This document shows positions 1 to 64,000 of a stretch of DNA of 64,000 bases, in pieces. Origin of the DNA: Kineosporia mesophila (GTDB taxonomy: Bacteria > Actinomycetota > Actinomycetes > Actinomycetales > Kineosporiaceae); assembly GCF_021129235.1 (NCBI RefSeq), contig NZ_JAJOMA010000013.1:62001-126000 (forward strand), in the 5' to 3' direction. Each line of letters starts with the position of its first letter. Position 1 is the first letter of the stretch. Both the position numbers and the translations under genes were made by a program. A model generated the notes under the pieces. The model made no database searches and was not told where the DNA came from. It worked only from the letters and a program-made list of their open reading frames with translations.

Positions 1-1749
<1,749 letters not shown>

Positions 1750-1753
<4 letters not shown>

Positions 1754-2283
1754 GCGGCGCCGACGCCCAGCGGCACCCGGGCCCGACCCCGGCCACCGCG
1801 GAAGATCTCGCAGCCGTGCACCGTCAGCTCGGCCGTCCCGCCCGGAACGTGGTCGCCGTCGGCGCCCGCTGCCCCTGCGGCCAGCCCGACGTGGTGCAGA
1901 CCTTCCCGCGGCTGGACGACGGCACGCCGTTCCCCACGATGTACTACCTGACCTGCCCGAAGGCCGCCGGTGCGATCGGCACCCTGGAGGCCTCCGGTCT
2001 GATGAAGGAGATGACAGCCCGGATCGCCGAGGATCCGGAACTGGCAGACGCCCAGCGTCGGGCGCACGAGGACTACCTCCAGCGGCGGGCCCAGCTCGCC
2101 CCGGTGCCCGAGATCGCCGGCGTCAGCGCCGGCGGCATGCCCGACCGGGTCAAGTGCCTGCACGTCTACGCCGCGCACGCGCTCGCCGCCGGCCGGGGCG
2201 TGAATCCGCTGGGGGACGAGGTTCTCGACGCTCTGCCGTGCTGGTGGGAAAGAGGGCCCTGCGGAGTGGTGGAGGAACAATGA
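1750..2283 (+). CDS. DUF501 domain protein
   Basis: 177-residue soluble protein of the DUF501 family, whose function is unknown. It is recognised by context (between ftsB and ppx in most actinobacteria) and by VGARCPCGQPDVVQTFPRL, GTPFPTMYYLTCP and the C-terminal PDRVKCLHVYAAHALA. The Cys-x-Cys and the later cysteine/histidine cluster could bind metal, but this is inference. The GTG start at 1750 overlaps the preceding stop, and its TGA overlaps the ppx ATG (ATGA, 2280-2283), so the four genes read as one coupled operon. Confidence 0.88.
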
Positions 2284-3224
2284 CCCGCGTTGCAGCGATC
2301 GACTGCGGCACCAACTCGATCCGGCTCCTGATCGCCGACGTGAGCCGCAGCCGCGGTGAGCTCGTCGACATCGAGCGCCGGATGGAGATCGTGCGACTGG
2401 GCCAGGGGGTGGACAAGACCGGCGAGATCGCCCCGGAGGCGATGGAACGCACCCTGGACGCCGCCCGCCGGTACGCCGGCCTGTGCCACCAGCACGAGGT
2501 GCACTCGATCCGGTTCGTCGCCACCTCGGCCACCCGGGACGCGCGCAACCGCAAGATCTTCGTCGACGGTGTCCGCGAGGCGCTCGGGGTGGAGCCGGAG
2601 GTCATCCCCGGCGCCGAGGAGGCCGAGCTGTCGTTCACCGGTGCCACCGGTGGGCTGCCGGGCGGCCACGACGCGCCGTTCCTGGTGGTCGACCTGGGCG
2701 GCGGCTCGACCGAGTTCGTCCTCGGGGAGAAGACCGTGGACAGCGCGATCTCGGTGAACATCGGCTGTGTGCGGCTGACCGAACGGCACCTGCGCAGCGA
2801 TCCGCCCACCGCCTCCGAGGTGGCCGCCGCGACCGCCGACATCGACGCCGCGCTGGCCCAGGTCGCCGAGAAGGTGGCCCTGGAAGACGCCCGCACCCTG
2901 GTCGGGGTGGCCGGCTCGATCACCACGGTGACCGCGCACGCCCTGGGCCTGTCCGCCTACGACCCGGGCGCCATCCACGGCGCCACACTCAGCCTCGACC
3001 AGGTCGCGAAGGCCTGCACCGAGCTGATCGAGATGCCGCGGGCCCAGCGGGCGCAGCTGCCCTTCATGCACCCGGGCCGGGTCGACGTGATCGGAGCCGG
3101 GGCCCTGGTCTGGCGGCGCATCATCGAGCGGATGGGCGCCACCGGCCGGATCGGCCACCAGGTCACCTCCGAGCACGACATCCTCGACGGGATGGCCTGG
3201 GGCCTGGCCTGGTCCAAGCGCTAG
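2280..3224 (+). CDS. ppx: Ppx/GppA-family exopolyphosphatase
   Basis: 314-residue member of the ASKHA superfamily that hydrolyses polyphosphate or pppGpp. Phosphate-1 motif AAIDCGTNSIRLLIAD is at residues 5-20, RFVATSATRDARN is the conserved loop, and the phosphate-2 motif FLVVDLGGGSTEFVLG follows. A later glycine-rich VGVAGSITTVTAHAL corresponds to the adenosine-side motif. At ~310 residues it is the short single-module type (Mtb Ppx1/Ppx2-like), without the C-terminal HD-like extension of E. coli Ppx. It ends tail-to-tail with fdhD, sharing CTAG at 3221-3224. Confidence 0.93.
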   Translation: MTRVAAIDCGTNSIRLLIADVSRSRGELVDIERRMEIVRLGQGVDKTGEIAPEAMERTLDAARRYAGLCHQHEVHSIRFVATSATRDARNRKIFVDGVREALGVEPEVIPGAEEAELSFTGATGGLPGGHDAPFLVVDLGGGSTEFVLGEKTVDSAISVNIGCVRLTERHLRSDPPTASEVAAATADIDAALAQVAEKVALEDARTLVGVAGSITTVTAHALGLSAYDPGAIHGATLSLDQVAKACTELIEMPRAQRAQLPFMHPGRVDVIGAGALVWRRIIERMGATGRIGHQVTSEHDILDGMAWGLAWSKR

Positions 3225-4048
3225 ACGCTGACGGCCGCCTCTACGCGCACCCGCTCCGGGTGCGCGTAGAGGTTCATCGAGTCACCCCGCACGAACCCGG
3301 CCAGCGTCAGCCCGGCCTCTTCGGCCAGGTCCACCGCCAGTGTGGACGGCGCCGAAACCGCTGACAGCAGAGGGATCCCGGCCATCGTCGCCTTCTGCGT
3401 GAGTTCGAACGAGGCCCGCCCACTGACCTGCAGCACGGTGTTCGACGCCGGCAGCAGACCGTGCGTCAGGGCCCAGCCCACCACCTTGTCCACGGCGTTG
3501 TGCCGGCCCACGTCCTCCCGCACGCAGAGCAGCTCACCCTCGGGTGTGAAGAGCCCGGCCGCGTGCAGCCCGCCGGTGCGGTCGAAGGCGCGCTGCGCCT
3601 CGCGCAGCTTGCCGGGCAACGAGACCAAGGTGCCGGCGTCCACCAGGGGCTCGACGACGTCCTTCATCGACAGCAGGGGACGCCGGTTGAGCACCTCCGC
3701 GATCGAGTCACTGCCGCACACGCCACAGGCGCTGGACGTGGCACCCAGGCGGGCCTGCGGTACGGGTACCCCGGGGGCCAGACGCACCTGCACGGTGTCG
3801 GTGTCGCACGAGGTCAGCTCAGTGATGTCGGCGCTCGCGTGCGCCGCCCCCTCGGCCACCAGCCAGCCCAGGGCCAGCTCCAGGTCGTGACCGGGGGTGC
3901 GCATGGTGGTGGCGATGGTGGTGTCGCCGGCCTTGATGGTCAACGGCGCTTCCACCGCGAGCGAGTCGGGGCGGGTGATCGCGGTGGCCCCGGGCCCTCC
4001 GGCCCCACGCACACGCACGACCGGGCGGCGGTCCACGAGATGTCCCAT
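3221..4048 (-). CDS. fdhD: FdhD formate dehydrogenase accessory sulfurtransferase
   Basis: 275-residue FdhD. The family protein passes sulfur from IscS to the molybdenum cofactor of formate dehydrogenase. The substrate-binding cysteines are visible in SSACGVCGSDSI, with FDRTGGLHAAGLF, VREDVGRHNAVDKVVG and VSGRASFELTQKA also matching the family. ATG at 4048 is chosen because the longer frame, open to 4147, would run into the tRNA at 4133-4205 and adds unconserved residues. No formate dehydrogenase gene is in the window. The last codons form a perfect 16-bp hairpin that probably terminates ppx (see 3238-3272). Confidence 0.93.
   Translation of the reverse strand: MGHLVDRRPVVRVRGAGGPGATAITRPDSLAVEAPLTIKAGDTTIATTMRTPGHDLELALGWLVAEGAAHASADITELTSCDTDTVQVRLAPGVPVPQARLGATSSACGVCGSDSIAEVLNRRPLLSMKDVVEPLVDAGTLVSLPGKLREAQRAFDRTGGLHAAGLFTPEGELLCVREDVGRHNAVDKVVGWALTHGLLPASNTVLQVSGRASFELTQKATMAGIPLLSAVSAPSTLAVDLAEEAGLTLAGFVRGDSMNLYAHPERVRVEAAVSV
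3238..3272. terminator. Probable ppx terminator inside fdhD coding end
   Basis: A perfect 16-bp inverted repeat (3238-3253 with 3257-3272) and a 3-nt loop, beginning 14 bases after the ppx stop. It lies wholly within the last codons of the convergent fdhD gene, encoding LYAHPERVRVE there. There is no clean T-tract on the + strand, so it may work as a GC-rich actinobacterial hairpin. Confidence 0.6.
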
Positions 4049-4132
4049 GTTCCTGAGCGTAAGCCCGCCCGGGATTCGGTGAGACGGTCCCTGCACATCG
4101 AGGACGGCGGACCTAATAACCTGTGTCCGTAC

Positions 4133-4205
4133 GCCCTCGTAGCCCAACGGCAGAGGCAGGCGCCTTAAAAGCGCTTCAGTACGGGTTCGAATCCCGTCGG
4201 GGGCA
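4133..4205 (+). tRNA. tRNA with UAA anticodon (Leu), class-I-like fold
   Basis: Complete cloverleaf. Acceptor 4133-4139 pairs with 4198-4204 (one T-G). The D stem is 3 bp (4142-4144/4155-4157) with GG in the loop. The anticodon stem is 4159-4163/4171-4175 with loop CTTAAAA and anticodon TAA at 4166-4168. The variable loop is only 5 nt (4176-4180), the T arm is 4181-4197 with TTCGAAT, and the discriminator is A4205. CCA is not encoded. The anticodon reads UUA (Leu), but tRNA-Leu normally has a long class II variable arm, which is absent. The 3-bp D stem and A73 are Leu-compatible. Identity as Leu therefore rests on the anticodon. Confidence 0.85.
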
Positions 4206-4734
4206 CGTCACAGACCCGCACATTGAGGTCTGGGGTCGCTGCCTGCGACCTTCGCCGTGGCTGAAGTCCGTCGGGCGGGCATGTGCCCTCGCCCAGCGCC
4301 CGCCGCAAGAACTGGGACCTCATCCGGCGACACCTGCAAGCCGGCGATATGACGGCCGTCGAAATCATCGAAGCCACCGGGTAGTCGTCGTTTCGGCCGT
4401 GGCTGTCGCGTATCGGGACACCCAGGTTCCTGATCCCGGGCCAGGCGATCTTGGAGTGGACTCCGAGCCGATCACCGATGCGGTTCAGGGGCACTGCCAC
4501 CGCCGGTGCACCGAAGGCGGGCCGCTTCCAGACGTCCGGACCGGCCGTACGAGTTTGGGTCCGAGGGGTGAGGGCGATCGGGTAGGTGGTTGTCAGGCCG
4601 CCACAGTGGACAGGAGTAGACCGGTCGTCTACTGTCTGGTCAGGCGGAAGCGCCACCACGGTCCGAAGGTCCTTCCGAGGTGCCGAGCCGCCCGACCCAC
4701 ATCCGAAAACCCAGACTTGTGAGGCACGTCCACC
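4206..4734. other. 529-bp region without a convincing gene
   Basis: Between the tRNA and the DJ-1 gene no frame on either strand has family resemblance or a good start. A short + strand stretch at about 4301-4384 reads RRKNWDLIRRHLQAGDMTAV and ends in TAG after EIIEATG; it looks like the C-terminal scrap of a protein, but no upstream frame supports it. The end of the region carries the operator at 4616-4632. The tRNA-adjacent location and lack of genes would suit decayed foreign DNA, but no direct repeat of the tRNA 3' end was found. Confidence 0.5.
4616..4632. promoter_or_regulatory. Operator 1 of the NemR-like regulator
   Basis: Perfect dyad GTAGAC-N5-GTCTAC, about 100 bp upstream of the DJ-1/PfpI gene. 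The 14-mer TAGACCGGTCGTCT (4617-4630) is the exact reverse complement of 5415-5428, just before the tetR gene. The known E. coli NemR box is also built on TAGAC/GTCTA half-sites. Confidence 0.75.
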
Positions 4735-5415
4735 ATGAAGGTTCTGCTCGTTCTGACTTCCCACGACCAGCTCGGCGACACCGGCCTGAAGACCGGCTTC
4801 TGGCTGGAGGAGCTGGCTGCGCCGTACTACGGCCTGAAGGAGGCCGGCGCGCAGATCACGCTCGCCTCGCCCCTGGGTGGTCAGCCCCCGCTCGACCCCA
4901 AGAGCAACGAGCCGTCGTTCCAGACCGACCTGACCCGCCGCTTCGAGCTCGACCCCGAGGCGACCGCGGCCCTGGCCTCCACGCAGGTGCTGTCCACCGT
5001 GAAGGCGGCCGACTTCGACGCCGTGTTCTACCCCGGCGGCCACGGCCCGCTCTGGGACCTGGCCGAGGACCAGGACTCGATCACCCTGATCCAGGACTTC
5101 CTGCGCTCGGGCAAGCCGACCGCCCTGGTCTGCCACGCCCCCGGCGTGCTGCGGCACGTCGTGAACGAGGACGGCACCCCGGTCGTGGCCGGCAAGAAGG
5201 TCACCGGTTTCGCCAACTCCGAGGAGGAGGGCGTGGGCCTCACCGACGTCGTCCCCTTCCTGGTGGAAGACGTGCTGGTCGAGCAGGGCGGCGTCTACTC
5301 CAAGGGTGAGGACTGGGCGTCGTACGTGCTCCAGGACGGCCTGCTCATCACCGGCCAGAACCCCGGTTCCTCGGCCGAGGCGGCCGACGTGCTGATCAAG
5401 GCGCTGGCGGGATGA
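4735..5415 (+). CDS. DJ-1/PfpI (Hsp31-like) class I glutamine amidotransferase-fold protein
   Basis: 226-residue DJ-1/PfpI superfamily protein. The likely nucleophile is the Cys of ALVCHAPGVL at the nucleophile elbow; the conserved Glu is in TGFWLEELAAPYYGL and YPGGHGPLWDLA forms the adjacent loop. Relatives act as glutathione-independent glyoxalases or deglycases on methylglyoxal, or as Hsp31-type chaperones. The role here is inferred as electrophile detoxification because the next gene encodes a NemR-like repressor whose operator flanks this gene on both sides. The start ATG follows GGCACGTCCACC with only a weak ribosome site. The stop overlaps operator 2. Confidence 0.85.
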   Translation: MKVLLVLTSHDQLGDTGLKTGFWLEELAAPYYGLKEAGAQITLASPLGGQPPLDPKSNEPSFQTDLTRRFELDPEATAALASTQVLSTVKAADFDAVFYPGGHGPLWDLAEDQDSITLIQDFLRSGKPTALVCHAPGVLRHVVNEDGTPVVAGKKVTGFANSEEEGVGLTDVVPFLVEDVLVEQGGVYSKGEDWASYVLQDGLLITGQNPGSSAEAADVLIKALAG

Positions 5416-5428
5416 GACGACCGGTCTA
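5415..5428. promoter_or_regulatory. Operator 2 of the NemR-like regulator
   Basis: AGAC-N5-GTCT dyad inside the 14-mer AGACGACCGGTCTA, identical (inverted) to operator 1. It overlaps the last base of the DJ-1 stop codon and lies 23 bp before the tetR ATG, the right place for autoregulation of an internal tetR promoter. Confidence 0.7.
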
Positions 5429-5450
5429 ATCCGGAGGTAGGCTAATCGCT

Positions 5451-6044
5451 ATGCCACCGAAGCGTGCCGACCAGGGCACCCGCGTCGCCCTGCTCGATTC
5501 CGCCGAGAAGATCTTCGCCGGCAAGGGCTACGCCGGGGTGGGGATCAACGAGCTGCTCACCAGTGTGGGAGTGCCGAAAGGCTCCTTCTACCACTACTTC
5601 AGCTCGAAGGACGCGTTCGGTGAGGCCGTGGTGGAGTACTACTTCGAGCACTACCTGCGCGAGATGGACCAGCTCCTGGGCGACACTCAGCGCCCCTGGG
5701 CCGACCGGCTCATGGCCTACTGGGACAACTGGCGCGACACCCAGAGTCTGGACGAGTGTCAGGGTCGCTGCCTGGCGGTGAAGCTGGGGGCCGAGGTGGC
5801 GGACATGTCCGAGCCGATGCGCCTGGCCCTGAAGTCCGGCACCACCCAGGTGATCGACCGGGTGGAGAAGGCCATCGCCGGCGGTGTCGAGGACGGGTCG
5901 CTGTCGATCCGCGGGGAGGCCCGGGCGACTGCCGAGTCGCTGTACGAACTGTGGCTGGGGGCCAGCGTGATGGCCAAGGTCAACCGCCATCTCCAGCCGA
6001 TGGACAACGCCGTGCTGGTCACCCGTCAGTTGCTCGGTATCTGA
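5451..6044 (+). CDS. NemR-like TetR/AcrR family repressor
   Basis: 197-residue TetR regulator. The N-terminal helix-turn-helix (residues ~12-58) ends in GVPKGSFYHYFSSKDAFG. The ligand domain contains QGRCLAVKLGAEVADMSEPM, which closely resembles the redox-sensing segment of E. coli NemR (GCLTVKLSAEV), including the cysteine NemR uses to sense hypochlorite, quinones and glyoxals. LYELWLGASVMAKVNR is also NemR-like. It presumably represses the upstream DJ-1 gene and itself through the two identical operators. GGAGG at 5433-5437 is the likely ribosome site, with a somewhat long spacing. Regulation is inferred, not shown. Confidence 0.85.
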   Translation: MPPKRADQGTRVALLDSAEKIFAGKGYAGVGINELLTSVGVPKGSFYHYFSSKDAFGEAVVEYYFEHYLREMDQLLGDTQRPWADRLMAYWDNWRDTQSLDECQGRCLAVKLGAEVADMSEPMRLALKSGTTQVIDRVEKAIAGGVEDGSLSIRGEARATAESLYELWLGASVMAKVNRHLQPMDNAVLVTRQLLGI

Positions 6045-6089
6045 GACGGGCCCGGTGGCCGCCGTTCGGGGCGGCCACCGGACCACTGA

Positions 6090-7790
6090 TCAGGACTCGG
6101 TCATCGTCGAGCCCTGGGTGGTGGAGCTGGAGGGCACCAGGAAGGTGACCGTGGGCAGCGTGCCGTCGGCGTCGCGGGAACCCACGGCGGTCGTCGCGCT
6201 GACGGACTTGAAGCTGGAGGCGCTCCAGGTACCGCTCTGCCAGGAGTTGCCGGAGACCTTCACGCCGGTGCCGATCGTGGCCGTGGTCGCGTTGGCCACC
6301 GACACGTTGCCGGTCAGCGTCGAGGTGGAGATCTTGAAGTAGAAGCCCGCGGCGGCGTTGTCGTAGGCGGTGTTGCGGGTCAGGGTCAGGCTGCCGGTGT
6401 TGGAGTTCTCGGTGAAGCCGTTGGCGTTGTTGTCCCAGGCGGCGTTGTTCTTCACGATGTGGTTCGCGGAGAGGTTGTCACCGCCGAGCTTGAACCCGTT
6501 GCCGTTGCCCTCCCAGCCGGAGACGTTCCAGCGGTTCACGCCGTTGCCGTAGGCCCAGTTGTCCTGGATGGTCACCGGGGACAGGAAGTGCCACAGGTCG
6601 ATGCCGTCATCGGCGTTGTTGTACATCCGGTTGCCCTTGACCACGTTCCCGGTACCGGTGCCGAACTTGATCGCGATCCCGTCGGCGTTCTGGCCCTTGG
6701 TCGCGTCGTCGTGGTTCAGGTACAGGTCGTTGTCGAGGATCTGGTTGTTCGTGGTGCCGTCACCGCGCAGGGCGATGCCGGTCTCCTGGTTGTCGTGCAC
6801 GCGCAGGCGCTGGTAGATCACGCCGGCGCAGGAGGTGCACACCACCGGGTGGTTGAGCGCGTTCTTCACCTCGAGGTCCTGCACGGTCATGTAGCTGGCG
6901 GTCTGGTTCCAGGTCCAGGAGTCCGAGGAGATCTTGGAGCCGTCGATGACCGCGTTCTCACCGGTGTACGAGCCGATGGTGATGCGCTTGGACGAGGTGC
7001 CGCTGGTGGCCGGCTTGAGTGTGGCGGTGGGCTTGTAGGTGCCACCGCGCAGCACGATCGTCTGCCCGGCCTTGACGCTCGAGAGGGCCTTGGCGATCGT
7101 CGCGTAGGGGGCGGCCTTGGTGCCGGCGGCGGAGTCGCTGCCGCTGGTCGAGACCCAGATGTCACCGGTGCTCAGGCCGGTGCTGCTGCCGGAGGAGGCG
7201 CTGGTGGTCGTGGTCGTGACCGGGGTGCTGCCCGAGACCGTGCCGAAGCTCCAGTTGTCGGTGCTGGCCGTGGTCGAGCAGGTCTGCTGGCTCAGTGCCT
7301 TGCCCGGGGCCAGGGTCTTGGACCCGGTGTCGGTCAGGCAGAGCTCGGACTGGTCGTTGTCGATCAGGAAGTACGTGGTGGAGGGCTTGACCGCGTAGAA
7401 CTGCGCCTCGGTGCGGGCGCAGGTCGTGGTCACCAGGCTGCTGCCCGCGGTCGAGTCGGTGACCGCCAGGCACAGGCCGCTGCCCTTGTTGACGAAACCC
7501 AGCTCGGTGCCGCTGGTGTCGACCGTCCACTGCTGGAACGCATCCGAGGAGTCACAGGTCGCGCTGACGACCGAGGCGCCCTTGGCGGTCGAGCTGCCCT
7601 GGACGTCGGCGCAGTACGTGGTGTTCTTGTTGATCAGGGTGACGACGTCGCCCTTGACCGGCGTGGTGGTGGCGGTCGTGGTGGACGGGTTGGCGGCCAC
7701 GGCGGCGACGGTCGCGCCTCCCGCGGCGACGGCGATCGCCACCACACTGCCGACCGCGATGCGCCGCAGCCTGTGGTTTCCGGTCTTCAT
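6090..7790 (-). CDS. Secreted PL9-like pectate lyase / parallel beta-helix protein with N-terminal lectin-like domain
   Basis: 566 residues. A Sec signal peptide (RRIAVGSVVAIAVAAGG, cleavage near AVAANP) is followed by a ~130-residue Cys-containing ricin-B-like module (CADVQG, QQWTVD, GLCLAV, DNWSFG; ~45-185), a Thr/Ser linker, then a right-handed beta-helix (~205-530). That part opens with IWVSTSGSDSAAGTKAAPYA and carries QNADGIAIKFG, NNADDGIDLWHF and GNGFKLGG, typical of polysaccharide lyase family 9. The expected role is extracellular cleavage of polygalacturonate or a related uronate polymer; the substrate is not certain. It is a monocistronic gene with its own upstream region. Confidence 0.82.
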   Translation of the reverse strand: MKTGNHRLRRIAVGSVVAIAVAAGGATVAAVAANPSTTTATTTPVKGDVVTLINKNTTYCADVQGSSTAKGASVVSATCDSSDAFQQWTVDTSGTELGFVNKGSGLCLAVTDSTAGSSLVTTTCARTEAQFYAVKPSTTYFLIDNDQSELCLTDTGSKTLAPGKALSQQTCSTTASTDNWSFGTVSGSTPVTTTTTSASSGSSTGLSTGDIWVSTSGSDSAAGTKAAPYATIAKALSSVKAGQTIVLRGGTYKPTATLKPATSGTSSKRITIGSYTGENAVIDGSKISSDSWTWNQTASYMTVQDLEVKNALNHPVVCTSCAGVIYQRLRVHDNQETGIALRGDGTTNNQILDNDLYLNHDDATKGQNADGIAIKFGTGTGNVVKGNRMYNNADDGIDLWHFLSPVTIQDNWAYGNGVNRWNVSGWEGNGNGFKLGGDNLSANHIVKNNAAWDNNANGFTENSNTGSLTLTRNTAYDNAAAGFYFKISTSTLTGNVSVANATTATIGTGVKVSGNSWQSGTWSASSFKSVSATTAVGSRDADGTLPTVTFLVPSSSTTQGSTMTES

Positions 7791-8013
7791 CTGGGTTCAG
7801 GTTCCCCTCGATCGACTCGTTGCTGACGAAGGGAGTCGCGCCGGGGTGCCCCGGGGTTGCCTGTGAATCGGCCCTGAGGGTTCTCCGGTCACGGGCCGGA
7901 CCCGGGAGCGCCGGAGGGTTCTCGCCGCTGAAAGCTCTCCCGAATCCGCATGAGTTAGGGTTTCGCTCACGGAGCGGACCCGGAAAGAAAACGTCTGAAG
8001 GAGAGGTCCGCCC

Positions 8014-9021
8014 ATGGTCTCCCGGCCGGTGGCAGCCTTCGCGCTCGGGCCCCGAGCGCACCGCCAAGCCTTTCCCGAACCTCTTCTCGACCGGCTCGCC
8101 TCGATCGTGACGATCGACCCGGGACACGTCATCACCGATTTCGGAACACCCGCGGCGCTCGACCGGCTGGCGACCGTGGAGATCCTCGTCAGCGGCTGGG
8201 GGTGTCCCCGCATCGACCGGGACGTGCTGGTTGCCGCACCGCGCCTGCGGGCCGTGATGCATGCGGCCGGCACGGTGAAGGGGCACATCGACCCGGTCGT
8301 CTACGACCGCGGCGTCGTGGTGTCGTCGGCGGCTGCGGCGAACGCGCTCCCGGTCGCCGAATTTACCATTGCCACCATGGTTCTCGGTGCCAAGCGGGTG
8401 TTCTCACGAAGCCGTCGGTACGCCGCGGACGCCAGCAGCATCGCCCGGCCGGTACCCGCCGCCACCGGTCTGTCCACCTCGACCGTCGGTGTCATCGGCG
8501 CCTCCCGGATCGGGCGGCTCGTGCTTGAGCGCCTGCGTGGGCTCGACGTCACCGTGCTGCTCGCCGACCCGTACGTGAGTTCCCCGGAGGCAGCCGGTCT
8601 CGGGGCTGAACTGGTCGATCTCGATACTCTCTGCGCGCGCAGCGACATCGTCAGCGTCCACGCGCCGGCCCTGTCGCAGACCCGGGGCCTGATCGACGAT
8701 CGCCGTCTCTCACTCATGCGCGACGGCGTTCTGCTGATCAACACCGCCCGTGGTTCCCTGATCGACACCGGGGCCCTGGTGCGGCACTGCGCCACCGGCC
8801 GGATGTCGGCGGTGCTGGACGTGACCGAACCGGAGCCGCTGCCCGCCGGTCATCCCCTCTTCGACCTGGAGAACGTCTACGTCACGCCCCATCTGGCCGG
8901 TGCCGAAGGGCGCGAGGTGAGCCGGCTCGGCGAATTCGCGGTCTCCGAGGTGGAACGTTTCGTGCGGGGAGTGCCGCTGCTCGGGCAGGTCGAGCAGCAG
9001 CATCTCCCCTTCATCGCCTGA
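8014..9021 (+). CDS. D-2-hydroxyacid dehydrogenase family protein
   Basis: 335-residue NAD(P)-dependent oxidoreductase of the D-isomer 2-hydroxyacid dehydrogenase (SerA-like) family. The cofactor loop reads GVIGASRIGRLVLERL, a GxSxxG variant of GxGxxG. The catalytic Arg is in LLINTARGSLIDTGAL, the Glu in VLDVTEPEPLPAGHPL and the His in VTPHLAGAEG. The substrate is unknown. The start has a good ribosome site (GAAGGAGAG, 8 nt upstream). Its neighbours are carbohydrate-active secreted enzymes, so sugar-acid metabolism is possible but unproven. Confidence 0.88.
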   Translation: MVSRPVAAFALGPRAHRQAFPEPLLDRLASIVTIDPGHVITDFGTPAALDRLATVEILVSGWGCPRIDRDVLVAAPRLRAVMHAAGTVKGHIDPVVYDRGVVVSSAAAANALPVAEFTIATMVLGAKRVFSRSRRYAADASSIARPVPAATGLSTSTVGVIGASRIGRLVLERLRGLDVTVLLADPYVSSPEAAGLGAELVDLDTLCARSDIVSVHAPALSQTRGLIDDRRLSLMRDGVLLINTARGSLIDTGALVRHCATGRMSAVLDVTEPEPLPAGHPLFDLENVYVTPHLAGAEGREVSRLGEFAVSEVERFVRGVPLLGQVEQQHLPFIA

Positions 9022-9027
9022 ACCGGA

Positions 9028-9537
9028 TCAGCGGCCGGCTGCGGCCCGCTCGTAGAATCGCCAGTACTTCTGCAGGTCGCCGGGGATCTCGGTGCCCTCG
9101 TAGGGGTTCCGCTCGACGAAACCACGACGTTCGTAGAGGCGCTGGGCCGCGGCCATGAACCGGCACGAGTCCAGGCGGAGCGTGGTGGCACCGAGGTCGT
9201 CGACAGCGGTCCCGAGCAGGGCGTCGAAAAGGGCCGAGCCCACCCGCTGCCCCTGGTACTCCGGCCGCACGTACATCCGCTTCACCTCCACGACACCGGG
9301 TGTCAGTGTGCGCAACCCGCCCATGCCGATCAGCTCGTCCTCGTGCTCGATCACCAGGAGGGCAGCGTCCGGACCGTTGAACTTACCCAGCTGCCCGGCC
9401 GCTTCGGCGTCGTCCGGAACCGGCATGACCTGCTGGAACTCTTCCAGCAGGCGGCCGGTGGCCCAGGTCAGGTACTCGCGGTTCAGGCCGACGATCGCAT
9501 CGAGGTCCGAGGAGAACCGGGCGGGTCTGATGTTCAC
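9028..9537 (-). CDS. GNAT family N-acetyltransferase
   Basis: 169-residue GCN5-related acetyltransferase. The acetyl-CoA-binding motif A is YVRPEYQGQRVGSALFDALL, preceded by GVVEVKRM, and the C-terminal beta-bulge region contains LRLDSCRFMAAAQRLYERRG. The start is GTG 9537 because it forms a GTGA overlap with the stop of the upstream methyltransferase (9534-9537); the frame upstream of it is a shadow. The acceptor substrate is unknown. It is the second gene of a two-gene operon. Confidence 0.88.
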   Translation of the reverse strand: MNIRPARFSSDLDAIVGLNREYLTWATGRLLEEFQQVMPVPDDAEAAGQLGKFNGPDAALLVIEHEDELIGMGGLRTLTPGVVEVKRMYVRPEYQGQRVGSALFDALLGTAVDDLGATTLRLDSCRFMAAAQRLYERRGFVERNPYEGTEIPGDLQKYWRFYERAAAGR

Positions 9538-10169
9538 GTCCGCAGTCCTATCATGCAGCCCGCCTGGGCCCCGGGGCGGCCGACCGGCTCGAACACGGTG
9601 GACATCAACACGTGGAAACCGGCGGACCGCAACTGGTCCGCGAGCACCTCGGGCCGCCGCCGGTAAACCGTCAGATCGACCTCGCCACCCCACAACTGCT
9701 CGAAGTGCTTCGGGCCGTCACCCACCTGGAAGGTCATCAGCACCGGGGCGCCGACGGCCAGGACCCGGTGGAATTCCTCCAGCACACCGGGTAACTGGTC
9801 GTCGGGGAAGTGAATGGTCGAGAGCCAGGCGACGACCCCCGACAGGCTGCCGCCGGGCGCGGAGAGCTCGGCCATCGAGCCGACCTCGAGATCCAGCTCG
9901 GGGAAGTTCTTCCGGGCCTGCTCGATCATGCCCGGCGAGAGGTCCACGCCGAACACGTCCAGCCCCAGCCTGTGCAGGTGATGGGTGATCTGGCCCGGCC
10001 CGCAGCCCACGTCGGCGACGCGGCCGCCGGAGGCCAGCTCGGCGAAGATCGACAGCAGACCGCGCTCGACCGGCTGCCGGTCCAGGTCGTCGAGAACCAG
10101 CGTCGAGTAGTGGCCGGCCGTACTGTCGTACGACGTGCGCACGGCACTCCACGGGTCAGTGTCCCTCAC
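9534..10169 (-). CDS. Class I SAM-dependent methyltransferase
   Basis: 211-residue methyltransferase. The SAM-binding motif I is VADVGCGPGQITHHLHRLG, followed by VFGVDLSPGMIEQARKNFPE and the motif IV region VVAWLSTIHFPDDQLPGVL. The fold suits small-molecule (UbiE/Coq5-like) methylation; the substrate is not predictable. The start is GTG 10169, giving MRDTDPWSAVRTSYDSTAGHY and preceded by AAAGGGAG; the longer frame to 10337 overlaps the divergent GH31 start. It is translationally coupled to the GNAT gene. Confidence 0.87.
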   Translation of the reverse strand: MRDTDPWSAVRTSYDSTAGHYSTLVLDDLDRQPVERGLLSIFAELASGGRVADVGCGPGQITHHLHRLGLDVFGVDLSPGMIEQARKNFPELDLEVGSMAELSAPGGSLSGVVAWLSTIHFPDDQLPGVLEEFHRVLAVGAPVLMTFQVGDGPKHFEQLWGGEVDLTVYRRRPEVLADQLRSAGFHVLMSTVFEPVGRPGAQAGCMIGLRT

Positions 10170-10310
10170 TACGGGTAGCTCCCTTTCGGTGGTTACGGGA
10201 TCTTTTGCCGGTACGACGGTAGCCGAGGACCGGCGTCGGCGGGTCGGGATCATCGTGACCGGGCGAGATCCGTGATGCCGGACGGAGGCCTGTCCGAATG
10301 GGGATGATTC

Positions 10311-13136
10311 ATGCAGAATGACGAGATGCCCGGTCAAGGAAGATCACGGCTGCTGCTGGCTCTCGGCCTGACAGTGGTGCTGCTCGCGCCCGTCCCATCA
10401 GCTCAAGCGGCTCAGGCTGCGCAAGCGGCTGAGCGCGCCCCCGACCGGTCCGTGGTGACCTCCGGGCCGGCCCGGTTCCAGGTGCTGTCGCCCACGCTGA
10501 TCCGCACCGAGTTCGCGGGGGACGCGAAGTTCGTCGACGCAGGCACTTTCAACGTCGTCGGCCGCTCGAAGTTCACGCCGCCCCGCTTCACCACCCGCAC
10601 GGGCAACGGCTGGCTGACCATCGACACCGGCGAGATGACCTTGCGTTATCGCACCGGGTCGGGGGCCTTCACCGCCGACAACCTCCGGGTGGAACTGACC
10701 GCCGGACGGCAGTCGGTACAGGGGGCGCCCTGGGCCGGGCAGGGGGCCGTGGCCTGTGCTTTCGGCTCTCTCTGCGAGGCCGAGGCGCTCTCCCTCGACG
10801 GGCTGGCCCGGGCCACCGACCACAGTGGCTACACCGGTGGTGGTTTCGCCGCCGGCTACGAGGCCCCCGGCAGTTCGCTGCGCTTCTCGGTGAATGCCCC
10901 GGGCAGCGGAACCTTCCGGCTGGCGGTGCGGTACGCGAACGACCGGGGTGGCGACGGCCAGGTGGCCGACCGCACGCTGCGGGTGGTGGTGGACGGGGAC
11001 GCCGGGCAGCAGTTCACCCTGGCGCCCACCGGTTCCTGGGACACCTGGGCCGTGGTGGACGTGCCGGTGACCCTGTCGGCGGGGCGCCACGAGGTGACGA
11101 TTGTGCGCGGACCGGCCGAGTCGGGCCAGGTCAACGTGGACAGTCTGGCCGTCACCGAGACCGGGGCGGCCTATCCGTCACCTTCGGTCCCGGCTCCGGA
11201 GCCCTGTGCCTTCGGCACGGTCTGTGAGGCGGACACCGGGGTGCTCGCCGGTGGGGCAAAAATTGCGGACGATCACAACGGCTACTCCGGCAAGGGCTTC
11301 GTTGCCGGGATGGAACGGGTCGAGTCGTCGGACACGATCACCGTGACCGGGGTACCGAAGGCCGGGAAGTACCGGCTCCAGCTGCGGTACGCCAACGCCA
11401 AGGCAGGTTCTCAGCCGGTGCAGACGCGAACTGTCGCCGTCCGGGTCGGGGGCGCAACCGCGTCCACCATCGACCTGAAGGCGACCAGCGGCTGGGACCA
11501 CTGGCGCACCGTGACTGCCCCGGTCACCCTCGCTGCCGGCACCAACACGGTGGAACTGGGCTGCCCGGCGGCGGACAGCTGCCACGTGAACATCGACACG
11601 GTGGCCCTGACCCGGGTCGGGGAAACTCTTCTCATGCCCCACGCCCCGCTGGGCGGCTACCGGCGCGGGCTCGACGGGGTGAACGGCGACGCCAAGTCCA
11701 CCCCGGGCATCCTTTACCAGGACGGCTGGTCGCTGCTCGACGACACCGCGTCCGCCCTGTGGAACCCGGCCGCGAAAAAGGTGACGCAACGCGCATCTCA
11801 TACCGGTGGCTACCAGGACGGCTACGTGTTCGGGTACGGGCGGGACTATGCGACCGGCCTGAGTGACCTGTCGAGGCTGACCGGGCCGACCCTGACGCTG
11901 CCGAAATGGGCCTACGGCGTCTGGTACGCGGAGTACTACGACCGCACGGCGAGCGAGTTCCAGGACATCGTCAAGCGTTTCCAGAAGGAGAAGGTCCCGC
12001 TCGACGTGCTCGTGGTGGACACCGACTTCAAGAAGCCCGACCGGTGGAACGGGTGGTCGATCGACGAGACCCGGTTCCCCGACCCGAAGGGCTTCAACGA
12101 CTGGCTCCACGCCCAGGGGCTGCACACCACCTGGAACATCCACCCGAGCATTCTCGGCAGTGACCCGAAGTTCGCCGCCGCCCAGGCGAGGGCGAAGGGC
12201 AGACTCAAGCGCACCGGCTGCAACGGCGGCGCGGACTGCTACAGCTTCGACTGGGGCGACCCCGACCAGCTGGCGGCCTATCTCGACCTGCACGACGACA
12301 TCGAGAAGCAGGGCGTGGACTTCTGGTGGCTCGACTGGTGCTGCGACGCCTCCAGCTCGTCGCTGCCCGGGGTGACGCCGGATGCCTGGATCAACCAGCA
12401 GTACGCCGAGCGCAACGGTTTCGCGTTCAGCCGGGCCTACGGTTCGTTGTCGGCGGGCGGTTACTCGAACCCGGCGTCGGTGGCGACCGGGCCGTGGGCC
12501 GACAAGCGCACCACGCTGCACTTCACCGGTGACACCCTCTCGACCTGGGAAACCCTCCAGGCGCAGGTCGGTTACACGCCGGGTGAGTCGGTGGCGACCG
12601 GGCTGGCGGCGATCAGCCACGACATCGGCGGGCACACCGGTGGTCTGCAGGAGCCGGGTTCGGAACCGGGCAGCACGAAGCTGCCCGACGACCTGTACGC
12701 CCGCTGGGTGCAGCTCGGTACCTTCCAGCCGATCGACCGGCTGCACTCCAACCACAGCGACCGGCTCCCGTGGCAGTACGGACCGGCCGCGCAGGCCTCG
12801 GCCGAGAAGTTCCTGAAACTGCGCAAGAAACTTCAGCCCTACACCTACGCGGCCGCGCAGGAGGCGACCCGCACCGGTACACCGATCGTCCGTCCGCTCT
12901 ACCTGGCCTACCCCGGTGAGCAGGAGGCGTACGCCTCGGCCGGGTCCGAGTACCTCTACGGACCGGATCTTCTCGTCGCCCCGGTGACCACCGCCGGCAC
13001 CAGCGCCACCACCACCGTCTGGTTCCCGCCGGGCAGTACCTGGAAGGACTGGTTCACCGGGAAGAAGTACAAGGGGGGCAGCACCGCGCAGATCACCACC
13101 GGTCTGGACACCATGCCGGTCTTCGTGAAGAGCTAG
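10311..13136 (+). CDS. Secreted GH31 glycoside hydrolase with two CBM35-like modules
   Basis: 941 residues. A signal peptide (LLLALGLTVVLLAPVPSAQA) leads into a GH31 N-terminal beta domain that is interrupted by two tandem ~135-residue carbohydrate-binding modules (about 145-283 and 298-437), each opening with CAFGxxCEA and ending NVDSLAVT or NIDTVALT. The (beta/alpha)8 domain follows (~500-830). Its probable nucleophile is Asp675 in FWWLDWCCD and its acid/base Asp741 in HFTGDTLSTWETL, with SHDIGGHTGG as a further GH31 signature. It likely acts on an alpha-linked glucan or galactoside outside the cell. The stop overlaps the convergent diguanylate cyclase gene by CTAG. Confidence 0.9.
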   Translation: MQNDEMPGQGRSRLLLALGLTVVLLAPVPSAQAAQAAQAAERAPDRSVVTSGPARFQVLSPTLIRTEFAGDAKFVDAGTFNVVGRSKFTPPRFTTRTGNGWLTIDTGEMTLRYRTGSGAFTADNLRVELTAGRQSVQGAPWAGQGAVACAFGSLCEAEALSLDGLARATDHSGYTGGGFAAGYEAPGSSLRFSVNAPGSGTFRLAVRYANDRGGDGQVADRTLRVVVDGDAGQQFTLAPTGSWDTWAVVDVPVTLSAGRHEVTIVRGPAESGQVNVDSLAVTETGAAYPSPSVPAPEPCAFGTVCEADTGVLAGGAKIADDHNGYSGKGFVAGMERVESSDTITVTGVPKAGKYRLQLRYANAKAGSQPVQTRTVAVRVGGATASTIDLKATSGWDHWRTVTAPVTLAAGTNTVELGCPAADSCHVNIDTVALTRVGETLLMPHAPLGGYRRGLDGVNGDAKSTPGILYQDGWSLLDDTASALWNPAAKKVTQRASHTGGYQDGYVFGYGRDYATGLSDLSRLTGPTLTLPKWAYGVWYAEYYDRTASEFQDIVKRFQKEKVPLDVLVVDTDFKKPDRWNGWSIDETRFPDPKGFNDWLHAQGLHTTWNIHPSILGSDPKFAAAQARAKGRLKRTGCNGGADCYSFDWGDPDQLAAYLDLHDDIEKQGVDFWWLDWCCDASSSSLPGVTPDAWINQQYAERNGFAFSRAYGSLSAGGYSNPASVATGPWADKRTTLHFTGDTLSTWETLQAQVGYTPGESVATGLAAISHDIGGHTGGLQEPGSEPGSTKLPDDLYARWVQLGTFQPIDRLHSNHSDRLPWQYGPAAQASAEKFLKLRKKLQPYTYAAAQEATRTGTPIVRPLYLAYPGEQEAYASAGSEYLYGPDLLVAPVTTAGTSATTTVWFPPGSTWKDWFTGKKYKGGSTAQITTGLDTMPVFVKS

Positions 13137-14164
13137 GAGATGGGGACGGCCCGCCCGACCCGGGCGCGGCCGTTCTCCTTGGCGTTGTACAGGCTGGAGT
13201 CGGCGGCGGCGTAGAGCGTGGCCTGGCTGGCGGCGGTGTCGGGGACCTGGGCGATGCCGGCGCTGATGGACAGGGGAACGGTGCGGCCGTCGGCGAGTTC
13301 CAGGGGAGTCTGGGCGACGGCCGCGACGATCTGCTCGGCCCGCCGGGAGGCACTTTCGAGGCTGCAGCCGGGGAGCAGCACGGCGAGTTCGTCCCCACCG
13401 AGACGGCCGAGCACCGCGTCGGCCCGGGTGTTGGCGCGGATCGTGTGGGCGACGTGGCGCAGGGCCTCGTCACCGATGGGATGGCCGTGCGAGTCGTTGA
13501 TGGTCTTGAAGTGGTCGATGTCGATCACGATCAGCGCGACGCCGGAGTCCGGGTCGGTGTCGGCGATGGCCCGGCGGGTGGACTCGTCCATGAACCGCCG
13601 GGTGACCAGACCGGTCACGGTGTCGACGTTGGCCTGCTGCTCGAGCAGGGCGGTCAGGCGGCGCTGGCTCGCCGCGCCGCGGCTGAGCAGGATGCCCAGC
13701 ATCACGTACGCGAGTGAGCCGTAGGCGAACGTGTCCGGGAACTGGGAGGCCGGGAGCTGCGTGCCGACGATCGCGCCGTAGGCCGCGACGGTCGCGCCGA
13801 TGACCAGGTACGCCGCGGCCGGGCGGAGCTGCTGGACGGCGAACAGCAGCGGCACGGACAGGAAGAGGGCGGGGGCCGAGGTGGCGTCCTGCGTCGCCAT
13901 GGCCACCGCGGCGACGCCGGCCGTGCCGAACAGGGCGACGCCGAGATAGGCGAGCCCGGTCAGCGAGCGGCCGATGAGGGCGAGCAGTACGCCCAGCGCC
14001 AGGGCGAGGGCCGTCACCGCCCAGTTCAGCAGCCGGGCCCCGAAGGGGTAGGGATCGCCGAAGACCAGGGACTCGAAGGCCTGCGCGCCCCCGCTGCCCA
14101 GGAGCAGCACCATCGCCCAGCGCCGGGCGGCCGCGACATCCCACGGCACCAGGCGACTCAGCAC
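13133..14164 (-). CDS. Membrane diguanylate cyclase (GGDEF domain)
   Basis: 343 residues: about six membrane segments in the first ~165 residues, then one GGDEF domain (~180-335) with substrate-binding FKTINDSHGHPIGDEALR and the active-site RLGGDELAVLLPG (near residue 256). GGDEL is a functional variant, so c-di-GMP synthesis from GTP is expected. The inhibitory RxxD site five residues before the motif is absent (RADA, off register). GTG start at 14164 with a weak ribosome site. It lies 100 bp downstream of the dual GGDEF-EAL gene on the same strand, so probably co-transcribed. Confidence 0.9.
   Translation of the reverse strand: MLSRLVPWDVAAARRWAMVLLLGSGGAQAFESLVFGDPYPFGARLLNWAVTALALALGVLLALIGRSLTGLAYLGVALFGTAGVAAVAMATQDATSAPALFLSVPLLFAVQQLRPAAAYLVIGATVAAYGAIVGTQLPASQFPDTFAYGSLAYVMLGILLSRGAASQRRLTALLEQQANVDTVTGLVTRRFMDESTRRAIADTDPDSGVALIVIDIDHFKTINDSHGHPIGDEALRHVAHTIRANTRADAVLGRLGGDELAVLLPGCSLESASRRAEQIVAAVAQTPLELADGRTVPLSISAGIAQVPDTAASQATLYAAADSSLYNAKENGRARVGRAVPIS
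13146..13173. terminator. Probable GH31 terminator inside the GGDEF coding end
   Basis: Stem ACGGCC-CGCCCG (13146-13157), loop ACC, then CGGGCG-c-GGCCGT (13161-13173): 12 bp with a single bulge. It starts 9 bases after the GH31 stop and lies within the last codons of the convergent diguanylate cyclase gene. Confidence 0.5.
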
Positions 14165-14264
14165 GAGCGCCGCGCCTGCACCAGACGTCCTCCATCGATG
14201 TGGGAGCCGTTCGGTGAACGGCCGTCGAGGAGTCAGTCGGCCGGGGGACGACCGGGTTGAGCCT

Positions 14265-16826
14265 CTACTCCTCGGGATCTCTCCGGATCACCATCGGGCT
14301 GGTCGCGTCCGGGTCGTCGTAGCCGGGCGGCCGGAAGGTCCAGCTGGTCTCCGGTTCCAAGGGTGTGGAGGGGTCCAGGGGGTCGGACGGATCCAGGGTG
14401 GAGGCCGGTTCGTAGGGTGTGGACGACCCGAAGGTGTTGGACGGGCTGAAGGTGTTGGACGGGCCGAAGGTGGTGCCGGGTTCGAAGCTGGTCGCCGGGG
14501 CGAAGGAGATCGGCGGGTCGGGGGCGAAGTCGAAGGCCGGCGGGGGAGTCAGGGTCTGCCAGCCCTTCTTGGGCTCGGCCAGCAGGTTGCCCTGGGCGTG
14601 CGTCACCCCGAGGGCGGCGAGATGGTCCAGGTCGGCGGCGGTCTCCGCGCCCTCGGCGCAGATCAGCGAGCCCATCATCTCGGCGTAGACGACCAGGCCC
14701 CGCACCACCGCGGTGCGTCCCGGGTCGACCGCGCAGCCCACCACGAGCGTCCGGTCGATCTTCACCATGTCGGGCTGGAGCATGGCCAGCCGGGCGAACT
14801 CCTGGGCCCCGGCGCCGACGTCGTCCAGGGCGATGCCGGCGCCCCGGTCGCGCAGGTCGTTGATGACGCGCACCAGGTCGTTCATGTCGATGTCGCCCGG
14901 GTCCTCGCTGAGCTCGATCGTGATCCCGGAGAGGTTGTCGGGCAGGCCGGTTCGCATCCGGGCAGTCATCAGTGCCCGGGCCGAGGCGTTTACGTACAGG
15001 TCGTGGCCCGGCGGCCGGCCGGGCAGGTCGAGCGCGGCCTGGATCGCGGCCAGCTCCAGCAGGTCGCCGAACCCCTCGCGGTAGGCCTGCCGGAAGACCT
15101 CACTGGTCGGCAGGGAGGTACCCAGGGCGTCGAAACGGGCCAGCGCCTCGTGCGCGCAGACCTGGTGCACCCGCAGGTCGACGATCGGCTGGGTGACCAT
15201 CTCGAAGCTCGGCATGCGGTGCACCCGGCGCCGGCCCCGGCGGGAGGTCACGGGCGGGCCGGACTCGTCGAACGGCTTGATCGGGTCGGCCTTGACGGTG
15301 ATCGAGGTGAACGAGATCGGCCCGGTCGGCGGCCCGGCCGGGGGTTCGTCACCGGCGATCACCACCCGGTCGCGACCGGCTCGCTTGGCCGCGTACAGCG
15401 CCTCGTCGGCGGCGGCCACGGCGCGGCCCGGGTCGGTCGACGGGTCCCACTGCGCCACCCCGGCCGAGAAGGTCTGGCCGTGCGGCGTCACCTGGCGCAG
15501 CCGCTCCAGCACGGTGGCCAGCTGCAAGGGGGTGAAACCGGGTGCCAGCAGGGCGAACTCCTCACCGCCGTAGCGTGCGAGCAGGGCCGGCGGGCGTAGC
15601 TGGGCGGTCCACGCGGCCACCGAGTCACGCAGCAGCATGTCGCCGGCCTGGTGACCCTTGGAGTCGTTGAACAGCTTGAACTTGTCCAGGTCGATCATCG
15701 CGATGCACAGCGAGGTGCCGTGCTCCCGGGCCATCTCGGTGGCGCGGTTCACCTCGTAGTCCCAGGTGCGCCGGTTCGGGGCGCCGGTCAGGCCGTCGGT
15801 GCGCACCAGTCCTTCCAGGCGCACCGACTGGTCCTGCACCGTCGAGATCAGCCAGAGGATGCGAACCAGCATGAGCAGGCAGACCAGCAGCATGCCGGCG
15901 GTGATGATCGGCCAGTGCCGGGCCTGGCTGGCGAAGCCGTCGGCCAGCAGCACCATGCCGGGCAGGATCAGCGCCAGCACCAGCGCGGCCTGGCGACGGC
16001 GGCTGAGGGTGTTGCCGGGCTCGGCCGGTTCCGGGTCGGCCAGTCCACGCATCGAGGCGGCGCAGGCGGCCGCGCCGATCAGCAGGTAGCCGACCAGCCA
16101 GCCGGCCTCGACCAGGCCGCTGGAGCGGCTGGTGGAGAAGATCAGCGACGACACCTGGTAGCCGGTGTCGGAGGCCAGCATCAGCGCGATGCCCGCGGCC
16201 AGCGAGAGGTAGGAGAGCGAGCGGGCGCTGGGCACCGAGTACATCCGGGCCAGCACGCCGAGCAGGAACAGGTCGCCGAGCAGGTACGCGGTGCCGATCG
16301 CCTTGGTGGCCAGGGGGAGCGACGAGCTCTCGGCCAGCGGGGCGATCAGGAAGACCCCGATCACCACGCCCAGGCTGGTGGTCAGCACCAGCGCGTCGAT
16401 CACGGCGCCGTGGTCGCGGTTGTCGCCCCGGGCCCGGGAGAAGTCCAGCGTGCCGCTGGCCAGCAGGGGGTAGGCGCACAGCGAGATCAGGTCGGAGAGA
16501 GCCGGGAGGCTGCCCGTCGTCGTGCCGCCGTCGAAGAGCGCGACCAGGTCACCGAGCAACCAGAGCGCGGCTCCGGCGAGTAGCAGGTACCAGCCGCGGC
16601 GGCGCGTGGGTGCGAATTTGAGGACGCCCGCCAGCCCGGTCGCGATCGCGCCGGCACCGACGATCACGTGGAGGATCCCGGTGGCCACGCCGGACACCAG
16701 CGCCTGGACCGGCACCAGCAGCGCGAGCAGGGCCAGGACGCCGAACAGGACCGGCGACGAGACCCAGGTGTGCCCGGCCTGTTCGTTCTCCTCGCGTTGG
16801 CTGTCGCTCAGCACGAAGGACTGCAC
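14265..16826 (-). CDS. Membrane GGDEF-EAL dual-domain c-di-GMP enzyme
   Basis: 853 residues: roughly ten membrane segments (1-325), GGDEF (~335-500) with GGEEF near 418, EAL (~540-775), then a ~75-residue Pro/Ser/Thr tail built of short xFxPSNTF/LDPS repeats. The EAL catalytic set appears complete: HEALARF, YVNASAR, ITIELSE, ALDDVGAGA, VKIDR, AEGAET and AQGNL. GGEEF is an active variant, so both synthesis and breakdown of c-di-GMP are possible. No RxxD inhibitory site precedes GGEEF. GTG start at 16826. The tail is unusual and looks disordered. Confidence 0.9.
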   Translation of the reverse strand: MQSFVLSDSQREENEQAGHTWVSSPVLFGVLALLALLVPVQALVSGVATGILHVIVGAGAIATGLAGVLKFAPTRRRGWYLLLAGAALWLLGDLVALFDGGTTTGSLPALSDLISLCAYPLLASGTLDFSRARGDNRDHGAVIDALVLTTSLGVVIGVFLIAPLAESSSLPLATKAIGTAYLLGDLFLLGVLARMYSVPSARSLSYLSLAAGIALMLASDTGYQVSSLIFSTSRSSGLVEAGWLVGYLLIGAAACAASMRGLADPEPAEPGNTLSRRRQAALVLALILPGMVLLADGFASQARHWPIITAGMLLVCLLMLVRILWLISTVQDQSVRLEGLVRTDGLTGAPNRRTWDYEVNRATEMAREHGTSLCIAMIDLDKFKLFNDSKGHQAGDMLLRDSVAAWTAQLRPPALLARYGGEEFALLAPGFTPLQLATVLERLRQVTPHGQTFSAGVAQWDPSTDPGRAVAAADEALYAAKRAGRDRVVIAGDEPPAGPPTGPISFTSITVKADPIKPFDESGPPVTSRRGRRRVHRMPSFEMVTQPIVDLRVHQVCAHEALARFDALGTSLPTSEVFRQAYREGFGDLLELAAIQAALDLPGRPPGHDLYVNASARALMTARMRTGLPDNLSGITIELSEDPGDIDMNDLVRVINDLRDRGAGIALDDVGAGAQEFARLAMLQPDMVKIDRTLVVGCAVDPGRTAVVRGLVVYAEMMGSLICAEGAETAADLDHLAALGVTHAQGNLLAEPKKGWQTLTPPPAFDFAPDPPISFAPATSFEPGTTFGPSNTFSPSNTFGSSTPYEPASTLDPSDPLDPSTPLEPETSWTFRPPGYDDPDATSPMVIRRDPEE

Positions 16827-17241
16827 CTGGCTCCTGCCTTGATCGCTCCGGGAGGATCGCTCACCGTGAGGTCAGAACCCCGACATCCCGCGGTGCAATC
16901 GCCTGGACGAGAAGGGTATCGGGGACAGGCCGGTCTTGACACAACCATCACAGGCGTAACTGGGGCATCAAGTGTCACCGTTGTCACTGACAGGTCGGAC
17001 CAGGAGGGCGCACCGTGATCATCCGGGCACCTGCGGGCCTGATCTTCCGCACATCCGGGCAGGTCGGCGCGGGGCGGCGGCTCCGCGGCGGGTGTGGGGT
17101 AAAACTTCACACAAAGATCTTCGGGCCGGGAACTTCCCCGGCCGGGCGAACATTAGATTCACAACGGTCGCACAAGGTCGACCGGGCCCGGACGTGGGAA
17201 CTACGGGCAGAAGGAGACGCGAACAAACGGTCGGAGGACCG
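16827..17241. other. 415-bp divergent intergenic region
   Basis: Separates the GGDEF-EAL gene (minus) from the Bax-inhibitor-like gene (plus). It holds a possible promoter (16936-16962), direct repeats TGTCACCGT/TGTCACTGA near 16975-16991, and a GC hairpin GGGCCGGG-AACTT-CCCCGGCC around 17123-17143. I see no coding frame and could not match any riboswitch consensus. Confidence 0.5.
16936..16962 (+). promoter_or_regulatory. Possible sigma-70-type promoter
   Basis: TTGACA at 16936-16941 and TAACTG at 16957-16962 with a 15-bp spacer, ~280 bp upstream of the Bax-inhibitor-like gene. The spacing is short of the ideal 17, so this is a weak call. Confidence 0.35.
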
Positions 17242-18042
17242 ATGGAAAGCAGAAACCCTGTCTTCGGGCGCAGTGAGCAATTTGCCCGTGGGGGTTACGC
17301 GACGTTCGACACGCGCACGCCGACCGCCGATGACCTGCAGGGGATGTACGACAGCCCGGCGGCGAGGTCGCGTAACACCGACCGCATGACCATCGACGAC
17401 GTCGTGGTGCGCACCGCATCGCTGTTCGCCGTGCTGCTCGTGGCGGCCGCTGCCGTGTTCGCACTGATCGAGCCGAACGACCCGATCCTGATGCCGGTGA
17501 CCTTCGGCGGCGCGATCGTGGGGCTCGTGCTGAGCCTGGTCATCTCGTTCAGCAAGAAGATCCGCCCGGCCCTGATGTTCGTCTACGCGGCGGCCGAGGG
17601 CCTCTTCGTCGGTGGCATCAGCCTGGTCTTCAACTCGGTCTACGACGGCATCGTCATGCAGGCCGTGCTGGGCACCCTGGGCGCCTTCGTCTCGATGCTG
17701 GCGCTGTACAAGTTCAATGTCGTGCGCGCCACCCCCAAGTTCACCCGCGTGCTGATGATCGCCGGCGTCGGGTACATGGCGTTCGCCGTGATCAACCTGC
17801 TGGTCAGCGTGATCACCGGCAACAACGCGTACAACAGCCCGCTGGGCTGGCTGATCGCCGCCTTCGGCGTGGCGCTCGCCTCGTTCTTCCTGATCCTCGA
17901 CTTCGACTTCGTCGAGCAGGGCATCCGCAACGGACTGCCCCAGGAGTTCGCCTGGACGGCCGCTTTCGGTCTCCTGGTGACGCTGGTCTGGCTCTACGTC
18001 GAGATCCTGCGTCTTCTCGCGATCCTGCGCGGCGACGACTGA
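17242..18042 (+). CDS. Bax inhibitor-1/YccA family membrane protein
   Basis: 266-residue polytopic protein. A ~55-residue cytoplasmic N-terminus (MESRNPVFGRSEQF...) precedes seven hydrophobic segments; the last includes AWTAAFGLLVTLVWLYVEILRLLAIL. The sequence FDFVEQGIRNGLPQEFAW is characteristic of this actinobacterial BI-1/YccA branch. Relatives are proton-sensitive calcium leak channels (BsYetJ) or FtsH-interacting YccA; the function here is unproven. ATG 17242 follows a strong GGAGG, while the longer upstream frame is unconserved. A perfect terminator follows. Confidence 0.88.
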   Translation: MESRNPVFGRSEQFARGGYATFDTRTPTADDLQGMYDSPAARSRNTDRMTIDDVVVRTASLFAVLLVAAAAVFALIEPNDPILMPVTFGGAIVGLVLSLVISFSKKIRPALMFVYAAAEGLFVGGISLVFNSVYDGIVMQAVLGTLGAFVSMLALYKFNVVRATPKFTRVLMIAGVGYMAFAVINLLVSVITGNNAYNSPLGWLIAAFGVALASFFLILDFDFVEQGIRNGLPQEFAWTAAFGLLVTLVWLYVEILRLLAILRGDD

Positions 18043-18060
18043 TCACCAGCGCTTCGAAGC

Positions 18061-18101
18061 AGATCGCCCCCGCCAGGCTCCTCCTGGCGGGGGCGATCTT
18101 T
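18061..18101 (+). terminator. Rho-independent terminator after the BI-1 gene
   Basis: Perfect 17-bp stem (18061-18077 with 18083-18099), 5-nt loop, then TTT. It begins 18 nt after the stop codon and is one of the strongest hairpins in the window. Confidence 0.9.
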
Positions 18102-18141
18102 GTCCGGGTCTGCGTGGTCGCCACGACGTAGGCTGACGACC

Positions 18142-19380
18142 GTGCCCGAAGACAACAGCCCTGCCCTCAGCTGGCACCCGCCGCAGTCGTTGCTGGAGAT
18201 CGCCGAGCTCGTGCTGACCGGTGCCCTGCCGGTCGCGCCGGGCATCGTGGAGGTGCCCTCGGACCTGGGGGAGCGCCTGGACGCCGGTGCGGCGGTCACG
18301 CTCGAGGACGCCGAGGGGACGCCGGTGGCGACCTTGACGCGCAGGGGTTCTGGCGGCCCGGTGGGCACCGAGACCGTGTCCCTTCCGGAGTTCACGCCGC
18401 TCAAGCCGTTCACCCACGGCCCGGCGCGGGCGGCCCGGCAGACGCCCGCCCAGGTGCGGGCCGCTGTCCCGGAGGGCGCCGCGGTCCTGGCCGTGCCGGT
18501 CACCGGCCTGCTCACCGCGGCGGTGGTGGAAGAGGTGCGCGATCGGGCCCGGAAGGCCGGGCATCACCTGCTCTGGATCGCCGTGGCCGGGGCCGGCCGC
18601 AAACTCCCGCTGCCGGCCGACGGTCTCTGGCGGGCCGTGCGCGACGTGGCCGCCGGGTCGGGCGATCCGGCCGTGCCGGTCGCGGTGCCCCGGCTGACGC
18701 ACACCGACGACGCGGCGCTGCTCACCGCGGTCGCCCGGGGCTACGGGGCCACGGAGGTCCTGACCCCGGAACCGCAAGAGGGCGAACTGCACCCGGCCTT
18801 TGCCCGTGAGTACGCCCGCGCGGTGCCCCCGCCTCACCGCCGGGGCCTGACCCTGTTCTTCACCGGCCTGTCCGGCTCGGGCAAGTCGACGGTGGCCAAG
18901 GCCCTCGCCGAGCGGCTGCTCGACCACACCACGCGCACCGTGTCGCTGCTCGACGGGGACGAGGTGCGCCGCATGCTCTCGGCCGGGCTCACCTTCAGCC
19001 GGGCCGACCGCGAGCTGAACATCCGGCGCATCGGCTACGTCGCCGCCGAGATCACCCGGCACGGCGGCCTGGCGGTCTGCGCGCCGATCGCGCCGTTCGA
19101 GGCGGTGCGGGAGCAGGTGCGGGCCGAGGTCCAGCAGGCCGGTGACTTCGTGCTCGTGCACATCGCCACCCCGCTCGAGGAGTGCGAGCGCCGCGACCGC
19201 AAGGGCCTGTACGCCAGGGCCCGGCGGGGCGAGATCCCGGACTTCACCGGCATCTCCTCGCCCTACGAGCTCCCGGTCGACCCCGAGCTGCGCATCGACA
19301 CCACCGGCATCACCGTCCAGGACGCGGTCGACCAGGTCTGGTCGTTGCTGACCGAGCGTGGCTACCTGACGGCACCATGA
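18142..19380 (+). CDS. cysC: Adenylylsulfate (APS) kinase with N-terminal sulfurylase-like extension
   Basis: 412 residues. The C-terminal ~190 residues form APS kinase, which phosphorylates APS to PAPS. The P-loop is FTGLSGSGKSTVAKAL, with LDGDEVRRMLSAGLTFSRAD, NIRRIGYVAAEI and RRGEIPDFTGISSPYE. The N-terminal ~220 residues (opening SWHPPQSLLEIAELVLTGAL) resemble a degenerate ATP-sulfurylase/PUA-like region but show no HxGH-type nucleotide motif, so sulfurylase activity is doubtful. GTG 18142 is chosen over the frame start at 18100, which overlaps the terminator. No cysN/cysD genes are nearby. Confidence 0.88.
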   Translation: MPEDNSPALSWHPPQSLLEIAELVLTGALPVAPGIVEVPSDLGERLDAGAAVTLEDAEGTPVATLTRRGSGGPVGTETVSLPEFTPLKPFTHGPARAARQTPAQVRAAVPEGAAVLAVPVTGLLTAAVVEEVRDRARKAGHHLLWIAVAGAGRKLPLPADGLWRAVRDVAAGSGDPAVPVAVPRLTHTDDAALLTAVARGYGATEVLTPEPQEGELHPAFAREYARAVPPPHRRGLTLFFTGLSGSGKSTVAKALAERLLDHTTRTVSLLDGDEVRRMLSAGLTFSRADRELNIRRIGYVAAEITRHGGLAVCAPIAPFEAVREQVRAEVQQAGDFVLVHIATPLEECERRDRKGLYARARRGEIPDFTGISSPYELPVDPELRIDTTGITVQDAVDQVWSLLTERGYLTAP

Positions 19381-19428
19381 TCACGAGAGCTCATCGTCGT
19401 TCCACGACCCGGGGAAGGGACTCCCGCG

Positions 19429-20727
19429 ATGACCGCACCGTTGGAGCTGGACGAGTTCGAGCGTCTGGTGAGCTCAGGGCACGTCGACACCGTGGTGGTG
19501 ACCTGGACCGACCCGGCCGGACGGCTGCAGGGTGAGCGGGTACACGCCCGGCACTTCTCCGGATCGGTCCTGGCCGAGGGCCTGAACCTGGGGTCGGCGG
19601 GCCTGGCGGTGTCGCCCGGCGCCCTGGTGCTGCGGCCCGACCCGTCGACGTTGCGGCCCGCGCCCTGGCTGGCCGGGTCGGTCATGGTGCAGGGCGACCT
19701 GTTCCGCGCCGACGGTCTGCCGGTGCGCACGGCTCCCCGGCAGGTGCTCGCGGCCCAGGTGAAGGAGGCCGCCGACCTCGGGGTGGTGCCCACCGGCGCG
19801 ATCTCCCTGCAGTTCGGGGTGTTCGGCACGAGCTACGGCGAGGCGGCCGGGCGGAACTGGGCCGGCCTTCCCCGCGCCGCCGGCGGGAACGCCCTGGGCG
19901 GTACCAATGTGGACGAGGAACTGCTGCGCGACCTGCGCCAGACCGCCTACAACTCGGGGCTGACGGTGCAGACGTCGCACGGCACCGGCGTACCCGGGCA
20001 GTACGACGTCGCCTTCCGGCACGACGGCCTGATCCGCACGGCCGACAACCACGTCGCGTTCCGCACCGCCGCCACCGAGCTGGCCGGGCGTCACGACAAG
20101 GCCCTGACCTTCATGGCGCGTTACGACGAGGGGCCCGGTAACGGGGCCCGGATCTCGATGAGCCTGCGCGGCCTCGACGGTGCGTTCGTCTTCGCCGACT
20201 CCGCCAACCAGGACTTCTCCGACGGGCGCAGCGCGGTCCTGCGCAGCTTCGTCGCCGGGGTGCTGGCCACCCTGCGCGACTTCACCCTGCTCTACGCGCC
20301 GACGGTGAACTCGTACAAGCGGTTCCAGCCCGGGAACAGCACGATCACCTGGGGTGAGAACACCACCGCGGGCGCGCTGCGGGTGACCGGCCGGGGCGAG
20401 AGCCTGCGGGTGCAGAACCGGGTGCCCGGGGCCGATGTGAACCCCTACCTGGCCCTGGCCGGCATGCTCGCCGGGGGCCTGTACGGCATCCGCGCCGGCC
20501 TGCCGCTGGAGCAGCCGCTGATCGGTGACCCCCGCGCCCCCGGCCTGGCCCGGCCGCCGGCCACCCTGACGGCCGCCCGTCAGGCCTTCGCCGGATCCGA
20601 CCTCGCCCGCAACGCCTTCGGTGAGGACGTCGTGGCCATGTGCCTGCGCGCGGCCGACGCCGAGCTCGCCGCGTTCGGCGCGGTGGTGACGGACTGGGAG
20701 CGGCAGCGAGGCTTCGAGCTGCAGTGA
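19429..20727 (+). CDS. Glutamine synthetase family protein (gamma-glutamyl ligase type)
   Basis: 432-residue GS-fold ligase. The catalytic domain shows NSYKRFQPGNSTITWGENTT and the metal/nucleotide region VQNRVPGADVNPYLALAGM, characteristic of the GlnA3/GlnA4/PuuA branch that glutamylates amines rather than making glutamine. The N-terminal VVVTWTDPAGRLQGERV matches the beta-grasp of this branch. No adenylylation-site NLY motif of GlnA1 is visible. The likely substrate is a polyamine or other amine (inference). Its last three codons and stop are copied in a 12-bp tandem repeat (20716-20799). The start ATG has GGGAAGGGA upstream. Confidence 0.88.
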   Translation: MTAPLELDEFERLVSSGHVDTVVVTWTDPAGRLQGERVHARHFSGSVLAEGLNLGSAGLAVSPGALVLRPDPSTLRPAPWLAGSVMVQGDLFRADGLPVRTAPRQVLAAQVKEAADLGVVPTGAISLQFGVFGTSYGEAAGRNWAGLPRAAGGNALGGTNVDEELLRDLRQTAYNSGLTVQTSHGTGVPGQYDVAFRHDGLIRTADNHVAFRTAATELAGRHDKALTFMARYDEGPGNGARISMSLRGLDGAFVFADSANQDFSDGRSAVLRSFVAGVLATLRDFTLLYAPTVNSYKRFQPGNSTITWGENTTAGALRVTGRGESLRVQNRVPGADVNPYLALAGMLAGGLYGIRAGLPLEQPLIGDPRAPGLARPPATLTAARQAFAGSDLARNAFGEDVVAMCLRAADAELAAFGAVVTDWERQRGFELQ

Positions 20728-20799
20728 GAGCTGCAGTGAGAGCTGCAGTGAGAGCTGCAGTGAGAGCTGCAGTGAGAGCTGCAGTGAGAGCTGCGGTCA
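20716..20799 (+). repeat. 12-bp tandem repeat of the terminal codons GAG CTG CAG TGA
   Basis: Six perfect copies of GAGCTGCAGTGA (20716-20787) and one diverged copy (20788-20799). The first copy is the genuine end of the GS-like gene (Glu-Leu-Gln-stop). Each later copy keeps the same frame and so supplies another in-frame TGA. The repeat ends 12 bp before the ATG of the next small gene. Confidence 0.95.
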
Positions 20800-20811
20800 G
20801 GGCCGTCTACC

Positions 20812-21147
20812 ATGCCTGAGGTGCTGAGCCCTACCCATGACGAGGCCGCCCAGCGGCTCGACCGCCTGGCCGACCGGCTGCGGGTGGTCGGCCCGCGCCT
20901 GGCCGCCCGGCAGGGCGTGGAGGCCGCGCAGTTGGTCGCGCAGGTCCGCGCCGGGCTGCAGCGGATGGCCGACCTGACCGCCGAGGCCGACGGTGAGCCG
21001 CGGCGCGAGCTGCCCGTGCTGAAGGCCCACGCCCTGGCCGACCAGGCTCTGGTGCTGGGCAACGACCTGCTGCGCGGGGGCGATCGCAGCGATCTCTTCC
21101 GGGTCCGCGCGGTCGAGGCGATCGTCGCCGTCCACGCCCTGGTCTAG
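20812..21147 (+). CDS. Small helical protein of unknown function
   Basis: 111 residues, almost entirely alpha-helical by composition (Ala/Leu/Arg rich, EAAQRLDRLADRLRVVGPRL, AAQLVAQVRAGLQRMADLTA). No membrane span or known domain is recognised. ATG 20812 lies immediately downstream of the 12-bp repeat array and has no good ribosome site; the array itself supplies the leader (GTCAGGG). GC pattern and codon use fit the neighbours, so it is probably real, perhaps co-transcribed with the GS-like gene. Confidence 0.55.
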   Translation: MPEVLSPTHDEAAQRLDRLADRLRVVGPRLAARQGVEAAQLVAQVRAGLQRMADLTAEADGEPRRELPVLKAHALADQALVLGNDLLRGGDRSDLFRVRAVEAIVAVHALV

Positions 21148-21413
21148 GCCTGGTCACTAGATCTTCGTCACGTGAGTCGCTGACCGAATTTCGTTCGGAC
21201 CAGGCCGATTCGTGACCTGTTTCGGGAATCAAAACCCAAAGTCCGCTTGCTGCAATACATGGGCGAGGTGTGTCTCGAAGAGGGTCCCGGCGAAGAAGGT
21301 GGGGTGGCGATCAGAACTGGTTCCCGGGCCGTGGTTACGGTGTTGCCTGGACATGCCTGCGCTGTTCAACTGCGGAATGGGGTACTGGTTACCCACTGGC
21401 GACGGGAGCGTAT

Positions 21414-22442
21414 GTGAGTCGAGCCGACAGGGCACGGAGGATCGCAGCCGCGGCGGCCTTCGGCGGAGGGGGCATCGGCGCGGTGGGCGCGGCGGCCTAC
21501 GGGCTGCTGCTGACCGAGGTGCAGATCGCGCGCAAGGTGATCGGCCAGCCCTTCGGCAGTGCCGGTCCCGGTGGTGAGGGGCGCTACGGCGACTTCCCCG
21601 GGGAACCCGTCCAGCTCGTCATGCTCGGTGACTCGACCTCCGTGGGCCTGGGCGCCGACCACGGCCACCAGACGCCCGGCGCGGTGATCTCGGCCGGACT
21701 GGCGCAGATCGCCCGGCGCCCGGTCGAGATGCGGATGTTCGGGCGGGTCGGCGGTCAGTCCTGGGAGCTGGAGGAACAGACCGTACGTGCCCTGGGCGAG
21801 GGAGCCAGGCCCGACGTCGTGGTGATCATGGTCGGCGCGAACGACGTGACCCACCGGGTGAAGCCGCAGGTGGCGGTGCGCGCCCTCGAGGCGTCCGTGC
21901 GCCGGCTGCGCGACGCCGGGGTCCAGGTCGTCGTGGGCACCTGTCCCGATCTCGGCACGATCCAGGAAATTCCGCGTCCCTTGCGCTATATCGCGCAGCG
22001 GCTGAGTCGTCAGCTGGCGGCCGCGCAGACCATCGCCACGGTCGAGGCGGGCGGGGCCACGGTGTCGCTGGCCGACCTGCTGGCCGGTGAGTTCCGCAAC
22101 CACCGCGTCGACATGTTCGCGAGCGACCGCTTCCACCCCTCGCCCACCGGCTACGCCCGGGTGGCCGACGTGATCCTCCCGAGCGTCGCGGCCGCCCTGG
22201 GCTACCTGCCCGGCGAGCGGGACCGGGTGCCCGACTACCGCCGGGGTGAGGGCATCGACGACATCGCGCACGCCGCGGTCCGGGCCGTCGACACCGCCGG
22301 TACCGAGGTGTCCGGCATCGAGGTCTCCGGCGCCGAGCGTGGCCCCCGGGGTCGCTGGGCGGCGTTCCGGCGGCGCCGTGCACCCCGGACGGGTGACGGG
22401 TCCGTGGTGGCCGCGACCGGAGAGGCATCACAAAACCCGTAG
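21414..22442 (+). CDS. SGNH/GDSL hydrolase, membrane-anchored or exported
   Basis: 342 residues. An N-terminal hydrophobic segment (AAAAAFGGGGIGAVGAAAYGLLL) follows basic residues, so the enzyme is likely anchored outside the membrane. SGNH blocks are visible: VMLGDSTSVGLGAD (Ser), GRVGGQSW (Gly), VVIMVGANDVTH (Asn) and DRFHPSPTGYARV (Asp/His). An esterase or O-acetyl hydrolase role is expected; the substrate is unknown. GTG 21414 is preceded by GGGAG at ideal spacing. It sits directly upstream of cbs, as Rv1075c does near cbs in M. tuberculosis (from memory). Confidence 0.88.
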   Translation: MSRADRARRIAAAAAFGGGGIGAVGAAAYGLLLTEVQIARKVIGQPFGSAGPGGEGRYGDFPGEPVQLVMLGDSTSVGLGADHGHQTPGAVISAGLAQIARRPVEMRMFGRVGGQSWELEEQTVRALGEGARPDVVVIMVGANDVTHRVKPQVAVRALEASVRRLRDAGVQVVVGTCPDLGTIQEIPRPLRYIAQRLSRQLAAAQTIATVEAGGATVSLADLLAGEFRNHRVDMFASDRFHPSPTGYARVADVILPSVAAALGYLPGERDRVPDYRRGEGIDDIAHAAVRAVDTAGTEVSGIEVSGAERGPRGRWAAFRRRRAPRTGDGSVVAATGEASQNP

Positions 22443-22481
22443 TGCCTCGCCGCCCGAGGCCGGGTGGGGTTGGATGGGCCC

Positions 22482-23846
22482 GTGAAGTACGCAGAATCGA
22501 TCGTTGAGCTGATGGGCAACACCCCACTGGTCCGGCTGGGCCGGATCGCCGAGCACGTGGCACCCCTCGTGCTGGCCAAGGTGGAGTACCTGAACCCGGG
22601 CGGATCCGTGAAGGACCGCATCGCGTTGAGGATGATCGAGGCCGCCGAGAGGGACGGACTACTCCGTCCGGGCGGCACGATCGTCGAGCCCACCTCCGGA
22701 AACACCGGGGTCGGCCTGGCGCTCGTGGCCCAGCGCAGGGGCTACAAGTGTGTGTTCGTCTGTCCCGACAAGGTCAGCAAGGACAAGCGCGACGTGCTGG
22801 CCGCCTACGGCGCCGAGGTGGTGGTCTGCCCGACCGCGGTGGAACCCGACCACCCGGACTCCTACTACTCGGTCTCCGACCGGCTGGTGAAGGAGATCGA
22901 GGGCGCCTGGAAACCGAACCAGTACGCCAACCCGGAGGGACCGGCGAGCCACTTCGCCACCACCGGCCCGGAGATCTGGAACGACACCGAGGGCAAGGTG
23001 ACGCACTTCGTCGCCGGCGTCGGCACCGGTGGCACGATCACCGGCACCGGCCGGTTCCTCAAGCAGGCGTCCGAAGGACGCGTGAAGGTGATCGGTGCGG
23101 ATCCCGAGGGATCCGTCTACTCCGGGGGCACCGGGCGTCCCTACCTGGTCGAAGGTGTGGGAGAGGACTTCTGGCCCAGCGCCTACGACCCGTCGATCCC
23201 CGACGAGATCATCGCGGTCTCCGACGCCGACTCGTTCGCCATGACCCGCCGTCTGGCCAAGGAGGAGGGGCTGCTGGTCGGTGGCTCCTGCGGCATGGCC
23301 GTGGTGGCCGCGCTGCGCGCGGCCGAGAAGCTGACGAAGGACGACGTGATGGTGGTGCTGCTCCCCGATGGTGGACGCGGTTACCTCGGCAAGATCTTCA
23401 ACGACCAGTGGATGGCCTCCTACGGCTTCCTCAGCCAGGACGGCGGCCTGACCGTCGGCGACGTGCTCCGCGCCAAGGCCGGTGACCTGCCCGACCTGGT
23501 GCACACCCATCCCACCGAGACAGTGCGCGACGCCATCGAGATCCTGCGTGAGTACAGCGTCTCGCAGATGCCCGTGGTGAAGGCCGAGCCGCCGGTGATG
23601 GCGGGCGAGGTCGCCGGGTCGGTCAGCGAGCGGGATCTGCTCGAGGCCGTGTTCACCGGCCGGGCCAACCTCGCCGACCCGGTCGAGAAGCACATGTCCG
23701 CGCCGCTTCCCCTGGTCGGAGCAGGAGAACCCGTCGAAGTGGTCAGGAAGTCGCTGGAACAGGTCGATGCCGTGATGGTGGTCGCTGACGGCAAGCCGAC
23801 CGGTGTGCTCACCCGTCTGGACCTGCTGGGCGTCTACGCCGGCTGA
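22482..23846 (+). CDS. cbs: Cystathionine beta-synthase with C-terminal CBS pair
   Basis: 454-residue PLP enzyme condensing serine and homocysteine to cystathionine. The PLP lysine is in LNPGGSVKDRIAL, the phosphate loop is VEPTSGNTGVGLAL, and GVGTGGTITGTGR and GGSCGMAVVAALRAA are further PLP contacts. Residues ~335-454 are two CBS domains (VRDAIEILREYSVSQMPVV, TGVLTRLDLLGVYAG), usual in actinobacterial Cbs and a potential adenosyl ligand site. GTG 22482 is the best start by family alignment. With the cystathionine gamma-enzyme at 44444 it would provide reverse transsulfuration. Confidence 0.95.
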   Translation: MKYAESIVELMGNTPLVRLGRIAEHVAPLVLAKVEYLNPGGSVKDRIALRMIEAAERDGLLRPGGTIVEPTSGNTGVGLALVAQRRGYKCVFVCPDKVSKDKRDVLAAYGAEVVVCPTAVEPDHPDSYYSVSDRLVKEIEGAWKPNQYANPEGPASHFATTGPEIWNDTEGKVTHFVAGVGTGGTITGTGRFLKQASEGRVKVIGADPEGSVYSGGTGRPYLVEGVGEDFWPSAYDPSIPDEIIAVSDADSFAMTRRLAKEEGLLVGGSCGMAVVAALRAAEKLTKDDVMVVLLPDGGRGYLGKIFNDQWMASYGFLSQDGGLTVGDVLRAKAGDLPDLVHTHPTETVRDAIEILREYSVSQMPVVKAEPPVMAGEVAGSVSERDLLEAVFTGRANLADPVEKHMSAPLPLVGAGEPVEVVRKSLEQVDAVMVVADGKPTGVLTRLDLLGVYAG

Positions 23847-23876
23847 GTAGGTCGTTCCGCCGAACGGGTGGAGTTG

Positions 23877-23907
23877 TGTGGCGGCCCGCCGAGCGGGCCG
23901 CCACACG
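23877..23907 (+). terminator. Terminator after cbs
   Basis: Perfect 14-bp stem GTGTGGCGGCCCGC with its complement, 3-nt loop CGA, 30 nt after the cbs stop, followed by GCGTTTGTG. There is no long T-tract, as is common at high GC. Confidence 0.8.
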
Positions 23908-24081
23908 CGTTTGTGCAGGTGGTGACCGTAACCGCGAGCCGTGCCACGGTGTCGTCCGGGCGCTCACCCGGATAGGGCATCCGAGTGTCACCAGGCCTGG
24001 AACTGAAGGAAGTACCCCCTTCGCGCCGATGGATCAGGGCAAGCGACTTCCCCGGAACATCCCCGCGAACGAGGAGGCACC

Positions 24082-24474
24082 GTGGCCCGACTGCTGGTGG
24101 TCGAGGACGACCCGGATGTGCGTGACCTGATCTCCATGCGACTGGTCATGGTCGGGCACCGCGTCATCGCGATGCCCGATGCCGACCTGGCGCTCGACTC
24201 CGTGGACCAGTTCGGCGCGCCGGACGCCTACGTCCTGGACGTCGGCCTGCCCGGGATGGACGGCTTCGACCTGCTCACCCGGCTGCGCCGGGGGCACGAG
24301 GACATCCCGGCGATCTTCGTCTCGGCCTCCGCGCGGGAACGGGACATCCTGCGGGGGCACGAGCTCGGGGCCGCGTACCTGACCAAGCCGTTCGCCGCCC
24401 ACGCCCTGCTGGATGCGGTGGACGAGGCGATCACCGGGCGTCCCATCCCCTCGGTCACCGAACACGCCTGGTGA
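24082..24474 (+). CDS. Single-domain response regulator (CheY-like receiver)
   Basis: 130 residues, receiver domain only. The acidic pocket is LLVVEDDPDVRD, the phospho-acceptor is Asp53 in YVLDVGLPGMDGFD, and FVSASARERD and YLTKPF (Lys) complete the site. No output domain, so it must act by protein contact or phosphotransfer. GTG start after GAGGAGG. It begins a run of signalling genes; the histidine kinase starts 9 bp after its stop. Confidence 0.93.
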   Translation: MARLLVVEDDPDVRDLISMRLVMVGHRVIAMPDADLALDSVDQFGAPDAYVLDVGLPGMDGFDLLTRLRRGHEDIPAIFVSASARERDILRGHELGAAYLTKPFAAHALLDAVDEAITGRPIPSVTEHAW

Positions 24475-24483
24475 CCCACGGAG

Positions 24484-26223
24484 ATGGCTGGTGACACGGG
24501 GCATCAGACCGTTGGGTTGATGAGCCAGAAGACGGCCGGGGGCGGGATCGCGGACGACCCGGTTCTGCCCCTGGGCTCTTCGGCCGCAACGACTTTCGTT
24601 CCACCCGGGAACGGTGGGCGCTCGCTGATCGATCTGCTGTGGCGCGACTCCGAGGCCTCGATGATGGTCGTGGACTCCAGCCGGGTGGTGCGGCTCGCCA
24701 ACCCGGCCGCGACCCCCCTGCTGGATGCCCTGGGGGTCGCGGTCGGCGACCGGGTCGAACGGTTCGCGCAGCAGGTGCGCCCCGTGCGCAACGGGCCGGA
24801 CGGGCGTCTTCTGGTGGACGAAACGGTTGAACTGGCGCCCCTGGCCAGAGTTCTGGAGGGCGCCACGCTGTCGCGGGAGCTCGTGAGCGCGCGCCTGCTG
24901 CGGGAGGGCGAACCCCGCCGGATGATGCTGTCGGGCCAGCCGATCGAGCTGGACGACGGCACTCCGGGCGCGCTGATGATCTGGACCGACATCACCGACA
25001 GCTGGCAGTTCGCCGAGCGCAGCCGCAACGAGCTGGACCGGCTCGCCCGGCTGCTCGAGGGTGCCTCGGACTACGCGATCATCATGCTCGACAGCTGCGG
25101 CCGGGTGCACAGCTGGAGCGCCGCGGCCGAGCGGATGCAGGGGTACCGCAGCGACGAGGCGATCGGTCTGCCCTACGCCTCGTTCTTCGACGCGGCCGAC
25201 CAGGCCCACGGGGTGCCGGCGCAGATCCTGGCCGACACCGCGGTGATGGGGAAGATCCACGTCGAGGGCAAGCGGGTACGGCAGAACGGCTCGGTGTTCT
25301 GGGCGCACGCGTCGATCTCGGCCATGCGCGACGAGCACGGCCGGCTCCAGGGGTACGTCAAGGTCACCCACGACGTCTCCGAGCAGCGGGCGTCCCAGCA
25401 GGCCAGCCAGGAGCTGACCGAACTGCTGGAGGAGCGCGTGGCCGAGCGCACCGTGCAGCTGGAGCAGAAGAACGCCGACCTGGCCGCGGTCAACTCTGAA
25501 CTGGAGGCATTCTCCTACAGCGTCTCCCACGACCTGCGGGCACCGCTGCGGGCGATGAGCGGGTTCGCCCGGATCATGTCGGAGGAGTACGGCGACCAGA
25601 TGTCGCCCGAGGCCCTGAAATACCTCACCAAGATCACCGACAATGCCGAGCACATGGGCAGTCTCATCGACGCCCTGCTGTCGTTCTCGCGCATGCAGCG
25701 CCAGCAGATGCAGTCGCAGCCGATCGACATGGGGATGCTGGCCCAGGAGTGCTGGAACTCGCTGGAACCGGCCCGGGAGGGCCGGACGATCGAGTTCGTG
25801 CTGGCCCCGCTGCCGCCGGCGTACGGGGACCGCCGGCTGATCCAGCAGGTGTGGGTGAACCTGCTGGACAACGCCATCAAGTACACGGGGAAGAAGGACG
25901 CGGCCCGGGTCGAGGTCCGGGCCGAGGTTGCCGAGGAGGACGAGAAGCCCAGCGGGGGTCCGGATCCGCTGGCGATTCCGGACACCGTGATGTATCTGGT
26001 GAAGGACAACGGCGCGGGGTTCGACATGCGGTATGCGGCCAAGCTCGGTCAGGTGTTCCAGCGGCTGCACCACAACGACGAGTTCATCGGGACCGGCATC
26101 GGCCTGGCCCTCTCGCAGCGCATCGTGCAACGGCACGGGGGGCAGCTGTCCGCCGTGGGGAAGCCGGGCGTGGGCGCGACGATGGGCTTCACCCTTCCCG
26201 CGCCGGGGGGTGAGCTGCGGTGA
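24484..26223 (+). CDS. PAS-PAS sensor histidine kinase
   Basis: 579-residue soluble kinase. Two PAS domains (~50-175 and ~190-310; the second contains SDYAIIMLDSCGRVHSWSAA and ends VTHDVSEQR) are followed by a coiled coil (~315-340), HisKA with phospho-acceptor His349 in YSVSHDLRAPLRAMSGF, and HATPase_c (~440-575) with NLLDNAIKYTG, DNGAGFDM and GTGIGLALSQRIVQRHGG. The SHDLRAPLR style is that of bacteriophytochrome-type kinases, but no GAF/PHY photosensory module is present. No membrane span, so the signal is likely cytoplasmic. It overlaps the next receiver gene by GTGA. Confidence 0.93.
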   Translation: MAGDTGHQTVGLMSQKTAGGGIADDPVLPLGSSAATTFVPPGNGGRSLIDLLWRDSEASMMVVDSSRVVRLANPAATPLLDALGVAVGDRVERFAQQVRPVRNGPDGRLLVDETVELAPLARVLEGATLSRELVSARLLREGEPRRMMLSGQPIELDDGTPGALMIWTDITDSWQFAERSRNELDRLARLLEGASDYAIIMLDSCGRVHSWSAAAERMQGYRSDEAIGLPYASFFDAADQAHGVPAQILADTAVMGKIHVEGKRVRQNGSVFWAHASISAMRDEHGRLQGYVKVTHDVSEQRASQQASQELTELLEERVAERTVQLEQKNADLAAVNSELEAFSYSVSHDLRAPLRAMSGFARIMSEEYGDQMSPEALKYLTKITDNAEHMGSLIDALLSFSRMQRQQMQSQPIDMGMLAQECWNSLEPAREGRTIEFVLAPLPPAYGDRRLIQQVWVNLLDNAIKYTGKKDAARVEVRAEVAEEDEKPSGGPDPLAIPDTVMYLVKDNGAGFDMRYAAKLGQVFQRLHHNDEFIGTGIGLALSQRIVQRHGGQLSAVGKPGVGATMGFTLPAPGGELR

Positions 26224-26684
26224 ACGGCTGGCTGCTGCTGGTGGAAGACAGTCCGCACGACCGGGAGCTGGCGCTGCACGCGTTGCGCAAGGGGCGTTTC
26301 CCGGGACGGGTGGAGGCGGCGAAGGACGGCGTCGAGGCGCTGGACCTGCTGCTGTGCCGAGGTCCCTGGGCCGGGCGGGATCCGCACGACCTGCCCCGGG
26401 CGGTGCTGTGCGACATCAAGATGCCGATGTTGTCCGGGATCGACGTGCTGCGGGAGATCCGCGCGAACCCGGTGCTCGCAGAGGTGCCGGTGGTGATGAT
26501 GACGTCATCGGCGGAGGACGGCGACCTGGAGATCTGCTACGCCCTGGGTGCCAACAGCTACATTGTGAAGCCGGTGGAGATCGAGCCCTATTTCGCGACG
26601 GTGCTCGACATCGGCCGGTACTGGCTGGTTTACAACCATCCACCCCGCGATCGGAGGGTCGTGCTCGTCGGTGGCGGTCACTGA
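26220..26684 (+). CDS. Rcp1-type single-domain response regulator
   Basis: 154-residue receiver. Acidic pocket LLLVEDSPHDRELAL, phospho-acceptor Asp65 in VLCDIKMPMLSG, MMTSSAEDGD and conserved Lys in YIVKPVE. The ~12-residue insertion before the phospho-acceptor strand (RGPWAGRDPHDLP) is typical of the Rcp1 class that partners phytochrome-like kinases. GTG 26220 overlaps the kinase stop (GTGA), so kinase and receiver are translationally coupled and probably cognate. Confidence 0.92.
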   Translation: MNGWLLLVEDSPHDRELALHALRKGRFPGRVEAAKDGVEALDLLLCRGPWAGRDPHDLPRAVLCDIKMPMLSGIDVLREIRANPVLAEVPVVMMTSSAEDGDLEICYALGANSYIVKPVEIEPYFATVLDIGRYWLVYNHPPRDRRVVLVGGGH

Positions 26685-26726
26685 GCACGAAAGCGCAGTA
26701 TCGGTAACACATCACGGGAGACACCC

Positions 26727-28205
26727 ATGCCATCGCCCCTGCGGCTTCTGATCGTCGAGGATCGTCCCGACGACGCCGAGCTTCTCCTGCTCGAGCTGAA
26801 ACGAGCCGGATACGAACCGACCTGGATGCGTGCCGAGACGCCGGAGGAGTTCATCGCCGGTCTCGGCGAGCAGCCGGACATCGTGCTCTGCGACTATTCC
26901 CTGCCGTCCATGACGGCCCCGGACGCCCTGCGCATGTTGCAGGAACTCCAGATCGACATCCCCCTGATCGTGGTCAGCGGGGTGATGGACGAGGACACCT
27001 GCGTCAATTCCCTGCGGCAGGGGGCCACCGACTACCTGCTGAAGGATCGCCTGGTGCGCCTGGCCCCGGCCATCGAGCACGCCCTGGCCGGGCGCCGCCT
27101 GGCCACCCAGGCCCGCACGATCGAGCAGGAGCGCCGCGAGACCGCCGAGATCCTGCGCGGGGTGGTTGATCACGCTCCGGCGGCGATCTGTGTGCGCGAC
27201 GCGACCGGTCGTACTCTGCTCACCAACGCCGAGTTCGATCGGCTCCGCCCCACCGGGGGCACCGGCCGCCCCATCTCCCACGACCGGCGCAAACTGACCT
27301 CCGTGGAACAGGCCTGCCTGGACGGCGCCGACAAGGTGGAGGGCGAGGAGACCTGGGCGGTGGACGGGGAGGACCGCACCTACCTGGTCGTCCGCTACCC
27401 GGTGGTCGACGGGACCGGGCGGCGGTTCGCGATCGGCGCGATCTACGTCGACATCTCCCGGCAGAAGCAGGTCGAGGAGGAACTGCGCGAACTCGACCGG
27501 CTGAAGGGCGAATTCGTCGCCACCGTGAGCCACGAGCTGCGCACACCGCTGACCAGCATCACCGGCTACGCGGAGATGCTGCTGGCCGGTGACGCCGACG
27601 AGGTGCACCGGCGCATGATCCAGGTGATCGACCGCAACTCCCGCCGCCTGCTCACCCTGGTCGAGGATCTGCTGACGCTGTCGCGCGTGGACTCCGGTAT
27701 CGCCGCCCGGATGGACGAGGAGGTCGACGTGGCCGAGCTGGTCGCCCAGGCCGAGGGCGTGCTCGGGCCGGCGATGGAGTCGCAGGGGGTCGCGCTCGAG
27801 GTGCAGGTCGCCCCCGGCCTGCCCTGCCTGCTCGGTAACCGGTCGCAGCTGGAACGCGTTCTGCTGAACCTGATCTCGAATGCGGTGAAGTTCTCCTCGG
27901 CCGGCGGCACGGTGACCGTCACGGCCTCGATACCCGACCCCGCCCGTCCGACCGTGGAGATCAGCGTGTCCGACACCGGCATCGGGATCCCGGTGGAAGA
28001 GCAGGACCAGCTCTTCACCCGCTTCTTCCGCACCGAACAGGCCCGGCTCCAGGCGATTCAGGGCACCGGTCTGGGGCTGGCGGTGGTGCGGCAGATTGTC
28101 GAGGGGCACCAGGGCACGATCGGGGTGAAGAGCGCGGCCGACGAGGGCGCGACCTTCACGGTCAGTCTGCCCGCGCTGCGCCCGGCGGCCCTGCTCCGCC
28201 AGTAG
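26727..28205 (+). CDS. Hybrid REC-PAS-histidine kinase
   Basis: 492 residues with the receiver at the N-terminus (1-125; pocket IVEDRPDDAE, Asp56 in VLCDYSLPSM), a PAS-like sensor (~140-245), HisKA with His269 in VATVSHELRTPLTSITGYAEML, and HATPase_c with NLISNAVKFSSAGG, SDTGIGIPVEEQ and GTGLGLAVVRQIVEGH. An N-terminal receiver suggests it is itself controlled by an upstream kinase, perhaps the PAS-PAS kinase. It starts 42 bp after the Rcp1-like gene with AGACACCC upstream, likely the same operon. Confidence 0.92.
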   Translation: MPSPLRLLIVEDRPDDAELLLLELKRAGYEPTWMRAETPEEFIAGLGEQPDIVLCDYSLPSMTAPDALRMLQELQIDIPLIVVSGVMDEDTCVNSLRQGATDYLLKDRLVRLAPAIEHALAGRRLATQARTIEQERRETAEILRGVVDHAPAAICVRDATGRTLLTNAEFDRLRPTGGTGRPISHDRRKLTSVEQACLDGADKVEGEETWAVDGEDRTYLVVRYPVVDGTGRRFAIGAIYVDISRQKQVEEELRELDRLKGEFVATVSHELRTPLTSITGYAEMLLAGDADEVHRRMIQVIDRNSRRLLTLVEDLLTLSRVDSGIAARMDEEVDVAELVAQAEGVLGPAMESQGVALEVQVAPGLPCLLGNRSQLERVLLNLISNAVKFSSAGGTVTVTASIPDPARPTVEISVSDTGIGIPVEEQDQLFTRFFRTEQARLQAIQGTGLGLAVVRQIVEGHQGTIGVKSAADEGATFTVSLPALRPAALLRQ

Positions 28206-28219
28206 CCCGCAAAACCCTC

Positions 28220-28302
28220 CGTGATCATGCAAAATGTCCCCGGCGTTCTAGAACTCTCCGCTCGAGAGTTCTAGGCTTCCGGGAACACTTTGCATGATCA
28301 CG
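28220..28302. repeat. GTGATCATGCA-ended palindromic element, copy 1
   Basis: An 83-nt near-continuous inverted repeat. The outer arms CGTGATCATGCAAA/TTTGCATGATCACG (28220-28233/28289-28302) are perfect, the middle arms TGTCCCCGG/CCGGGAACA have one mismatch, and the inner stem 28248-28258/28264-28274 has a 5-nt loop. It lies between two convergent genes, so it can terminate both. The outer arm recurs at 45749-45798 and half of it at 40359. Confidence 0.85.
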
Positions 28303-28339
28303 AACGGTTTGGGGGGTGCTTGCGGACGCGGGTGCTCGC

Positions 28340-28738
28340 CTACTCCTCGGGGGTCGCGTCGACGACCTGGTGCTCCTGGGCGAGCATCGACTCCACCCGC
28401 CAGACCAGGGCGCGGGGGCTGAAGGGCTTGACGATGTAGCTGTCGGCCCCGGCCTCGTGCCCGAACTTGATGTCCGACTCCGTGCCCCGGGCCGAGAGCA
28501 TGAGAACTCTTACGTCGGAGAGAGCCTGGTCGGCGCGCAGGGCCTTGCAGATCTCCAGGCCGCTGTGCTCGGGCAGCATCCAGTCGAGCACCACCAGGTC
28601 GGGCGTCAGGCCGGTCGCGGCCGCCATCCCGGCGTATCCGTCGGCGGCGACCCGCACGGCGTGCCCGGCCCCGCTCAGGGCGGTGAAGAGCAGGTCGCGG
28701 ATGTCGGGGTCGTCGTCGATGACAAGGATCTCGGCCAT
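28340..28738 (-). CDS. Single-domain response regulator
   Basis: 132-residue receiver with VIDDDPDIRDLL, phospho-acceptor Asp52 in LVVLDWMLPEHSGLE, MLSARGTESD and Lys in YIVKPFSPRALVWRV. No output domain; the C-terminus ends in acidic DATPEE. ATG 28738 is chosen because AGGGG sits 6 nt upstream; the in-frame ATG at 28744 would abut that site. It is convergent with the hybrid kinase and separated from it by the palindromic element. Partner unknown. Confidence 0.9.
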   Translation of the reverse strand: MAEILVIDDDPDIRDLLFTALSGAGHAVRVAADGYAGMAAATGLTPDLVVLDWMLPEHSGLEICKALRADQALSDVRVLMLSARGTESDIKFGHEAGADSYIVKPFSPRALVWRVESMLAQEHQVVDATPEE

Positions 28739-28833
28739 GGGCATCCCCTGTCGGGTCATGGTGTGCGGACTTCGGTGAGTCGTCGGCACGCCTGGACCGG
28801 ACCTTGAGCAACCAGGGGAAGCCTTTTGGTGCC

Positions 28834-30876
28834 CTACCGGCGTCCCTTGCGGGCCTTCAGGTAGTCGCTGACCACGTACTCGCCCAGATTGTCGAGGCCG
28901 GGGCTGAAGACCCGGCCGCCGTTGCGACGGGCGATGGCGTCGACGAAGCGGCGCAGGCCGGGGTTCTCGCCCAGCATGAACATGTTGATGGCCGCGCCGT
29001 AGCGGGTCAGGGCGTCGACCTCGGCCACGGTCAGGTTGATGGTGGTCTGGGTGGGCGGGTAGTCGAAGTGGGCGACGCCGTCTTCGAGGTGGGCCGTCGG
29101 CTCGCCGTCGGTGACCACCAGCACCACCGGCTCGGCGTCGGGATGACGGCGCAGGTGCCGGCCGGCGATGGACAGGGCGTGCTGGAGGTTGGTGCCCTGT
29201 ACGTAGTCGGGCTCGATACCGGCCAGCTGCTCCACCGTCAGTTTCGCGGCGTAACGACCGAAACCGACGATCTGCAGGGCGTCTTGCGGGAAGCGGGTGG
29301 CCACCAGGTGGGCCAGGGCCAGCGCGGTCTCTTTCATCGGACCCCAGCGGCCCTCGGAGATCATCGAGTAGGACAGGTCCACGCACAGCGCCACGGCCGC
29401 GCCGGCCCGGCGCTCGGTCTCGACCACCTCGAAGTCCTCGGCCTGCAGGGAGATCCCGGACGACCCCCGGGAGGTGCTGCGGTGCACCGCGTTGGTCAGC
29501 GAGCGCACCACGTCGAGGGGCTGCTCGTCGCCGAACTCCCAGCGCCGGGAGGCGCCGGTGGCGTCGCCGGCCGCCCCCGCGTCGCGCAGGTCGTGCTCGC
29601 CCCGGCGGCCGGAGCCCAGGTGCGCGAACACCTGACGCAGCGCGGTCTGCCCGAGGCGGCGCAGGGCCTTGGGCGAGAGCGTGAGCGCGCCGTCGGCCCG
29701 GGTCAGCCAGCCCTGTCGTTCCAGCTCCCGCTCGAGCTCCTGGAGGGCCTGAACGTCGGCCGCCGCCCCGGCGCCGAGCGAGCGTTCCACGGTCTCCACG
29801 TCGATGTCGTCCAGCGTGGCGCCGGGGTGGTCCTGCCCCAGCTGGTCGATCAGGTCGTCCAGGTCGGCGAGCTCCTGCAGCGCGCCCGCCGCCTCGCCGT
29901 AGCCCATCTCGCCCTGCCCCCGCATGCGCCGGCCCTCGCCGCGGCCCTCGCCCCAGCCCTCGCCGGGACGTAGCGCACGCAGGCTGTCGGTCAGTTGGCC
30001 CATCTTGTCCTGTAGGCCCGCGTCGCCCAGCGCCTGCTGCATGAGGCCCTGGAGCTCTTCGCGCTGCTGTGGGCTGAGCGCGTTCATCAGGCGCTCGGCC
30101 GCCGCGGCCTGCCGCGCCAGCGAGTCGATCAGCTCCTGGACGTTCTGCGGTTCGTCGGGGAACATCTGGCCGTGCTTGGCCATGAACTGCTCGAAGTCCT
30201 CCTGCGTGTCCTCGCCGCGAGTGTGCTTGTCCAGCAGGCCGTTCAGGTCGTCGAGCATCTCGTTCATCGCGGCCATGGCCGCCGCCCGCTGCTGCGGGTC
30301 GGCGTCCGGCCCCAGCCCCTGCAGGGCGTTGCGCAGGCCGTTGAACTGCTGGTCGATCACGTCGGTGCGCAGGCCGTCGAGGATCTGCCGGTAGATCTGC
30401 CCGGCCTCCTCGGATGCCCAGCGGTACTCCGAGAGCTCTTGCACCGCAGCGGCCGTCGACCGGGGCAGAGCATCCAGCTGGGCCTCGGCGAACCGCGCGT
30501 CGTCGCCGTCGCGCAGCGACAGCTCTTCCTTCTCCGCGGCCAGGGCCTGGTCGAGCTGGGCCCGGGCGCGGGTCACGGCGCCGTCGAGGCGCCCCCGCCG
30601 GGAGGTCTCCCGGCGCCGGCGCTCGGCCCGCGCCCGCAGGTCGTCCAGCCCGGTGCGGCGCCCGTTCTCGTCGGGCAGACCGCGCCGCAGCAGGTCGCGC
30701 AGGGCCTCGCGGACGTTCTCGCCGTTCAGTACCCGGTCGCCGACCGCGTCCAGGGCCTTGCGCACGTCGTAGGGTGCGGCCAGCGGGTCGGGCCCACCCC
30801 GCCACGGCCCGTACCGGTAACGGGGGTCACGTCGCCGAGAAGTCACGGTACGACCGTACGTGCTTCCCCGGCCCAA
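28834..30876 (-). CDS. VWA-domain protein, partner of MoxR-type ATPase
   Basis: 680 residues. The N-terminal ~400 residues are charged, helical and Gln/Arg/Glu rich (EELQGLMQQALGDAGLQDKM and similar), and the C-terminal ~490-660 is a von Willebrand A domain with a MIDAS motif DLSYSM (near 499), then GTNLQHAL and VVLVVTDGEPTAHLEDGVAHF. Such proteins pair with MoxR/ChlI AAA+ ATPases to remodel or metallate client enzymes, as in the CoxE/BchD logic. The partner ATPase is at 32650-34083, with a secreted FG-GAP gene in between. Start 30876 has AGGGG upstream; GTG 30846 is an alternative. Confidence 0.85.
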   Translation of the reverse strand: MGRGSTYGRTVTSRRRDPRYRYGPWRGGPDPLAAPYDVRKALDAVGDRVLNGENVREALRDLLRRGLPDENGRRTGLDDLRARAERRRRETSRRGRLDGAVTRARAQLDQALAAEKEELSLRDGDDARFAEAQLDALPRSTAAAVQELSEYRWASEEAGQIYRQILDGLRTDVIDQQFNGLRNALQGLGPDADPQQRAAAMAAMNEMLDDLNGLLDKHTRGEDTQEDFEQFMAKHGQMFPDEPQNVQELIDSLARQAAAAERLMNALSPQQREELQGLMQQALGDAGLQDKMGQLTDSLRALRPGEGWGEGRGEGRRMRGQGEMGYGEAAGALQELADLDDLIDQLGQDHPGATLDDIDVETVERSLGAGAAADVQALQELERELERQGWLTRADGALTLSPKALRRLGQTALRQVFAHLGSGRRGEHDLRDAGAAGDATGASRRWEFGDEQPLDVVRSLTNAVHRSTSRGSSGISLQAEDFEVVETERRAGAAVALCVDLSYSMISEGRWGPMKETALALAHLVATRFPQDALQIVGFGRYAAKLTVEQLAGIEPDYVQGTNLQHALSIAGRHLRRHPDAEPVVLVVTDGEPTAHLEDGVAHFDYPPTQTTINLTVAEVDALTRYGAAINMFMLGENPGLRRFVDAIARRNGGRVFSPGLDNLGEYVVSDYLKARKGRR

Positions 30877-30997
30877 TGGTCACCCCTGATCGCTCTGGGC
30901 TGATCACCCGCTTTCCGGGAATAAAACGGGCCCACCCACCGCTGGCACTCACGGACTCCGGAATTCCGGCTCTTGATTCCCCGATGACGAGCTGAAG

Positions 30998-32476
30998 CTA
31001 CGACAGCACCCGGGGCACCACCGTGAGGGCTCCGAACACGCTGCCGTAGGCCTGGTTCTTCGCGTTGCCACCCGAATACCCGAAGGTTTTCAGCACGCCC
31101 TTCCCCTTGCCGTTCCAGACCACGGCCACCCCGGTGTTCGCGGCCCGGGCGGCGTCTTTGCCCGGGGCCCCGACGGCCAGGTTGTCGAGCCGCTTGCTGC
31201 CCCCGGCCGGATTGCCGGTCAGCGTGCTGATGAACCGGCCCAGGTGATCGCCCGACCGCGCGGTGCCGCCGAGCGCCCGGCCCCGGCCCTGGGTGAGGAG
31301 CTTCGAGGCACAGCCGTTGCCGCCGAAGACGGTGGGCAGCGTCTGCACGAAGACCCCGCCGGCGTCTTTCGCCGTGCCCACGTCGAGGCCCGGCGCCCCG
31401 ATCGCAGCCTGGTAAGTGCTCGTGCAGCGGAAGATTCCGTAGGCCACGGAGGCGCCGTACTGGTTGCCCGCCTTCGCCGTGCCGATGATGCCCCGGGAGT
31501 TCTGGGTGAACGACGCCGACGGGGCGGGCTTGCTGCCGGAGGCCCCACCGGGCTCGAAGGCCTGGACCCGGCCGGCGTCTTTCGCCGTGCCGACGTCTTC
31601 GCCGGGTGCCCCGACCAGTACACCGAACGGTGAGACCGCTGCACCGAACCGGTTCCCGGCCCGCGCCGAACCGCCCACGCCGCCGGTGTTCTGGGTGAAG
31701 GTGGAGGCCGGGGTGAGCAGGTCGGTCGTGATGTCGGTGCGCACGAACACCACCTCGCCGGCATCTTTCGCCGAGCCGGCGTCTTCGTGCGGCACCCCGG
31801 CCACCACGCCGTTGTACTGCTCGGCCAGCACCTCGCCGAACTGGTCGCCGGCCTCGGCCTGCTGGCTCAGCTCCGCGGTGTCCTGCGAGATCACGTCGTT
31901 GAACGAGGCCGTGCCGGTGGCCGTGTCGAGGTAGTAGCGGTAGATCGCCCCGGCATCTTTCGCGCCGTTGACGTCGCGACCGGGGGCACCGACCCAGACG
32001 TCGAGCACGGTGGCGCTGCTCGCCCGCCCGCTGATCGCGACCGCGGCACCGAGCCGGTCGCCCGGCAGGGCGTTGGAGTCGAGCTCCCTCGCGTTCGCGG
32101 CGGTGAACCCGGTCGCGCTCTGGAACAGCAGATAGGCATGCCCGGTGCGGCCTTTCGAGGCCACGCCGGGCGCCCCCACGACCAGGTCGGAGAGCCCGTC
32201 GCCGTTCAGGTCGCGGACCGACACCGCCTCACCGAAGCGCTGGTAGGAGCCCAGGCCGAAGCCCAGGTTGTTCTGGGTCAGGCGCTGCGTGCGGCCGTCG
32301 GGGAAGTGCACGTCGAGCGCCCCGGCCTGCTTCGCGCCGGAGATGGTGCGCGTCGGGACCCCGGCCACGGTCAGGTCGAAGCTGTACCGGCCGGGCGGGG
32401 CGGCCAGGGCCGGACCCGCCGTGAGCAGGGCCAGCGCGAGCCCCGTCAGCACTGCCGTACCGGACTTCTTCATCAT
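30998..32476 (-). CDS. Secreted FG-GAP repeat (integrin-alpha-like beta-propeller) protein
   Basis: 492 residues with a signal peptide (KKSGTAVLTGLALALLTAGPALAA). The mature part is a run of about seven ~60-residue blades, each with a calcium-binding-like loop and a repeated GAPGxDVGxAKDAGxV strand (for example GAPGEDVGTAKDAGRVQAF and GAPGLDVGTAKDAGGVFVQ). RDLNGDGLSDLVVGAPG is the clearest FG-GAP unit. Conserved repeat codons give near-identical DNA at about 31360 and 31573. Function unknown; extracellular binding is likely. It interrupts the MoxR-VWA pair on the same strand. Confidence 0.88.
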   Translation of the reverse strand: MMKKSGTAVLTGLALALLTAGPALAAPPGRYSFDLTVAGVPTRTISGAKQAGALDVHFPDGRTQRLTQNNLGFGLGSYQRFGEAVSVRDLNGDGLSDLVVGAPGVASKGRTGHAYLLFQSATGFTAANARELDSNALPGDRLGAAVAISGRASSATVLDVWVGAPGRDVNGAKDAGAIYRYYLDTATGTASFNDVISQDTAELSQQAEAGDQFGEVLAEQYNGVVAGVPHEDAGSAKDAGEVVFVRTDITTDLLTPASTFTQNTGGVGGSARAGNRFGAAVSPFGVLVGAPGEDVGTAKDAGRVQAFEPGGASGSKPAPSASFTQNSRGIIGTAKAGNQYGASVAYGIFRCTSTYQAAIGAPGLDVGTAKDAGGVFVQTLPTVFGGNGCASKLLTQGRGRALGGTARSGDHLGRFISTLTGNPAGGSKRLDNLAVGAPGKDAARAANTGVAVVWNGKGKGVLKTFGYSGGNAKNQAYGSVFGALTVVPRVLS

Positions 32477-32606
32477 CGTCTCGACCCCACCCCGGTTCGA
32501 AGTGGCCCCACGCCACCTGACGATCGTGACTGTAGACCTGGGGTACGACGAAATGCGGGGGAATGGGGTGGACCTGGCCCGGCGGTCGCCCCAACGGGCA
32601 GACAGA

Positions 32607-32639
32607 AAGAGGCGGGCATCCCCCGGATGCCCGCCTCTT
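32607..32639 (-). terminator. Terminator of the MoxR-type ATPase gene
   Basis: Perfect 15-bp stem (32607-32621 with 32625-32639), CCC loop. On the minus strand it is followed by TTTCTGTC, 10 nt after the ATPase stop. It sits between two minus-strand genes. Confidence 0.85.
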
Positions 32640-32649
32640 CGTCCTCAAT

Positions 32650-34083
32650 TCACGCGCCGTCGCCGCCGTACACCGTGCGGCCGTCGGCGAGGAAGTCCTT
32701 TGCCAGGCGCCGCGTGAGATGCAGCCCCTCCAGGGTGAACTCGATGGCGCTGGCGGCCTCGGCCGGGCCCGGCACGTCGTCGAAGCCCAGGCGTTCCAGC
32801 ACGGTGGACAGGCCCGGAACGGTGCCGAGCTGGGCCAGCAGGTCGGCGGAGGCGACGGCCTCACCGGTGCTGACGCCCGCGCCCTCGGCGACCGCCGCGA
32901 CGAAGCCGGTGAGGTCGATCCCGGCGAGCCGGTTGCGCCAGGTCTCGGCGACCGAGCGGCGCAGCAGGTGCTCCAGGAGCTCCATCTCGCGCCCCTCGCC
33001 GTCGGCCTCGAACTCCACCTTGCCGCGCAGGGTTCCGGTGATCGCGTCGGTGTCTCCCACCCGCGCCACGGCCGGGGTCTCCTCCCCGTTCAGGGTGGCC
33101 CGGCGCAGCGCGGAGGCGGCCACCGTCTCGGCCGCCGCGATCGAGAACCGGGCGGAGACACCGGATCTCTGGTCGACCGCGGTGGACTCGCGCACCGCGC
33201 GGGTGAACCGGGCCAGCACCTCGACCAGGTGGTCGGGCAGCACGGCGGCCAGCTGGGCCTCCTGCCGCACCAGGGTCATCTCGAGGTCGAGATCGACCGG
33301 GTAGTGCGTGCGGATCTCCGCGCCGAAGCGGTCTTTCAGCGGGGTGATGATGCGCCCGCGGTTGGTGTAGTCCTCCGGGTTGGCGCTGGCGAGCAGCAGC
33401 AGGTCGAGGTCGAGGCGCAGCACGTAGCCCCGCACCTGCACGTCGCGCTCCTCGAGCACGTTCAGCAGCGCCACCTGGATGCGCTCGGCCAGGTCGGGCA
33501 GCTCGTTGACGGCCATGATGCCGCGGTGCATGCGGGGCACCAGGCCGAAGTGGATGGTCTCGGGGTCGCCCAGGGTGCGGCCCTGCGCGACCTTCATCGG
33601 GTCGACGTCACCGATCAGGTCGCCGACGCTGGTGTCGGGAGTGGCCAGCTTCTCGGCGTAGCGCGCCTCCCGGTTGACCCAGGCCACCGGCAGGTCGTCG
33701 CCGCACTCGGCGGCGCGGCGGATCGAGGCCGGGGTGATCGGGTCGTAGGGGTGCTCGTTCAGTTCCGCACCCTCGATGACCGGCGTCCACTCGTCGAGCA
33801 GCCCGACGATCGTGCGGATCAGCCGGGTCTTGCCCTGACCCCGCTCGCCCAGCAGCACCAGGTCGTGGCCGGCCAGCAGGGCGCGCTCCAGGTCGGGCAG
33901 CACGGTGTCGTCGAAACCGACCACACCGGGGAATCGCGGTTTGCCCGTGCGCATGAGCTCGAGCAGGTTGACCGAGATCTCCTGCTTGACGGTGCGGTGC
34001 ACATGCCCGGAGGCGCGCAGCGTACCCAGCGTGGTGGGCAGGTGGTCGGGCCAGGAGGTCGTGGTCTCCGGTGAGGTCGTCAC
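32650..34083 (-). CDS. MoxR/ChlI-type AAA+ ATPase
   Basis: 477-residue AAA+ protein of the magnesium-chelatase/MoxR group. Walker A is LLGERGQGKTRLIRTIVG (~75-90), Walker B and following are RGIMAVNELPDLAERIQVAL, sensor 1 is LLLASANPEDYTNRGRIITP, and the lid follows. These ATPases form hexamers and act with a VWA partner, here probably the protein at 28834-30876. The client is unknown; no cobalt or magnesium chelatase large subunit is nearby. GTG 34083 is chosen as the start by family length; the frame upstream to 34143 is poor. Confidence 0.87.
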   Translation of the reverse strand: MTTSPETTTSWPDHLPTTLGTLRASGHVHRTVKQEISVNLLELMRTGKPRFPGVVGFDDTVLPDLERALLAGHDLVLLGERGQGKTRLIRTIVGLLDEWTPVIEGAELNEHPYDPITPASIRRAAECGDDLPVAWVNREARYAEKLATPDTSVGDLIGDVDPMKVAQGRTLGDPETIHFGLVPRMHRGIMAVNELPDLAERIQVALLNVLEERDVQVRGYVLRLDLDLLLLASANPEDYTNRGRIITPLKDRFGAEIRTHYPVDLDLEMTLVRQEAQLAAVLPDHLVEVLARFTRAVRESTAVDQRSGVSARFSIAAAETVAASALRRATLNGEETPAVARVGDTDAITGTLRGKVEFEADGEGREMELLEHLLRRSVAETWRNRLAGIDLTGFVAAVAEGAGVSTGEAVASADLLAQLGTVPGLSTVLERLGFDDVPGPAEAASAIEFTLEGLHLTRRLAKDFLADGRTVYGGDGA

Positions 34084-34258
34084 GCGACGAAGGTACGTCG
34101 GTGAACGGTCGCCCGGCACCCTGTGGGGGTGGTGGATCCACATTTACGCCGGGAGCGTGATCGGGAATAGGGGTTGGCGATCACTGATTGAGGACGCCGT
34201 ACAGCTTTCGCGGTCGGGTCGGGTTGTGCGGCGTCCCCGGCCGGGTCAGCGGGTTTCC

Positions 34259-34531
34259 TCAGCGAGGGCCGAACCGGGCCTCGCTGCGCGCCCTGGCCCG
34301 GGCCGCCTCGACCTCCCGGTCTTTCGGTGGCGCCGTGGTGACCAGCTCGTCCAGTAATTCGTGGGTGACCCGGGTGATGGCCTCGACGGCCCGGGCGAAC
34401 GCGTCCTCGTTCGCCTTCGACGGCTGCGTGGTGCCGGCCACCTTACGCACGTACTGCAGCGCCGCCGCGGCGATCTCGTCGTTCGTGGCGGGCGGTTCGA
34501 AGTTGGCCAGGGTTCGGATGTTCCGGCACAT
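34259..34531 (-). CDS. DUF2277 family protein
   Basis: 90 residues. The conserved opening MCRNIRTLANFEPPATNDEI and AAALQYVRKVAGTTQPSKAN are diagnostic of DUF2277, a small helical family of unknown function found across actinobacteria. The C-terminus is a charged helix (DREVEAARARARSEARFGPR). It is 34 bp downstream of the GNAT gene on the same strand and possibly co-transcribed. Confidence 0.92.
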   Translation of the reverse strand: MCRNIRTLANFEPPATNDEIAAAALQYVRKVAGTTQPSKANEDAFARAVEAITRVTHELLDELVTTAPPKDREVEAARARARSEARFGPR

Positions 34532-34565
34532 GCTGGTCTCCCGGGGACTCGGCTCGACGAGGCTT

Positions 34566-35234
34566 TTACGAGTTCAGACGATTCTCCAGCCCGGAACTCA
34601 CCGCGGGCCACTCCTCGGCGACCACCGAGAACATCACGGTGTCACGCATCGTGCCGTCGGAGCGCGGCTGGTAGCGACGCAACACGCCCTCGAACTGCGC
34701 GCCCATCCGGGAGATCGCGCGCTGGGAACGGTGGTTACGGGCATCGGTCTTCAGCTGCACCCGCCCCACCCCCAGCTCCTCGAACGCGTAGCGCAGCAGA
34801 CCCAGCTTGGTGCTCGGGTTGACCCGGCTGCCCCAGACCGCGGGGGTGTAGGTGGTCCAGCCGATCTCCAGCCGCGCCGAGCCCGGGACGATGTCGAGGT
34901 AGGAAGTGGTGCCCACCACGGTGCCGGCCTCCAGCCCGTTGATCGGCTCGGCCAGCCGTACCACCCAGGCCACGTCACCCCGGCCCGCCCGGGCGTCGAG
35001 GGCCGCGGCCAGCGCCGCCGGAGTCTCGAAACGCCCCGCCACGTGCGCCCAGACCGCGTCGTGGTCGAGGGCGGCGAACAGCTCGCCCGCGTCGTCGGCC
35101 GTGAACCGGGTCAGTCGCACCGCGTGCGACTCGATCGACAGCTCCACCGGGATCGGCCAGGTCATCGCGGGCCAGGGGGTGTCGTCGGGCCGGTTGTCGG
35201 TGGCGGGGGTGAAGCCGGGAAGAGAGGTTGTCAC
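34566..35234 (-). CDS. RimJ/RimL-type GNAT acetyltransferase
   Basis: 222-residue GNAT protein. The family pattern is seen in VRLTRFTADDAGELFAALDH, VVGTTSYLDIVPGSARLEIG, WTTYTPAVWGSRVNPSTKLG (acetyl-CoA loop) and KTDARNHRSQRAISRMGAQF, as in RimJ/RimL-like N-acetyltransferases. The substrate is unknown. GTG 35234 is selected because GGAG lies 5 nt upstream (TTCACAGGAG); the longer frame to 35429 runs into the 54-bp palindrome. That palindrome (35358-35411) is in its promoter region. Confidence 0.87.
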   Translation of the reverse strand: MTTSLPGFTPATDNRPDDTPWPAMTWPIPVELSIESHAVRLTRFTADDAGELFAALDHDAVWAHVAGRFETPAALAAALDARAGRGDVAWVVRLAEPINGLEAGTVVGTTSYLDIVPGSARLEIGWTTYTPAVWGSRVNPSTKLGLLRYAFEELGVGRVQLKTDARNHRSQRAISRMGAQFEGVLRRYQPRSDGTMRDTVMFSVVAEEWPAVSSGLENRLNS

Positions 35235-35357
35235 GGAATCTCCTGTGAAGGGATGGGACTCGTCTGACGGGATGATCATGAACGGATCTCGCCCGGCGGC
35301 GTGCGTCACGGGTACGTCCGGGAGTTCGTTCCGGTTCCGGGGCATGACGGGACTGGC

Positions 35358-35411
35358 GCGTTGTGTACACCTGGTACATCCGGTACCGGATATACCAGGT
35401 GTACACAACGC
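35358..35411. promoter_or_regulatory. 54-bp near-perfect palindrome (operator or terminator)
   Basis: Dyad centred between 35384 and 35385 with a single mismatched pair over 54 bp. It is composed of nested palindromes GTGTACAC, CTGGTA/TACCAG and a central CCGGTACCGG. It lies 123 bp upstream of the GNAT start and 96 bp downstream of the MocR gene stop, both on the minus strand. It could be a multi-site operator for a dimeric regulator or a transcript terminator without a T-tract. Confidence 0.7.
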
Positions 35412-35506
35412 AGACCTGTCGGCTCCCACTTCTGTGGGCGTCAGACAGCCGTACGACCTTCGTGATCACCGCAAGAGACCGAGGCCAGACCGAGCTCGGA
35501 CCGTGG

Positions 35507-37033
35507 TCAGACCGTGGTCAGGTCGTCGTCCAGCGAGTGCGCGCGCCCCTGGGAGTGCCAGGCCCGGGCCAGTACCTCGGTCATCGCGACCAGGTCGTGG
35601 GTGGGCCGGGCGAAGGGCAGGCGGATGCGGGCCTCGAAGGCGCCGTCCAGACCGAATCTCGGCCCGGGCGTGAGCCAGACGCCCATGGCCCGGGCGGAGG
35701 CGGCGACGTGGGAGCTGCGCGGCTCGGGCAGGTGGCACCACAGCGAGATCCCGCCCTGCGGCATCGGGACGCTCCAGCCCGGCAGGTTCATGGCCAGCGC
35801 GTCGCGCAGGGCGACGGCGCGCTCGGCGACCAGGCGCTGGCGCTGGTGCCGGATCGTGGGCAGGTGCTCCAGCAGGTTGGCCGTGGCCAGCTGTTCCAGC
35901 AGGGGCCCGCTCAGATCCTCGTTGCCGCGGGCCAGGCCGAGCCTCCGGATCAGCGGCTGGGAGGCGCGCACCCAGCCGATCCGCAGACCGCCCCAGAACG
36001 TCTTGGAGGCCGAGCCCAGTGTGATCACGTGCTCGGCGGGCCCGAAGGCGGCCAGGGGACGGGGCATCGGCAGGTTCTCGGGGGTGGGCACACCCGCGCG
36101 GGCGGCCGGGACGGCGGTGCGCAGGTCGAGCTCGCGCATGGTCTCGTCGACGATGATGCGGCACCCCGTGTCGGCGATCATCGCGCCCAGCTCCCGGCGC
36201 TGGGCCTCGTCCATCAGGAGCCCGGTCGGGTTGTGGAAGTCGGGCATCAGGTAGGCCAGGTGGGCACCGGTCTGCCGGATCAGCGTGGCCATCCGCCCGA
36301 TGTCCCACCCGGCCTCGACCGGCAGCGGCACGCAGCGCCCGCCGTGGGTGCGGATCGCCTGGGCGGCCGCCGGATAGGTGGGGTGCTCGACCAGCACCCG
36401 GTCGCCGCGCTCCATCACCAGGCCGAGCACCAGGTGCAGGGCCTGCAGAGCGCCGTTGGTCACCAGGATCTGCTCCGGCGTGGTGGGCAGGCCTGCCTCG
36501 GTGTACCGCTGCGCGATGCGGTCGCGCAGCACCGGCAGGCCGCTGGTGACGTAGCCGTTGCCGGGCAGGAAGCGCGGAAGTTCGCTGATCGCGGCCTGGT
36601 AGGCCGGGTACAGCTCGGGCGGGGCCTCCAGCGCGGCCGAGGAGAAGTCGCCGCGCGCGCCCGAGGGGTCGGGCTCGCCGCTGAGGTGCTCGGGCCAGAT
36701 GGGTGATTCGCTGCGGCCCTCGCTGCGGGGCAGCGTGGTCCAGGTGCCGGCGCCCTGGCTGCCCTCGGCGAAGCCGGACTCGCGCAGCAGACGGTAGGCC
36801 GAGGTGGTGGTGGTGCGGCTCGTCTCCAGGGCCTCGGCCAGCGTGCGCTCAGACGGCAGCACGGTGTCGACCGGCAGCCGGCCGTCGAGTACCAGAAGAC
36901 GCAGCCGGTCGGCCAGGGCCCGATAGCCCGGAATGCCCTCGCCCGAAGACCGCCAATCGGTCAGCATTGGCATCAGTTCTCGTGCACTGACGCGTCCACG
37001 CTGCTGGATTGGCTGCTTCTTTGGGGGAGGCAT
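35507..37033 (-). CDS. MocR-family regulator (GntR HTH fused to aminotransferase fold)
   Basis: 508 residues. The N-terminal winged helix (~35-100: YRALADRLRLLVLDGRLPVD, SERTLAEALETSRTTTTSAY) is fused to a fold-type I aminotransferase domain (~130-500). The PLP lysine is in TLGSASKTFWGGLRIGWVR, the pyridine-binding Asp in LMPDFHNPTG, and IIVDETMRELDL precedes it. This is the GabR/PdxR/YczR architecture: a PLP-dependent transcription factor. ATG 37033 is the proposed start, possibly leaderless; ATG 37048 is an alternative. It is divergent from a 46-residue membrane protein gene, its probable target. Confidence 0.88.
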   Translation of the reverse strand: MPPPKKQPIQQRGRVSARELMPMLTDWRSSGEGIPGYRALADRLRLLVLDGRLPVDTVLPSERTLAEALETSRTTTTSAYRLLRESGFAEGSQGAGTWTTLPRSEGRSESPIWPEHLSGEPDPSGARGDFSSAALEAPPELYPAYQAAISELPRFLPGNGYVTSGLPVLRDRIAQRYTEAGLPTTPEQILVTNGALQALHLVLGLVMERGDRVLVEHPTYPAAAQAIRTHGGRCVPLPVEAGWDIGRMATLIRQTGAHLAYLMPDFHNPTGLLMDEAQRRELGAMIADTGCRIIVDETMRELDLRTAVPAARAGVPTPENLPMPRPLAAFGPAEHVITLGSASKTFWGGLRIGWVRASQPLIRRLGLARGNEDLSGPLLEQLATANLLEHLPTIRHQRQRLVAERAVALRDALAMNLPGWSVPMPQGGISLWCHLPEPRSSHVAASARAMGVWLTPGPRFGLDGAFEARIRLPFARPTHDLVAMTEVLARAWHSQGRAHSLDDDLTTV

Positions 37034-37094
37034 GTGGCCAGTGTTCATGAATTGGCTATGGGTTGCAAGGCCAAAAAAGAGCACAGTGCATGCC
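37034..37094. promoter_or_regulatory. Divergent promoter with GGCC-type repeats
   Basis: Contains TTGGC (37053) and GGCCAA (37070) as an imperfect dyad plus TGGCCA near 37035, in a locally AT-richer stretch. MocR regulators typically bind two or three such short repeats in the shared promoter; the assignment is inferred. Confidence 0.45.
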
Positions 37095-37235
37095 ATGGCC
37101 TTCTTGATTGTTTTCCTGCTGCTCGCCACCGTCGCTCTCGCCCCCTGGCTGGGCGCCGACTCCCGTCCGCTCGACCCGAACCGGGCCGAGCTCATCCACC
37201 CGCTGCACGGTGATCGTGGGATGAACGTCGGCTGA
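37095..37235 (+). CDS. 46-residue single-span membrane microprotein
   Basis: MAFLIVFLLLATVALAPWLG forms one membrane span, followed by a hydrophilic tail with GADSRPLDPNRAELIHPLHG. ATG 37095 is supported by the hydrophobic N-terminus and by a strong terminator 35 bp after the stop. The long frame beginning at 36933 runs antisense through the MocR gene and is not real. Position opposite the MocR regulator suggests it is the regulated gene. Function unknown; no catalytic residues are expected at this size. Confidence 0.65.
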   Translation: MAFLIVFLLLATVALAPWLGADSRPLDPNRAELIHPLHGDRGMNVG

Positions 37236-37270
37236 GGCCGGGTGAGGTTCCCAGCTGTTCCGTCCACTCT

Positions 37271-37301
37271 GTCGCGGGCCCTACGGGGCCCGCGACTTCT
37301 T
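37271..37301 (+). terminator. Rho-independent terminator after the microprotein gene
   Basis: Perfect 11-bp stem GTCGCGGGCCC (37271-37281) with 37286-37296, TACG tetraloop, then TTCTTTTT. A classic intrinsic terminator, and support for transcription of the microprotein gene. Confidence 0.92.
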
Positions 37302-37383
37302 TTTGCCGGTACGACCCGCGGGCGCCACTCGTGAGGCAAAGTGGTGCGCGTCACGACAGCCGCACGCAGATCCGGGGGGATCC

Positions 37384-37791
37384 ATGACCACCACTCCGTC
37401 ACCCAGCGTCTGGCCCACCTTCCGGGCCCGCGACGCCCGGGGGCTGATGGCCTTCCTGGTGAGTGCGTTCGGCTTCGAGGAGACCGTCTGCCACGAGCAG
37501 GACGGCGTGGTCCATCATGCCGAACTGGCCTGGCCTCCCGGCGGCGGGGTGATGCTCGGGTCGGCCCGCGACGACGGCAAGGCCGTCACCACGGGCGGTT
37601 TCAGCTGCTACGTCGTGGTTCCCGAGGGACAGATCGAGGCGCTGGCCGAGCGCGCCTGGGGCGCCGGGGCCACCATCTCCACCGAGCTGCACGTCACCGA
37701 CTACGGATCAAAGGATTTCGCGGCCCGCGATCCGGAGGGCAACACCTGGTACTTCGGTACCTATCCCGGCGCCCACCGCGCGACGAGCTAA
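37384..37791 (+). CDS. VOC (glyoxalase/bleomycin resistance) superfamily protein
   Basis: 135-residue protein with two beta-alpha-beta-beta-beta modules: WPTFRARDARGLMAFLVSAF at the N-terminus and DYGSKDFAARDPEGNTWYFG, the usual PhnB/VOC C-terminal signature, at the end. VOC proteins include glyoxalases, dioxygenases and antibiotic-binding proteins. The His and Glu that would bind metal are not clearly all present, so enzymatic activity is uncertain. ATG 37384 follows GGGGGGA. Its stop overlaps the convergent Lrp gene (CTAA, 37788-37791). Confidence 0.85.
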   Translation: MTTTPSPSVWPTFRARDARGLMAFLVSAFGFEETVCHEQDGVVHHAELAWPPGGGVMLGSARDDGKAVTTGGFSCYVVVPEGQIEALAERAWGAGATISTELHVTDYGSKDFAARDPEGNTWYFGTYPGAHRATS

Positions 37792-38276
37792 CTGCGGCGT
37801 TTCTGCCGGGCCGCCGCGCTCGGCAGGAGGGGCAGGGGTGTGGGGGGCTTGAGCTGCTTCAGGCGCAGGTAGGTCACCACCCGCCCGCCGCCGTGCGTCG
37901 CGATCCGGGTCAGCGTGTGTTCCAGGTCTTCCACGTCGCGCGCCACCACCGTGAGCCAGTAGTCCATCTCGCCGGCCACCGTCTCGGCCGCGATCACCTG
38001 TGGCAACAGCTGCACCTCCCGCTCGAATCGTTCCGTCGCGCGGGCGTTCCCGGTGGTCACGGCCATGAACACGGTGAGCGGGAAGCCGACTGCGGCGGCG
38101 TCGACCGAGGCGCTGACGATGCGGATCGCCCCGCTCTCCTTGAGCCGCCGCACCCGGTGCAGGGTGGCCGCGGGAGACAGGCCCGCCAGCTCGGCCAGCT
38201 CGAGATTCGTCCGATCGGCGTCCTGCTGGAGCTGAGTCAGCAGTTTGACGTCAATTTCATCAAGTTCGATGGCCAT
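37788..38276 (-). CDS. Lrp/AsnC family transcriptional regulator
   Basis: 162 residues. The N-terminal HTH is LDEIDVKLLTQLQQDADRTN, then LELAELAGLSPAATLHRVRR; the C-terminal RAM effector domain carries VGFPLTVFMAVTT, ETVAGEMDYWLTVVARD and VTYLRLKQLK. Lrp proteins sense amino acids as octamers. ATG 38276 is preferred over a TTG at 38288. It is divergent from an EamA-type exporter with 71 bp between starts, the arrangement expected for an amino-acid-induced export gene. Confidence 0.9.
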   Translation of the reverse strand: MAIELDEIDVKLLTQLQQDADRTNLELAELAGLSPAATLHRVRRLKESGAIRIVSASVDAAAVGFPLTVFMAVTTGNARATERFEREVQLLPQVIAAETVAGEMDYWLTVVARDVEDLEHTLTRIATHGGGRVVTYLRLKQLKPPTPLPLLPSAAARQKRRS

Positions 38277-38347
38277 ATCGCCAAACAATAGTTGGTAACT
38301 ACGGCTGATGTCCGATTTATATACTTCGCCTTTGCAGAATAGCCACC
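38277..38347. promoter_or_regulatory. Lrp/EamA divergent promoter
   Basis: AT-rich for this genome. Contains CCAAACAATAGTTGG (CCAA/TTGG dyad, 38281-38295) overlapping AGTTGGTAACT (38290-38300), a plausible Lrp site, and TATATACT as a possible -10 toward the transporter. Functional assignment is inferred. Confidence 0.5.
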
Positions 38348-39571
38348 ATGTTCGCCGTACGCCCGCCTCGCCTCAGCCACCTCCTCAGTCGCCTAGACCG
38401 CCGTACCTCGGCGCTGGCAGCCCTGACCCTTGCGGGTCTCTCCTGGGGCACGAGTGTTCCGTTGAGCAAGGCGGCGTTCACCGGCTTCGGGCCGGCCTGG
38501 CTCACTGTGTTCCGGTTCGCGCTGGCCGGCCTGCTGATCGTCGTGATCGCCCGGCCCCGCCTGCGTCAGGTGCGCCCGTTGCTGTGGCTCTACGGTGCTT
38601 TCGGGTACGGCGCGTGCGTGCTGCTGCAGAACCTGGGCCTCGACCGCACCAGCGTCACCCATGCGGCCCTGCTGCTCGGCTCGGTGCCGATCCTGGTCGC
38701 CGTACTCGCGGTGCTCTTCAACGGGGCCAAGCTCGGCGCGGTCGCCTGGGGAGGCTTCGCGCTGTCCCTGACCGGCATCGTCGTGGTGGCCGGCGCGGGT
38801 GGCGGCGGGGCCTCGCTCGGCGGTGACGCCATCGTGATGGGTTCGGTGGCCATCGGCGCGGTGTTCACCATCCTCCAGGCCCGCCTGCTGTCCGGGCAGG
38901 ACGTTCTGGCCGTCACCACCGCGCAGTTCTTCGCCTCGGCGATCGCGGTGCTGCCGTTCGCCCTGTTCACCGAGGACCTCCCGGTGCCCGGGCAGAACGG
39001 GCTCGGCGGTGGCGCCCTGCTCGCCGCGGTCGCGCTCGCGGTGGTCGGCACGGTCATGCCCTTCACCCTCTTCGCCTACGGCCAGACCGGGGTGGCGCCC
39101 GAGATCGCCGGCGTCTTCCTCAACCTGGAGACCCTGGTCGCGACCGTCATCGCCATCACGATCCTGGGTGACCCCGCGGGGCCCGGCCAGATCGGTGGCG
39201 GCCTGGCGCTGCTGGCCGGCATCTACATCGGCACGATCCACCAGTCGCGGTCCACGGCGAACGACGGTTTGAGGACGCCGGTCACCACCGAACGCCCACG
39301 GGTGGACGTTGTGGTCGGGCCCCAGGGGGCGGGGGCCGTGGTGCCCTCCGCCGTGGTGCCGTCCGCCGTGGTGCCGGAACCCGCTCCTGGACCGGATCGG
39401 ACGGCGCCGGTGCCGCCTCTCTCCATCCCCCGTCGCCGGGTGGCCGTGCCCGCTCCGGGCATCCACCTCGTCCCTCATTTTCTGGGCCTCGACGGGCGCG
39501 ACCCGATCGACGCCGAGCTCGACGAACTGCTGGAGCGCGACGGTCGGCCGAACTTCACCCGGGCGGCGTGA
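38348..39571 (+). CDS. EamA/DMT superfamily transporter with extended C-terminal tail
   Basis: 407 residues. Ten membrane segments (residues ~22-300) form two EamA repeats, the first with LAGLSWGTSVPLSKAAFTGF and AALLLGSVPILVAVLAVLF, the second with FLNLETLVATVIAITILGDP. It is likely an exporter of amino acids or metabolites, consistent with the divergent Lrp regulator. Residues ~305-407 are a non-membrane, Pro/Val-rich tail with a 15-bp DNA repeat (VVPSA copies near 39340-39380); this extension is unusual for the family. The start is ATG 38348 following AATAGCCACC, with no strong ribosome site. Confidence 0.88.
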   Translation: MFAVRPPRLSHLLSRLDRRTSALAALTLAGLSWGTSVPLSKAAFTGFGPAWLTVFRFALAGLLIVVIARPRLRQVRPLLWLYGAFGYGACVLLQNLGLDRTSVTHAALLLGSVPILVAVLAVLFNGAKLGAVAWGGFALSLTGIVVVAGAGGGGASLGGDAIVMGSVAIGAVFTILQARLLSGQDVLAVTTAQFFASAIAVLPFALFTEDLPVPGQNGLGGGALLAAVALAVVGTVMPFTLFAYGQTGVAPEIAGVFLNLETLVATVIAITILGDPAGPGQIGGGLALLAGIYIGTIHQSRSTANDGLRTPVTTERPRVDVVVGPQGAGAVVPSAVVPSAVVPEPAPGPDRTAPVPPLSIPRRRVAVPAPGIHLVPHFLGLDGRDPIDAELDELLERDGRPNFTRAA

Positions 39572-39576
39572 CACAC

Positions 39577-39622
39577 GTCAACCATGGGTTGACGCATTCG
39601 GAATCGTCAACCTATGGTTGAC
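39577..39622. promoter_or_regulatory. Twin GTCAACC-N3-GGTTGAC operators
   Basis: Two perfect 17-bp dyads, 39577-39593 and 39606-39622, centres 29 bp apart (about three helical turns). The second ends 2 nt before the ATG of the HTH-ClpN gene, so it overlaps any ribosome site and implies a leaderless or tightly autoregulated transcript. Confidence 0.85.
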
Positions 39623-39624
39623 GC

Positions 39625-40344
39625 ATGACGGATTCCAGTACGACCACCGACAGCGTGCGCCTGGACGATCTGATCCGGGCCATCAAGAACGTCCACACCC
39701 AACCGCTGGAGCAGCTGTCCGGCGCCGTGGTCGTGGGCGACTACCTCGGTGAGGTGGCCGATCACCTGATCGGGCACTTCGTCGACCAGGCCCGGCGCTC
39801 GGGGGCGTCGTGGACCGAGATCGGCACGAGCATGGGCGTGAGCAAACAAGCCGTCCAGAAACGTTTCGTGGTCAAGGCCGACGTCGAGCCCCTGGACATG
39901 AGCGCCGGGTTCAAGAGGTTCACCCCGCGCGCCCGTGACGCCGTGGTGCAGGCCCAGACCGCGGCCCGGGACGCCGGTAGTGATCACATCGGGATCACTC
40001 ATCTGGTGCTGGGACTGGCCGCCGTTCCGGACACGCTGGCGCTCAGGGCTCTGGATGCGCAGGGCGTCACGGGCGCGCAGCTGATCGAGGCCGCCACTGC
40101 CACTCTGCCGGAACCGGCGGCCGACGTGCCGGCGCTCATCCCCTACGACGCGGCCGCGAAGAAGGTGCTCGAGCTGACCCTGCGCACGGCTCTGAGGCTC
40201 GGGCACCAGTACGTCGGCACCGAGCACATCCTGCTGGCGCTCGCCGAGTACGAGGACGGAAAGGGCCTGCTCGGGCAGCTCGGGGTCTCCATCGAGAAGC
40301 TCGAGGCGGACGTGCAGCGCATCCTGGGGGAGCGGGCCCCGTAG
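39625..40344 (+). CDS. HTH-ClpN fusion protein, probable autoregulator
   Basis: 239 residues. The N-terminal ~90 residues carry a helix-turn-helix (GASWTEIGTSMGVSKQAVQK, ~50-75). The rest is a double Clp_N repeat: FTPRARDAVVQAQTAARDAG with SDHIGITHLVLGLA, and YDAAAKKVLELTLRTALRLG with HQYVGTEHILLALAEYE, as in ClpA/ClpC N-domains but without any AAA+ module. Clp_N domains bind adaptors or substrates (ClpS, MecA, arginine-phosphorylated proteins), so this may be a transcription factor that senses protein damage or Clp partners. This is inference. The twin operators directly before the ATG support autoregulation. Confidence 0.82.
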   Translation: MTDSSTTTDSVRLDDLIRAIKNVHTQPLEQLSGAVVVGDYLGEVADHLIGHFVDQARRSGASWTEIGTSMGVSKQAVQKRFVVKADVEPLDMSAGFKRFTPRARDAVVQAQTAARDAGSDHIGITHLVLGLAAVPDTLALRALDAQGVTGAQLIEAATATLPEPAADVPALIPYDAAAKKVLELTLRTALRLGHQYVGTEHILLALAEYEDGKGLLGQLGVSIEKLEADVQRILGERAP

Positions 40345-40358
40345 AGCCCCACCTCGTT

Positions 40359-40382
40359 CGTGATCATGTAAAAGCGCCCCGG
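40359..40382. repeat. Half copy of the GTGATCATGCA-type palindromic element
   Basis: CGTGATCATGTAAAAGCGCCCCGG matches one arm of the element at 28220 (CGTGATCATGCAAAATGTCCCCGG apart from a few changes); written here by positions 40359-40382 only as the left arm. No right arm follows. Confidence 0.55.
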
Positions 40383-40453
40383 AGCCCGATGGGCCGGATG
40401 ACGATCCGGCACCGATCGGATAACGCCGCCGGGCGGAGTTGTTCGGCCGAGCA

Positions 40454-40504
40454 ACGGATTCGGCGGAGGGCCGTCCGGGGCAGCCTGGGCGGCCCATCCG
40501 TTTT
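40454..40504 (+). terminator. Nested hairpin with T-run, possible terminator
   Basis: Inner stem GGGCCG/CGGCCC (40468-40473/40490-40495) continues on its 3' side into ATCCGT (40496-40501), which pairs with ACGGAT (40454-40459), followed by TTTT. It could terminate the HTH-ClpN transcript or attenuate uppP. Confidence 0.45.
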
Positions 40505-40829
40505 GCCCGGCCCGGTAGGCGATTCCCCTTGCCAGGCGCAGCGCTGAGGACGTGTGCAGTTCGGTACCGGCTGTCCCGGAACCCTTCAGAGGTCGCATTC
40601 GTTGCACGATGCCCGCCGTCTCACGGGCGTTTTCAGGGAATTGGCGAGATTGCCTAACGGCGTATCAAGCCGTGTAGGGTCACCTGGCCACCGCCCCTCG
40701 GAGAGTAGTTCCCCGACGGTCACGCGGTGCGCAAACATCGTCCTCTGGCGCCGCCGCCGGGGGTCTCGCGTAGGCAGACCGTGGCAGCCGGCTCGGAGCC
40801 GGGCCGCCGGGCGCCGCAACGAAGGGGTT

Positions 40830-41663
40830 TTGACCGCCGTGAGCTGGCTTGAGGTCATCGTTCTCGGTCTGGTGCAGGGGCTGACCGAGTTCCTCCCGAT
40901 CTCGTCCTCGGGGCATCTGCGGATCGTCGCCGAGGTGTTCTTCGACAAGGACGCCGGTGCGGCCTTCACTGCCGTCACCCAGCTGGGTACCGAGGCGGCT
41001 GTCGTCATCTACTTCGCCAAGGACCTCTGGAACCTGTTCATCACCTGGTGTCGCGGTTTCGTGGATGCGCAGGTGCGGCAGACCTTCGACTACCGCATGG
41101 CCTGGCTGGTCATCCTCGGCACCATCCCGATCGGCGTGCTCGGTCTCCTGTTCGAGGACGCGATCAAGGAGCCCGCGCGCAACCTCTGGCTGGTCTCCAG
41201 CATGCTGGTGATCTTCGGCATCGTGCTCGGCCTGGCCGAGGAGTTCGGCCCGCAGGTGCGTGACGAGGAGAGCCTGACCATCAAGGACGGCATCATCCTG
41301 GGCTTCGCCCAGGCCATGGCCCTGATCCCGGGTGTCTCCCGCTCCGGCGGCACGATCACGGCCGGTCTGGCCATCGGCCTCAAGCGGTCCGTCGCCGTGC
41401 GCTACTCGTTCCTGCTGGCGATCCCCGCCGTCGTCGCCTCCGGCCTGTTCAGCCTGAAAGATGTGACCGCCGGGGACAGCGGCGTGAGCACGGCCCAGAT
41501 GGCGATCGCCACGCTGATCGCCTTCGTGGTCGGCTACGCGATCATCGCCTGGCTGCTCAAGTTCGTGGAGCGCCACAGCGTCTACGTCTTCGTCTGGTAC
41601 CGCATCGTGCTGGGCCTGGCCCTGCTCGGTGCGCTGAGCCTGGGCTGGATCTCCGCGACCTGA
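40830..41663 (+). CDS. uppP: Undecaprenyl-diphosphate phosphatase UppP (BacA)
   Basis: 277-residue polytopic membrane enzyme that recycles undecaprenyl pyrophosphate to the monophosphate carrier for cell-wall synthesis. Signatures are [20 protein letters not shown] (active-site Glu and Ser) and [20 protein letters not shown] (PGxSRSxxT with catalytic Arg). TTG 40830 is the best start (GAAGGGG at 5 nt); GTG 40839 is an alternative. The frame continues upstream to 40554 without family similarity. A strong terminator follows. The partner synthase uppS is also in the window at 61819. Confidence 0.95.
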
Positions 41664-41678
41664 TCCTGGTTCGCCGTC

Positions 41679-41717
41679 GTAGGGGCCGTCCGGTGCGCCG
41701 GGCGGCCCCTACGGGTT
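41679..41717 (+). terminator. Terminator after uppP
   Basis: 15-bp stem with one T-G wobble (41679-41693 with 41698-41712), TGCG loop, then GGGTTTTG. It starts 16 nt after the uppP stop. Confidence 0.85.
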
Positions 41718-41768
41718 TTGGTCGCCGGGCTACCGGCTGGGTGCTGAAGGGCTGAAACCGGGTTGAGG

Positions 41769-42299
41769 TCAAGGGCGGGCGAGACCGCGTGCGGCTTCGA
41801 TGTACTGGTCGGTGACCTGACGCTGCACCCGCCGGGAGACGGCCGGAACCAGGCGGCTGCCCCAGAACGCGGGCCGGCTCACCGCACTCACCTCAAACCG
41901 GACCCCGTCGTCGTCCGCGACGAAGGCGAAGCGCTCGGCTCCTGATTCGGGGTGGCCGGGCAGTGTGGCGTAGGTGAAGGAGACGACCTGCTCGCTCTGC
42001 TCGACGACGGTCACCCGGCAGGGGATGAGGGCCCACACCGGGCCGATGCGGTAGCCGAGCACAACGGTCGCACCGACTGCCGCGGGGCCGCTCGCGGTGA
42101 CCCGAAGACCCGCGCCGCGGTGGACCTCCCAGTCGAGAAGAGCCTGACCGTAGTCCGCGAGGGTGCCGGGGAGCCGGATGCTGTGGCTCACCCGGTCCGC
42201 CGTCGTGGGCGGGTGGTCGAGCCAGCCGGCGGACTCGTCAGGGGTCGAGGTCTGGGCGTCGGCGAGGGTCCGGGCGAAGTCGGGGCGCAGGGCGAACAT
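41769..42299 (-). CDS. DUF1990 (SRPBCC-fold) family protein
   Basis: 176 residues. The family pattern is seen in GTLADYGQALLDWEVHRGAG, GPVWALIPCRVTVVEQSEQV and YATLPGHPESGAERFAFVAD, then AVSRPAFWGSRLVPAVSRRV. DUF1990 proteins are START/SRPBCC-like hydrophobic ligand binders of unknown role. It lies downstream of the sugar acetyltransferase gene on the same strand (27 bp gap), so possibly an operon. Confidence 0.88.
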   Translation of the reverse strand: MFALRPDFARTLADAQTSTPDESAGWLDHPPTTADRVSHSIRLPGTLADYGQALLDWEVHRGAGLRVTASGPAAVGATVVLGYRIGPVWALIPCRVTVVEQSEQVVSFTYATLPGHPESGAERFAFVADDDGVRFEVSAVSRPAFWGSRLVPAVSRRVQRQVTDQYIEAARGLARP

Positions 42300-42326
42300 G
42301 ACCCGGAGGCTACCCGGGTGAGGACC

Positions 42327-42869
42327 TCACCACCGGCGGCGTTCGGTGGCCTTGGGCCCGGCCACCAGGCTCGCCGCCGGAACGTCGTCGGCCACGATCG
42401 CCCCGGCGGCGATCACGGCGTCGCGGCCGATGCTGACGCCGGGCAGGATCGTGGCCCCGGCCCCGATCCACACGTTCTCCGCCACGTCGATGGGGGCACC
42501 GGTCAGCCACTCGCGCCGCTCAACCGGATCGACCGGATGCCCGCCGGTGATGAACGTGACCTTCGGTCCCACCATCACCCGCTCGGCCAGGCGGATACCG
42601 GCGTAGTCCAGGAACGTGCAGTTCTGGTTGATGAACACGCGTTCGGCCAGATCCAGGCGCAGGCCGTGGTCGGTGAAGAAGGGCGGGTAGATCGTCACCC
42701 TGCCGGGCAGCGGCCGGCCCAGGATCTGCTCGAAGAGCTCGGCCTTGCCCGCCTCGTCGTCGAAGGGCAGCCCGTTCAGGCGCGAGGTGAGCGCGGTGAC
42801 CTGCAGAACCCGCTCGGACATGGCCTGGAACTCCGCGCTGCGGATGCGCATGAAGCGTTCGGCGGACAT
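42327..42869 (-). CDS. Sugar O-acetyltransferase (LacA/Maa family)
   Basis: 180-residue left-handed beta-helix acetyltransferase. The N-terminal Maa-like helix region is MSERVLQVTALTSRLNGLPF; the catalytic His is in VTFITGGHPVDPVERR, then APIDVAENVWIGAGATILPG and the hexapeptide run VSIGRDAVIAAGAIVADDVP. It transfers acetyl from acetyl-CoA to a sugar hydroxyl; the acceptor is unknown. ATG 42869 is used; the in-frame ATG at 42851 is possible. Confidence 0.9.
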   Translation of the reverse strand: MSAERFMRIRSAEFQAMSERVLQVTALTSRLNGLPFDDEAGKAELFEQILGRPLPGRVTIYPPFFTDHGLRLDLAERVFINQNCTFLDYAGIRLAERVMVGPKVTFITGGHPVDPVERREWLTGAPIDVAENVWIGAGATILPGVSIGRDAVIAAGAIVADDVPAASLVAGPKATERRRW

Positions 42870-42909
42870 CCGGGGAATCTATGCCCACGGGCCGGGCCGG
42901 ACACAGAGA

Positions 42910-42941
42910 GGCCGTCCCTGCCCGTCGGGGGAGGGACGGCC
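42910..42941 (-). terminator. Hairpin downstream of the 43070-43612 gene
   Basis: Stem GGCCGTCCCT/AGGGACGGCC (10 bp) with a 12-nt loop that itself contains CCC-GTC-GGG. It lies between two minus-strand genes and would end the msrA operon. Confidence 0.6.
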
Positions 42942-43069
42942 GTCTTGTGCGTCAGAGGCCGGAATCTCGGCCTGGATGCGCTCGTCACTGAACTTCTGGT
43001 CCACGAACGGTGGCGACTGCTTTCACTTCGACCAGGTACTGCTTAATGCCGCACACCGACAGATGCAGT

Positions 43070-43612
43070 TCACTCCGAACTGTCGGCCCGGATGACACTC
43101 GTTGAGGTTCTCGCCCGCCGTTTGGCGCGAGGTACAGCAATGTCTTCGCGTGCGGCGGAATGAAAACGAGAGAGGCTTTCCAGCCAGGCATTAGTTCGTG
43201 ATCGCCAGACGTCCGCTTCGGGCGTCTCGCCAAGCCTGGCAGGGCCCTCCAGTTCCCACACCGCAGCGTTGAGACGGTTGCCGGCCTGGATCACGTCGTC
43301 CGAGCCGATTAGGACCACTCGCTCGAAACTTGAGGAGCGGTCCTGTTCAGCCGCCTGAAGGTCTTCGCGGGCCTGTTCCACGCTGCGGATCCTGCCCTCG
43401 ACGTCGGGGCCGGTCGTGGCTAGCCAGCGGGCATAGCGCGCAACGCGTTTCACGTCGGTCGTATAGGTGGCGTAAGCGTTGAACTTCGTCTCCATCCACC
43501 TCGTCGACTGTTCATGCTGGCGTCGACCCCGTTCAACCCACTGGCTCACCGCGAACGACAGGCCACCACCGATGACCACCCCGGACAGGGCGAACCACTG
43601 TTCAGCGGCCAC
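43070..43612 (-). CDS. Membrane-anchored hypothetical protein
   Basis: 180 residues. One N-terminal membrane span (WFALSGVVIGGGLSFAVSQW) is followed by a charged helical cytoplasmic part (ERGRRQHEQSTRWMETKFNA, RIRSVEQAREDLQAAEQDRS). No domain is recognised. GTG 43612 directly follows the msrA TGA with no gap, so it is in the msrA operon. The coding DNA is visibly less GC-rich than its neighbours (many A/T third positions), a sign of later acquisition. Confidence 0.65.
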   Translation of the reverse strand: MAAEQWFALSGVVIGGGLSFAVSQWVERGRRQHEQSTRWMETKFNAYATYTTDVKRVARYARWLATTGPDVEGRIRSVEQAREDLQAAEQDRSSSFERVVLIGSDDVIQAGNRLNAAVWELEGPARLGETPEADVWRSRTNAWLESLSRFHSAAREDIAVPRAKRRARTSTSVIRADSSE

Positions 43613-44302
43613 TCAGTCAGCCTTGACGCCGGTGCCGTACAGCACGCCCACGCCGATCGGGCAGGCCACACCGGTGCCGTGGTCGGGGCAGTACCCGTTC
43701 GGGTTCTTGTAGAGGTACTGCTGGTGGTAGTCCTCGGCGTACCAGAAGGTGCCGGCGTCCTGCGCCGAGCGGCCCTCGGTGGTGATGGCGCCGAAACCGG
43801 CCTTGTCGAGGGCGGCCTGGTACGTGGCCCGGGTCGACTCGAAGGCCTCACGCTGCTCGTCGGAGGTCCAGTAGAACGCCGAGCGGTACTGCGTGCCCAG
43901 ATCGTTGCCCTGACGGAAGCCCTGGGTCGGGTCGTGCGACTCCCAGAACGTCTTGAGCAGGTCCGTCAGGCTCACCTTGGCCGGGTCGAAGGCGACCAGC
44001 ACGGCCTCGGTGTGGCCGGTCTGGCTGCTGCAGGTCTCTTCGTAGGTCGGGTTCTTGGTGTAACCACCCTGGTATCCGACGGCGGTGGTGACGACGCCCG
44101 GCGTCTGCCAGAACGTCTTCTCCGCACCCCAGAAACAGCCCATGGCCAGGTAGACCACCTGCGTGCCCTCGGGCCACGGGCCCTCGAGCGGGGTACCGAG
44201 CACAGCGTGGGCGGTAGGCACGGTGAACGGGCGGCTCTCACGGCCCGGCAGCGCCTTGTCCCGCTCGACCATCGTGCTCTTCAGCCTGCTGCCGAAAATC
44301 AT
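43613..44302 (-). CDS. msrA: Peptide methionine sulfoxide reductase MsrA
   Basis: 229 residues. The catalytic Cys is in [20 protein letters not shown]; other signatures are [33 protein letters not shown] and [20 protein letters not shown]. It reduces methionine-S-sulfoxide in proteins. ATG 44302 has AGGAGGAG 8 nt upstream; the longer frame to 44362 is not conserved. It is divergent from the cystathionine gamma-enzyme gene. The linked 43070 gene follows in the same operon. Confidence 0.94.
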
Positions 44303-44443
44303 CGCCGAACTCCTCCTGCTTGCTCCGGGCGGAACGATCGGTCCCGCACCCTCATGCCTCAACCAAGTCTGGCCCCGATCCGTTCCCGGCGCCGGGCGTG
44401 CTCGGGGACAGAACTGTCGGCGCGCGGTAGTAGCTTGGTCGCC

Positions 44444-45688
44444 GTGAACGAGCCGAACCCGACGTCCGGAAGTCCCCGCTGGTCAGAGGCAGGGTTCTCG
44501 ACCCGTGCCATCCACGTGGGCTCCGAGGCGGATCCGGCCACCGGTGCGGTGGTCACCCCGATCTACCAGACCTCCACCTACGCCCAGGACGGCGTCGGAG
44601 GCCTGCGGCAGGGCCTGGGCCAGGGGTATGAGTACTCTCGATCCGGTAACCCCACCCGCACGGCCCTCGAAGACTGTCTGGCCGCACTCGAGGCGCCGGA
44701 CGGTTCGGCCCGTGGTTTCGCCTTCGCCTCCGGCCTCGCCGCGGAAGACGCGGTGCTGCGCTCGCTGCTGCGCCCGGGCGACCACCTGGTGATCCCCGAC
44801 GACGCCTACGGCGGCACCTACCGCCTGGTGGCCCGGGTCGCCGAGCCCTGGGGGGTGCGGCACACGCCCGCCTCCCTGGTCGACGTCGACGCCGTCCGCG
44901 CGGCCATCGAGCCCGGCAAGACCCGCCTGGTCTGGGTCGAGACGCCGACCAACCCGCTGCTGTCCGTCGCCGACATCGCCGCCCTGGCGGATGTCGCGCA
45001 CGAGGCGGGGGCCTTGCTGGTCGTCGACAACACCTTCGCCACGCCGTACCTGCAGCAGCCACTCAGCCTCGGCGCCGACATCGTGGTGCACTCCACCACC
45101 AAGTACTGCGGAGGGCACTCCGACGTCGTGGGGGGCGCCGCGATCGTGTCCGAGCGGGCGTCCGCCCCGTGGATGGCGGGCATCGCGGGTCTGGGTGACA
45201 ACGCCGCCGAGCGCATCGGTTTCAACCAGAACTCGATGGGTGCCGTGGCCGGCCCGTTCGACGCCTGGCTGGTGCAGCGGGGTCTCAAGACCCTCGCCGT
45301 GCGCATGGAGCGGCACTGCGACAACGCCGAGAAGATCGTCGAGATGCTGCGCCAGCACCCGAAGGTCACCCGCGTGCTCTACCCCTCGCTCGACGACCAC
45401 CCCGGTCACAAGGCCGCGACCGAGCAGATGCGTCGCTACGGCGGGATGGTGTCGTTCCAGGTCGCCGGCGGCAAGGAGGCCGCCCTCGAGGTCTGCCGCA
45501 AGACCGGGGTGTTCACCCTGGCCGAGTCGCTCGGCGGCGTCGAGTCGCTGATCGAGCACCCCGGCCAGATGACCCACGCCTCGGTGGCCGGGTCCGCGCT
45601 CGAGGTGCCGGACGACCTGATCCGCGTCTCGGTCGGCCTGGAAGACGCGGCCGACCTGGTGGCCGACCTGGAGCAGGCGCTGGGCTGA
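44444..45688 (+). CDS. metB: Cystathionine gamma-synthase / gamma-lyase
   Basis: 414-residue fold-type I PLP enzyme of the Cys/Met metabolism family. The PLP lysine is in [20 protein letters not shown], with [40 protein letters not shown] and the C-terminal [20 protein letters not shown]. Synthase and lyase cannot be told apart by motif; the M. tuberculosis relative, as I recall, does both. With cbs at 22482 it supplies transsulfuration between homocysteine and cysteine. GTG 44444 is the family-consistent start; the frame extends upstream to 43514 as a shadow. Confidence 0.92.
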
Positions 45689-45748
45689 GGCAGGTTCCGC
45701 CGGTCATTCACGCCTGGCGCGGGGATGACCGGGATCGACCCCGTTCCC

Positions 45749-45798
45749 GTCCGTGATCAGGCAAGATCTCCCCAGCGAGACTCTGCATGATCACGGAC
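45749..45798. repeat. GTGATCATGCA-ended palindromic element, copy 2
   Basis: 15-bp outer arms (45749-45763/45784-45798) with one mismatch, CCGTGATCA[G/T]GCA, and a 20-nt centre with TCTC/GAGA pairing. It shares the outer-arm sequence with the element at 28220 and lies in the gap before the MutL-like gene. Confidence 0.8.
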
Positions 45799-45856
45799 GA
45801 GAGTGGTCGTCCACCCGCGCCGGTCGCTGGTGGACACCGCACCGGGCAGGAGGCCG

Positions 45857-47368
45857 ATGCTGGAACTGGTGGTCTGTGTGGACGTCGGATCGACGTTCAC
45901 CAAGGCGGTACTGGTCGATGTCGACGCCGGGCGGTTGCTGGGTACGGCCCAGCACCCGACCACCCTGCCCGACGTGATGACGGGCATCACCGCGGCCCGT
46001 GACGAGCTCGCCGCTGCGGTGGAAGCCGGTACGGATGCCGGGTGGATTTCGCAAAGTGCTTCCGGGAAAAGCGTTCCGGATGACGTGGCGGACCCGAAAG
46101 GCGTGGCGGGCCCGGATGGCGTGGCGGGCCCGGATGGCGTGGCGGGCCCGCAGCGTCCAGCGCACGCGGAGCCCTCTCCCGGATCGCTGAGCGCCGACGA
46201 GGTGCGGGCCGCGGACCTGCTGGCCTGTTCCAGCGCCGGAGGCGGACTGCGGCTGGCCGTGGTCGGGCACGAGCGCCTGGTCACTGCGGAAGCCGGTCAG
46301 CGGGTGGCGCTCTCGGCCGGGGGCCGGGTCGTGCACCTGAGCTCGGGCAGACTCACACCCGACGGAGTGCGGGAGTTGCGAGAGGCCCGTCCCGACCTGA
46401 TCGTGCTCACCGGCGGCACGGACGGTGGCAACGCGGACGTGGTCCTCCACAACGCCCGTCGCATCGGTATCGCGCGGATTCCGGTGCCTGTGGTGCTGGC
46501 CTGCAACCGCGACGCCGCCGAGGAAGCGGCCGGAGAACTGCGTCGCCGGGGGCGTTCGGTGACCGTCACGGCCAATGTGCTGCCCAGCATCGGCACCTTC
46601 GATCCCGGCCCGGCCCGCGAGGCGATCCGGGAGGCCTTCCTCGATCATGTGATCGGAGGGAAAGGGTTGTCGCGTAAAGGCTCCCGAATTAATGGACGAT
46701 CCTTTCGCCAGTTGGTGCGGTCCCCGACCCCCGACGCTGTACTCACCGGGGTCGAGGCGCTCGCGGAAGGACGTGGTCTGCTGCTGGTGGACGTCGGCGG
46801 GGCCACGACCGACGTCTACTCGGTGCTCCCGGCGGACAAGGCGGGTTCCGGAGCGGCCGCCGCGGGTGACTGGCTGTCCGCACGCACCGTCGAGGGCGAT
46901 CTGGGGGTGAGGTCGGGGGCGCTCGGCGTGGTCCGGGCGGCGCTGGCCGAAGTACTGATCGACGACGAAGAGGCCCAGCGGCTGCGCGATTACGCGTCGG
47001 GCCTGATTGTGGCCGGTGAATTGGCTCCCGCCCATGAGCTGGACGTGATGCTGGCCCGGCTCGCGGTTCTGGTGGCGGTGCGTCGTCACGGCCGGGCGTC
47101 GCGGCCGGGCGGGGATCCACGGCCCCTGCGGGACGTGGGGCTCGTGGTGGGCAGCGGGGGAGTGCTGCGGCACGCACGCGAAGGGGAGCTGACGGGCGTC
47201 CTCAAACCGATCGTTGCCGACCACGCCGGTGGGTGGGCCGTCCCCGAGAAGGCGGGACTGGCCGTCGACGCGCGGTACGCGCTCTTCGCGGCCGGGTTGC
47301 TGCAAGGGCGGGCGGATCCCGGGGCGGTGCGCCGGCTGGCCGCGGCGGGGCTAGAACAGCTGCCCTGA
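45857..47368 (+). CDS. MutL/GlmL-family actin-like ATPase (glutamate-mutase-associated type)
   Basis: 503 residues with ASKHA folds: phosphate-1 motif VVCVDVGSTFTKAVLVDVDA at the N-terminus and phosphate-2 motif LLLVDVGGATTDVYSVLPAD at ~310-330; LIVLTGGTDGGNADVVLHNA and GLVVGSGGVLRHA are family-typical. GlmL-type proteins are thought to assist B12-dependent aminomutases, but no mutase subunit or cobalamin gene is present. AGGAGG precedes ATG 45857. Residues ~68-115 are a low-complexity insertion with an 18-bp DNA repeat (VAGPDG copies). Confidence 0.85.
   Translation: MLELVVCVDVGSTFTKAVLVDVDAGRLLGTAQHPTTLPDVMTGITAARDELAAAVEAGTDAGWISQSASGKSVPDDVADPKGVAGPDGVAGPDGVAGPQRPAHAEPSPGSLSADEVRAADLLACSSAGGGLRLAVVGHERLVTAEAGQRVALSAGGRVVHLSSGRLTPDGVRELREARPDLIVLTGGTDGGNADVVLHNARRIGIARIPVPVVLACNRDAAEEAAGELRRRGRSVTVTANVLPSIGTFDPGPAREAIREAFLDHVIGGKGLSRKGSRINGRSFRQLVRSPTPDAVLTGVEALAEGRGLLLVDVGGATTDVYSVLPADKAGSGAAAAGDWLSARTVEGDLGVRSGALGVVRAALAEVLIDDEEAQRLRDYASGLIVAGELAPAHELDVMLARLAVLVAVRRHGRASRPGGDPRPLRDVGLVVGSGGVLRHAREGELTGVLKPIVADHAGGWAVPEKAGLAVDARYALFAAGLLQGRADPGAVRRLAAAGLEQLP
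46085..46156 (+). repeat. 18-bp in-frame tandem repeat
   Basis: Four units of GTGGCGGGCCCGGATGGC-type sequence (46085, 46103, 46121, 46139); the middle two are identical. Encodes VADPKG-VAGPDG-VAGPDG-VAGPQR inside the MutL/GlmL-like protein. Confidence 0.92.
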
Positions 47369-47453
47369 TCGACAGAGCGCATCCGTCGATCGACGGTCCG
47401 TGGTAAGTCACGGTGCCGAATCGCCCACACCGGGCACTATTGGACGGGTGAGT

Positions 47454-48698
47454 ATGGAGCAGGACGACCCGACCCGGGTGCGCCCGGACGAACTCCCGCA
47501 CGGCCTGCGGGTGAGTGCCGCCTGGGCGTGGCGCGTGTTGCTCATCGCCGGCACGGTCTACCTGCTCTGGCGCATCTTCTCGCAGTACCAGGTGATCTTC
47601 GTACCGCTGCTGCTGGCCCTGATGCTGTCGGCGCTGCTCAAGCCGGTCCACCGGGCGCTGTCTCGCGACGACGACAAGGCCGGGCTGCCCAACGCGGCGG
47701 CGGCCCTGCTGACGGTGCTCCTGACCATCGTGTTCGTCTCCGGCCTGATGGCGCTGATCGGCCAGCAGGCGGTCAGCGGTTTCGACGACCTGCGCGACGA
47801 CGCCGCCGACGGCCTGACCGAACTCCAGGACCAGCTCGCCTCCAGCCCGCTGAACCTGACCAGCGACCAGCTCGACCAGTACGTGAAGTCGTTGCAGCAG
47901 AGCATCCGGGGCAACGGTGGCAGCGACATCGTGTCGGGGGCGCTGGAGGTCACGAACACCGCGGGCCACGTGTTCACCGGCATCTTCATCGTGCTGTTCG
48001 CCACCTACTTCTTCCTCTCCGGCGGCGACCGCATGTGGGCCTGGGTGGTGGGGCTCTTCCCCGCCCGCACCCGCCACCGGGTACGGGGTTCGGGCGTGCG
48101 GGCCTGGGCCACGCTCACGGCCTATGTGCGTGCGACGGTGATCGTGGCGATCGTCGACGGTGCCGGTGTGGGGATCGGCGCGGCCGTCCTGGGTGTGCCG
48201 CTGGCGATCCCCCTGGGCATGGTGGTCTTCATCGGCGCCTTCGTGCCGATCGTCGGTGCCCTGGTGTCGGGAGCGGCGGCGGTGCTCGTGGCCCTGGTCG
48301 CGGTCGGCTTCGTGAAGGCCGTGATCATGCTGCTGATCGTCATCGCCGTGCAGCAGCTGGAAGCGCACGTGCTGCAGCCGTTCCTGCTCGGACGGGCAGT
48401 GCGGGTGCATCCGCTGGCCGTGATCATCGCGATCGCGGCCGGGGTGCTCCTGGCGGGCATCATCGGCGCGCTCTTCGCCGTGCCGTTCGTGGCCGTGGTG
48501 AACGTGATCGGTGAGTACCTGGCGGGCCGTGATCCGGATGAGCCGCACGAGCATCCGACTGAGGACGAGGTCGGGCCCCTGGCGGACGGGTCCAGGAACG
48601 CTGACGAGGACAACGAGGACAACGAGGCAGCCGACCGGGAGACCTGGAACGACACCGACGAGGACGAGGCGCCCACCGACAACCGCACGTCGGGATAA
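47454..48698 (+). CDS. AI-2E family transporter (PerM/YdiK/TqsA type)
   Basis: 414 residues with about eight membrane segments: two near 35-90, one at ~100, a central soluble helix-rich segment (GLTELQDQLASSPLNLTSDQ), then a bundle from ~170 to 345. GIFIVLFATYFFLSGGDRMW and FIGAFVPIVGALVSGAAAVL are family signatures. Members export autoinducer-2 or act as Na+/H+ antiporters, so the substrate is not settled. The tail (~355-414) is very acidic (EDNEDNEAADRETWNDTDED). ATG 47454 has GGACGGG at 5 nt; GTG 47448 is an alternative. Confidence 0.88.
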   Translation: MEQDDPTRVRPDELPHGLRVSAAWAWRVLLIAGTVYLLWRIFSQYQVIFVPLLLALMLSALLKPVHRALSRDDDKAGLPNAAAALLTVLLTIVFVSGLMALIGQQAVSGFDDLRDDAADGLTELQDQLASSPLNLTSDQLDQYVKSLQQSIRGNGGSDIVSGALEVTNTAGHVFTGIFIVLFATYFFLSGGDRMWAWVVGLFPARTRHRVRGSGVRAWATLTAYVRATVIVAIVDGAGVGIGAAVLGVPLAIPLGMVVFIGAFVPIVGALVSGAAAVLVALVAVGFVKAVIMLLIVIAVQQLEAHVLQPFLLGRAVRVHPLAVIIAIAAGVLLAGIIGALFAVPFVAVVNVIGEYLAGRDPDEPHEHPTEDEVGPLADGSRNADEDNEDNEAADRETWNDTDEDEAPTDNRTSG

Positions 48699-48751
48699 AC
48701 GCGTTCGGCTACCCGCGGGTTTTCCCGGCGGGACTTTTGCTGCCCCAATGC

Positions 48752-48784
48752 CGGACGGCCGGTCCTGGAAAGACCGGCCGTCCG
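48752..48784. terminator. Bidirectional terminator between AI-2E transporter gene and greA
   Basis: Perfect 13-bp stem (48752-48764 with 48772-48784) and 7-nt loop, centred between convergent stops at 48698 and 48813. Confidence 0.8.
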
Positions 48785-48812
48785 TTGTACCTGGCGAAAT
48801 CGGGGATCGAGG

Positions 48813-49304
48813 TCAGCCGGTGAAAGGCTTCGCCTCGAGAATCTTCACCGAGACATCGCGGCCGTTCGGTGCCTTGTACGAGACGGTGTCACCGACCTTG
48901 TGACCCGCGATCGCGGCCCCCAGCGGGCTCTTCTCGCTGTACACGTCGAGGTCGGTGTCGCCGGCGACCTCGCGGCTGCCGAGCAGGAAGGTCATCTCCT
49001 CACCGGCCAGGTCGACCGTGACCACGCTGCCGGAGGCCACCGAGCCGTTGCCGGCCTTGGCCTCGCCGACCTGCGCGGTCTCGAGGAGCTGACGCAGCTG
49101 GCGGATGCGGGCCTCCATCTTGCCCTGCTGGTCCTTGGCCGCGTGGTAGCCGCCGTTCTCCTTCAGATCGCCCTCGGCCCGGGCGGCTTCGATCGTCTTC
49201 GCGATGTCGACCCGTCCCTCGCCCGAAAGATATTCGAGCTCATTCTTCAACCGGTCATAGGCGTCTTGTGTCAGCCATGCGACAACAGCACCGGTCTCGC
49301 TCAC
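48813..49304 (-). CDS. greA: Transcription elongation factor GreA
   Basis: 163 residues. N-terminal coiled coil (WLTQDAYDRLKNELEYLSGE through KMEARIRQLRQLLETAQV) with the acidic tip residues in ARAEGDLKENGGYHAAKDQQ that enter the RNA polymerase secondary channel, and a C-terminal FKBP-like domain (VDLAGEEMTFLLGSREVAGD, YSEKSPLGAAIAGHKVGDTV). It rescues backtracked polymerase by stimulating transcript cleavage. GTG 49304 has GGAG 7 nt upstream. The order greA-DUF4307-mca is conserved in mycothiol-making actinobacteria. Confidence 0.95.
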   Translation of the reverse strand: MSETGAVVAWLTQDAYDRLKNELEYLSGEGRVDIAKTIEAARAEGDLKENGGYHAAKDQQGKMEARIRQLRQLLETAQVGEAKAGNGSVASGSVVTVDLAGEEMTFLLGSREVAGDTDLDVYSEKSPLGAAIAGHKVGDTVSYKAPNGRDVSVKILEAKPFTG

Positions 49305-49540
49305 GGGGCATCTCCAAATCTGGTCGCATTGAGGTCGCACATTCTGCGGCGACGGCGTCCGGGACGAAACACTTGAGTTTAACAAGAAAGCCCGGACGAT
49401 CAGTGCACGGTGTGACGGCGCAGGGTGACCACCGGTTCCTCGTCCGTTGCGCCGTCACCGGTACCGTCTCACGGAATACCGCGGTGAACAGGGTCTGAAT
49501 CCCCAGAGATCGCCCCGGATCCACGACCCGGGGCGGGCCG

Positions 49541-49975
49541 TCATCCGGCCAGGCAGCTGACGACCTCGCCGGCCGTAGCCTCCTCGCTGGTGGGAACCGT
49601 CACGGTCATCCGGACCCGGTTGTCGTCGTCACCCTGCACCTCGACGTCCCGCAGGCCGACCTCGGACTTCAGCGCGTTCAGGGCGTGCAGGGTGCAGACG
49701 GCCCGGTCGGCGCCGCGGTGCAGTTGCACGTCGAACGTGATCACCACCTCGGAGGCCGACTTCACCGCGAAGCTGTGGTCCTGCCAGGTCACCTGGTCGC
49801 GGTCGAGCACCGTGGCCCAGAAGACGAAGGCGACCGCGAGCGCGGCGGCGGCCGCCAGCAGCCCGAACGCCAGTCCCCGGCGGGGGGTGCGGCGTCGCCC
49901 GTACCGCTCCGCCAGGGCGTCGTCGGGGGAGGGTTCGGTGGCCGGTGGTGTCACGGTCTTCCTCTGGTTCGTCAT
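49541..49975 (-). CDS. DUF4307 membrane protein
   Basis: 144 residues: a basic cytoplasmic N-terminus (AERYGRRRTPRRG), one membrane span (LAFGLLAAAAALAVAFVFWA), then an extracytoplasmic beta-rich domain with two cysteines (CTLHALN, VVSCLAG) that may pair as a disulfide. Matches DUF4307, the gene invariably found between greA and mca (Rv1081c-like). Function unknown. Confidence 0.88.
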   Translation of the reverse strand: MTNQRKTVTPPATEPSPDDALAERYGRRRTPRRGLAFGLLAAAAALAVAFVFWATVLDRDQVTWQDHSFAVKSASEVVITFDVQLHRGADRAVCTLHALNALKSEVGLRDVEVQGDDDNRVRMTVTVPTSEEATAGEVVSCLAG

Positions 49976-50197
49976 GAGCCTGGGTCAAGGCGGTCAGGGG
50001 CAGGCAGGGCGGTCGGGGCCGGTCGGGGTCGGTTCGGGGCCGGTTCGGGGCGTGGTCCGGGAATGCCCCGGCGTCCGACATGATTGTGCTCGTCGATCGG
50101 GTTGCCCGTGTCGGCGGGGGAGTGACCGACGCGCGCCCGCATCCAGATCGACATCGACCGAGCACCGACCAAACACTCACCATCAGGAGGACCCGGC

Positions 50198-51082
50198 ATG
50201 GCCGAGCAGCTCAGGCTCATGGCGGTGCACGCGCATCCCGACGACGAGTCCAGCAAGGGAGCGGCGACACTCGCCCGCTACGTGGACGAGGGCGTCGACG
50301 TCCTGGTGGTCAGTTGTACCGGTGGCGAACGCGGCGACGTGCTCAACCCCCAGCTTCAGGGCAGCCCCGAGGTGGAGCGTGATCTGCCGGAGCTGCGCCG
50401 CAAGGAGATGGCGACCGCCGCGGCCGCGCTCGGCGTGAAGCACCACTGGCTCGGCTTCGTCGACTCGGGCCTGCCCGAGGGCGACCCGCTGCCGCCGCTG
50501 CCCGGGGGCTGCTTCGCGTTGCAGCCGCTGGAGGTGGCCTCGGCCCCGCTGGTGCGCCTGGTGCGCGAGTTCCGCCCGCACGTGATCACCACGTACAACG
50601 AGCTGGGTGGCTACCCGCACCCCGACCACATCATGACCCACAAGGTGTCGGTCGAGGCCTTCGAGGCGGCCGGTGACCCGACCCGCTACGAGGACAGCGG
50701 CGAGCCCTGGACCCCGCTGAAGCTCTACTACGACGTGGGATTCTCCACCGCCCGGATGATGGCGTTCCACGAGGCGCTGATCGCGATGGGCAAGGAGTCG
50801 CCGTTCCTGGACTGGATGAAGCGCCGCGAGAGCCCCGACAGCCCGCCGGAGCGCAAGATCACCACCCAGGTCAACATCGTCGGCTGGATGGACCGCCGCG
50901 ACACCGCCCTGCGGGCGCACGCGACGCAGATCGACCCGGACGGCTGGTTCTTCGCCATCCCGAACGACGTGCAGGCGAACGTGTGGCCGACGGACGACTT
51001 CGAGCTGGCGCGTAGTCTGGTCGACACGGAACTGCCGGAGGACGACCTGTTCGCCGGCATTCGCGATCGGGCGAAGGTCTGA
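50198..51082 (+). CDS. mca: Mycothiol S-conjugate amidase Mca
   Basis: 294-residue zinc metalloenzyme of the LmbE/PIG-L fold. Metal ligands are in MAVHAHPDDESSKGAATLAR and GGYPHPDHIMTHKV; also VVSCTGGERGDVLNPQLQG. Mca cleaves mycothiol conjugates of electrophiles to release mercapturic acids and GlcN-inositol. It differs from the deacetylase MshB by features such as the lysine-bearing SSKGAAT loop (family knowledge). ATG 50198 follows AGGAGGACC. Its presence implies that the organism makes mycothiol. Confidence 0.95.
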   Translation: MAEQLRLMAVHAHPDDESSKGAATLARYVDEGVDVLVVSCTGGERGDVLNPQLQGSPEVERDLPELRRKEMATAAAALGVKHHWLGFVDSGLPEGDPLPPLPGGCFALQPLEVASAPLVRLVREFRPHVITTYNELGGYPHPDHIMTHKVSVEAFEAAGDPTRYEDSGEPWTPLKLYYDVGFSTARMMAFHEALIAMGKESPFLDWMKRRESPDSPPERKITTQVNIVGWMDRRDTALRAHATQIDPDGWFFAIPNDVQANVWPTDDFELARSLVDTELPEDDLFAGIRDRAKV

Positions 51083-51099
51083 CGAGCTAGGGAACTGAT

Positions 51100-51447
51100 G
51101 TGGCGACGGTGTTTTCTTCGGCCGTGATGGCGGTCTCGGGTCTGGCGAGTTCGACCCAGCCCGACGCGATTCGCACCCCCGACGCGGACACCGTCTCGCC
51201 GGGTTTCGCCGGCTTCCTGGCCGTGTTCTTCATCGCGGTGGCCACCGTGCTGCTGATCCGCAGCATGACCAAGCACATGCGCAAGGTGAAGTTCATGGCC
51301 GACCAGGTGGAGCGCACCGAGGCCGAGGCCGCCGGGTCTGCTGTCGCAGCTGGCGCCCCGGCCGGGCCGGGCTCAGCCCCGGCCGGCACTCCCCCCGAGG
51401 CCGCGAGCACCCAGGCCGCGAGCACCCAGGCCACGAGCCAGGGCTAG
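51100..51447 (+). CDS. Small membrane protein downstream of mca
   Basis: 115 residues with one membrane span (FAGFLAVFFIAVATVLLIRS), then a basic helix MTKHMRKVKFMADQVERTEA and an Ala/Pro tail ending in a 15-bp DNA repeat (STQAASTQA). It corresponds by position to the small gene between mca and the DUF255 gene in mycobacteria (Rv1083, from memory). GTG 51100 is 18 bp after mca. Its last 75 bp overlap the coding end of the convergent GDPD gene. Confidence 0.8.
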   Translation: MATVFSSAVMAVSGLASSTQPDAIRTPDADTVSPGFAGFLAVFFIAVATVLLIRSMTKHMRKVKFMADQVERTEAEAAGSAVAAGAPAGPGSAPAGTPPEAASTQAASTQATSQG

Positions 51448-52230
51448 CCCGCCCACCACGTCGTCGACGACCAGCGCGTCGACCCCGGCCGCGGCCAGTT
51501 CCGCGGCCGGTCCCATGGGCGGTGACCAGGCCAGCACCTGCACCCCGGCCCGGTGCGCGATGTCGATCGCGTAGCCGGCCGGGCGGTGGTGCGGTGCCGA
51601 GTCGGTGCCGTTCGGGCCCAGCGACTTCCAGTGCACCGACAGCACCTCCACGCCCAGGTGCGCGGCGGCCGGCACGGCCTTGCGCATCGGGAACGAGATC
51701 CAGGTGATCAGCCCCCGGGGCACCCCCGGCAGTTCCTCGCCGACGAACAGCAGGGACGCCGGGTCGAACGAGGTCACGACCACCGGGCGCTTGCCGCGCT
51801 GGGCGTCGAGCACCGGCAGCAGCAGCGCCGTGGTGTCTTCCGAGGGCTTCAGCAGGGCGTCCTCGAGCGCGGTCTTCACGTCGAAGATCACCCCGACGCC
51901 GTCCGGCACCACCTCGAGCAGATCGCCCAGCGCGAGCAGACCGGCCTGACGGGCGTCGTCGCTGCTCAGGTCCGAGACGAAACGGCCGTCGTCCACCCCG
52001 ACACTGGGCCAGTGGTGCACGAAGAGCCCACCGTCGCGGGTCCGGCGCACGTCGACCTCGAGCCACGGCACCTCGTGCCGTAGGGCCTCGCGGTAGGCCG
52101 GGAGCGAGTTCTCCGGCCAGCCCTCGACGTTCTTACCGAAACCGCGGTGCGAGGCGATCGCCAGCCCGGGCCCGAAGGGGCCCGGGGGCGACGGCGCCGG
52201 GGTGCTCTGTTCCGTCATGGGATCGATCAT
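51373..52230 (-). CDS. Glycerophosphodiester phosphodiesterase family protein
   Basis: 285 residues, TIM-barrel GDPD. Active-site His/Arg in AIASHRGFGKNVEGWPENSL, Glu/Asp in EVPWLEVDVRRTRDGGLFVH, the second His in HHWPSV, plus VGVIFDVKTAL and AGVQVLAWSP. It releases glycerol-3-phosphate from glycerophosphodiesters and could act on teichoic-acid-like polymers given the adjacent TagF-like gene, whose stop is 4 bp upstream. ATG 52230 has GGTGAG upstream. The C-terminal ~25 residues (GLGARGLGARGLG) come from the repeat shared with the convergent gene. Confidence 0.88.
   Translation of the reverse strand: MIDPMTEQSTPAPSPPGPFGPGLAIASHRGFGKNVEGWPENSLPAYREALRHEVPWLEVDVRRTRDGGLFVHHWPSVGVDDGRFVSDLSSDDARQAGLLALGDLLEVVPDGVGVIFDVKTALEDALLKPSEDTTALLLPVLDAQRGKRPVVVTSFDPASLLFVGEELPGVPRGLITWISFPMRKAVPAAAHLGVEVLSVHWKSLGPNGTDSAPHHRPAGYAIDIAHRAGVQVLAWSPPMGPAAELAAAGVDALVVDDVVGGLALARGLGARGLGARGLGGSAGRG
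51397..51441. repeat. 15-bp tandem repeat coding on both strands
   Basis: Three units of (C/G)AGGCCGCGAGCACC at 51397, 51412 and 51427, the last diverged. Read + they give ASTQA-type residues in the small membrane protein; read - they give GLGAR in the GDPD tail. Confidence 0.9.
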
Positions 52231-52234
52231 CGCC

Positions 52235-53749
52235 TCACCTGCTGCCGGCCGCGTCCCCCACCGGCGTCGGGGCACCCTCGTCCACCACCGCGTCCACCAG
52301 CTCCTCGTCGGCCAGGCGGGCCGACTCGGCGGCCTCGGCGGCCTCGTGCTCCTGGTTCTCGAGCTGGCTCTCCATCTCCTCGGAGCGCTGCTCGTAGTTC
52401 GCCTCGACCTCTTCCTGCGAGACGTCGCCGACCGCGTCCCCGGTGGCCGCCGCGGCCGCCGAGGCGTGGGTCTGACGGTGCGGCAGGAGGGCGACCATCT
52501 CGTCGCGCCGGGCGGCCACCTCGGTGACCGCGTCGAGGAAGCGCTGGGTGCTCTCGCCCGGGGCGATGTCGCCGAAGTAGAAGCGGCGCTTGGCGATGCG
52601 GTCGTCCATACGCGAGTCGAACGCCAGGCGCGCGGCCACCACGGTGCCGAAGTCGGCGATGCTCGAGCTGTCGATCACGTCCGAGGCACCGCTGATCGGC
52701 GCGTCCACGGCCAGCTGGGCCGGGTTGTCACGGCGGTCGGTGATGAACAGCGGGGCGTCGTTGCGCAGATAGAGGAAGTCCAGACCGACGCTGGAGACGT
52801 CGGTGACCATGGCGTCGCACTCCTGGAACAGCGCCAGGATCGAGCCCTCCATCGCGGTGGCGTGACCCGCCTCCAGGTCGGCGTCGGCCGCCTTCTCGAT
52901 CATCGACAGGATCTCGCGGTGCCCGCCGACGACCTCTAGCGTGGTGCTGCTCGCGACCCGGGGGTGCGGCCGGTAGACCACCCGCACGCCGTCGGTGGCC
53001 AGCAGCTGCCGCACGATCTCGACGCCGTACAGGTCGACCGAGGTGTAGTTGTTGAAGTCGTTCTCGCCCTCCCAGGTGGGGGCGTAGATGACGGTCCTGC
53101 GCTCCGACGGCGCCAGCACCGGCTCGAACTTCAGGTCCAGCTGCGGACGGCCGGTGCGCACCAGCTTCGAGTAGTCGAAGTTGATCAGGGCGGCGGCGTG
53201 CCGGCGCTCGGCGGCCTCACCCGCGACGAACACCCGGTCGTAGGCCTTGGCCTGGTTCGAGACCATGCTGACCTTGTCGCTCTCACCGTGGTTCACGTGC
53301 ACGTGCAGGATCGACGCGACGGCCAGTGACTGGAAGTTGGCGACACCGTTGTTGACGTAGATCGCGACCTTGGGGTCGAGCTCGTCGTACAGCTCCAGCA
53401 CGTCGGCCAGACGCCGGGTGTAGACGGTCGGCAGCGGAGTGCGCTCGCTGAGGTTGTTGAACGACTGCTTGGAGCGCAGCACGATCACGACCGGGTGGCG
53501 CTGGTGGAGTTCCTCGAACACCGGCAGCCACTGGTCGAGCTGATACATCTTCCGCCTGTCCTCGGCGAAGTAGACGACCACCTCGGCTGCGGGGGCGGGT
53601 CCCTCGGGCACGCGGTTCAGGCGCGGACCCCGTGCGGGCTTGCGCCGGCCCATGTCCCGGCGTTTGTTGTTGATCGTGTTCGCCAGGGCCCCGATCGTTG
53701 CCGGGTTGGGCGAACGGAGGAAGTTGGACACAGATTTCGGCAGCGCCAT
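52235..53749 (-). CDS. TagF/TagB-like CDP-glycerol glycerophosphotransferase
   Basis: 504 residues. GT-B-like polymerase region (~65-420) with VVVYFAEDRRKMYQLDQWLP, VHVNHGESDKV, VIYAPTWEGENDFNNYTSVD, VVYRPHPR, and AMEGSILALFQECDAMVTDV followed by SSVGLDFLYL. This matches the CDP-glycerol:poly(glycerophosphate) transferase family that builds teichoic-acid-like polymers. The C-terminal ~75 residues are acidic and Ala/Glu rich (EEVEANYEQRSEEMESQLEN), probably a coiled extension. ATG 53749 is the likely start; the frame continues to 53836. It is divergent from the CDP-alcohol gene. Confidence 0.87.
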   Translation of the reverse strand: MALPKSVSNFLRSPNPATIGALANTINNKRRDMGRRKPARGPRLNRVPEGPAPAAEVVVYFAEDRRKMYQLDQWLPVFEELHQRHPVVIVLRSKQSFNNLSERTPLPTVYTRRLADVLELYDELDPKVAIYVNNGVANFQSLAVASILHVHVNHGESDKVSMVSNQAKAYDRVFVAGEAAERRHAAALINFDYSKLVRTGRPQLDLKFEPVLAPSERRTVIYAPTWEGENDFNNYTSVDLYGVEIVRQLLATDGVRVVYRPHPRVASSTTLEVVGGHREILSMIEKAADADLEAGHATAMEGSILALFQECDAMVTDVSSVGLDFLYLRNDAPLFITDRRDNPAQLAVDAPISGASDVIDSSSIADFGTVVAARLAFDSRMDDRIAKRRFYFGDIAPGESTQRFLDAVTEVAARRDEMVALLPHRQTHASAAAAATGDAVGDVSQEEVEANYEQRSEEMESQLENQEHEAAEAAESARLADEELVDAVVDEGAPTPVGDAAGSR

Positions 53750-54039
53750 CGGGGGTCTGGTGCCCTTTCGTGAATCGGTCGTACGGACGAGGGACCGGCC
53801 GGAAGCATAATGCGCGGTCCACGCCTTTGTTCTCATCCGGAGATTCGGCTCGTTTGCCTGATCGTTGATTCGGGTTCAGATCGTTACACGGTCCGGTGGC
53901 AGAATCCGGGCTCCGGCGAGATCGCGCTCAGTAAATTTTCGCCCCCTGTGTCACAGCTGTGCGCGTCAACCTTCACGCTCTGTGGTCGTTTTTGCTTATT
54001 GGGCAAGGGAACGGGACCATGCGGTGAGGGGACCGGCAC
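53750..54039. promoter_or_regulatory. Divergent promoter region of the surface-polymer cluster
   Basis: 290 bp, AT-richer than average, between the TagF-like (minus) and the CDP-alcohol (plus) genes. It includes CAGTAAATTTTCG (~53930) and the palindromic CTGTGTCACAG (~53948-53958). No gene is seen. It probably drives both arms of the cluster. Confidence 0.5.
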
Positions 54040-55998
54040 ATGAACGCAGTGCTAATGTTCTTCGACTCGAGCCGACAGAACGGACCTCAGAGGGTGGATG
54101 CGCGAGGGCGATCGGCCGAAACGGGGCTACGGCACCGTACCGGCAATGCTGTCACTGTGAGTGACGGGGCCGCCGAGACTTCAACATTACCGGAATCCGC
54201 ACGCCCTGCCCCCGGCGAGGTCGTCACGGCACCGGGTACGGCGGCTATGGACATCGTTTTCCTGGAACTTCGCCCGAACTCCCCGTCCCGGGCCGCGGCC
54301 CTGAGGACCGCTCTCGCGGAGCAGGGTCTGGTCGTCGCCGACGAGCAGGTGGTCACGGTCGGCAGCGCCGACGGGCTCACCACCCTGGCGAGGGCAGTGG
54401 CGGGGCAGCCCGTTCCCGGGCACCCGGCCTACGACGACGGCACGCCGCCGAACGGGGTCGGCTCCAATGCGGTTCCGCGCCGTCCGGTCGCGCTGATCCC
54501 CATCGATCTGGTGACCAACGGCACAGTTCTAGGTGCGGTACTGGACGACCCGCGGGTGCGGACCGGTGCTCTGGCCGCCGAAAGTACTGCCGCGGGCACC
54601 GAGCTGCTCGACGTGCTCCGCATCGACGCCGACGACCGCCCCGCCGCCGCGGGCCTCGTCCATGAACTCGACCCGCACGACCCCGACGGGCTCCTGCTCG
54701 AGCTGACCCGTCGGCTCCCCGGCGTGGGCGTCGAGGTGAAGCCCGTCCCGATGGGCGGCTACGTCTGGGCCCGGCCCACCGACGCCGTCGAGGCGATGGC
54801 GGCGCAACAGGCCCTGGCCACCGTGCCCGAGCGCCGCGTGCGGTTGCGTGAGGCAGCCCGCGGGGGTGACGGCTTCTTCTCCACCTTCGTGCTGCGCAAG
54901 CTGTCCTGGCGGCTCACCGGCCCGGCCGAGCGGCTCGGCCTGACGCCGAACCAGGTCACCGCCGGCTCGTTCGTGCTCGGCCTGATCGCGGCCGGCCTGA
55001 TCGCCACCGGTGACCGGTTCCCGGCCGTCATCGGCGCCCTGCTGCTGCAGCTGTGCGTGGTGGTCGACTGCGTCGACGGCGAGCTGGCCCGCTACCGCCG
55101 CCGGTTCTCCCGGTTCGGCGCCTGGCTCGACGCCAGCACCGACCGCATCAAGGAGTTCGCCGTCGTCTTCGCCCTGGCCCTGGCCGGTGCGCGCGCCGAC
55201 CAGGACCTGTGGCCGCTGGCGGCCCTGGCGATCGGTGTGCAGACCTTCCGCAGCCTGGCCGACCTGTCCTGGTCGCTGCGCCGCAAGCAGCTGGAGGGCG
55301 ACGTCGTCCCGGAGCCGGTGCACTGGGTGGCATCGACCGAGAACGTACGGGTGCCGTCCGGTTTCATCTCGTCCACCGACACGTTCGGGGTGGCCGGCTG
55401 GCTCAAGCGGCTCGGTCACTTCCCGATCGGCGAGCGCTTCCTGCTGATCTCGCTGGGCGCCGCGCTGTGGAGCCCGAAGGCCACGCTGATCGGCCTGAAC
55501 GTGCTCGGCCTGGCCGCGGGCGCCTACATGCTCACGGCGCTCGCCTCCCGCGGCCGGTCCCTGGCCGGTGACCTGGTCCCGGCGATCGCCGCCGACACCG
55601 GCCCCTGGCTGGGTGCCGCCCTCCAGCGGCTGCGCGGCCGGGCCGCCGTCATCGCCCCGGCGCTGGTCTCGGTGATCGAGATCGCGGTCGTGTACCTGCT
55701 CAGCACCGCGGTCGGGGCCCAGCACGGCGCCGTCGTCATGCTCGTCGCGGTCATCGCCGTGGCCCACTACCTGCAGGCCTACGGGGTGCGCGAAGGCGCT
55801 GCCAGCGAGTCCCAGCTGGTCATCGGGGCCGATCTGCGGATGGCCGCGTTCCTCGTCCTGATCTTCCTGCCCGGTCTGCTGCTGCCCATCGACGATGTCG
55901 AGGACTGGGTCACCGGCGGTCTCTGGGCACTCACAGCCGTGGTCGCCGTGGCCTCGGTCTCAACCAGTCTCAAATCATGGATCGGAGTCACGCGATGA
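54040..55998 (+). CDS. CDP-alcohol phosphotransferase with large N-terminal domain
   Basis: 652 residues. The N-terminal ~270 residues are soluble and unrecognised (FLELRPNSPSRAAALRTALA, VALIPIDLVTNGTVLGAVLD, DPHDPDGLLLELTRRLPGVG); by position one might expect a nucleotidyltransferase, but no such motif is visible. The rest is membrane-embedded with the CDP-alcohol signature DCVDGELARYRRRFSRFGAW followed by LDASTD, i.e. DG-x2-AR-x8-G-x3-D-x3-D complete. It may belong to the family catalogued as DUF5941 (from memory). ATG 54040 has GAGGGGA 9 nt upstream; GTG 54157 is an alternative. Stop overlaps the next gene (ATGA). Confidence 0.82.
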   Translation: MNAVLMFFDSSRQNGPQRVDARGRSAETGLRHRTGNAVTVSDGAAETSTLPESARPAPGEVVTAPGTAAMDIVFLELRPNSPSRAAALRTALAEQGLVVADEQVVTVGSADGLTTLARAVAGQPVPGHPAYDDGTPPNGVGSNAVPRRPVALIPIDLVTNGTVLGAVLDDPRVRTGALAAESTAAGTELLDVLRIDADDRPAAAGLVHELDPHDPDGLLLELTRRLPGVGVEVKPVPMGGYVWARPTDAVEAMAAQQALATVPERRVRLREAARGGDGFFSTFVLRKLSWRLTGPAERLGLTPNQVTAGSFVLGLIAAGLIATGDRFPAVIGALLLQLCVVVDCVDGELARYRRRFSRFGAWLDASTDRIKEFAVVFALALAGARADQDLWPLAALAIGVQTFRSLADLSWSLRRKQLEGDVVPEPVHWVASTENVRVPSGFISSTDTFGVAGWLKRLGHFPIGERFLLISLGAALWSPKATLIGLNVLGLAAGAYMLTALASRGRSLAGDLVPAIAADTGPWLGAALQRLRGRAAVIAPALVSVIEIAVVYLLSTAVGAQHGAVVMLVAVIAVAHYLQAYGVREGAASESQLVIGADLRMAAFLVLIFLPGLLLPIDDVEDWVTGGLWALTAVVAVASVSTSLKSWIGVTR

Positions 55999-56834
55999 GC
56001 GGGCCCAGCATCGCGGAGATCCGCCGGGTCGGTCAGCCCGAGCACGTGCGGAACCGGGCGGCGGCCGAGCACTGGGTGGCCGACGTCTACCTGCGGAAGA
56101 TCTCGCCGTACCTGACCCGGCCCCTCCTGGCCCTCGGCCTCTCCGCCAACCAGGTCACCTGGCTGATGATCATCGCGGCGGCGCTGTCGGCGGTGTCGAC
56201 CGCCTGGGCCGGCTTCGCCGGTGCCCTCCTCGCGGTGATCTTCGTGCAGCTGCAGATGCTGCTCGACTGCTCGGACGGGGAGGTCGCCCGCTGGCGGAAC
56301 ACCTCCTCGCCGGTGGGTGTCTACCTCGACCGGGTCGGGCACTACGTGGCCGAGTGCGGCATCGCGCTGGCCCTCGGTATCCGGGTCGCGTCCGGTGGCG
56401 GTCTCGGTTCCGCTCCCTCGATCGTCGACGGCGGGGAGGGCTGGTGGGCCGGGTTGCTCGCCACGCTCGCCGACCCCGCGTTGTTCCTCGGTGCGCTGCT
56501 GGCTCTGCTGGTGGCCCTCAACAAGGTGGAGAACGACCTGGTACACGTGTCACGGCACTACGCCGGGATGTCGGCGATGAAAGACGCGGAACAGGTTCGC
56601 GTCCCCTCCGCCGGATCGGTCCGCACGCTCCGTCGCGTCGCGAAACTGCTGCCCTTCCACCGGGTCTTCCATTCTGTGGAGCTTTCCCTGCTGGTGTTCG
56701 CCGCCGCGGTCGTCGACCTGGTCGCGGGCAACCACACCGCCACCGGCGCCCTGCTGGTCGCCCTGCTCCTGGCCGTGTCGATCACGGTCGTCGGGCACCT
56801 CGCGGCAGTGCTCTCCTCGGCCCGGCTGCGGTGA
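55995..56834 (+). CDS. CDP-alcohol phosphotransferase with altered fourth Asp
   Basis: 279 residues, about six membrane segments. The family signature reads DCSDGEVARWRNTSSPVGVY then LDRVGHY: the first three acidic positions are intact but the fourth Asp (D-x3-D) is His. In studied enzymes that Asp is proposed as the catalytic base, so the reaction may differ or His may substitute. N-terminal SIAEIRRVGQPEHVRNRAAA resembles bacterial inositol-phosphate-type transferases of capsule clusters. ATG 55995 overlaps the previous stop; its TGA overlaps the GT2 GTG (GTGA, 56831-56834). Confidence 0.85.
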   Translation: MSGPSIAEIRRVGQPEHVRNRAAAEHWVADVYLRKISPYLTRPLLALGLSANQVTWLMIIAAALSAVSTAWAGFAGALLAVIFVQLQMLLDCSDGEVARWRNTSSPVGVYLDRVGHYVAECGIALALGIRVASGGGLGSAPSIVDGGEGWWAGLLATLADPALFLGALLALLVALNKVENDLVHVSRHYAGMSAMKDAEQVRVPSAGSVRTLRRVAKLLPFHRVFHSVELSLLVFAAAVVDLVAGNHTATGALLVALLLAVSITVVGHLAAVLSSARLR

Positions 56835-57751
56835 GCGCGATGACCGAACCCAACTCGTCCGGCCGCCAGAAGGCCGCCAAACCTCTTCCCGTGGCGCACT
56901 ACGGCGTGGTTCTGCTCAGCCAGGGCACCCGTCCGGAAGCGCTGAACCGCGCCGTGGAGTCGGTCCTGGCCCAGCGCGGCGTGGTCACCGACGTGGTCGT
57001 GGTGGGAAACGGCTGGGAGCCCACCGGTCTGCCGGAGGGGGCTCGCGGTGTGGGTCTGCCGGAGAACCTCGGCATCCCGGCCGGGCGCAACGCGGGCGTG
57101 CCCTACGTCAAGGGTGAGCTGCTGTTCTTCCTCGACGACGACGCGTTCCTGCCCAGCACCGACATCCTCGCCGTGATCGCGCAGAAGTTCGCCGACGAGC
57201 CGAGCCTGGGCCTGATCCAGCCCCGGGTCGCCGACCCGGAGGGTCTGCCCTCGCCCCGCCGCTGGACCCCGCGTCTGCGCGTCGGCGACCCCTATCGCAG
57301 CAGCGACGTCACCGCGGTCTGGGAAGGTGGGGTGGCCCTGCGCCGCGACATCTTCGCGGTGGCCGACGGCTGGCCCGCCCCGTTCTGGTACGCCCACGAG
57401 GGCATTGAGCTGGCCTGGCGGGTCTGGGACGCCGGCTACCGGGTGCGCTACGACGGCGACCTGGTGGTCAACCACCCGGTCATCGCCCCGACCCGGCACG
57501 CCGTGTTCCACCGCTTCTCGGCCCGGAACCGGGTCTGGCTGGCCCGGCGCAACCTTCCGGCCCCGGTCGGCCTGATCTACGTCGGCACCTGGTTCGCGAT
57601 CTCCGCGATCCGGCTGCGGGCCAAGGACGACGCCCTGGAGATGATGCGGGGTTACTGGCAGGGACTGACCCAGGCCTGCGGCCCGCGTCGCCAGATGAAG
57701 TGGAAGGCGATCTGGGCCATGACCAAGGCCGGTCGTCCGCCGATCATCTAG
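56831..57751 (+). CDS. Family 2 glycosyltransferase
   Basis: 306 residues, GT-A fold. GVVLLSQGTRPEALNRAVES and VVVGNGWEP form the nucleotide site, LPENLGIPAGRNAGVPYVKG is typical GT2, the DxD-like metal motif is LLFFLDDDAFLP, and WYAHEGIELAWRVWDAGYRV is the acceptor/base region. It probably adds a sugar to the polymer made by the neighbouring CDP-alcohol and TagF-like enzymes (inference). GTG 56831 overlaps the upstream stop; ATG 56840 is also possible. The three genes are a tightly coupled operon. Confidence 0.9.
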   Translation: MSAMTEPNSSGRQKAAKPLPVAHYGVVLLSQGTRPEALNRAVESVLAQRGVVTDVVVVGNGWEPTGLPEGARGVGLPENLGIPAGRNAGVPYVKGELLFFLDDDAFLPSTDILAVIAQKFADEPSLGLIQPRVADPEGLPSPRRWTPRLRVGDPYRSSDVTAVWEGGVALRRDIFAVADGWPAPFWYAHEGIELAWRVWDAGYRVRYDGDLVVNHPVIAPTRHAVFHRFSARNRVWLARRNLPAPVGLIYVGTWFAISAIRLRAKDDALEMMRGYWQGLTQACGPRRQMKWKAIWAMTKAGRPPII

Positions 57752-57762
57752 GTACTGCCCTC

Positions 57763-57798
57763 GAGGGCGGGTCGTCACCACGGTGACGGCCCGCCCTC
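57763..57798 (+). terminator. Terminator after the GT2 gene
   Basis: 17-bp stem with one wobble (57763-57779 with 57782-57798), tiny loop, starting 12 nt after the stop. It closes the + arm of the polymer cluster. Confidence 0.85.
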
Positions 57799-57846
57799 GT
57801 CGCGTGTCCGGCGGTGATGTCGCACCGGGCATGAGACCTTGACGCT

Positions 57847-59955
57847 GTGGCCAACCGACTGGAGCACGCGACCAGCCCGTACCTGCTACAGCACAAGGAC
57901 AACCCGGTCGACTGGCGGCAGTGGGGTGAGGGGGCCTTCGCCGAGGCCTCCCGTCGCGACGCGCCGATCCTGCTGTCGGTGGGGTACGCGGCCTGTCACT
58001 GGTGTCACGTCATGGCGCACGAGTCCTTCGAGGACCCCGAGGTCGCCGACCTGATGAACAAGCTGTTCGTCAACGTCAAGGTGGACCGCGAGGAACGGCC
58101 TGACGTCGACTCCACCTACATGGCCGCGACCCAGGCTCTCACCGGGCAGGGCGGCTGGCCGATGACGGTGTTCCTCACCCCGGAGGGCCGCCCGTTCTAC
58201 GCGGGCACCTACTACCCGCCGGTGCCGCGCGGCCCGATGCCCTCGTTCCGGCAGTTGCTGACCGCGGTGTCCAACACCTGGAACCAGCGCCGCGGCGAGG
58301 TGCTGGAAGCCGGTGACCGGATCGCCAAGGCCCTCGCCGACCAGGCCATCCCGAGCAGCGCCGGGGCCACCCCGCCGGACTGGGACACCCTCACCAGCGC
58401 CCTGCAGAAGCTCGTCTCCTCCGAGGACCCGGTGCACGGGGGCTTCGGCGGCGCCCCGAAGTTCCCGCCGTCCATGGTGCTGGAGTTCCTGATCCGGTAC
58501 GCCGCCGCGCAGCCGCTGGCCCCCGGCGGCCGGGCGGCCCGTGACCTGGCCGGCCGCACCCTGCGGGCGATGGCCCGCAGCGGGATGTACGACCAGGTGG
58601 CGGGCGGGTTCGCGCGGTACTCGGTGGACGCCGGCTGGGTGGTGCCGCACTTCGAGAAGATGCTCTACGACAACGCCCAGCTGGCCCGGGTGTACCTGCA
58701 CTGGTGGCGGCTGACGGGTGAGGCGGTGGGCTCCCGGATCGCGCTGGAGACCTGCGACTGGATGCTCTCCGCGCTGCTCACCGACGAGCAGGGCCTGGCC
58801 TCCTCACTCGACGCGGACACCGAGGTGGTGGACGAGGAGACCGGCGAGGCGCACGGCGAGGAGGGGCGCACCTATGTCTGGACGCCCGAGGACCTGCTGA
58901 CCCACCTCGGCCCGGAGGACGGCGCCTGGGCGGCGGCCCTGCTGCGGGTCGGCCGTCCGGGCACCTTCGAGCACGGCGCGTCCACGGCCCAGCTGGCGCA
59001 GGACGTCTGGGCCGACCCGTTCACCGCCGCCCGCTGGGAGGGCCTGCGGGAGAAGCTGCGGGCCGTGCGCACGGCCCGCCCCCAGCCCGGCCGCGACGAC
59101 AAGGTGGTGGTGGCCTGGAACGGGCTGGCCATCGCCGCGCTGGCCGAGACCGGGGCCCTGCTGAACCGGCCCGATCTCGTCGAGGCGGCCGGCCGGATCG
59201 CGAATCTGGTGCTTCGCGTGCATATTCACGGCTCTGGGGTGGTGCCCCGGCTGCACCGGGCCAGCCGGCACGGCAACCCGGGGGCCGCCGTCGGGGTGCT
59301 GGAGGACTACGGAGACCTGGCCGAGGGCCTGCTCGCCCTGCACCACGTCACGGGTGAGGTGCGCTGGCTGGCCACCGCGGGGAACCTGCTCGAGGTGGTG
59401 ATGGCCCAGTTCATCGACGACGACGGGGTGCACGACACCGCGGCCGACTCCACCGACGAGGCGCTGCTGGCCCTGCGCCGCCCGGCCGATCCGACCGACA
59501 ACGCCTATCCCTCGGGCGCTTCCGCGGCGGCGGGGGCTCTGCTCAGCTACGCCGCCCTGACCGGTTCGTCCCGCGCGCGGGAGGCGGCCCAGCGGTGCCT
59601 GGCCGCCACCGGTGCGGTCGGCGGGCATGCCCCGCAGGCGTTCGGCTGGGGGCTGGCCGTGTCGGTGGCGCGGCTGGACGGGCCCCGGGAGATCGCGATC
59701 GTCGGCCACGAGGACGACCCGGTGCGCCTGGATCTGCATCTCGCCGCCCTGGCCTCGACCGCGCCGGGAGCCGTGATCAGTGCCGGTGCGCCCGACGCCC
59801 CGGGAGTGCCGTTGCTGGCCGGGCGCCCACTGACGAGGTCGGGCGAGGCCCAGGCATTCGTCTGCCAGAACTTCGCCTGCCGCCTGTCAGTGACCACCGT
59901 GGCTGAGCTGGAGAAGCAGCTGGCCCCGGAAGTGCCGGCGACGGAAGGCTTCTAA
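57847..59955 (+). CDS. DUF255 thioredoxin-domain protein (YyaL/SSP411 family)
   Basis: 702 residues. An N-terminal thioredoxin-like domain ([59 protein letters not shown]) with a CHWC motif is followed by a large alpha/alpha-toroid ([35 protein letters not shown]) like N-acylglucosamine 2-epimerases. The role is unknown, possibly redox or sugar related. It matches Rv1084 in position and type (from memory). GTG 57847. Its TAA overlaps the convergent DUF397-like gene (CTAA, 59952-59955). Confidence 0.9.
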
Positions 59956-60197
59956 CGCAGGTCGACCAGGCTCGGCCGGCCGCCGAGCAGGCCCTGCCAC
60001 TCGGCGCTGCTGAACACCAGGGCGGGCCCGGCCGGGTGGGCGACGTCGCGGACGGCCACCCGGTTGCCGGGCTCGAGCACGGCAACCTCGAGGCGGTCGT
60101 CCAGGCCCTCCTGGGAGCGGCCGGCTACCCAGGTCGTGGTGGCAGGGTCGATCACCACGCTCAGATCTGTGACCCCGCCGCTGCGCTGTGTGGTCAT
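59952..60197 (-). CDS. DUF397-like small protein
   Basis: 81 residues. The C-terminal half, [20 protein letters not shown] then [16 protein letters not shown], resembles DUF397 domains (VRDSKDPDGPxLxFTPxEW). DUF397 proteins usually sit beside an XRE-type regulator in actinobacteria, but none is adjacent here. ATG 60197 is used; the frame extends upstream to 60266 without support. Its final codons overlap the stop of the DUF255 gene. Confidence 0.7.
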
Positions 60198-60299
60198 GCG
60201 CACAGGGTAGCGCTCCGGTTGCTCTTGATGATCGCCTGCGCGAACGCCGGGTGACATCGATGCCATGCCGGGGCAGCATCTCTGCTCAGGGAAGAAGCA

Positions 60300-60338
60300 T
60301 GATTACACGCTTGCATGGTCGGTGTAAGCAAGTAATCA
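60300..60338. promoter_or_regulatory. Imperfect 16-bp inverted repeat, probable operator
   Basis: TGATTACACGCTTGCA (60300-60315) faces TGTAAGCAAGTAATCA (60323-60338) with 13 of 16 positions paired and a 7-nt spacer. It ends 8 bp before the start of the RHH-like gene, where it would cover promoter or ribosome site. Confidence 0.65.
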
Positions 60339-60346
60339 TCGCTGGT

Positions 60347-60853
60347 ATGGATGAAGTAGGAGCTGTGAAGGCATGGTTCGGCGCCCGGCTGCCGTCCGAG
60401 TGGAACGAGCCCGTGGCGGAGGTCGTCACCGACCGCGAGGAGATCATGGTGCGGCTGGTCATCGCCGCGCCCGAGGCCACCGACGACGGGCCGGCCTTCA
60501 GGGAGGCCACGGCCGGAGGCATCGCCCGGTTCCGGGAGGAGACCCGGGAGCGCCGGATCCAGATCGCCCGCGAGGCCGAGCACCGGTTCGGCCGCAAGGT
60601 CGCCTGGGCGGTGACGTCGGGGGAGGAGACCGAGGTCTTCACCAGCCTCTCCGTGCCGGTGATGACGCGGCTGCGTCAGTCCGAGCGGCTCGTGCTGGAC
60701 ACGCTGGTGGACGCCGGGGTCGCCCGGTCCCGGGCCCACGCGCTGGCCTGGTGCGTGCGTCTGGTCGGGGACAACACCTCGACCTGGCTCGGCGACCTGC
60801 GCACGGCCATGGAAGAGGTGGAGAAGGTGCGGAAGGCGGGCCCTACGAGTTGA
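60347..60853 (+). CDS. Conserved actinobacterial protein with ribbon-helix-helix-like C-terminus
   Basis: 168 residues. The N-terminal ~95 residues are charged (DEVGAVKAWFGARLPSEWNE, FREETRERRIQIAREAEHRF). The C-terminal part shows a strand-helix-helix, EVFTSLSVPVMTRLRQSERL then LDTLVDAGVARSRAHALAWC, which looks like a ribbon-helix-helix DNA-binding fold: strand LSVPV, helix A ERLVLDTLV, helix B SRAHALAWC. No established function is known to me. ATG 60347 follows an inverted-repeat operator with no clear ribosome site. The last 11 bp overlap hlyIII on the other strand. Confidence 0.7.
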   Translation: MDEVGAVKAWFGARLPSEWNEPVAEVVTDREEIMVRLVIAAPEATDDGPAFREATAGGIARFREETRERRIQIAREAEHRFGRKVAWAVTSGEETEVFTSLSVPVMTRLRQSERLVLDTLVDAGVARSRAHALAWCVRLVGDNTSTWLGDLRTAMEEVEKVRKAGPTS

Positions 60854-61616
60854 ACGCCGCCAGGCTGATGCCGGTGTAGTGGGCCAGGAACGCCAGCACC
60901 GTGAAGGCGTGGAACACCTCGTGGAACCCGAAGTAGCGCGGGCTCGGGTTGGGCTTCTTCAGGCCGTAGACCACGCCGCCCATGGTGTAGAGCGCGCCGC
61001 CCACCACGACCAGGGTGAACACCGCCACGCCGCCACCCTTGAGCAGGGCCGGCACGTAGGCCAGGGCCACCCAGCCCAGGGCGATGTAGACGGGTACGTA
61101 GAGCCAGCGCGGCGCCCCGACCCAGAGCACCCGGAAGGCCACGCCGAGCAGGGCGCCGGTCCAGACGATCCACAGCAGGGTGCGGGCCGGGCCGGCCGGC
61201 AGGAGCAGCACGCTGAACGGCGTGTAGGTGCCGGCGATGATCAGGAAGATGTTGGCGTGGTCGAACCGCTTCAGGAACGAGCTGGTGCGGGGGCTCCAGC
61301 CGCCCCGGTGGTACAGGGCACTGACGCCGAAGAGCATGGACGCGGTGACGGCGAAGATCGCGGTGGAGACCCGGGTGCGCTCGTCCGGTGCCAGGATCAC
61401 CAGGATCGCGCCGAGCAGCACCGACAGCGGGAAGGTGCCGGCGTGCAGCCAGCCCCGCATCCGCGGCTTCAGCTCGACGAGCTTGTTCTCGATGCGTTCC
61501 CGGCCGGCCTCGAGCCGGTCGCCGATACGCTCCACGCCGGCCTCGATCCGGCCGGTGCGGCCGTTGGGCTCGTCCTGGTCGCCGGGGCTCGGGGCCTGCT
61601 CGTGGTGATCCGTCAT
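60843..61616 (-). CDS. Hemolysin III / TrhA family membrane protein
   Basis: 257 residues. A ~60-residue charged N-terminus (RTGRIEAGVERIGDRLEAGR, coiled) precedes seven membrane segments. The PAQR/HlyIII metal-site histidines appear in VSALYHRGGWSP, FDHANIFLIIAGTYTPF and FHEVFHAFTVLAFLAHYTGI. Bacterial members (TrhA) adjust membrane fluidity; the hemolysin label is historical. ATG 61616 is chosen; the frame extends upstream into the uppS promoter. Its order before uppS matches Rv1085c-Rv1086 (from memory). Confidence 0.9.
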   Translation of the reverse strand: MTDHHEQAPSPGDQDEPNGRTGRIEAGVERIGDRLEAGRERIENKLVELKPRMRGWLHAGTFPLSVLLGAILVILAPDERTRVSTAIFAVTASMLFGVSALYHRGGWSPRTSSFLKRFDHANIFLIIAGTYTPFSVLLLPAGPARTLLWIVWTGALLGVAFRVLWVGAPRWLYVPVYIALGWVALAYVPALLKGGGVAVFTLVVVGGALYTMGGVVYGLKKPNPSPRYFGFHEVFHAFTVLAFLAHYTGISLAAFNS

Positions 61617-61818
61617 CACACCGAGAATAACGGTGGACCCTGGGGATTGACGGTGGGTGCACCACTCGGGATTTCGGGGTGCCAGGCCCCTTGACGCATC
61701 GGGCGTCTCGTGCGTGACACGAATCAATGTCACTTTCCGGTTTCGAGAGTGCGCCGTCTGCTTGAAGAACGGGCACTTTGCTACAACCCACCCTCGGGAC
61801 AGCGATACCGTGAGGTTC

Positions 61819-62586
61819 ATGGGACTGCGCCGGCTCGTCTACCGCGCCTATCAGCGCAACGTCATGAGGGGCTTGCAGCCCGACGCCGTCCCGCGTCACA
61901 TCGGGGTCATTCTCGACGGTAACCGGCGCTGGGCGAAGAACTCCGGGCTCGACGCCAGTGGCGGGCACCGGGCCGGGGCCGCGAAGATCCTCGAGTTCCT
62001 GGGCTGGTGCGACCAGGTCGGGGTGGAGGTGGTCACGCTCTGGCTGCTCTCCACCGACAACCTCACCGGCCGCTCGCCCGAGGAACTCGCGGCGCTCTTC
62101 CAGATCTCCGAGGGGGTCGCGGGAGAGATCGCCGCGACCGGCCGCTGGCGGGTGAACCCGGTGGGCGCGCTCGACCTGCTGCCGGGCGCGACGTCCGCCC
62201 GCCTCAAGGAGCTCGAGGAGCAGACCCGCGGGGTCGACTGCCCGCGTACCGTGAACATCGCCATCGGTTACGGCGGCCGCCGCGAGATCGCCGACGCCGT
62301 GCGGTCACTCCTGTCCGAGCACGCCGCCCGCGGCACCACGATCGAGGAACTCGCCGAGCTTCTCGACGTCGAGCACATTGCCGAGCACCTCTACACCAAG
62401 GGCCAGCCCGATCCGGACCTGGTGATCCGCACCTCGGGCGAGCAGCGTCTGTCCGGCTTCCTGCTCTGGCAGAGCGCCCACAGCGAGTTCTCGTTCTGCG
62501 AGGCGCTGTGGCCCGACTTCCGCAAGGTCGACTTCCTCCGGGCCCTGCGGCAGTACGCCCAGCGCGAGCGCCGCTACGGAGCCTAG
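61819..62586 (+). CDS. uppS: cis-Prenyltransferase (isoprenyl diphosphate synthase, UppS/Z-FPPS type)
   Basis: 255 residues. The phosphate-binding motif HIGVILDGNRRWAKNSGL holds the catalytic Asp, followed by GGHRAGAAKILEFLGWCDQV, LWLLSTDNLTGRSPEEL and the C-terminal PDLVIRTSGEQRLSGFLLWQ and EFSFCEALWPDFRKVD. It makes a (Z)-prenyl diphosphate. Because its position equals M. tuberculosis Rv1086 (short-chain Z-FPP synthase, from memory), it may be the short-chain enzyme rather than the long-chain UppS. ATG 61819 has GAGG 4 nt upstream; GTG 61810 is possible. Confidence 0.93.
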   Translation: MGLRRLVYRAYQRNVMRGLQPDAVPRHIGVILDGNRRWAKNSGLDASGGHRAGAAKILEFLGWCDQVGVEVVTLWLLSTDNLTGRSPEELAALFQISEGVAGEIAATGRWRVNPVGALDLLPGATSARLKELEEQTRGVDCPRTVNIAIGYGGRREIADAVRSLLSEHAARGTTIEELAELLDVEHIAEHLYTKGQPDPDLVIRTSGEQRLSGFLLWQSAHSEFSFCEALWPDFRKVDFLRALRQYAQRERRYGA

Positions 62587-62915
62587 AACAACCCGGATTG
62601 AAGACGCCTGTGGGCCCCGGCTCGCAGGCGTTCCTCATTTTGCGGGTCGCCTTTGTTGTTCAACTGCCTGTAACTCATCCGTGATATCCAAGATACCCGC
62701 CCGTGATCGTGATTCCTGGAATCCCGGGAGCCGGGGCGCCTTTTCCGGCTCCCCGCCAGTTATGACATTGGCCTCGTCAAAACCGTTTACGTGCAATGGG
62801 TTGACGCGACCGGGTTCGGATAGCGACGGTGGTACCTCGCGTAGCGTCGCTTGCCGCCAGGCAATATGTCGTTGCCAGGCGGGACGTTCGTCATCCTCCA
62901 GCGAGGGGAGTCACC
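62587..62915. other. 329-bp region between uppS and phoH
   Basis: Holds the uppS terminator at its start and is otherwise AT-richer upstream of phoH (TTGACG at 62801, GGATAG at 62817, not at ideal spacing). Direct-repeat-like CCGTGAT-T/CGTGAT segments at 62679-62710. No gene is visible. Confidence 0.5.
62604..62638 (+). terminator. Terminator after uppS
   Basis: Outer stem ACGCCTG/CAGGCGT (62604-62610/62625-62631) with a GC-rich loop GGGCCCCGG, followed by TCCTCATTTT, 18 nt after the stop. Confidence 0.65.
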
Positions 62916-64000
62916 GTGGCATTGCCCGCGAGTTTCACCCAGGCCTCTGCGAACGTGCCCGAGGCAGGTGACCGGACGTTCGTTCTCGACACGTCCGTCC
63001 TGCTGTCGGACCCCAAGGCGATTCACCGTTTCGCCGAGCACGAGGTCGTTCTTCCCGTCGTCGTGATCACCGAGCTCGAGGGGAAGCGCAACCACCCCGA
63101 ACTCGGTTACTTCGCGCGGCAGGCCCTGCGCCTGCTCGACGACCTGAGGATCAAGCACGGGCGGCTCGACGCCCCGATGCCCCTCGGCGACGACGGGGGC
63201 ACTCTGAGGGTCGAGCTCAACCACGCCGACCTCTCGGTGCTGCCGGACGGTTTCCGGCACGCGGACAACGACAGCCGCATCCTGGCCGTGGCGCGCGCCC
63301 TGGCCTCCGAGGGGCTGTCGGTCACGCTGGTCAGTAAAGACCTGCCGATGCGGATCAAGGCCTCGGCGATCGGCCTGGCGGCCGAGGAGTACCAGGCCGG
63401 CCTGGCCGTGGACTCCGGCTGGACCGGGCTGGACGAACTGAAACTGGACGCGTCCGAGGTGGGCGCGCTGTACGCGGGTGAGGCGCTCGACGTGCCGGAG
63501 GCCGCGGAGCTCCCGTGCCACACCGGCCTGGTGATCGCCTCGCCGAACGGCTCCGCCCTGGGCCGGGTCACCCCGGACAAGAAGGTGAAGCTGGTCCGCG
63601 GCGACCGCGAGGTGTTCGGGGTGCACGGCCGCAGCGCCGAGCAGCGCATCGCGATCGACCTGCTGCTCGACCCGGAGATCGGCATCCTCTCGATGGGCGG
63701 CCGGGCCGGCACCGGAAAGTCGGCCCTGGCCCTGTGCGCGGGTCTGGAGGCCGTGCTCGAGCGGGGCCAGCACCGCAAGATCATGGTGTTCCGTCCTCTC
63801 TACGCCGTCGGCGGGCAGGACCTCGGCTACCTGCCCGGCAGCGAGGCAGAGAAGATGAACCCCTGGGCGCAGGCGGTTTTCGACACTCTGGGGGCGCTGG
63901 TCGCCCCCGAGGTGGTCGAGGAGGTGATGGGCCGCGGCATGCTCGAGGTGCTGCCGCTGACCCACATCCGCGGCCGTTCGCTGCACGACGCGTTCGTGAT
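62916..64000 (+). CDS. PhoH2: PIN domain fused to PhoH ATPase, 3'-truncated
   Basis: At least 361 residues; the stop lies beyond the window. N-terminal PIN ribonuclease domain: first acidic residue in [20 protein letters not shown], then [37 protein letters not shown] and [14 protein letters not shown]. After ~235 residues the PhoH P-loop ATPase begins: [20 protein letters not shown] (Walker A), [20 protein letters not shown], and [13 protein letters not shown]. PhoH2 proteins are sequence-specific RNA helicase-ribonucleases. GTG 62916 has GAGGGGAG 6 nt upstream. Often paired with an antitoxin-like phoAT leader in mycobacteria; no such gene is evident. Confidence 0.93.

Follow-up and report, generated by a model that had tools for sequence, protein, structure and literature searches.

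The only tRNA gene that ARAGORN found in the window, the 64,000-nt stretch of Kineosporia mesophila DNA analysed here, almost certainly encodes, as judged from sequence, the sole tRNA-Leu that decodes UUA in this bacterium, serving ordinary translation in a conserved form whose variable loop has 5 or 6 nt. Standard teaching places bacterial leucine tRNAs in class II. The gene itself is probably ordinary and indispensable; what is unusual is that a bacterial tRNA-Leu should lack the class II arm throughout much of a class, while some relatives have the long-arm form at this very chromosomal site.

ARAGORN called the gene as tRNA-Leu(taa) at 4133-4206 on the forward strand, and the Rfam RF00005 match at 4133-4205 scored 57.4 bits (E 9.1e-10), where the cut-off is 29. 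Together with covariation, these calls confirmed the 73-nt cloverleaf and UAA anticodon proposed in the initial annotation, and the 5-nt variable loop, 3-bp D stem, A73 and missing CCA that it described were all seen in the sequence (Table 1). The bases following A73 are CGT, so CCA is not encoded and would be added after transcription. The acceptor and T stems are divided 7/5 as in a regular cloverleaf, and position 46 is A. When the tRNA was folded alone, its minimum-energy structure was not the cloverleaf; the centroid fold kept the acceptor, anticodon and T stems but paired the bases of the D stem within the D loop. Alignment across relatives, which the initial annotation had called for, was carried out on 50 distinct rows, the window tRNA and 49 of the 98 distinct homologues available, and the cloverleaf was kept, with standard pairs in 99.7% of 1000 pair cells. 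Changes on both sides were observed at 14 of the 20 pairs, and 169 pair cells had changed on both sides compared to a shuffled mean of 43. None of 500 shuffles reached the observed value for pairing or for both-sided change, which argues that the cloverleaf is not due to chance. The three D-stem pairs were invariant in this alignment, partly by design, since the pattern used to find homologues fixes the D arm. A scan near the tRNA, of a kind that says little for actinobacteria, found no promoter or terminator; the gene is presumably expressed.

Table 1 Features of the tRNA-Leu(UAA) gene and its neighbours in the window
Feature	Position	Strand	Evidence
tRNA-Leu(UAA) gene, 73 nt, 5-nt variable loop, CCA not encoded	4133-4205	+	Sequence, ARAGORN, Rfam, covariation
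Acceptor stem	4133-4139/4198-4204	+	Sequence
D arm, leucine-type: 3-bp stem GCC/GGC; loop C13 A14 A15 C16 G18 G19 C20 A20a G21 A22	4142-4157	+	Sequence, identity scoring
Anticodon loop CTTAAAA; anticodon UAA at 4166-4168	4164-4170	+	Sequence, ARAGORN
Variable loop TCAGT (positions 44-48), U48 last, in place of the class II arm	4176-4180	+	Sequence, scoring
Discriminator A73, leucine identity base	4205	+	Sequence; role from PMC9976931
Enolase, C-terminal part in window, conserved neighbour	30-884	+	Pfam PF00113, E 4.7e-126; synteny
FtsB/DivIC-like septum protein, conserved neighbour	881-1753	+	Pfam PF04977; synteny
Ppx/GppA phosphatase domain, residues 244-523 of ORF 1623-3224, conserved neighbour, upstream of tRNA-Leu(UAA)	2352-3191	+	Pfam PF02541; synteny
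FdhD-like ORF between ppx and tRNA	3221-4147	-	Pfam PF02634

We then considered the leucine identity of the tRNA. In E. coli this identity consists of A73, the A15-U48 pair, G18G19 and A20a, the long arm not being part of it, and E. coli tRNA-Leu variants without the arm stay active (PMC9976931); the same source elsewhere adds A14 to these features. The whole set (A14, A15-U48, G18G19, A20a and A73) is present in the window tRNA. Five features were scored, namely A14, A15, U48, A at 20a with one more base between it and position 22, and A73. Across 51 distinct tRNA rows of this genome, the set was complete in all six leucine species and in none of the 45 others. By this scoring, the 'class I body' of the initial annotation comes down to loop size alone, and the core is of leucine type, with A14, A15-U48, A20a-G21, A73, the 3-bp D stem and A46. 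That the gene is atypical for a tRNA-Leu nevertheless holds, because PMC9976931 places cytosolic tRNA-Leu in class II and the window tRNA has a 5-nt loop. LeuRS would most likely recognise A73 and the D-loop and hinge features A14, A15-U48, G18G19 and A20a. Since the E. coli features suffice without the arm, one LeuRS would be able to charge the armless UAA species as well as the armed CUN and UUG species.

The genome assembly (7.78 Mb, 61 contigs, 97.2% complete) contains 59 RF00005 tRNA matches, whose sequences were read. The long-arm leucine species are CAA, CAG, GAG and UAG, with arms of 13-17 nt, and the short-loop leucine species are the window's UAA (5 nt) and a second CAG on contig C37. 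The genome-wide search for a class II tRNA-Leu(UAA) suggested by the initial annotation returned none: no other UAA anticodon occurs among the 59 matches of this 97.2%-complete assembly, in which a gap could hide a long-arm Leu(UAA). Each of two UAA-tRNA patterns had a single match in the genome. A bldA-like DNA query against the same genome gave a best E of 1.95; this search is insensitive, and the argument for a sole reader is therefore carried by the tRNA inventory and the pattern matches. The two weakest of the 59 matches, with TCT and CAT at the anticodon place, resemble broken Arg and Met genes. The short-loop tRNA-Leu(CAG) at C37:4516-4590 (L043, L416) exists beside the long-arm CAG species of the genome, and among the genes in the same 18 kb are those for a two-component system and SelO as well as an NRPS-like end with an MFS transporter. 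Within the window, the protein encoded at 6090-7790 has ricin-B-like lectin and Pel9A-like beta-helix domains and is carbohydrate-related by its families.

To follow the two forms through the class, 138 of its genomes were searched with a pattern that fixes no D arm and allows very different variable-region lengths, and the matches of this census were then read with ARAGORN. A match was present in 116 genomes and absent from 22. The form was a short loop (5-6 nt) in 73 genomes, a long arm in 35 and intermediate or odd in 4, while 4 matches had no Leu(taa) call (G212, G253, G269, G312; that of G253 was labelled Phe(aaa) on a short-loop body). After 18 rows had been dropped by eye, in none of which ARAGORN finds a tRNA-Leu, no genome of the 116 carried both forms. 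All 11 census genomes of the window's order had the short form, and all 11 of family f35 had the long arm with a bldA-type TTAAACC loop; families f32, f43 and f50 had short and long genes in different genera, and f27 had long and intermediate genes, those at L146, L147 and L306 having 7-8-nt variable loops on a short-loop body. The D stem was mostly GCC/GGC in the short form (59 of 73 genes) and mostly GUG/CAC or GCG/CGC in long-arm genes. The leucine set was complete in 68 of the 73 short-loop genes (5 miss one element, one of these merely by a scoring offset) and in 19 of the 35 long-arm genes (16 miss one element), and the 11 bldA-type genes were without the usual GG.

These results bear on a possibility raised in the initial annotation, that the window gene supplies an additional or regulatory UUA reader next to a normal, bldA-like class II tRNA-Leu(UAA). 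UUA is read by bldA in Streptomyces (PMC4932002), and the codon is rare here, with 3 of 1697 leucine codons in the 44 kept ORFs of the window. However, the lack of another UAA tRNA among the 59 matches of the 97.2%-complete assembly, the single match per pattern and the census, where the two forms never met, make such a second reader very unlikely. Nothing was found to point to the non-translational role that had also been raised.

The short form extends well beyond this genome. The window gene was found at full length and 96-100% identity in all five other genomes of the genus that were searched. A pattern scan of named genomes gave at least 119 short-loop loci, whose uniform D arm is by design because the pattern fixes it; among the matches listed were Corynebacterium, Mycobacterium, Nocardia, Rhodococcus, Gordonia, Amycolatopsis, Streptosporangium, Arthrobacter, Microbacterium, Trueperella, Nanopelagicaceae and several MAGs labelled as other phyla. 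For the 123 Leu(taa) called at loci L148-L271, the variable loop was 5 nt in 118 and 6 nt in 5, and the leucine set was complete in 121. Short-spacing matches also occurred outside the class, within the phylum, among the matches listed, which include chance matches. Where MAGs labelled as non-actinobacterial carry short-loop genes (L155, L158, L173, L218), transfer or contamination may be the reason; in 148 genomes of the phylum of the L173 genome, the tRNA-like UAA rows among the matches listed, chance matches included, were long-armed except L173's own. As far as sequence can tell, the gene is the sole, conserved tRNA-Leu(UAA) of its clade, the outcome that, if LeuRS also charges it, would make it ordinary according to the initial annotation. 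That the class II arm has been lost or replaced in much of the class is a real variant, and in this large bacterial class the armless form is the common reader of UUA.

Several further loci were recorded during these searches. In a Rokubacteria MAG (G469), L158 is the short-loop Leu(UAA) of a Gly(GCC)-Cys(GCA)-Leu(UAA) run, and another contig of the same MAG holds a long-arm-type match. Six genomes (G312, G319, G330, G343, G369, G449) had two short-spacing UAA-tRNA matches each among the matches listed. Family f31 (L477, L475; G212, G269) had several bldA-like TTAAACC matches, four of them in G212; two were read and gave no tRNA call. The long-arm Leu(UAA) of genus g24 in family f3 (L090, L092, L093, L094) lies close to a 93-94-nt tRNA-Ile(tat) call, possibly as an acquired pair.

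The meaning of UUA was examined in rpoB and leuS of 27 genomes, with two rpoB frames incomplete. At the TTA columns of short-loop genomes where the other rows agreed to at least 70%, the residue was leucine in 57 of 57; 241 of the 245 TTA codons concerned came from family f40, to which identical tRNA coordinates of G343 and G475 suggest that IMCC26103 belongs. One genome of this family, G327, has 65 TTA codons in the two genes, and all of its 38 tRNA matches, when read, included one UAA tRNA, of the short form. UUA is thus leucine in relatives that use UUA and carry the short-loop form. The CAA leucine species of G327 (L407) is short-looped too, so that both UUR readers are short in this UUA-rich genome. 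The five-feature set was present in the four leucine tRNAs of G327 and in one tRNA not labelled Leu, L415 (G327:C1:958859-958932), a low-scoring tRNA labelled Ala(tgc) that sits on a very long branch beside long-arm leucine tRNAs. One LeuRS above the cut-off was found in all 27 genomes, with either tRNA form. The LeuRS open frames (loci L348-L374) fell into groups of 819-928 and 957-1049 aa; LeuRS size showed no link with tRNA form in the 27 genomes, both size groups occurring with either form, and no special LeuRS is therefore evident. In the longer group the profile match is broken near position 142, independent of tRNA form.

On a different reading, the gene would encode a class I tRNA that belongs to another amino acid and whose anticodon has shifted, UUA then being read as a residue other than leucine. 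Without the variable loop, the core is nearest to tRNA-Arg, at 43 of 60 positions in two genomes and tied with Asn in this genome, and matches long-arm leucine tRNAs at 30-35 of 60 positions. The complete leucine identity set and the leucine at every scored UUA column in kin stand against this reading, which we regard as very improbable. Given the sole UAA reader, the leucine set, the census and the meaning of UUA in kin, charging by the single LeuRS and use in translation are very probable for the window tRNA.

The tRNA lies at a conserved site, eno-ftsB-ppx. A homologue of the window's enolase, FtsB-like or Ppx protein was present near the tRNA at 54 of 118 named short-loop loci, up to 8 kb long, among the matches listed, and the same neighbours were near tRNA-Leu(UAA) in 14 of 76 short-loop loci cut from whole genomes at a length of about 3 kb, a few genomes being counted twice; loci without such a match may not reach those genes or may have moved. 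The Ppx match ends 21-73 nt from the tRNA in, for example, Rhodococcus, Trueperella, Demequina, Corynebacterium and a Nanopelagicaceae MAG, and among 16 long-arm Leu(UAA) loci, a pair from family f4 has a Ppx match at distances of 70 and 94 nt. These distances place the short form behind ppx in many lineages and the long form there in at least one. The mechanical start of the FdhD-like ORF overlaps the tRNA, and its true start probably lies near 4050. Phage and plasmid records also contain similar tRNAs, but the conserved chromosomal site, the strong covariation and a genome left with no other UUA reader found if the gene is discounted make a pseudo-tRNA or prophage leftover extremely unlikely.

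The origin of the short-loop lineage was approached with two trees. In a midpoint-rooted tree of 169 distinct Leu(UAA) cores, with the variable loop omitted and rows of weak acceptor or anticodon pairing excluded, the long-arm genes lay together on one side and the intermediates lay among the short-loop genes. In a tree of 101 tRNAs with the identity columns kept, 10 of 11 short-loop rows grouped with all 12 long-arm leucine rows and one stray (99/95); the eleventh short-loop row (L155) was placed elsewhere, and one f4 long-arm gene fell among the short ones. When the identity columns and rows L155 and L415 were removed, neither Leu kinship (p-AU 0.294) nor Arg kinship (0.141) was rejected, and the grouping of short and long leucine tRNAs therefore leans on identity positions. 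Arm loss and the recruitment of another tRNA body are both possible origins. In a speculative and rather unlikely form of recruitment, UUA reading was lost and then recaptured. The class II tRNA-Leu(UAA) would have become dispensable in a GC-rich ancestor, and a class I body, the nearest being of arginine type, would have been accepted by LeuRS after a change of D-arm register that removed A20 and created A20a. The recruited tRNA would have taken over the site behind ppx, and its lineage would then have spread, also via phages and plasmids, with new leucine anticodons. If true, this would be a tRNA remoulded in nature from one amino acid to another, with the same code restored.

Short-loop leucine tRNAs with the anticodons GAG and CAA were found in a Bixzunavirus record, and ones with UAA in two unverified faecal phage scaffolds; others stood in tRNA arrays of a Mycolicibacterium plasmid and of a Pyrinomonadaceae MAG. 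The last of these contigs (L230) is phage-like, with a dense array of unusual tRNAs and short-loop Leu calls with four anticodons. The exact 59-base core of the window tRNA had no matches in viral contigs.

Among known systems, E. coli leuZ and Streptomyces bldA are class II bacterial tRNA-Leu(UAA). This class shares with the window tRNA the anticodon, the codon, most or all leucine features and the 3-bp D stem, and in the two long-arm f4 genes also the site behind ppx, but has an 11-17-nt arm where the short form has a 5- or 6-nt loop. The bldA type, seen in family f35, combines a long arm with a TTAAAC anticodon loop, and the window tRNA has neither. An ordinary class I tRNA likewise has a variable loop of 4-5 nt, whereas the 4-bp D stem and the G46 in the core of a typical class I tRNA are replaced here by 3 bp and A46. 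A known armless tRNA with a leucine anticodon is a recent tRNA-Met derivative that scores as Met and is of very low abundance; unlike it, the form in the window carries the leucine set and occurs widely in its class. Human mitochondrial tRNA-Leu(UUR) also has no long arm, its identity being mainly A73 and A14 (PMC9976931), but it is organellar with a weak anticodon arm, whereas the window tRNA is bacterial and well paired. In PMC6582537, a tRNA-Leu(TAG) with a short variable loop is described in a transferred Mycobacterium tRNA cluster. It likewise joins a leucine anticodon to a short loop in an actinobacterium; it has a normal copy elsewhere, whereas the window gene is the sole UUA reader found. 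The 8/4 or 9/3 split of allo-tRNAs (PMC7609411) is not present in the 7/5 cloverleaf of the window tRNA.

We found no explicit account of such an armless bacterial UUA reader in an open-access library, passages of PMC4524478, PMC6297222 and PMC4300185 included; other papers or database entries may well show it. As far as could be seen, the widespread armless variant has been little noticed. Isotype-conflict flags on armless leucine tRNAs may mislead in actinobacteria. Two forms of one tRNA that never shared a genome in the census, sometimes at the same site, offer a ready test of arm loss, regain or replacement. A dispensable arm is supported by engineered E. coli tRNAs (PMC9976931), and a widespread armless tRNA as sole UUA reader would be natural proof that a bacterial LeuRS can do without the arm.
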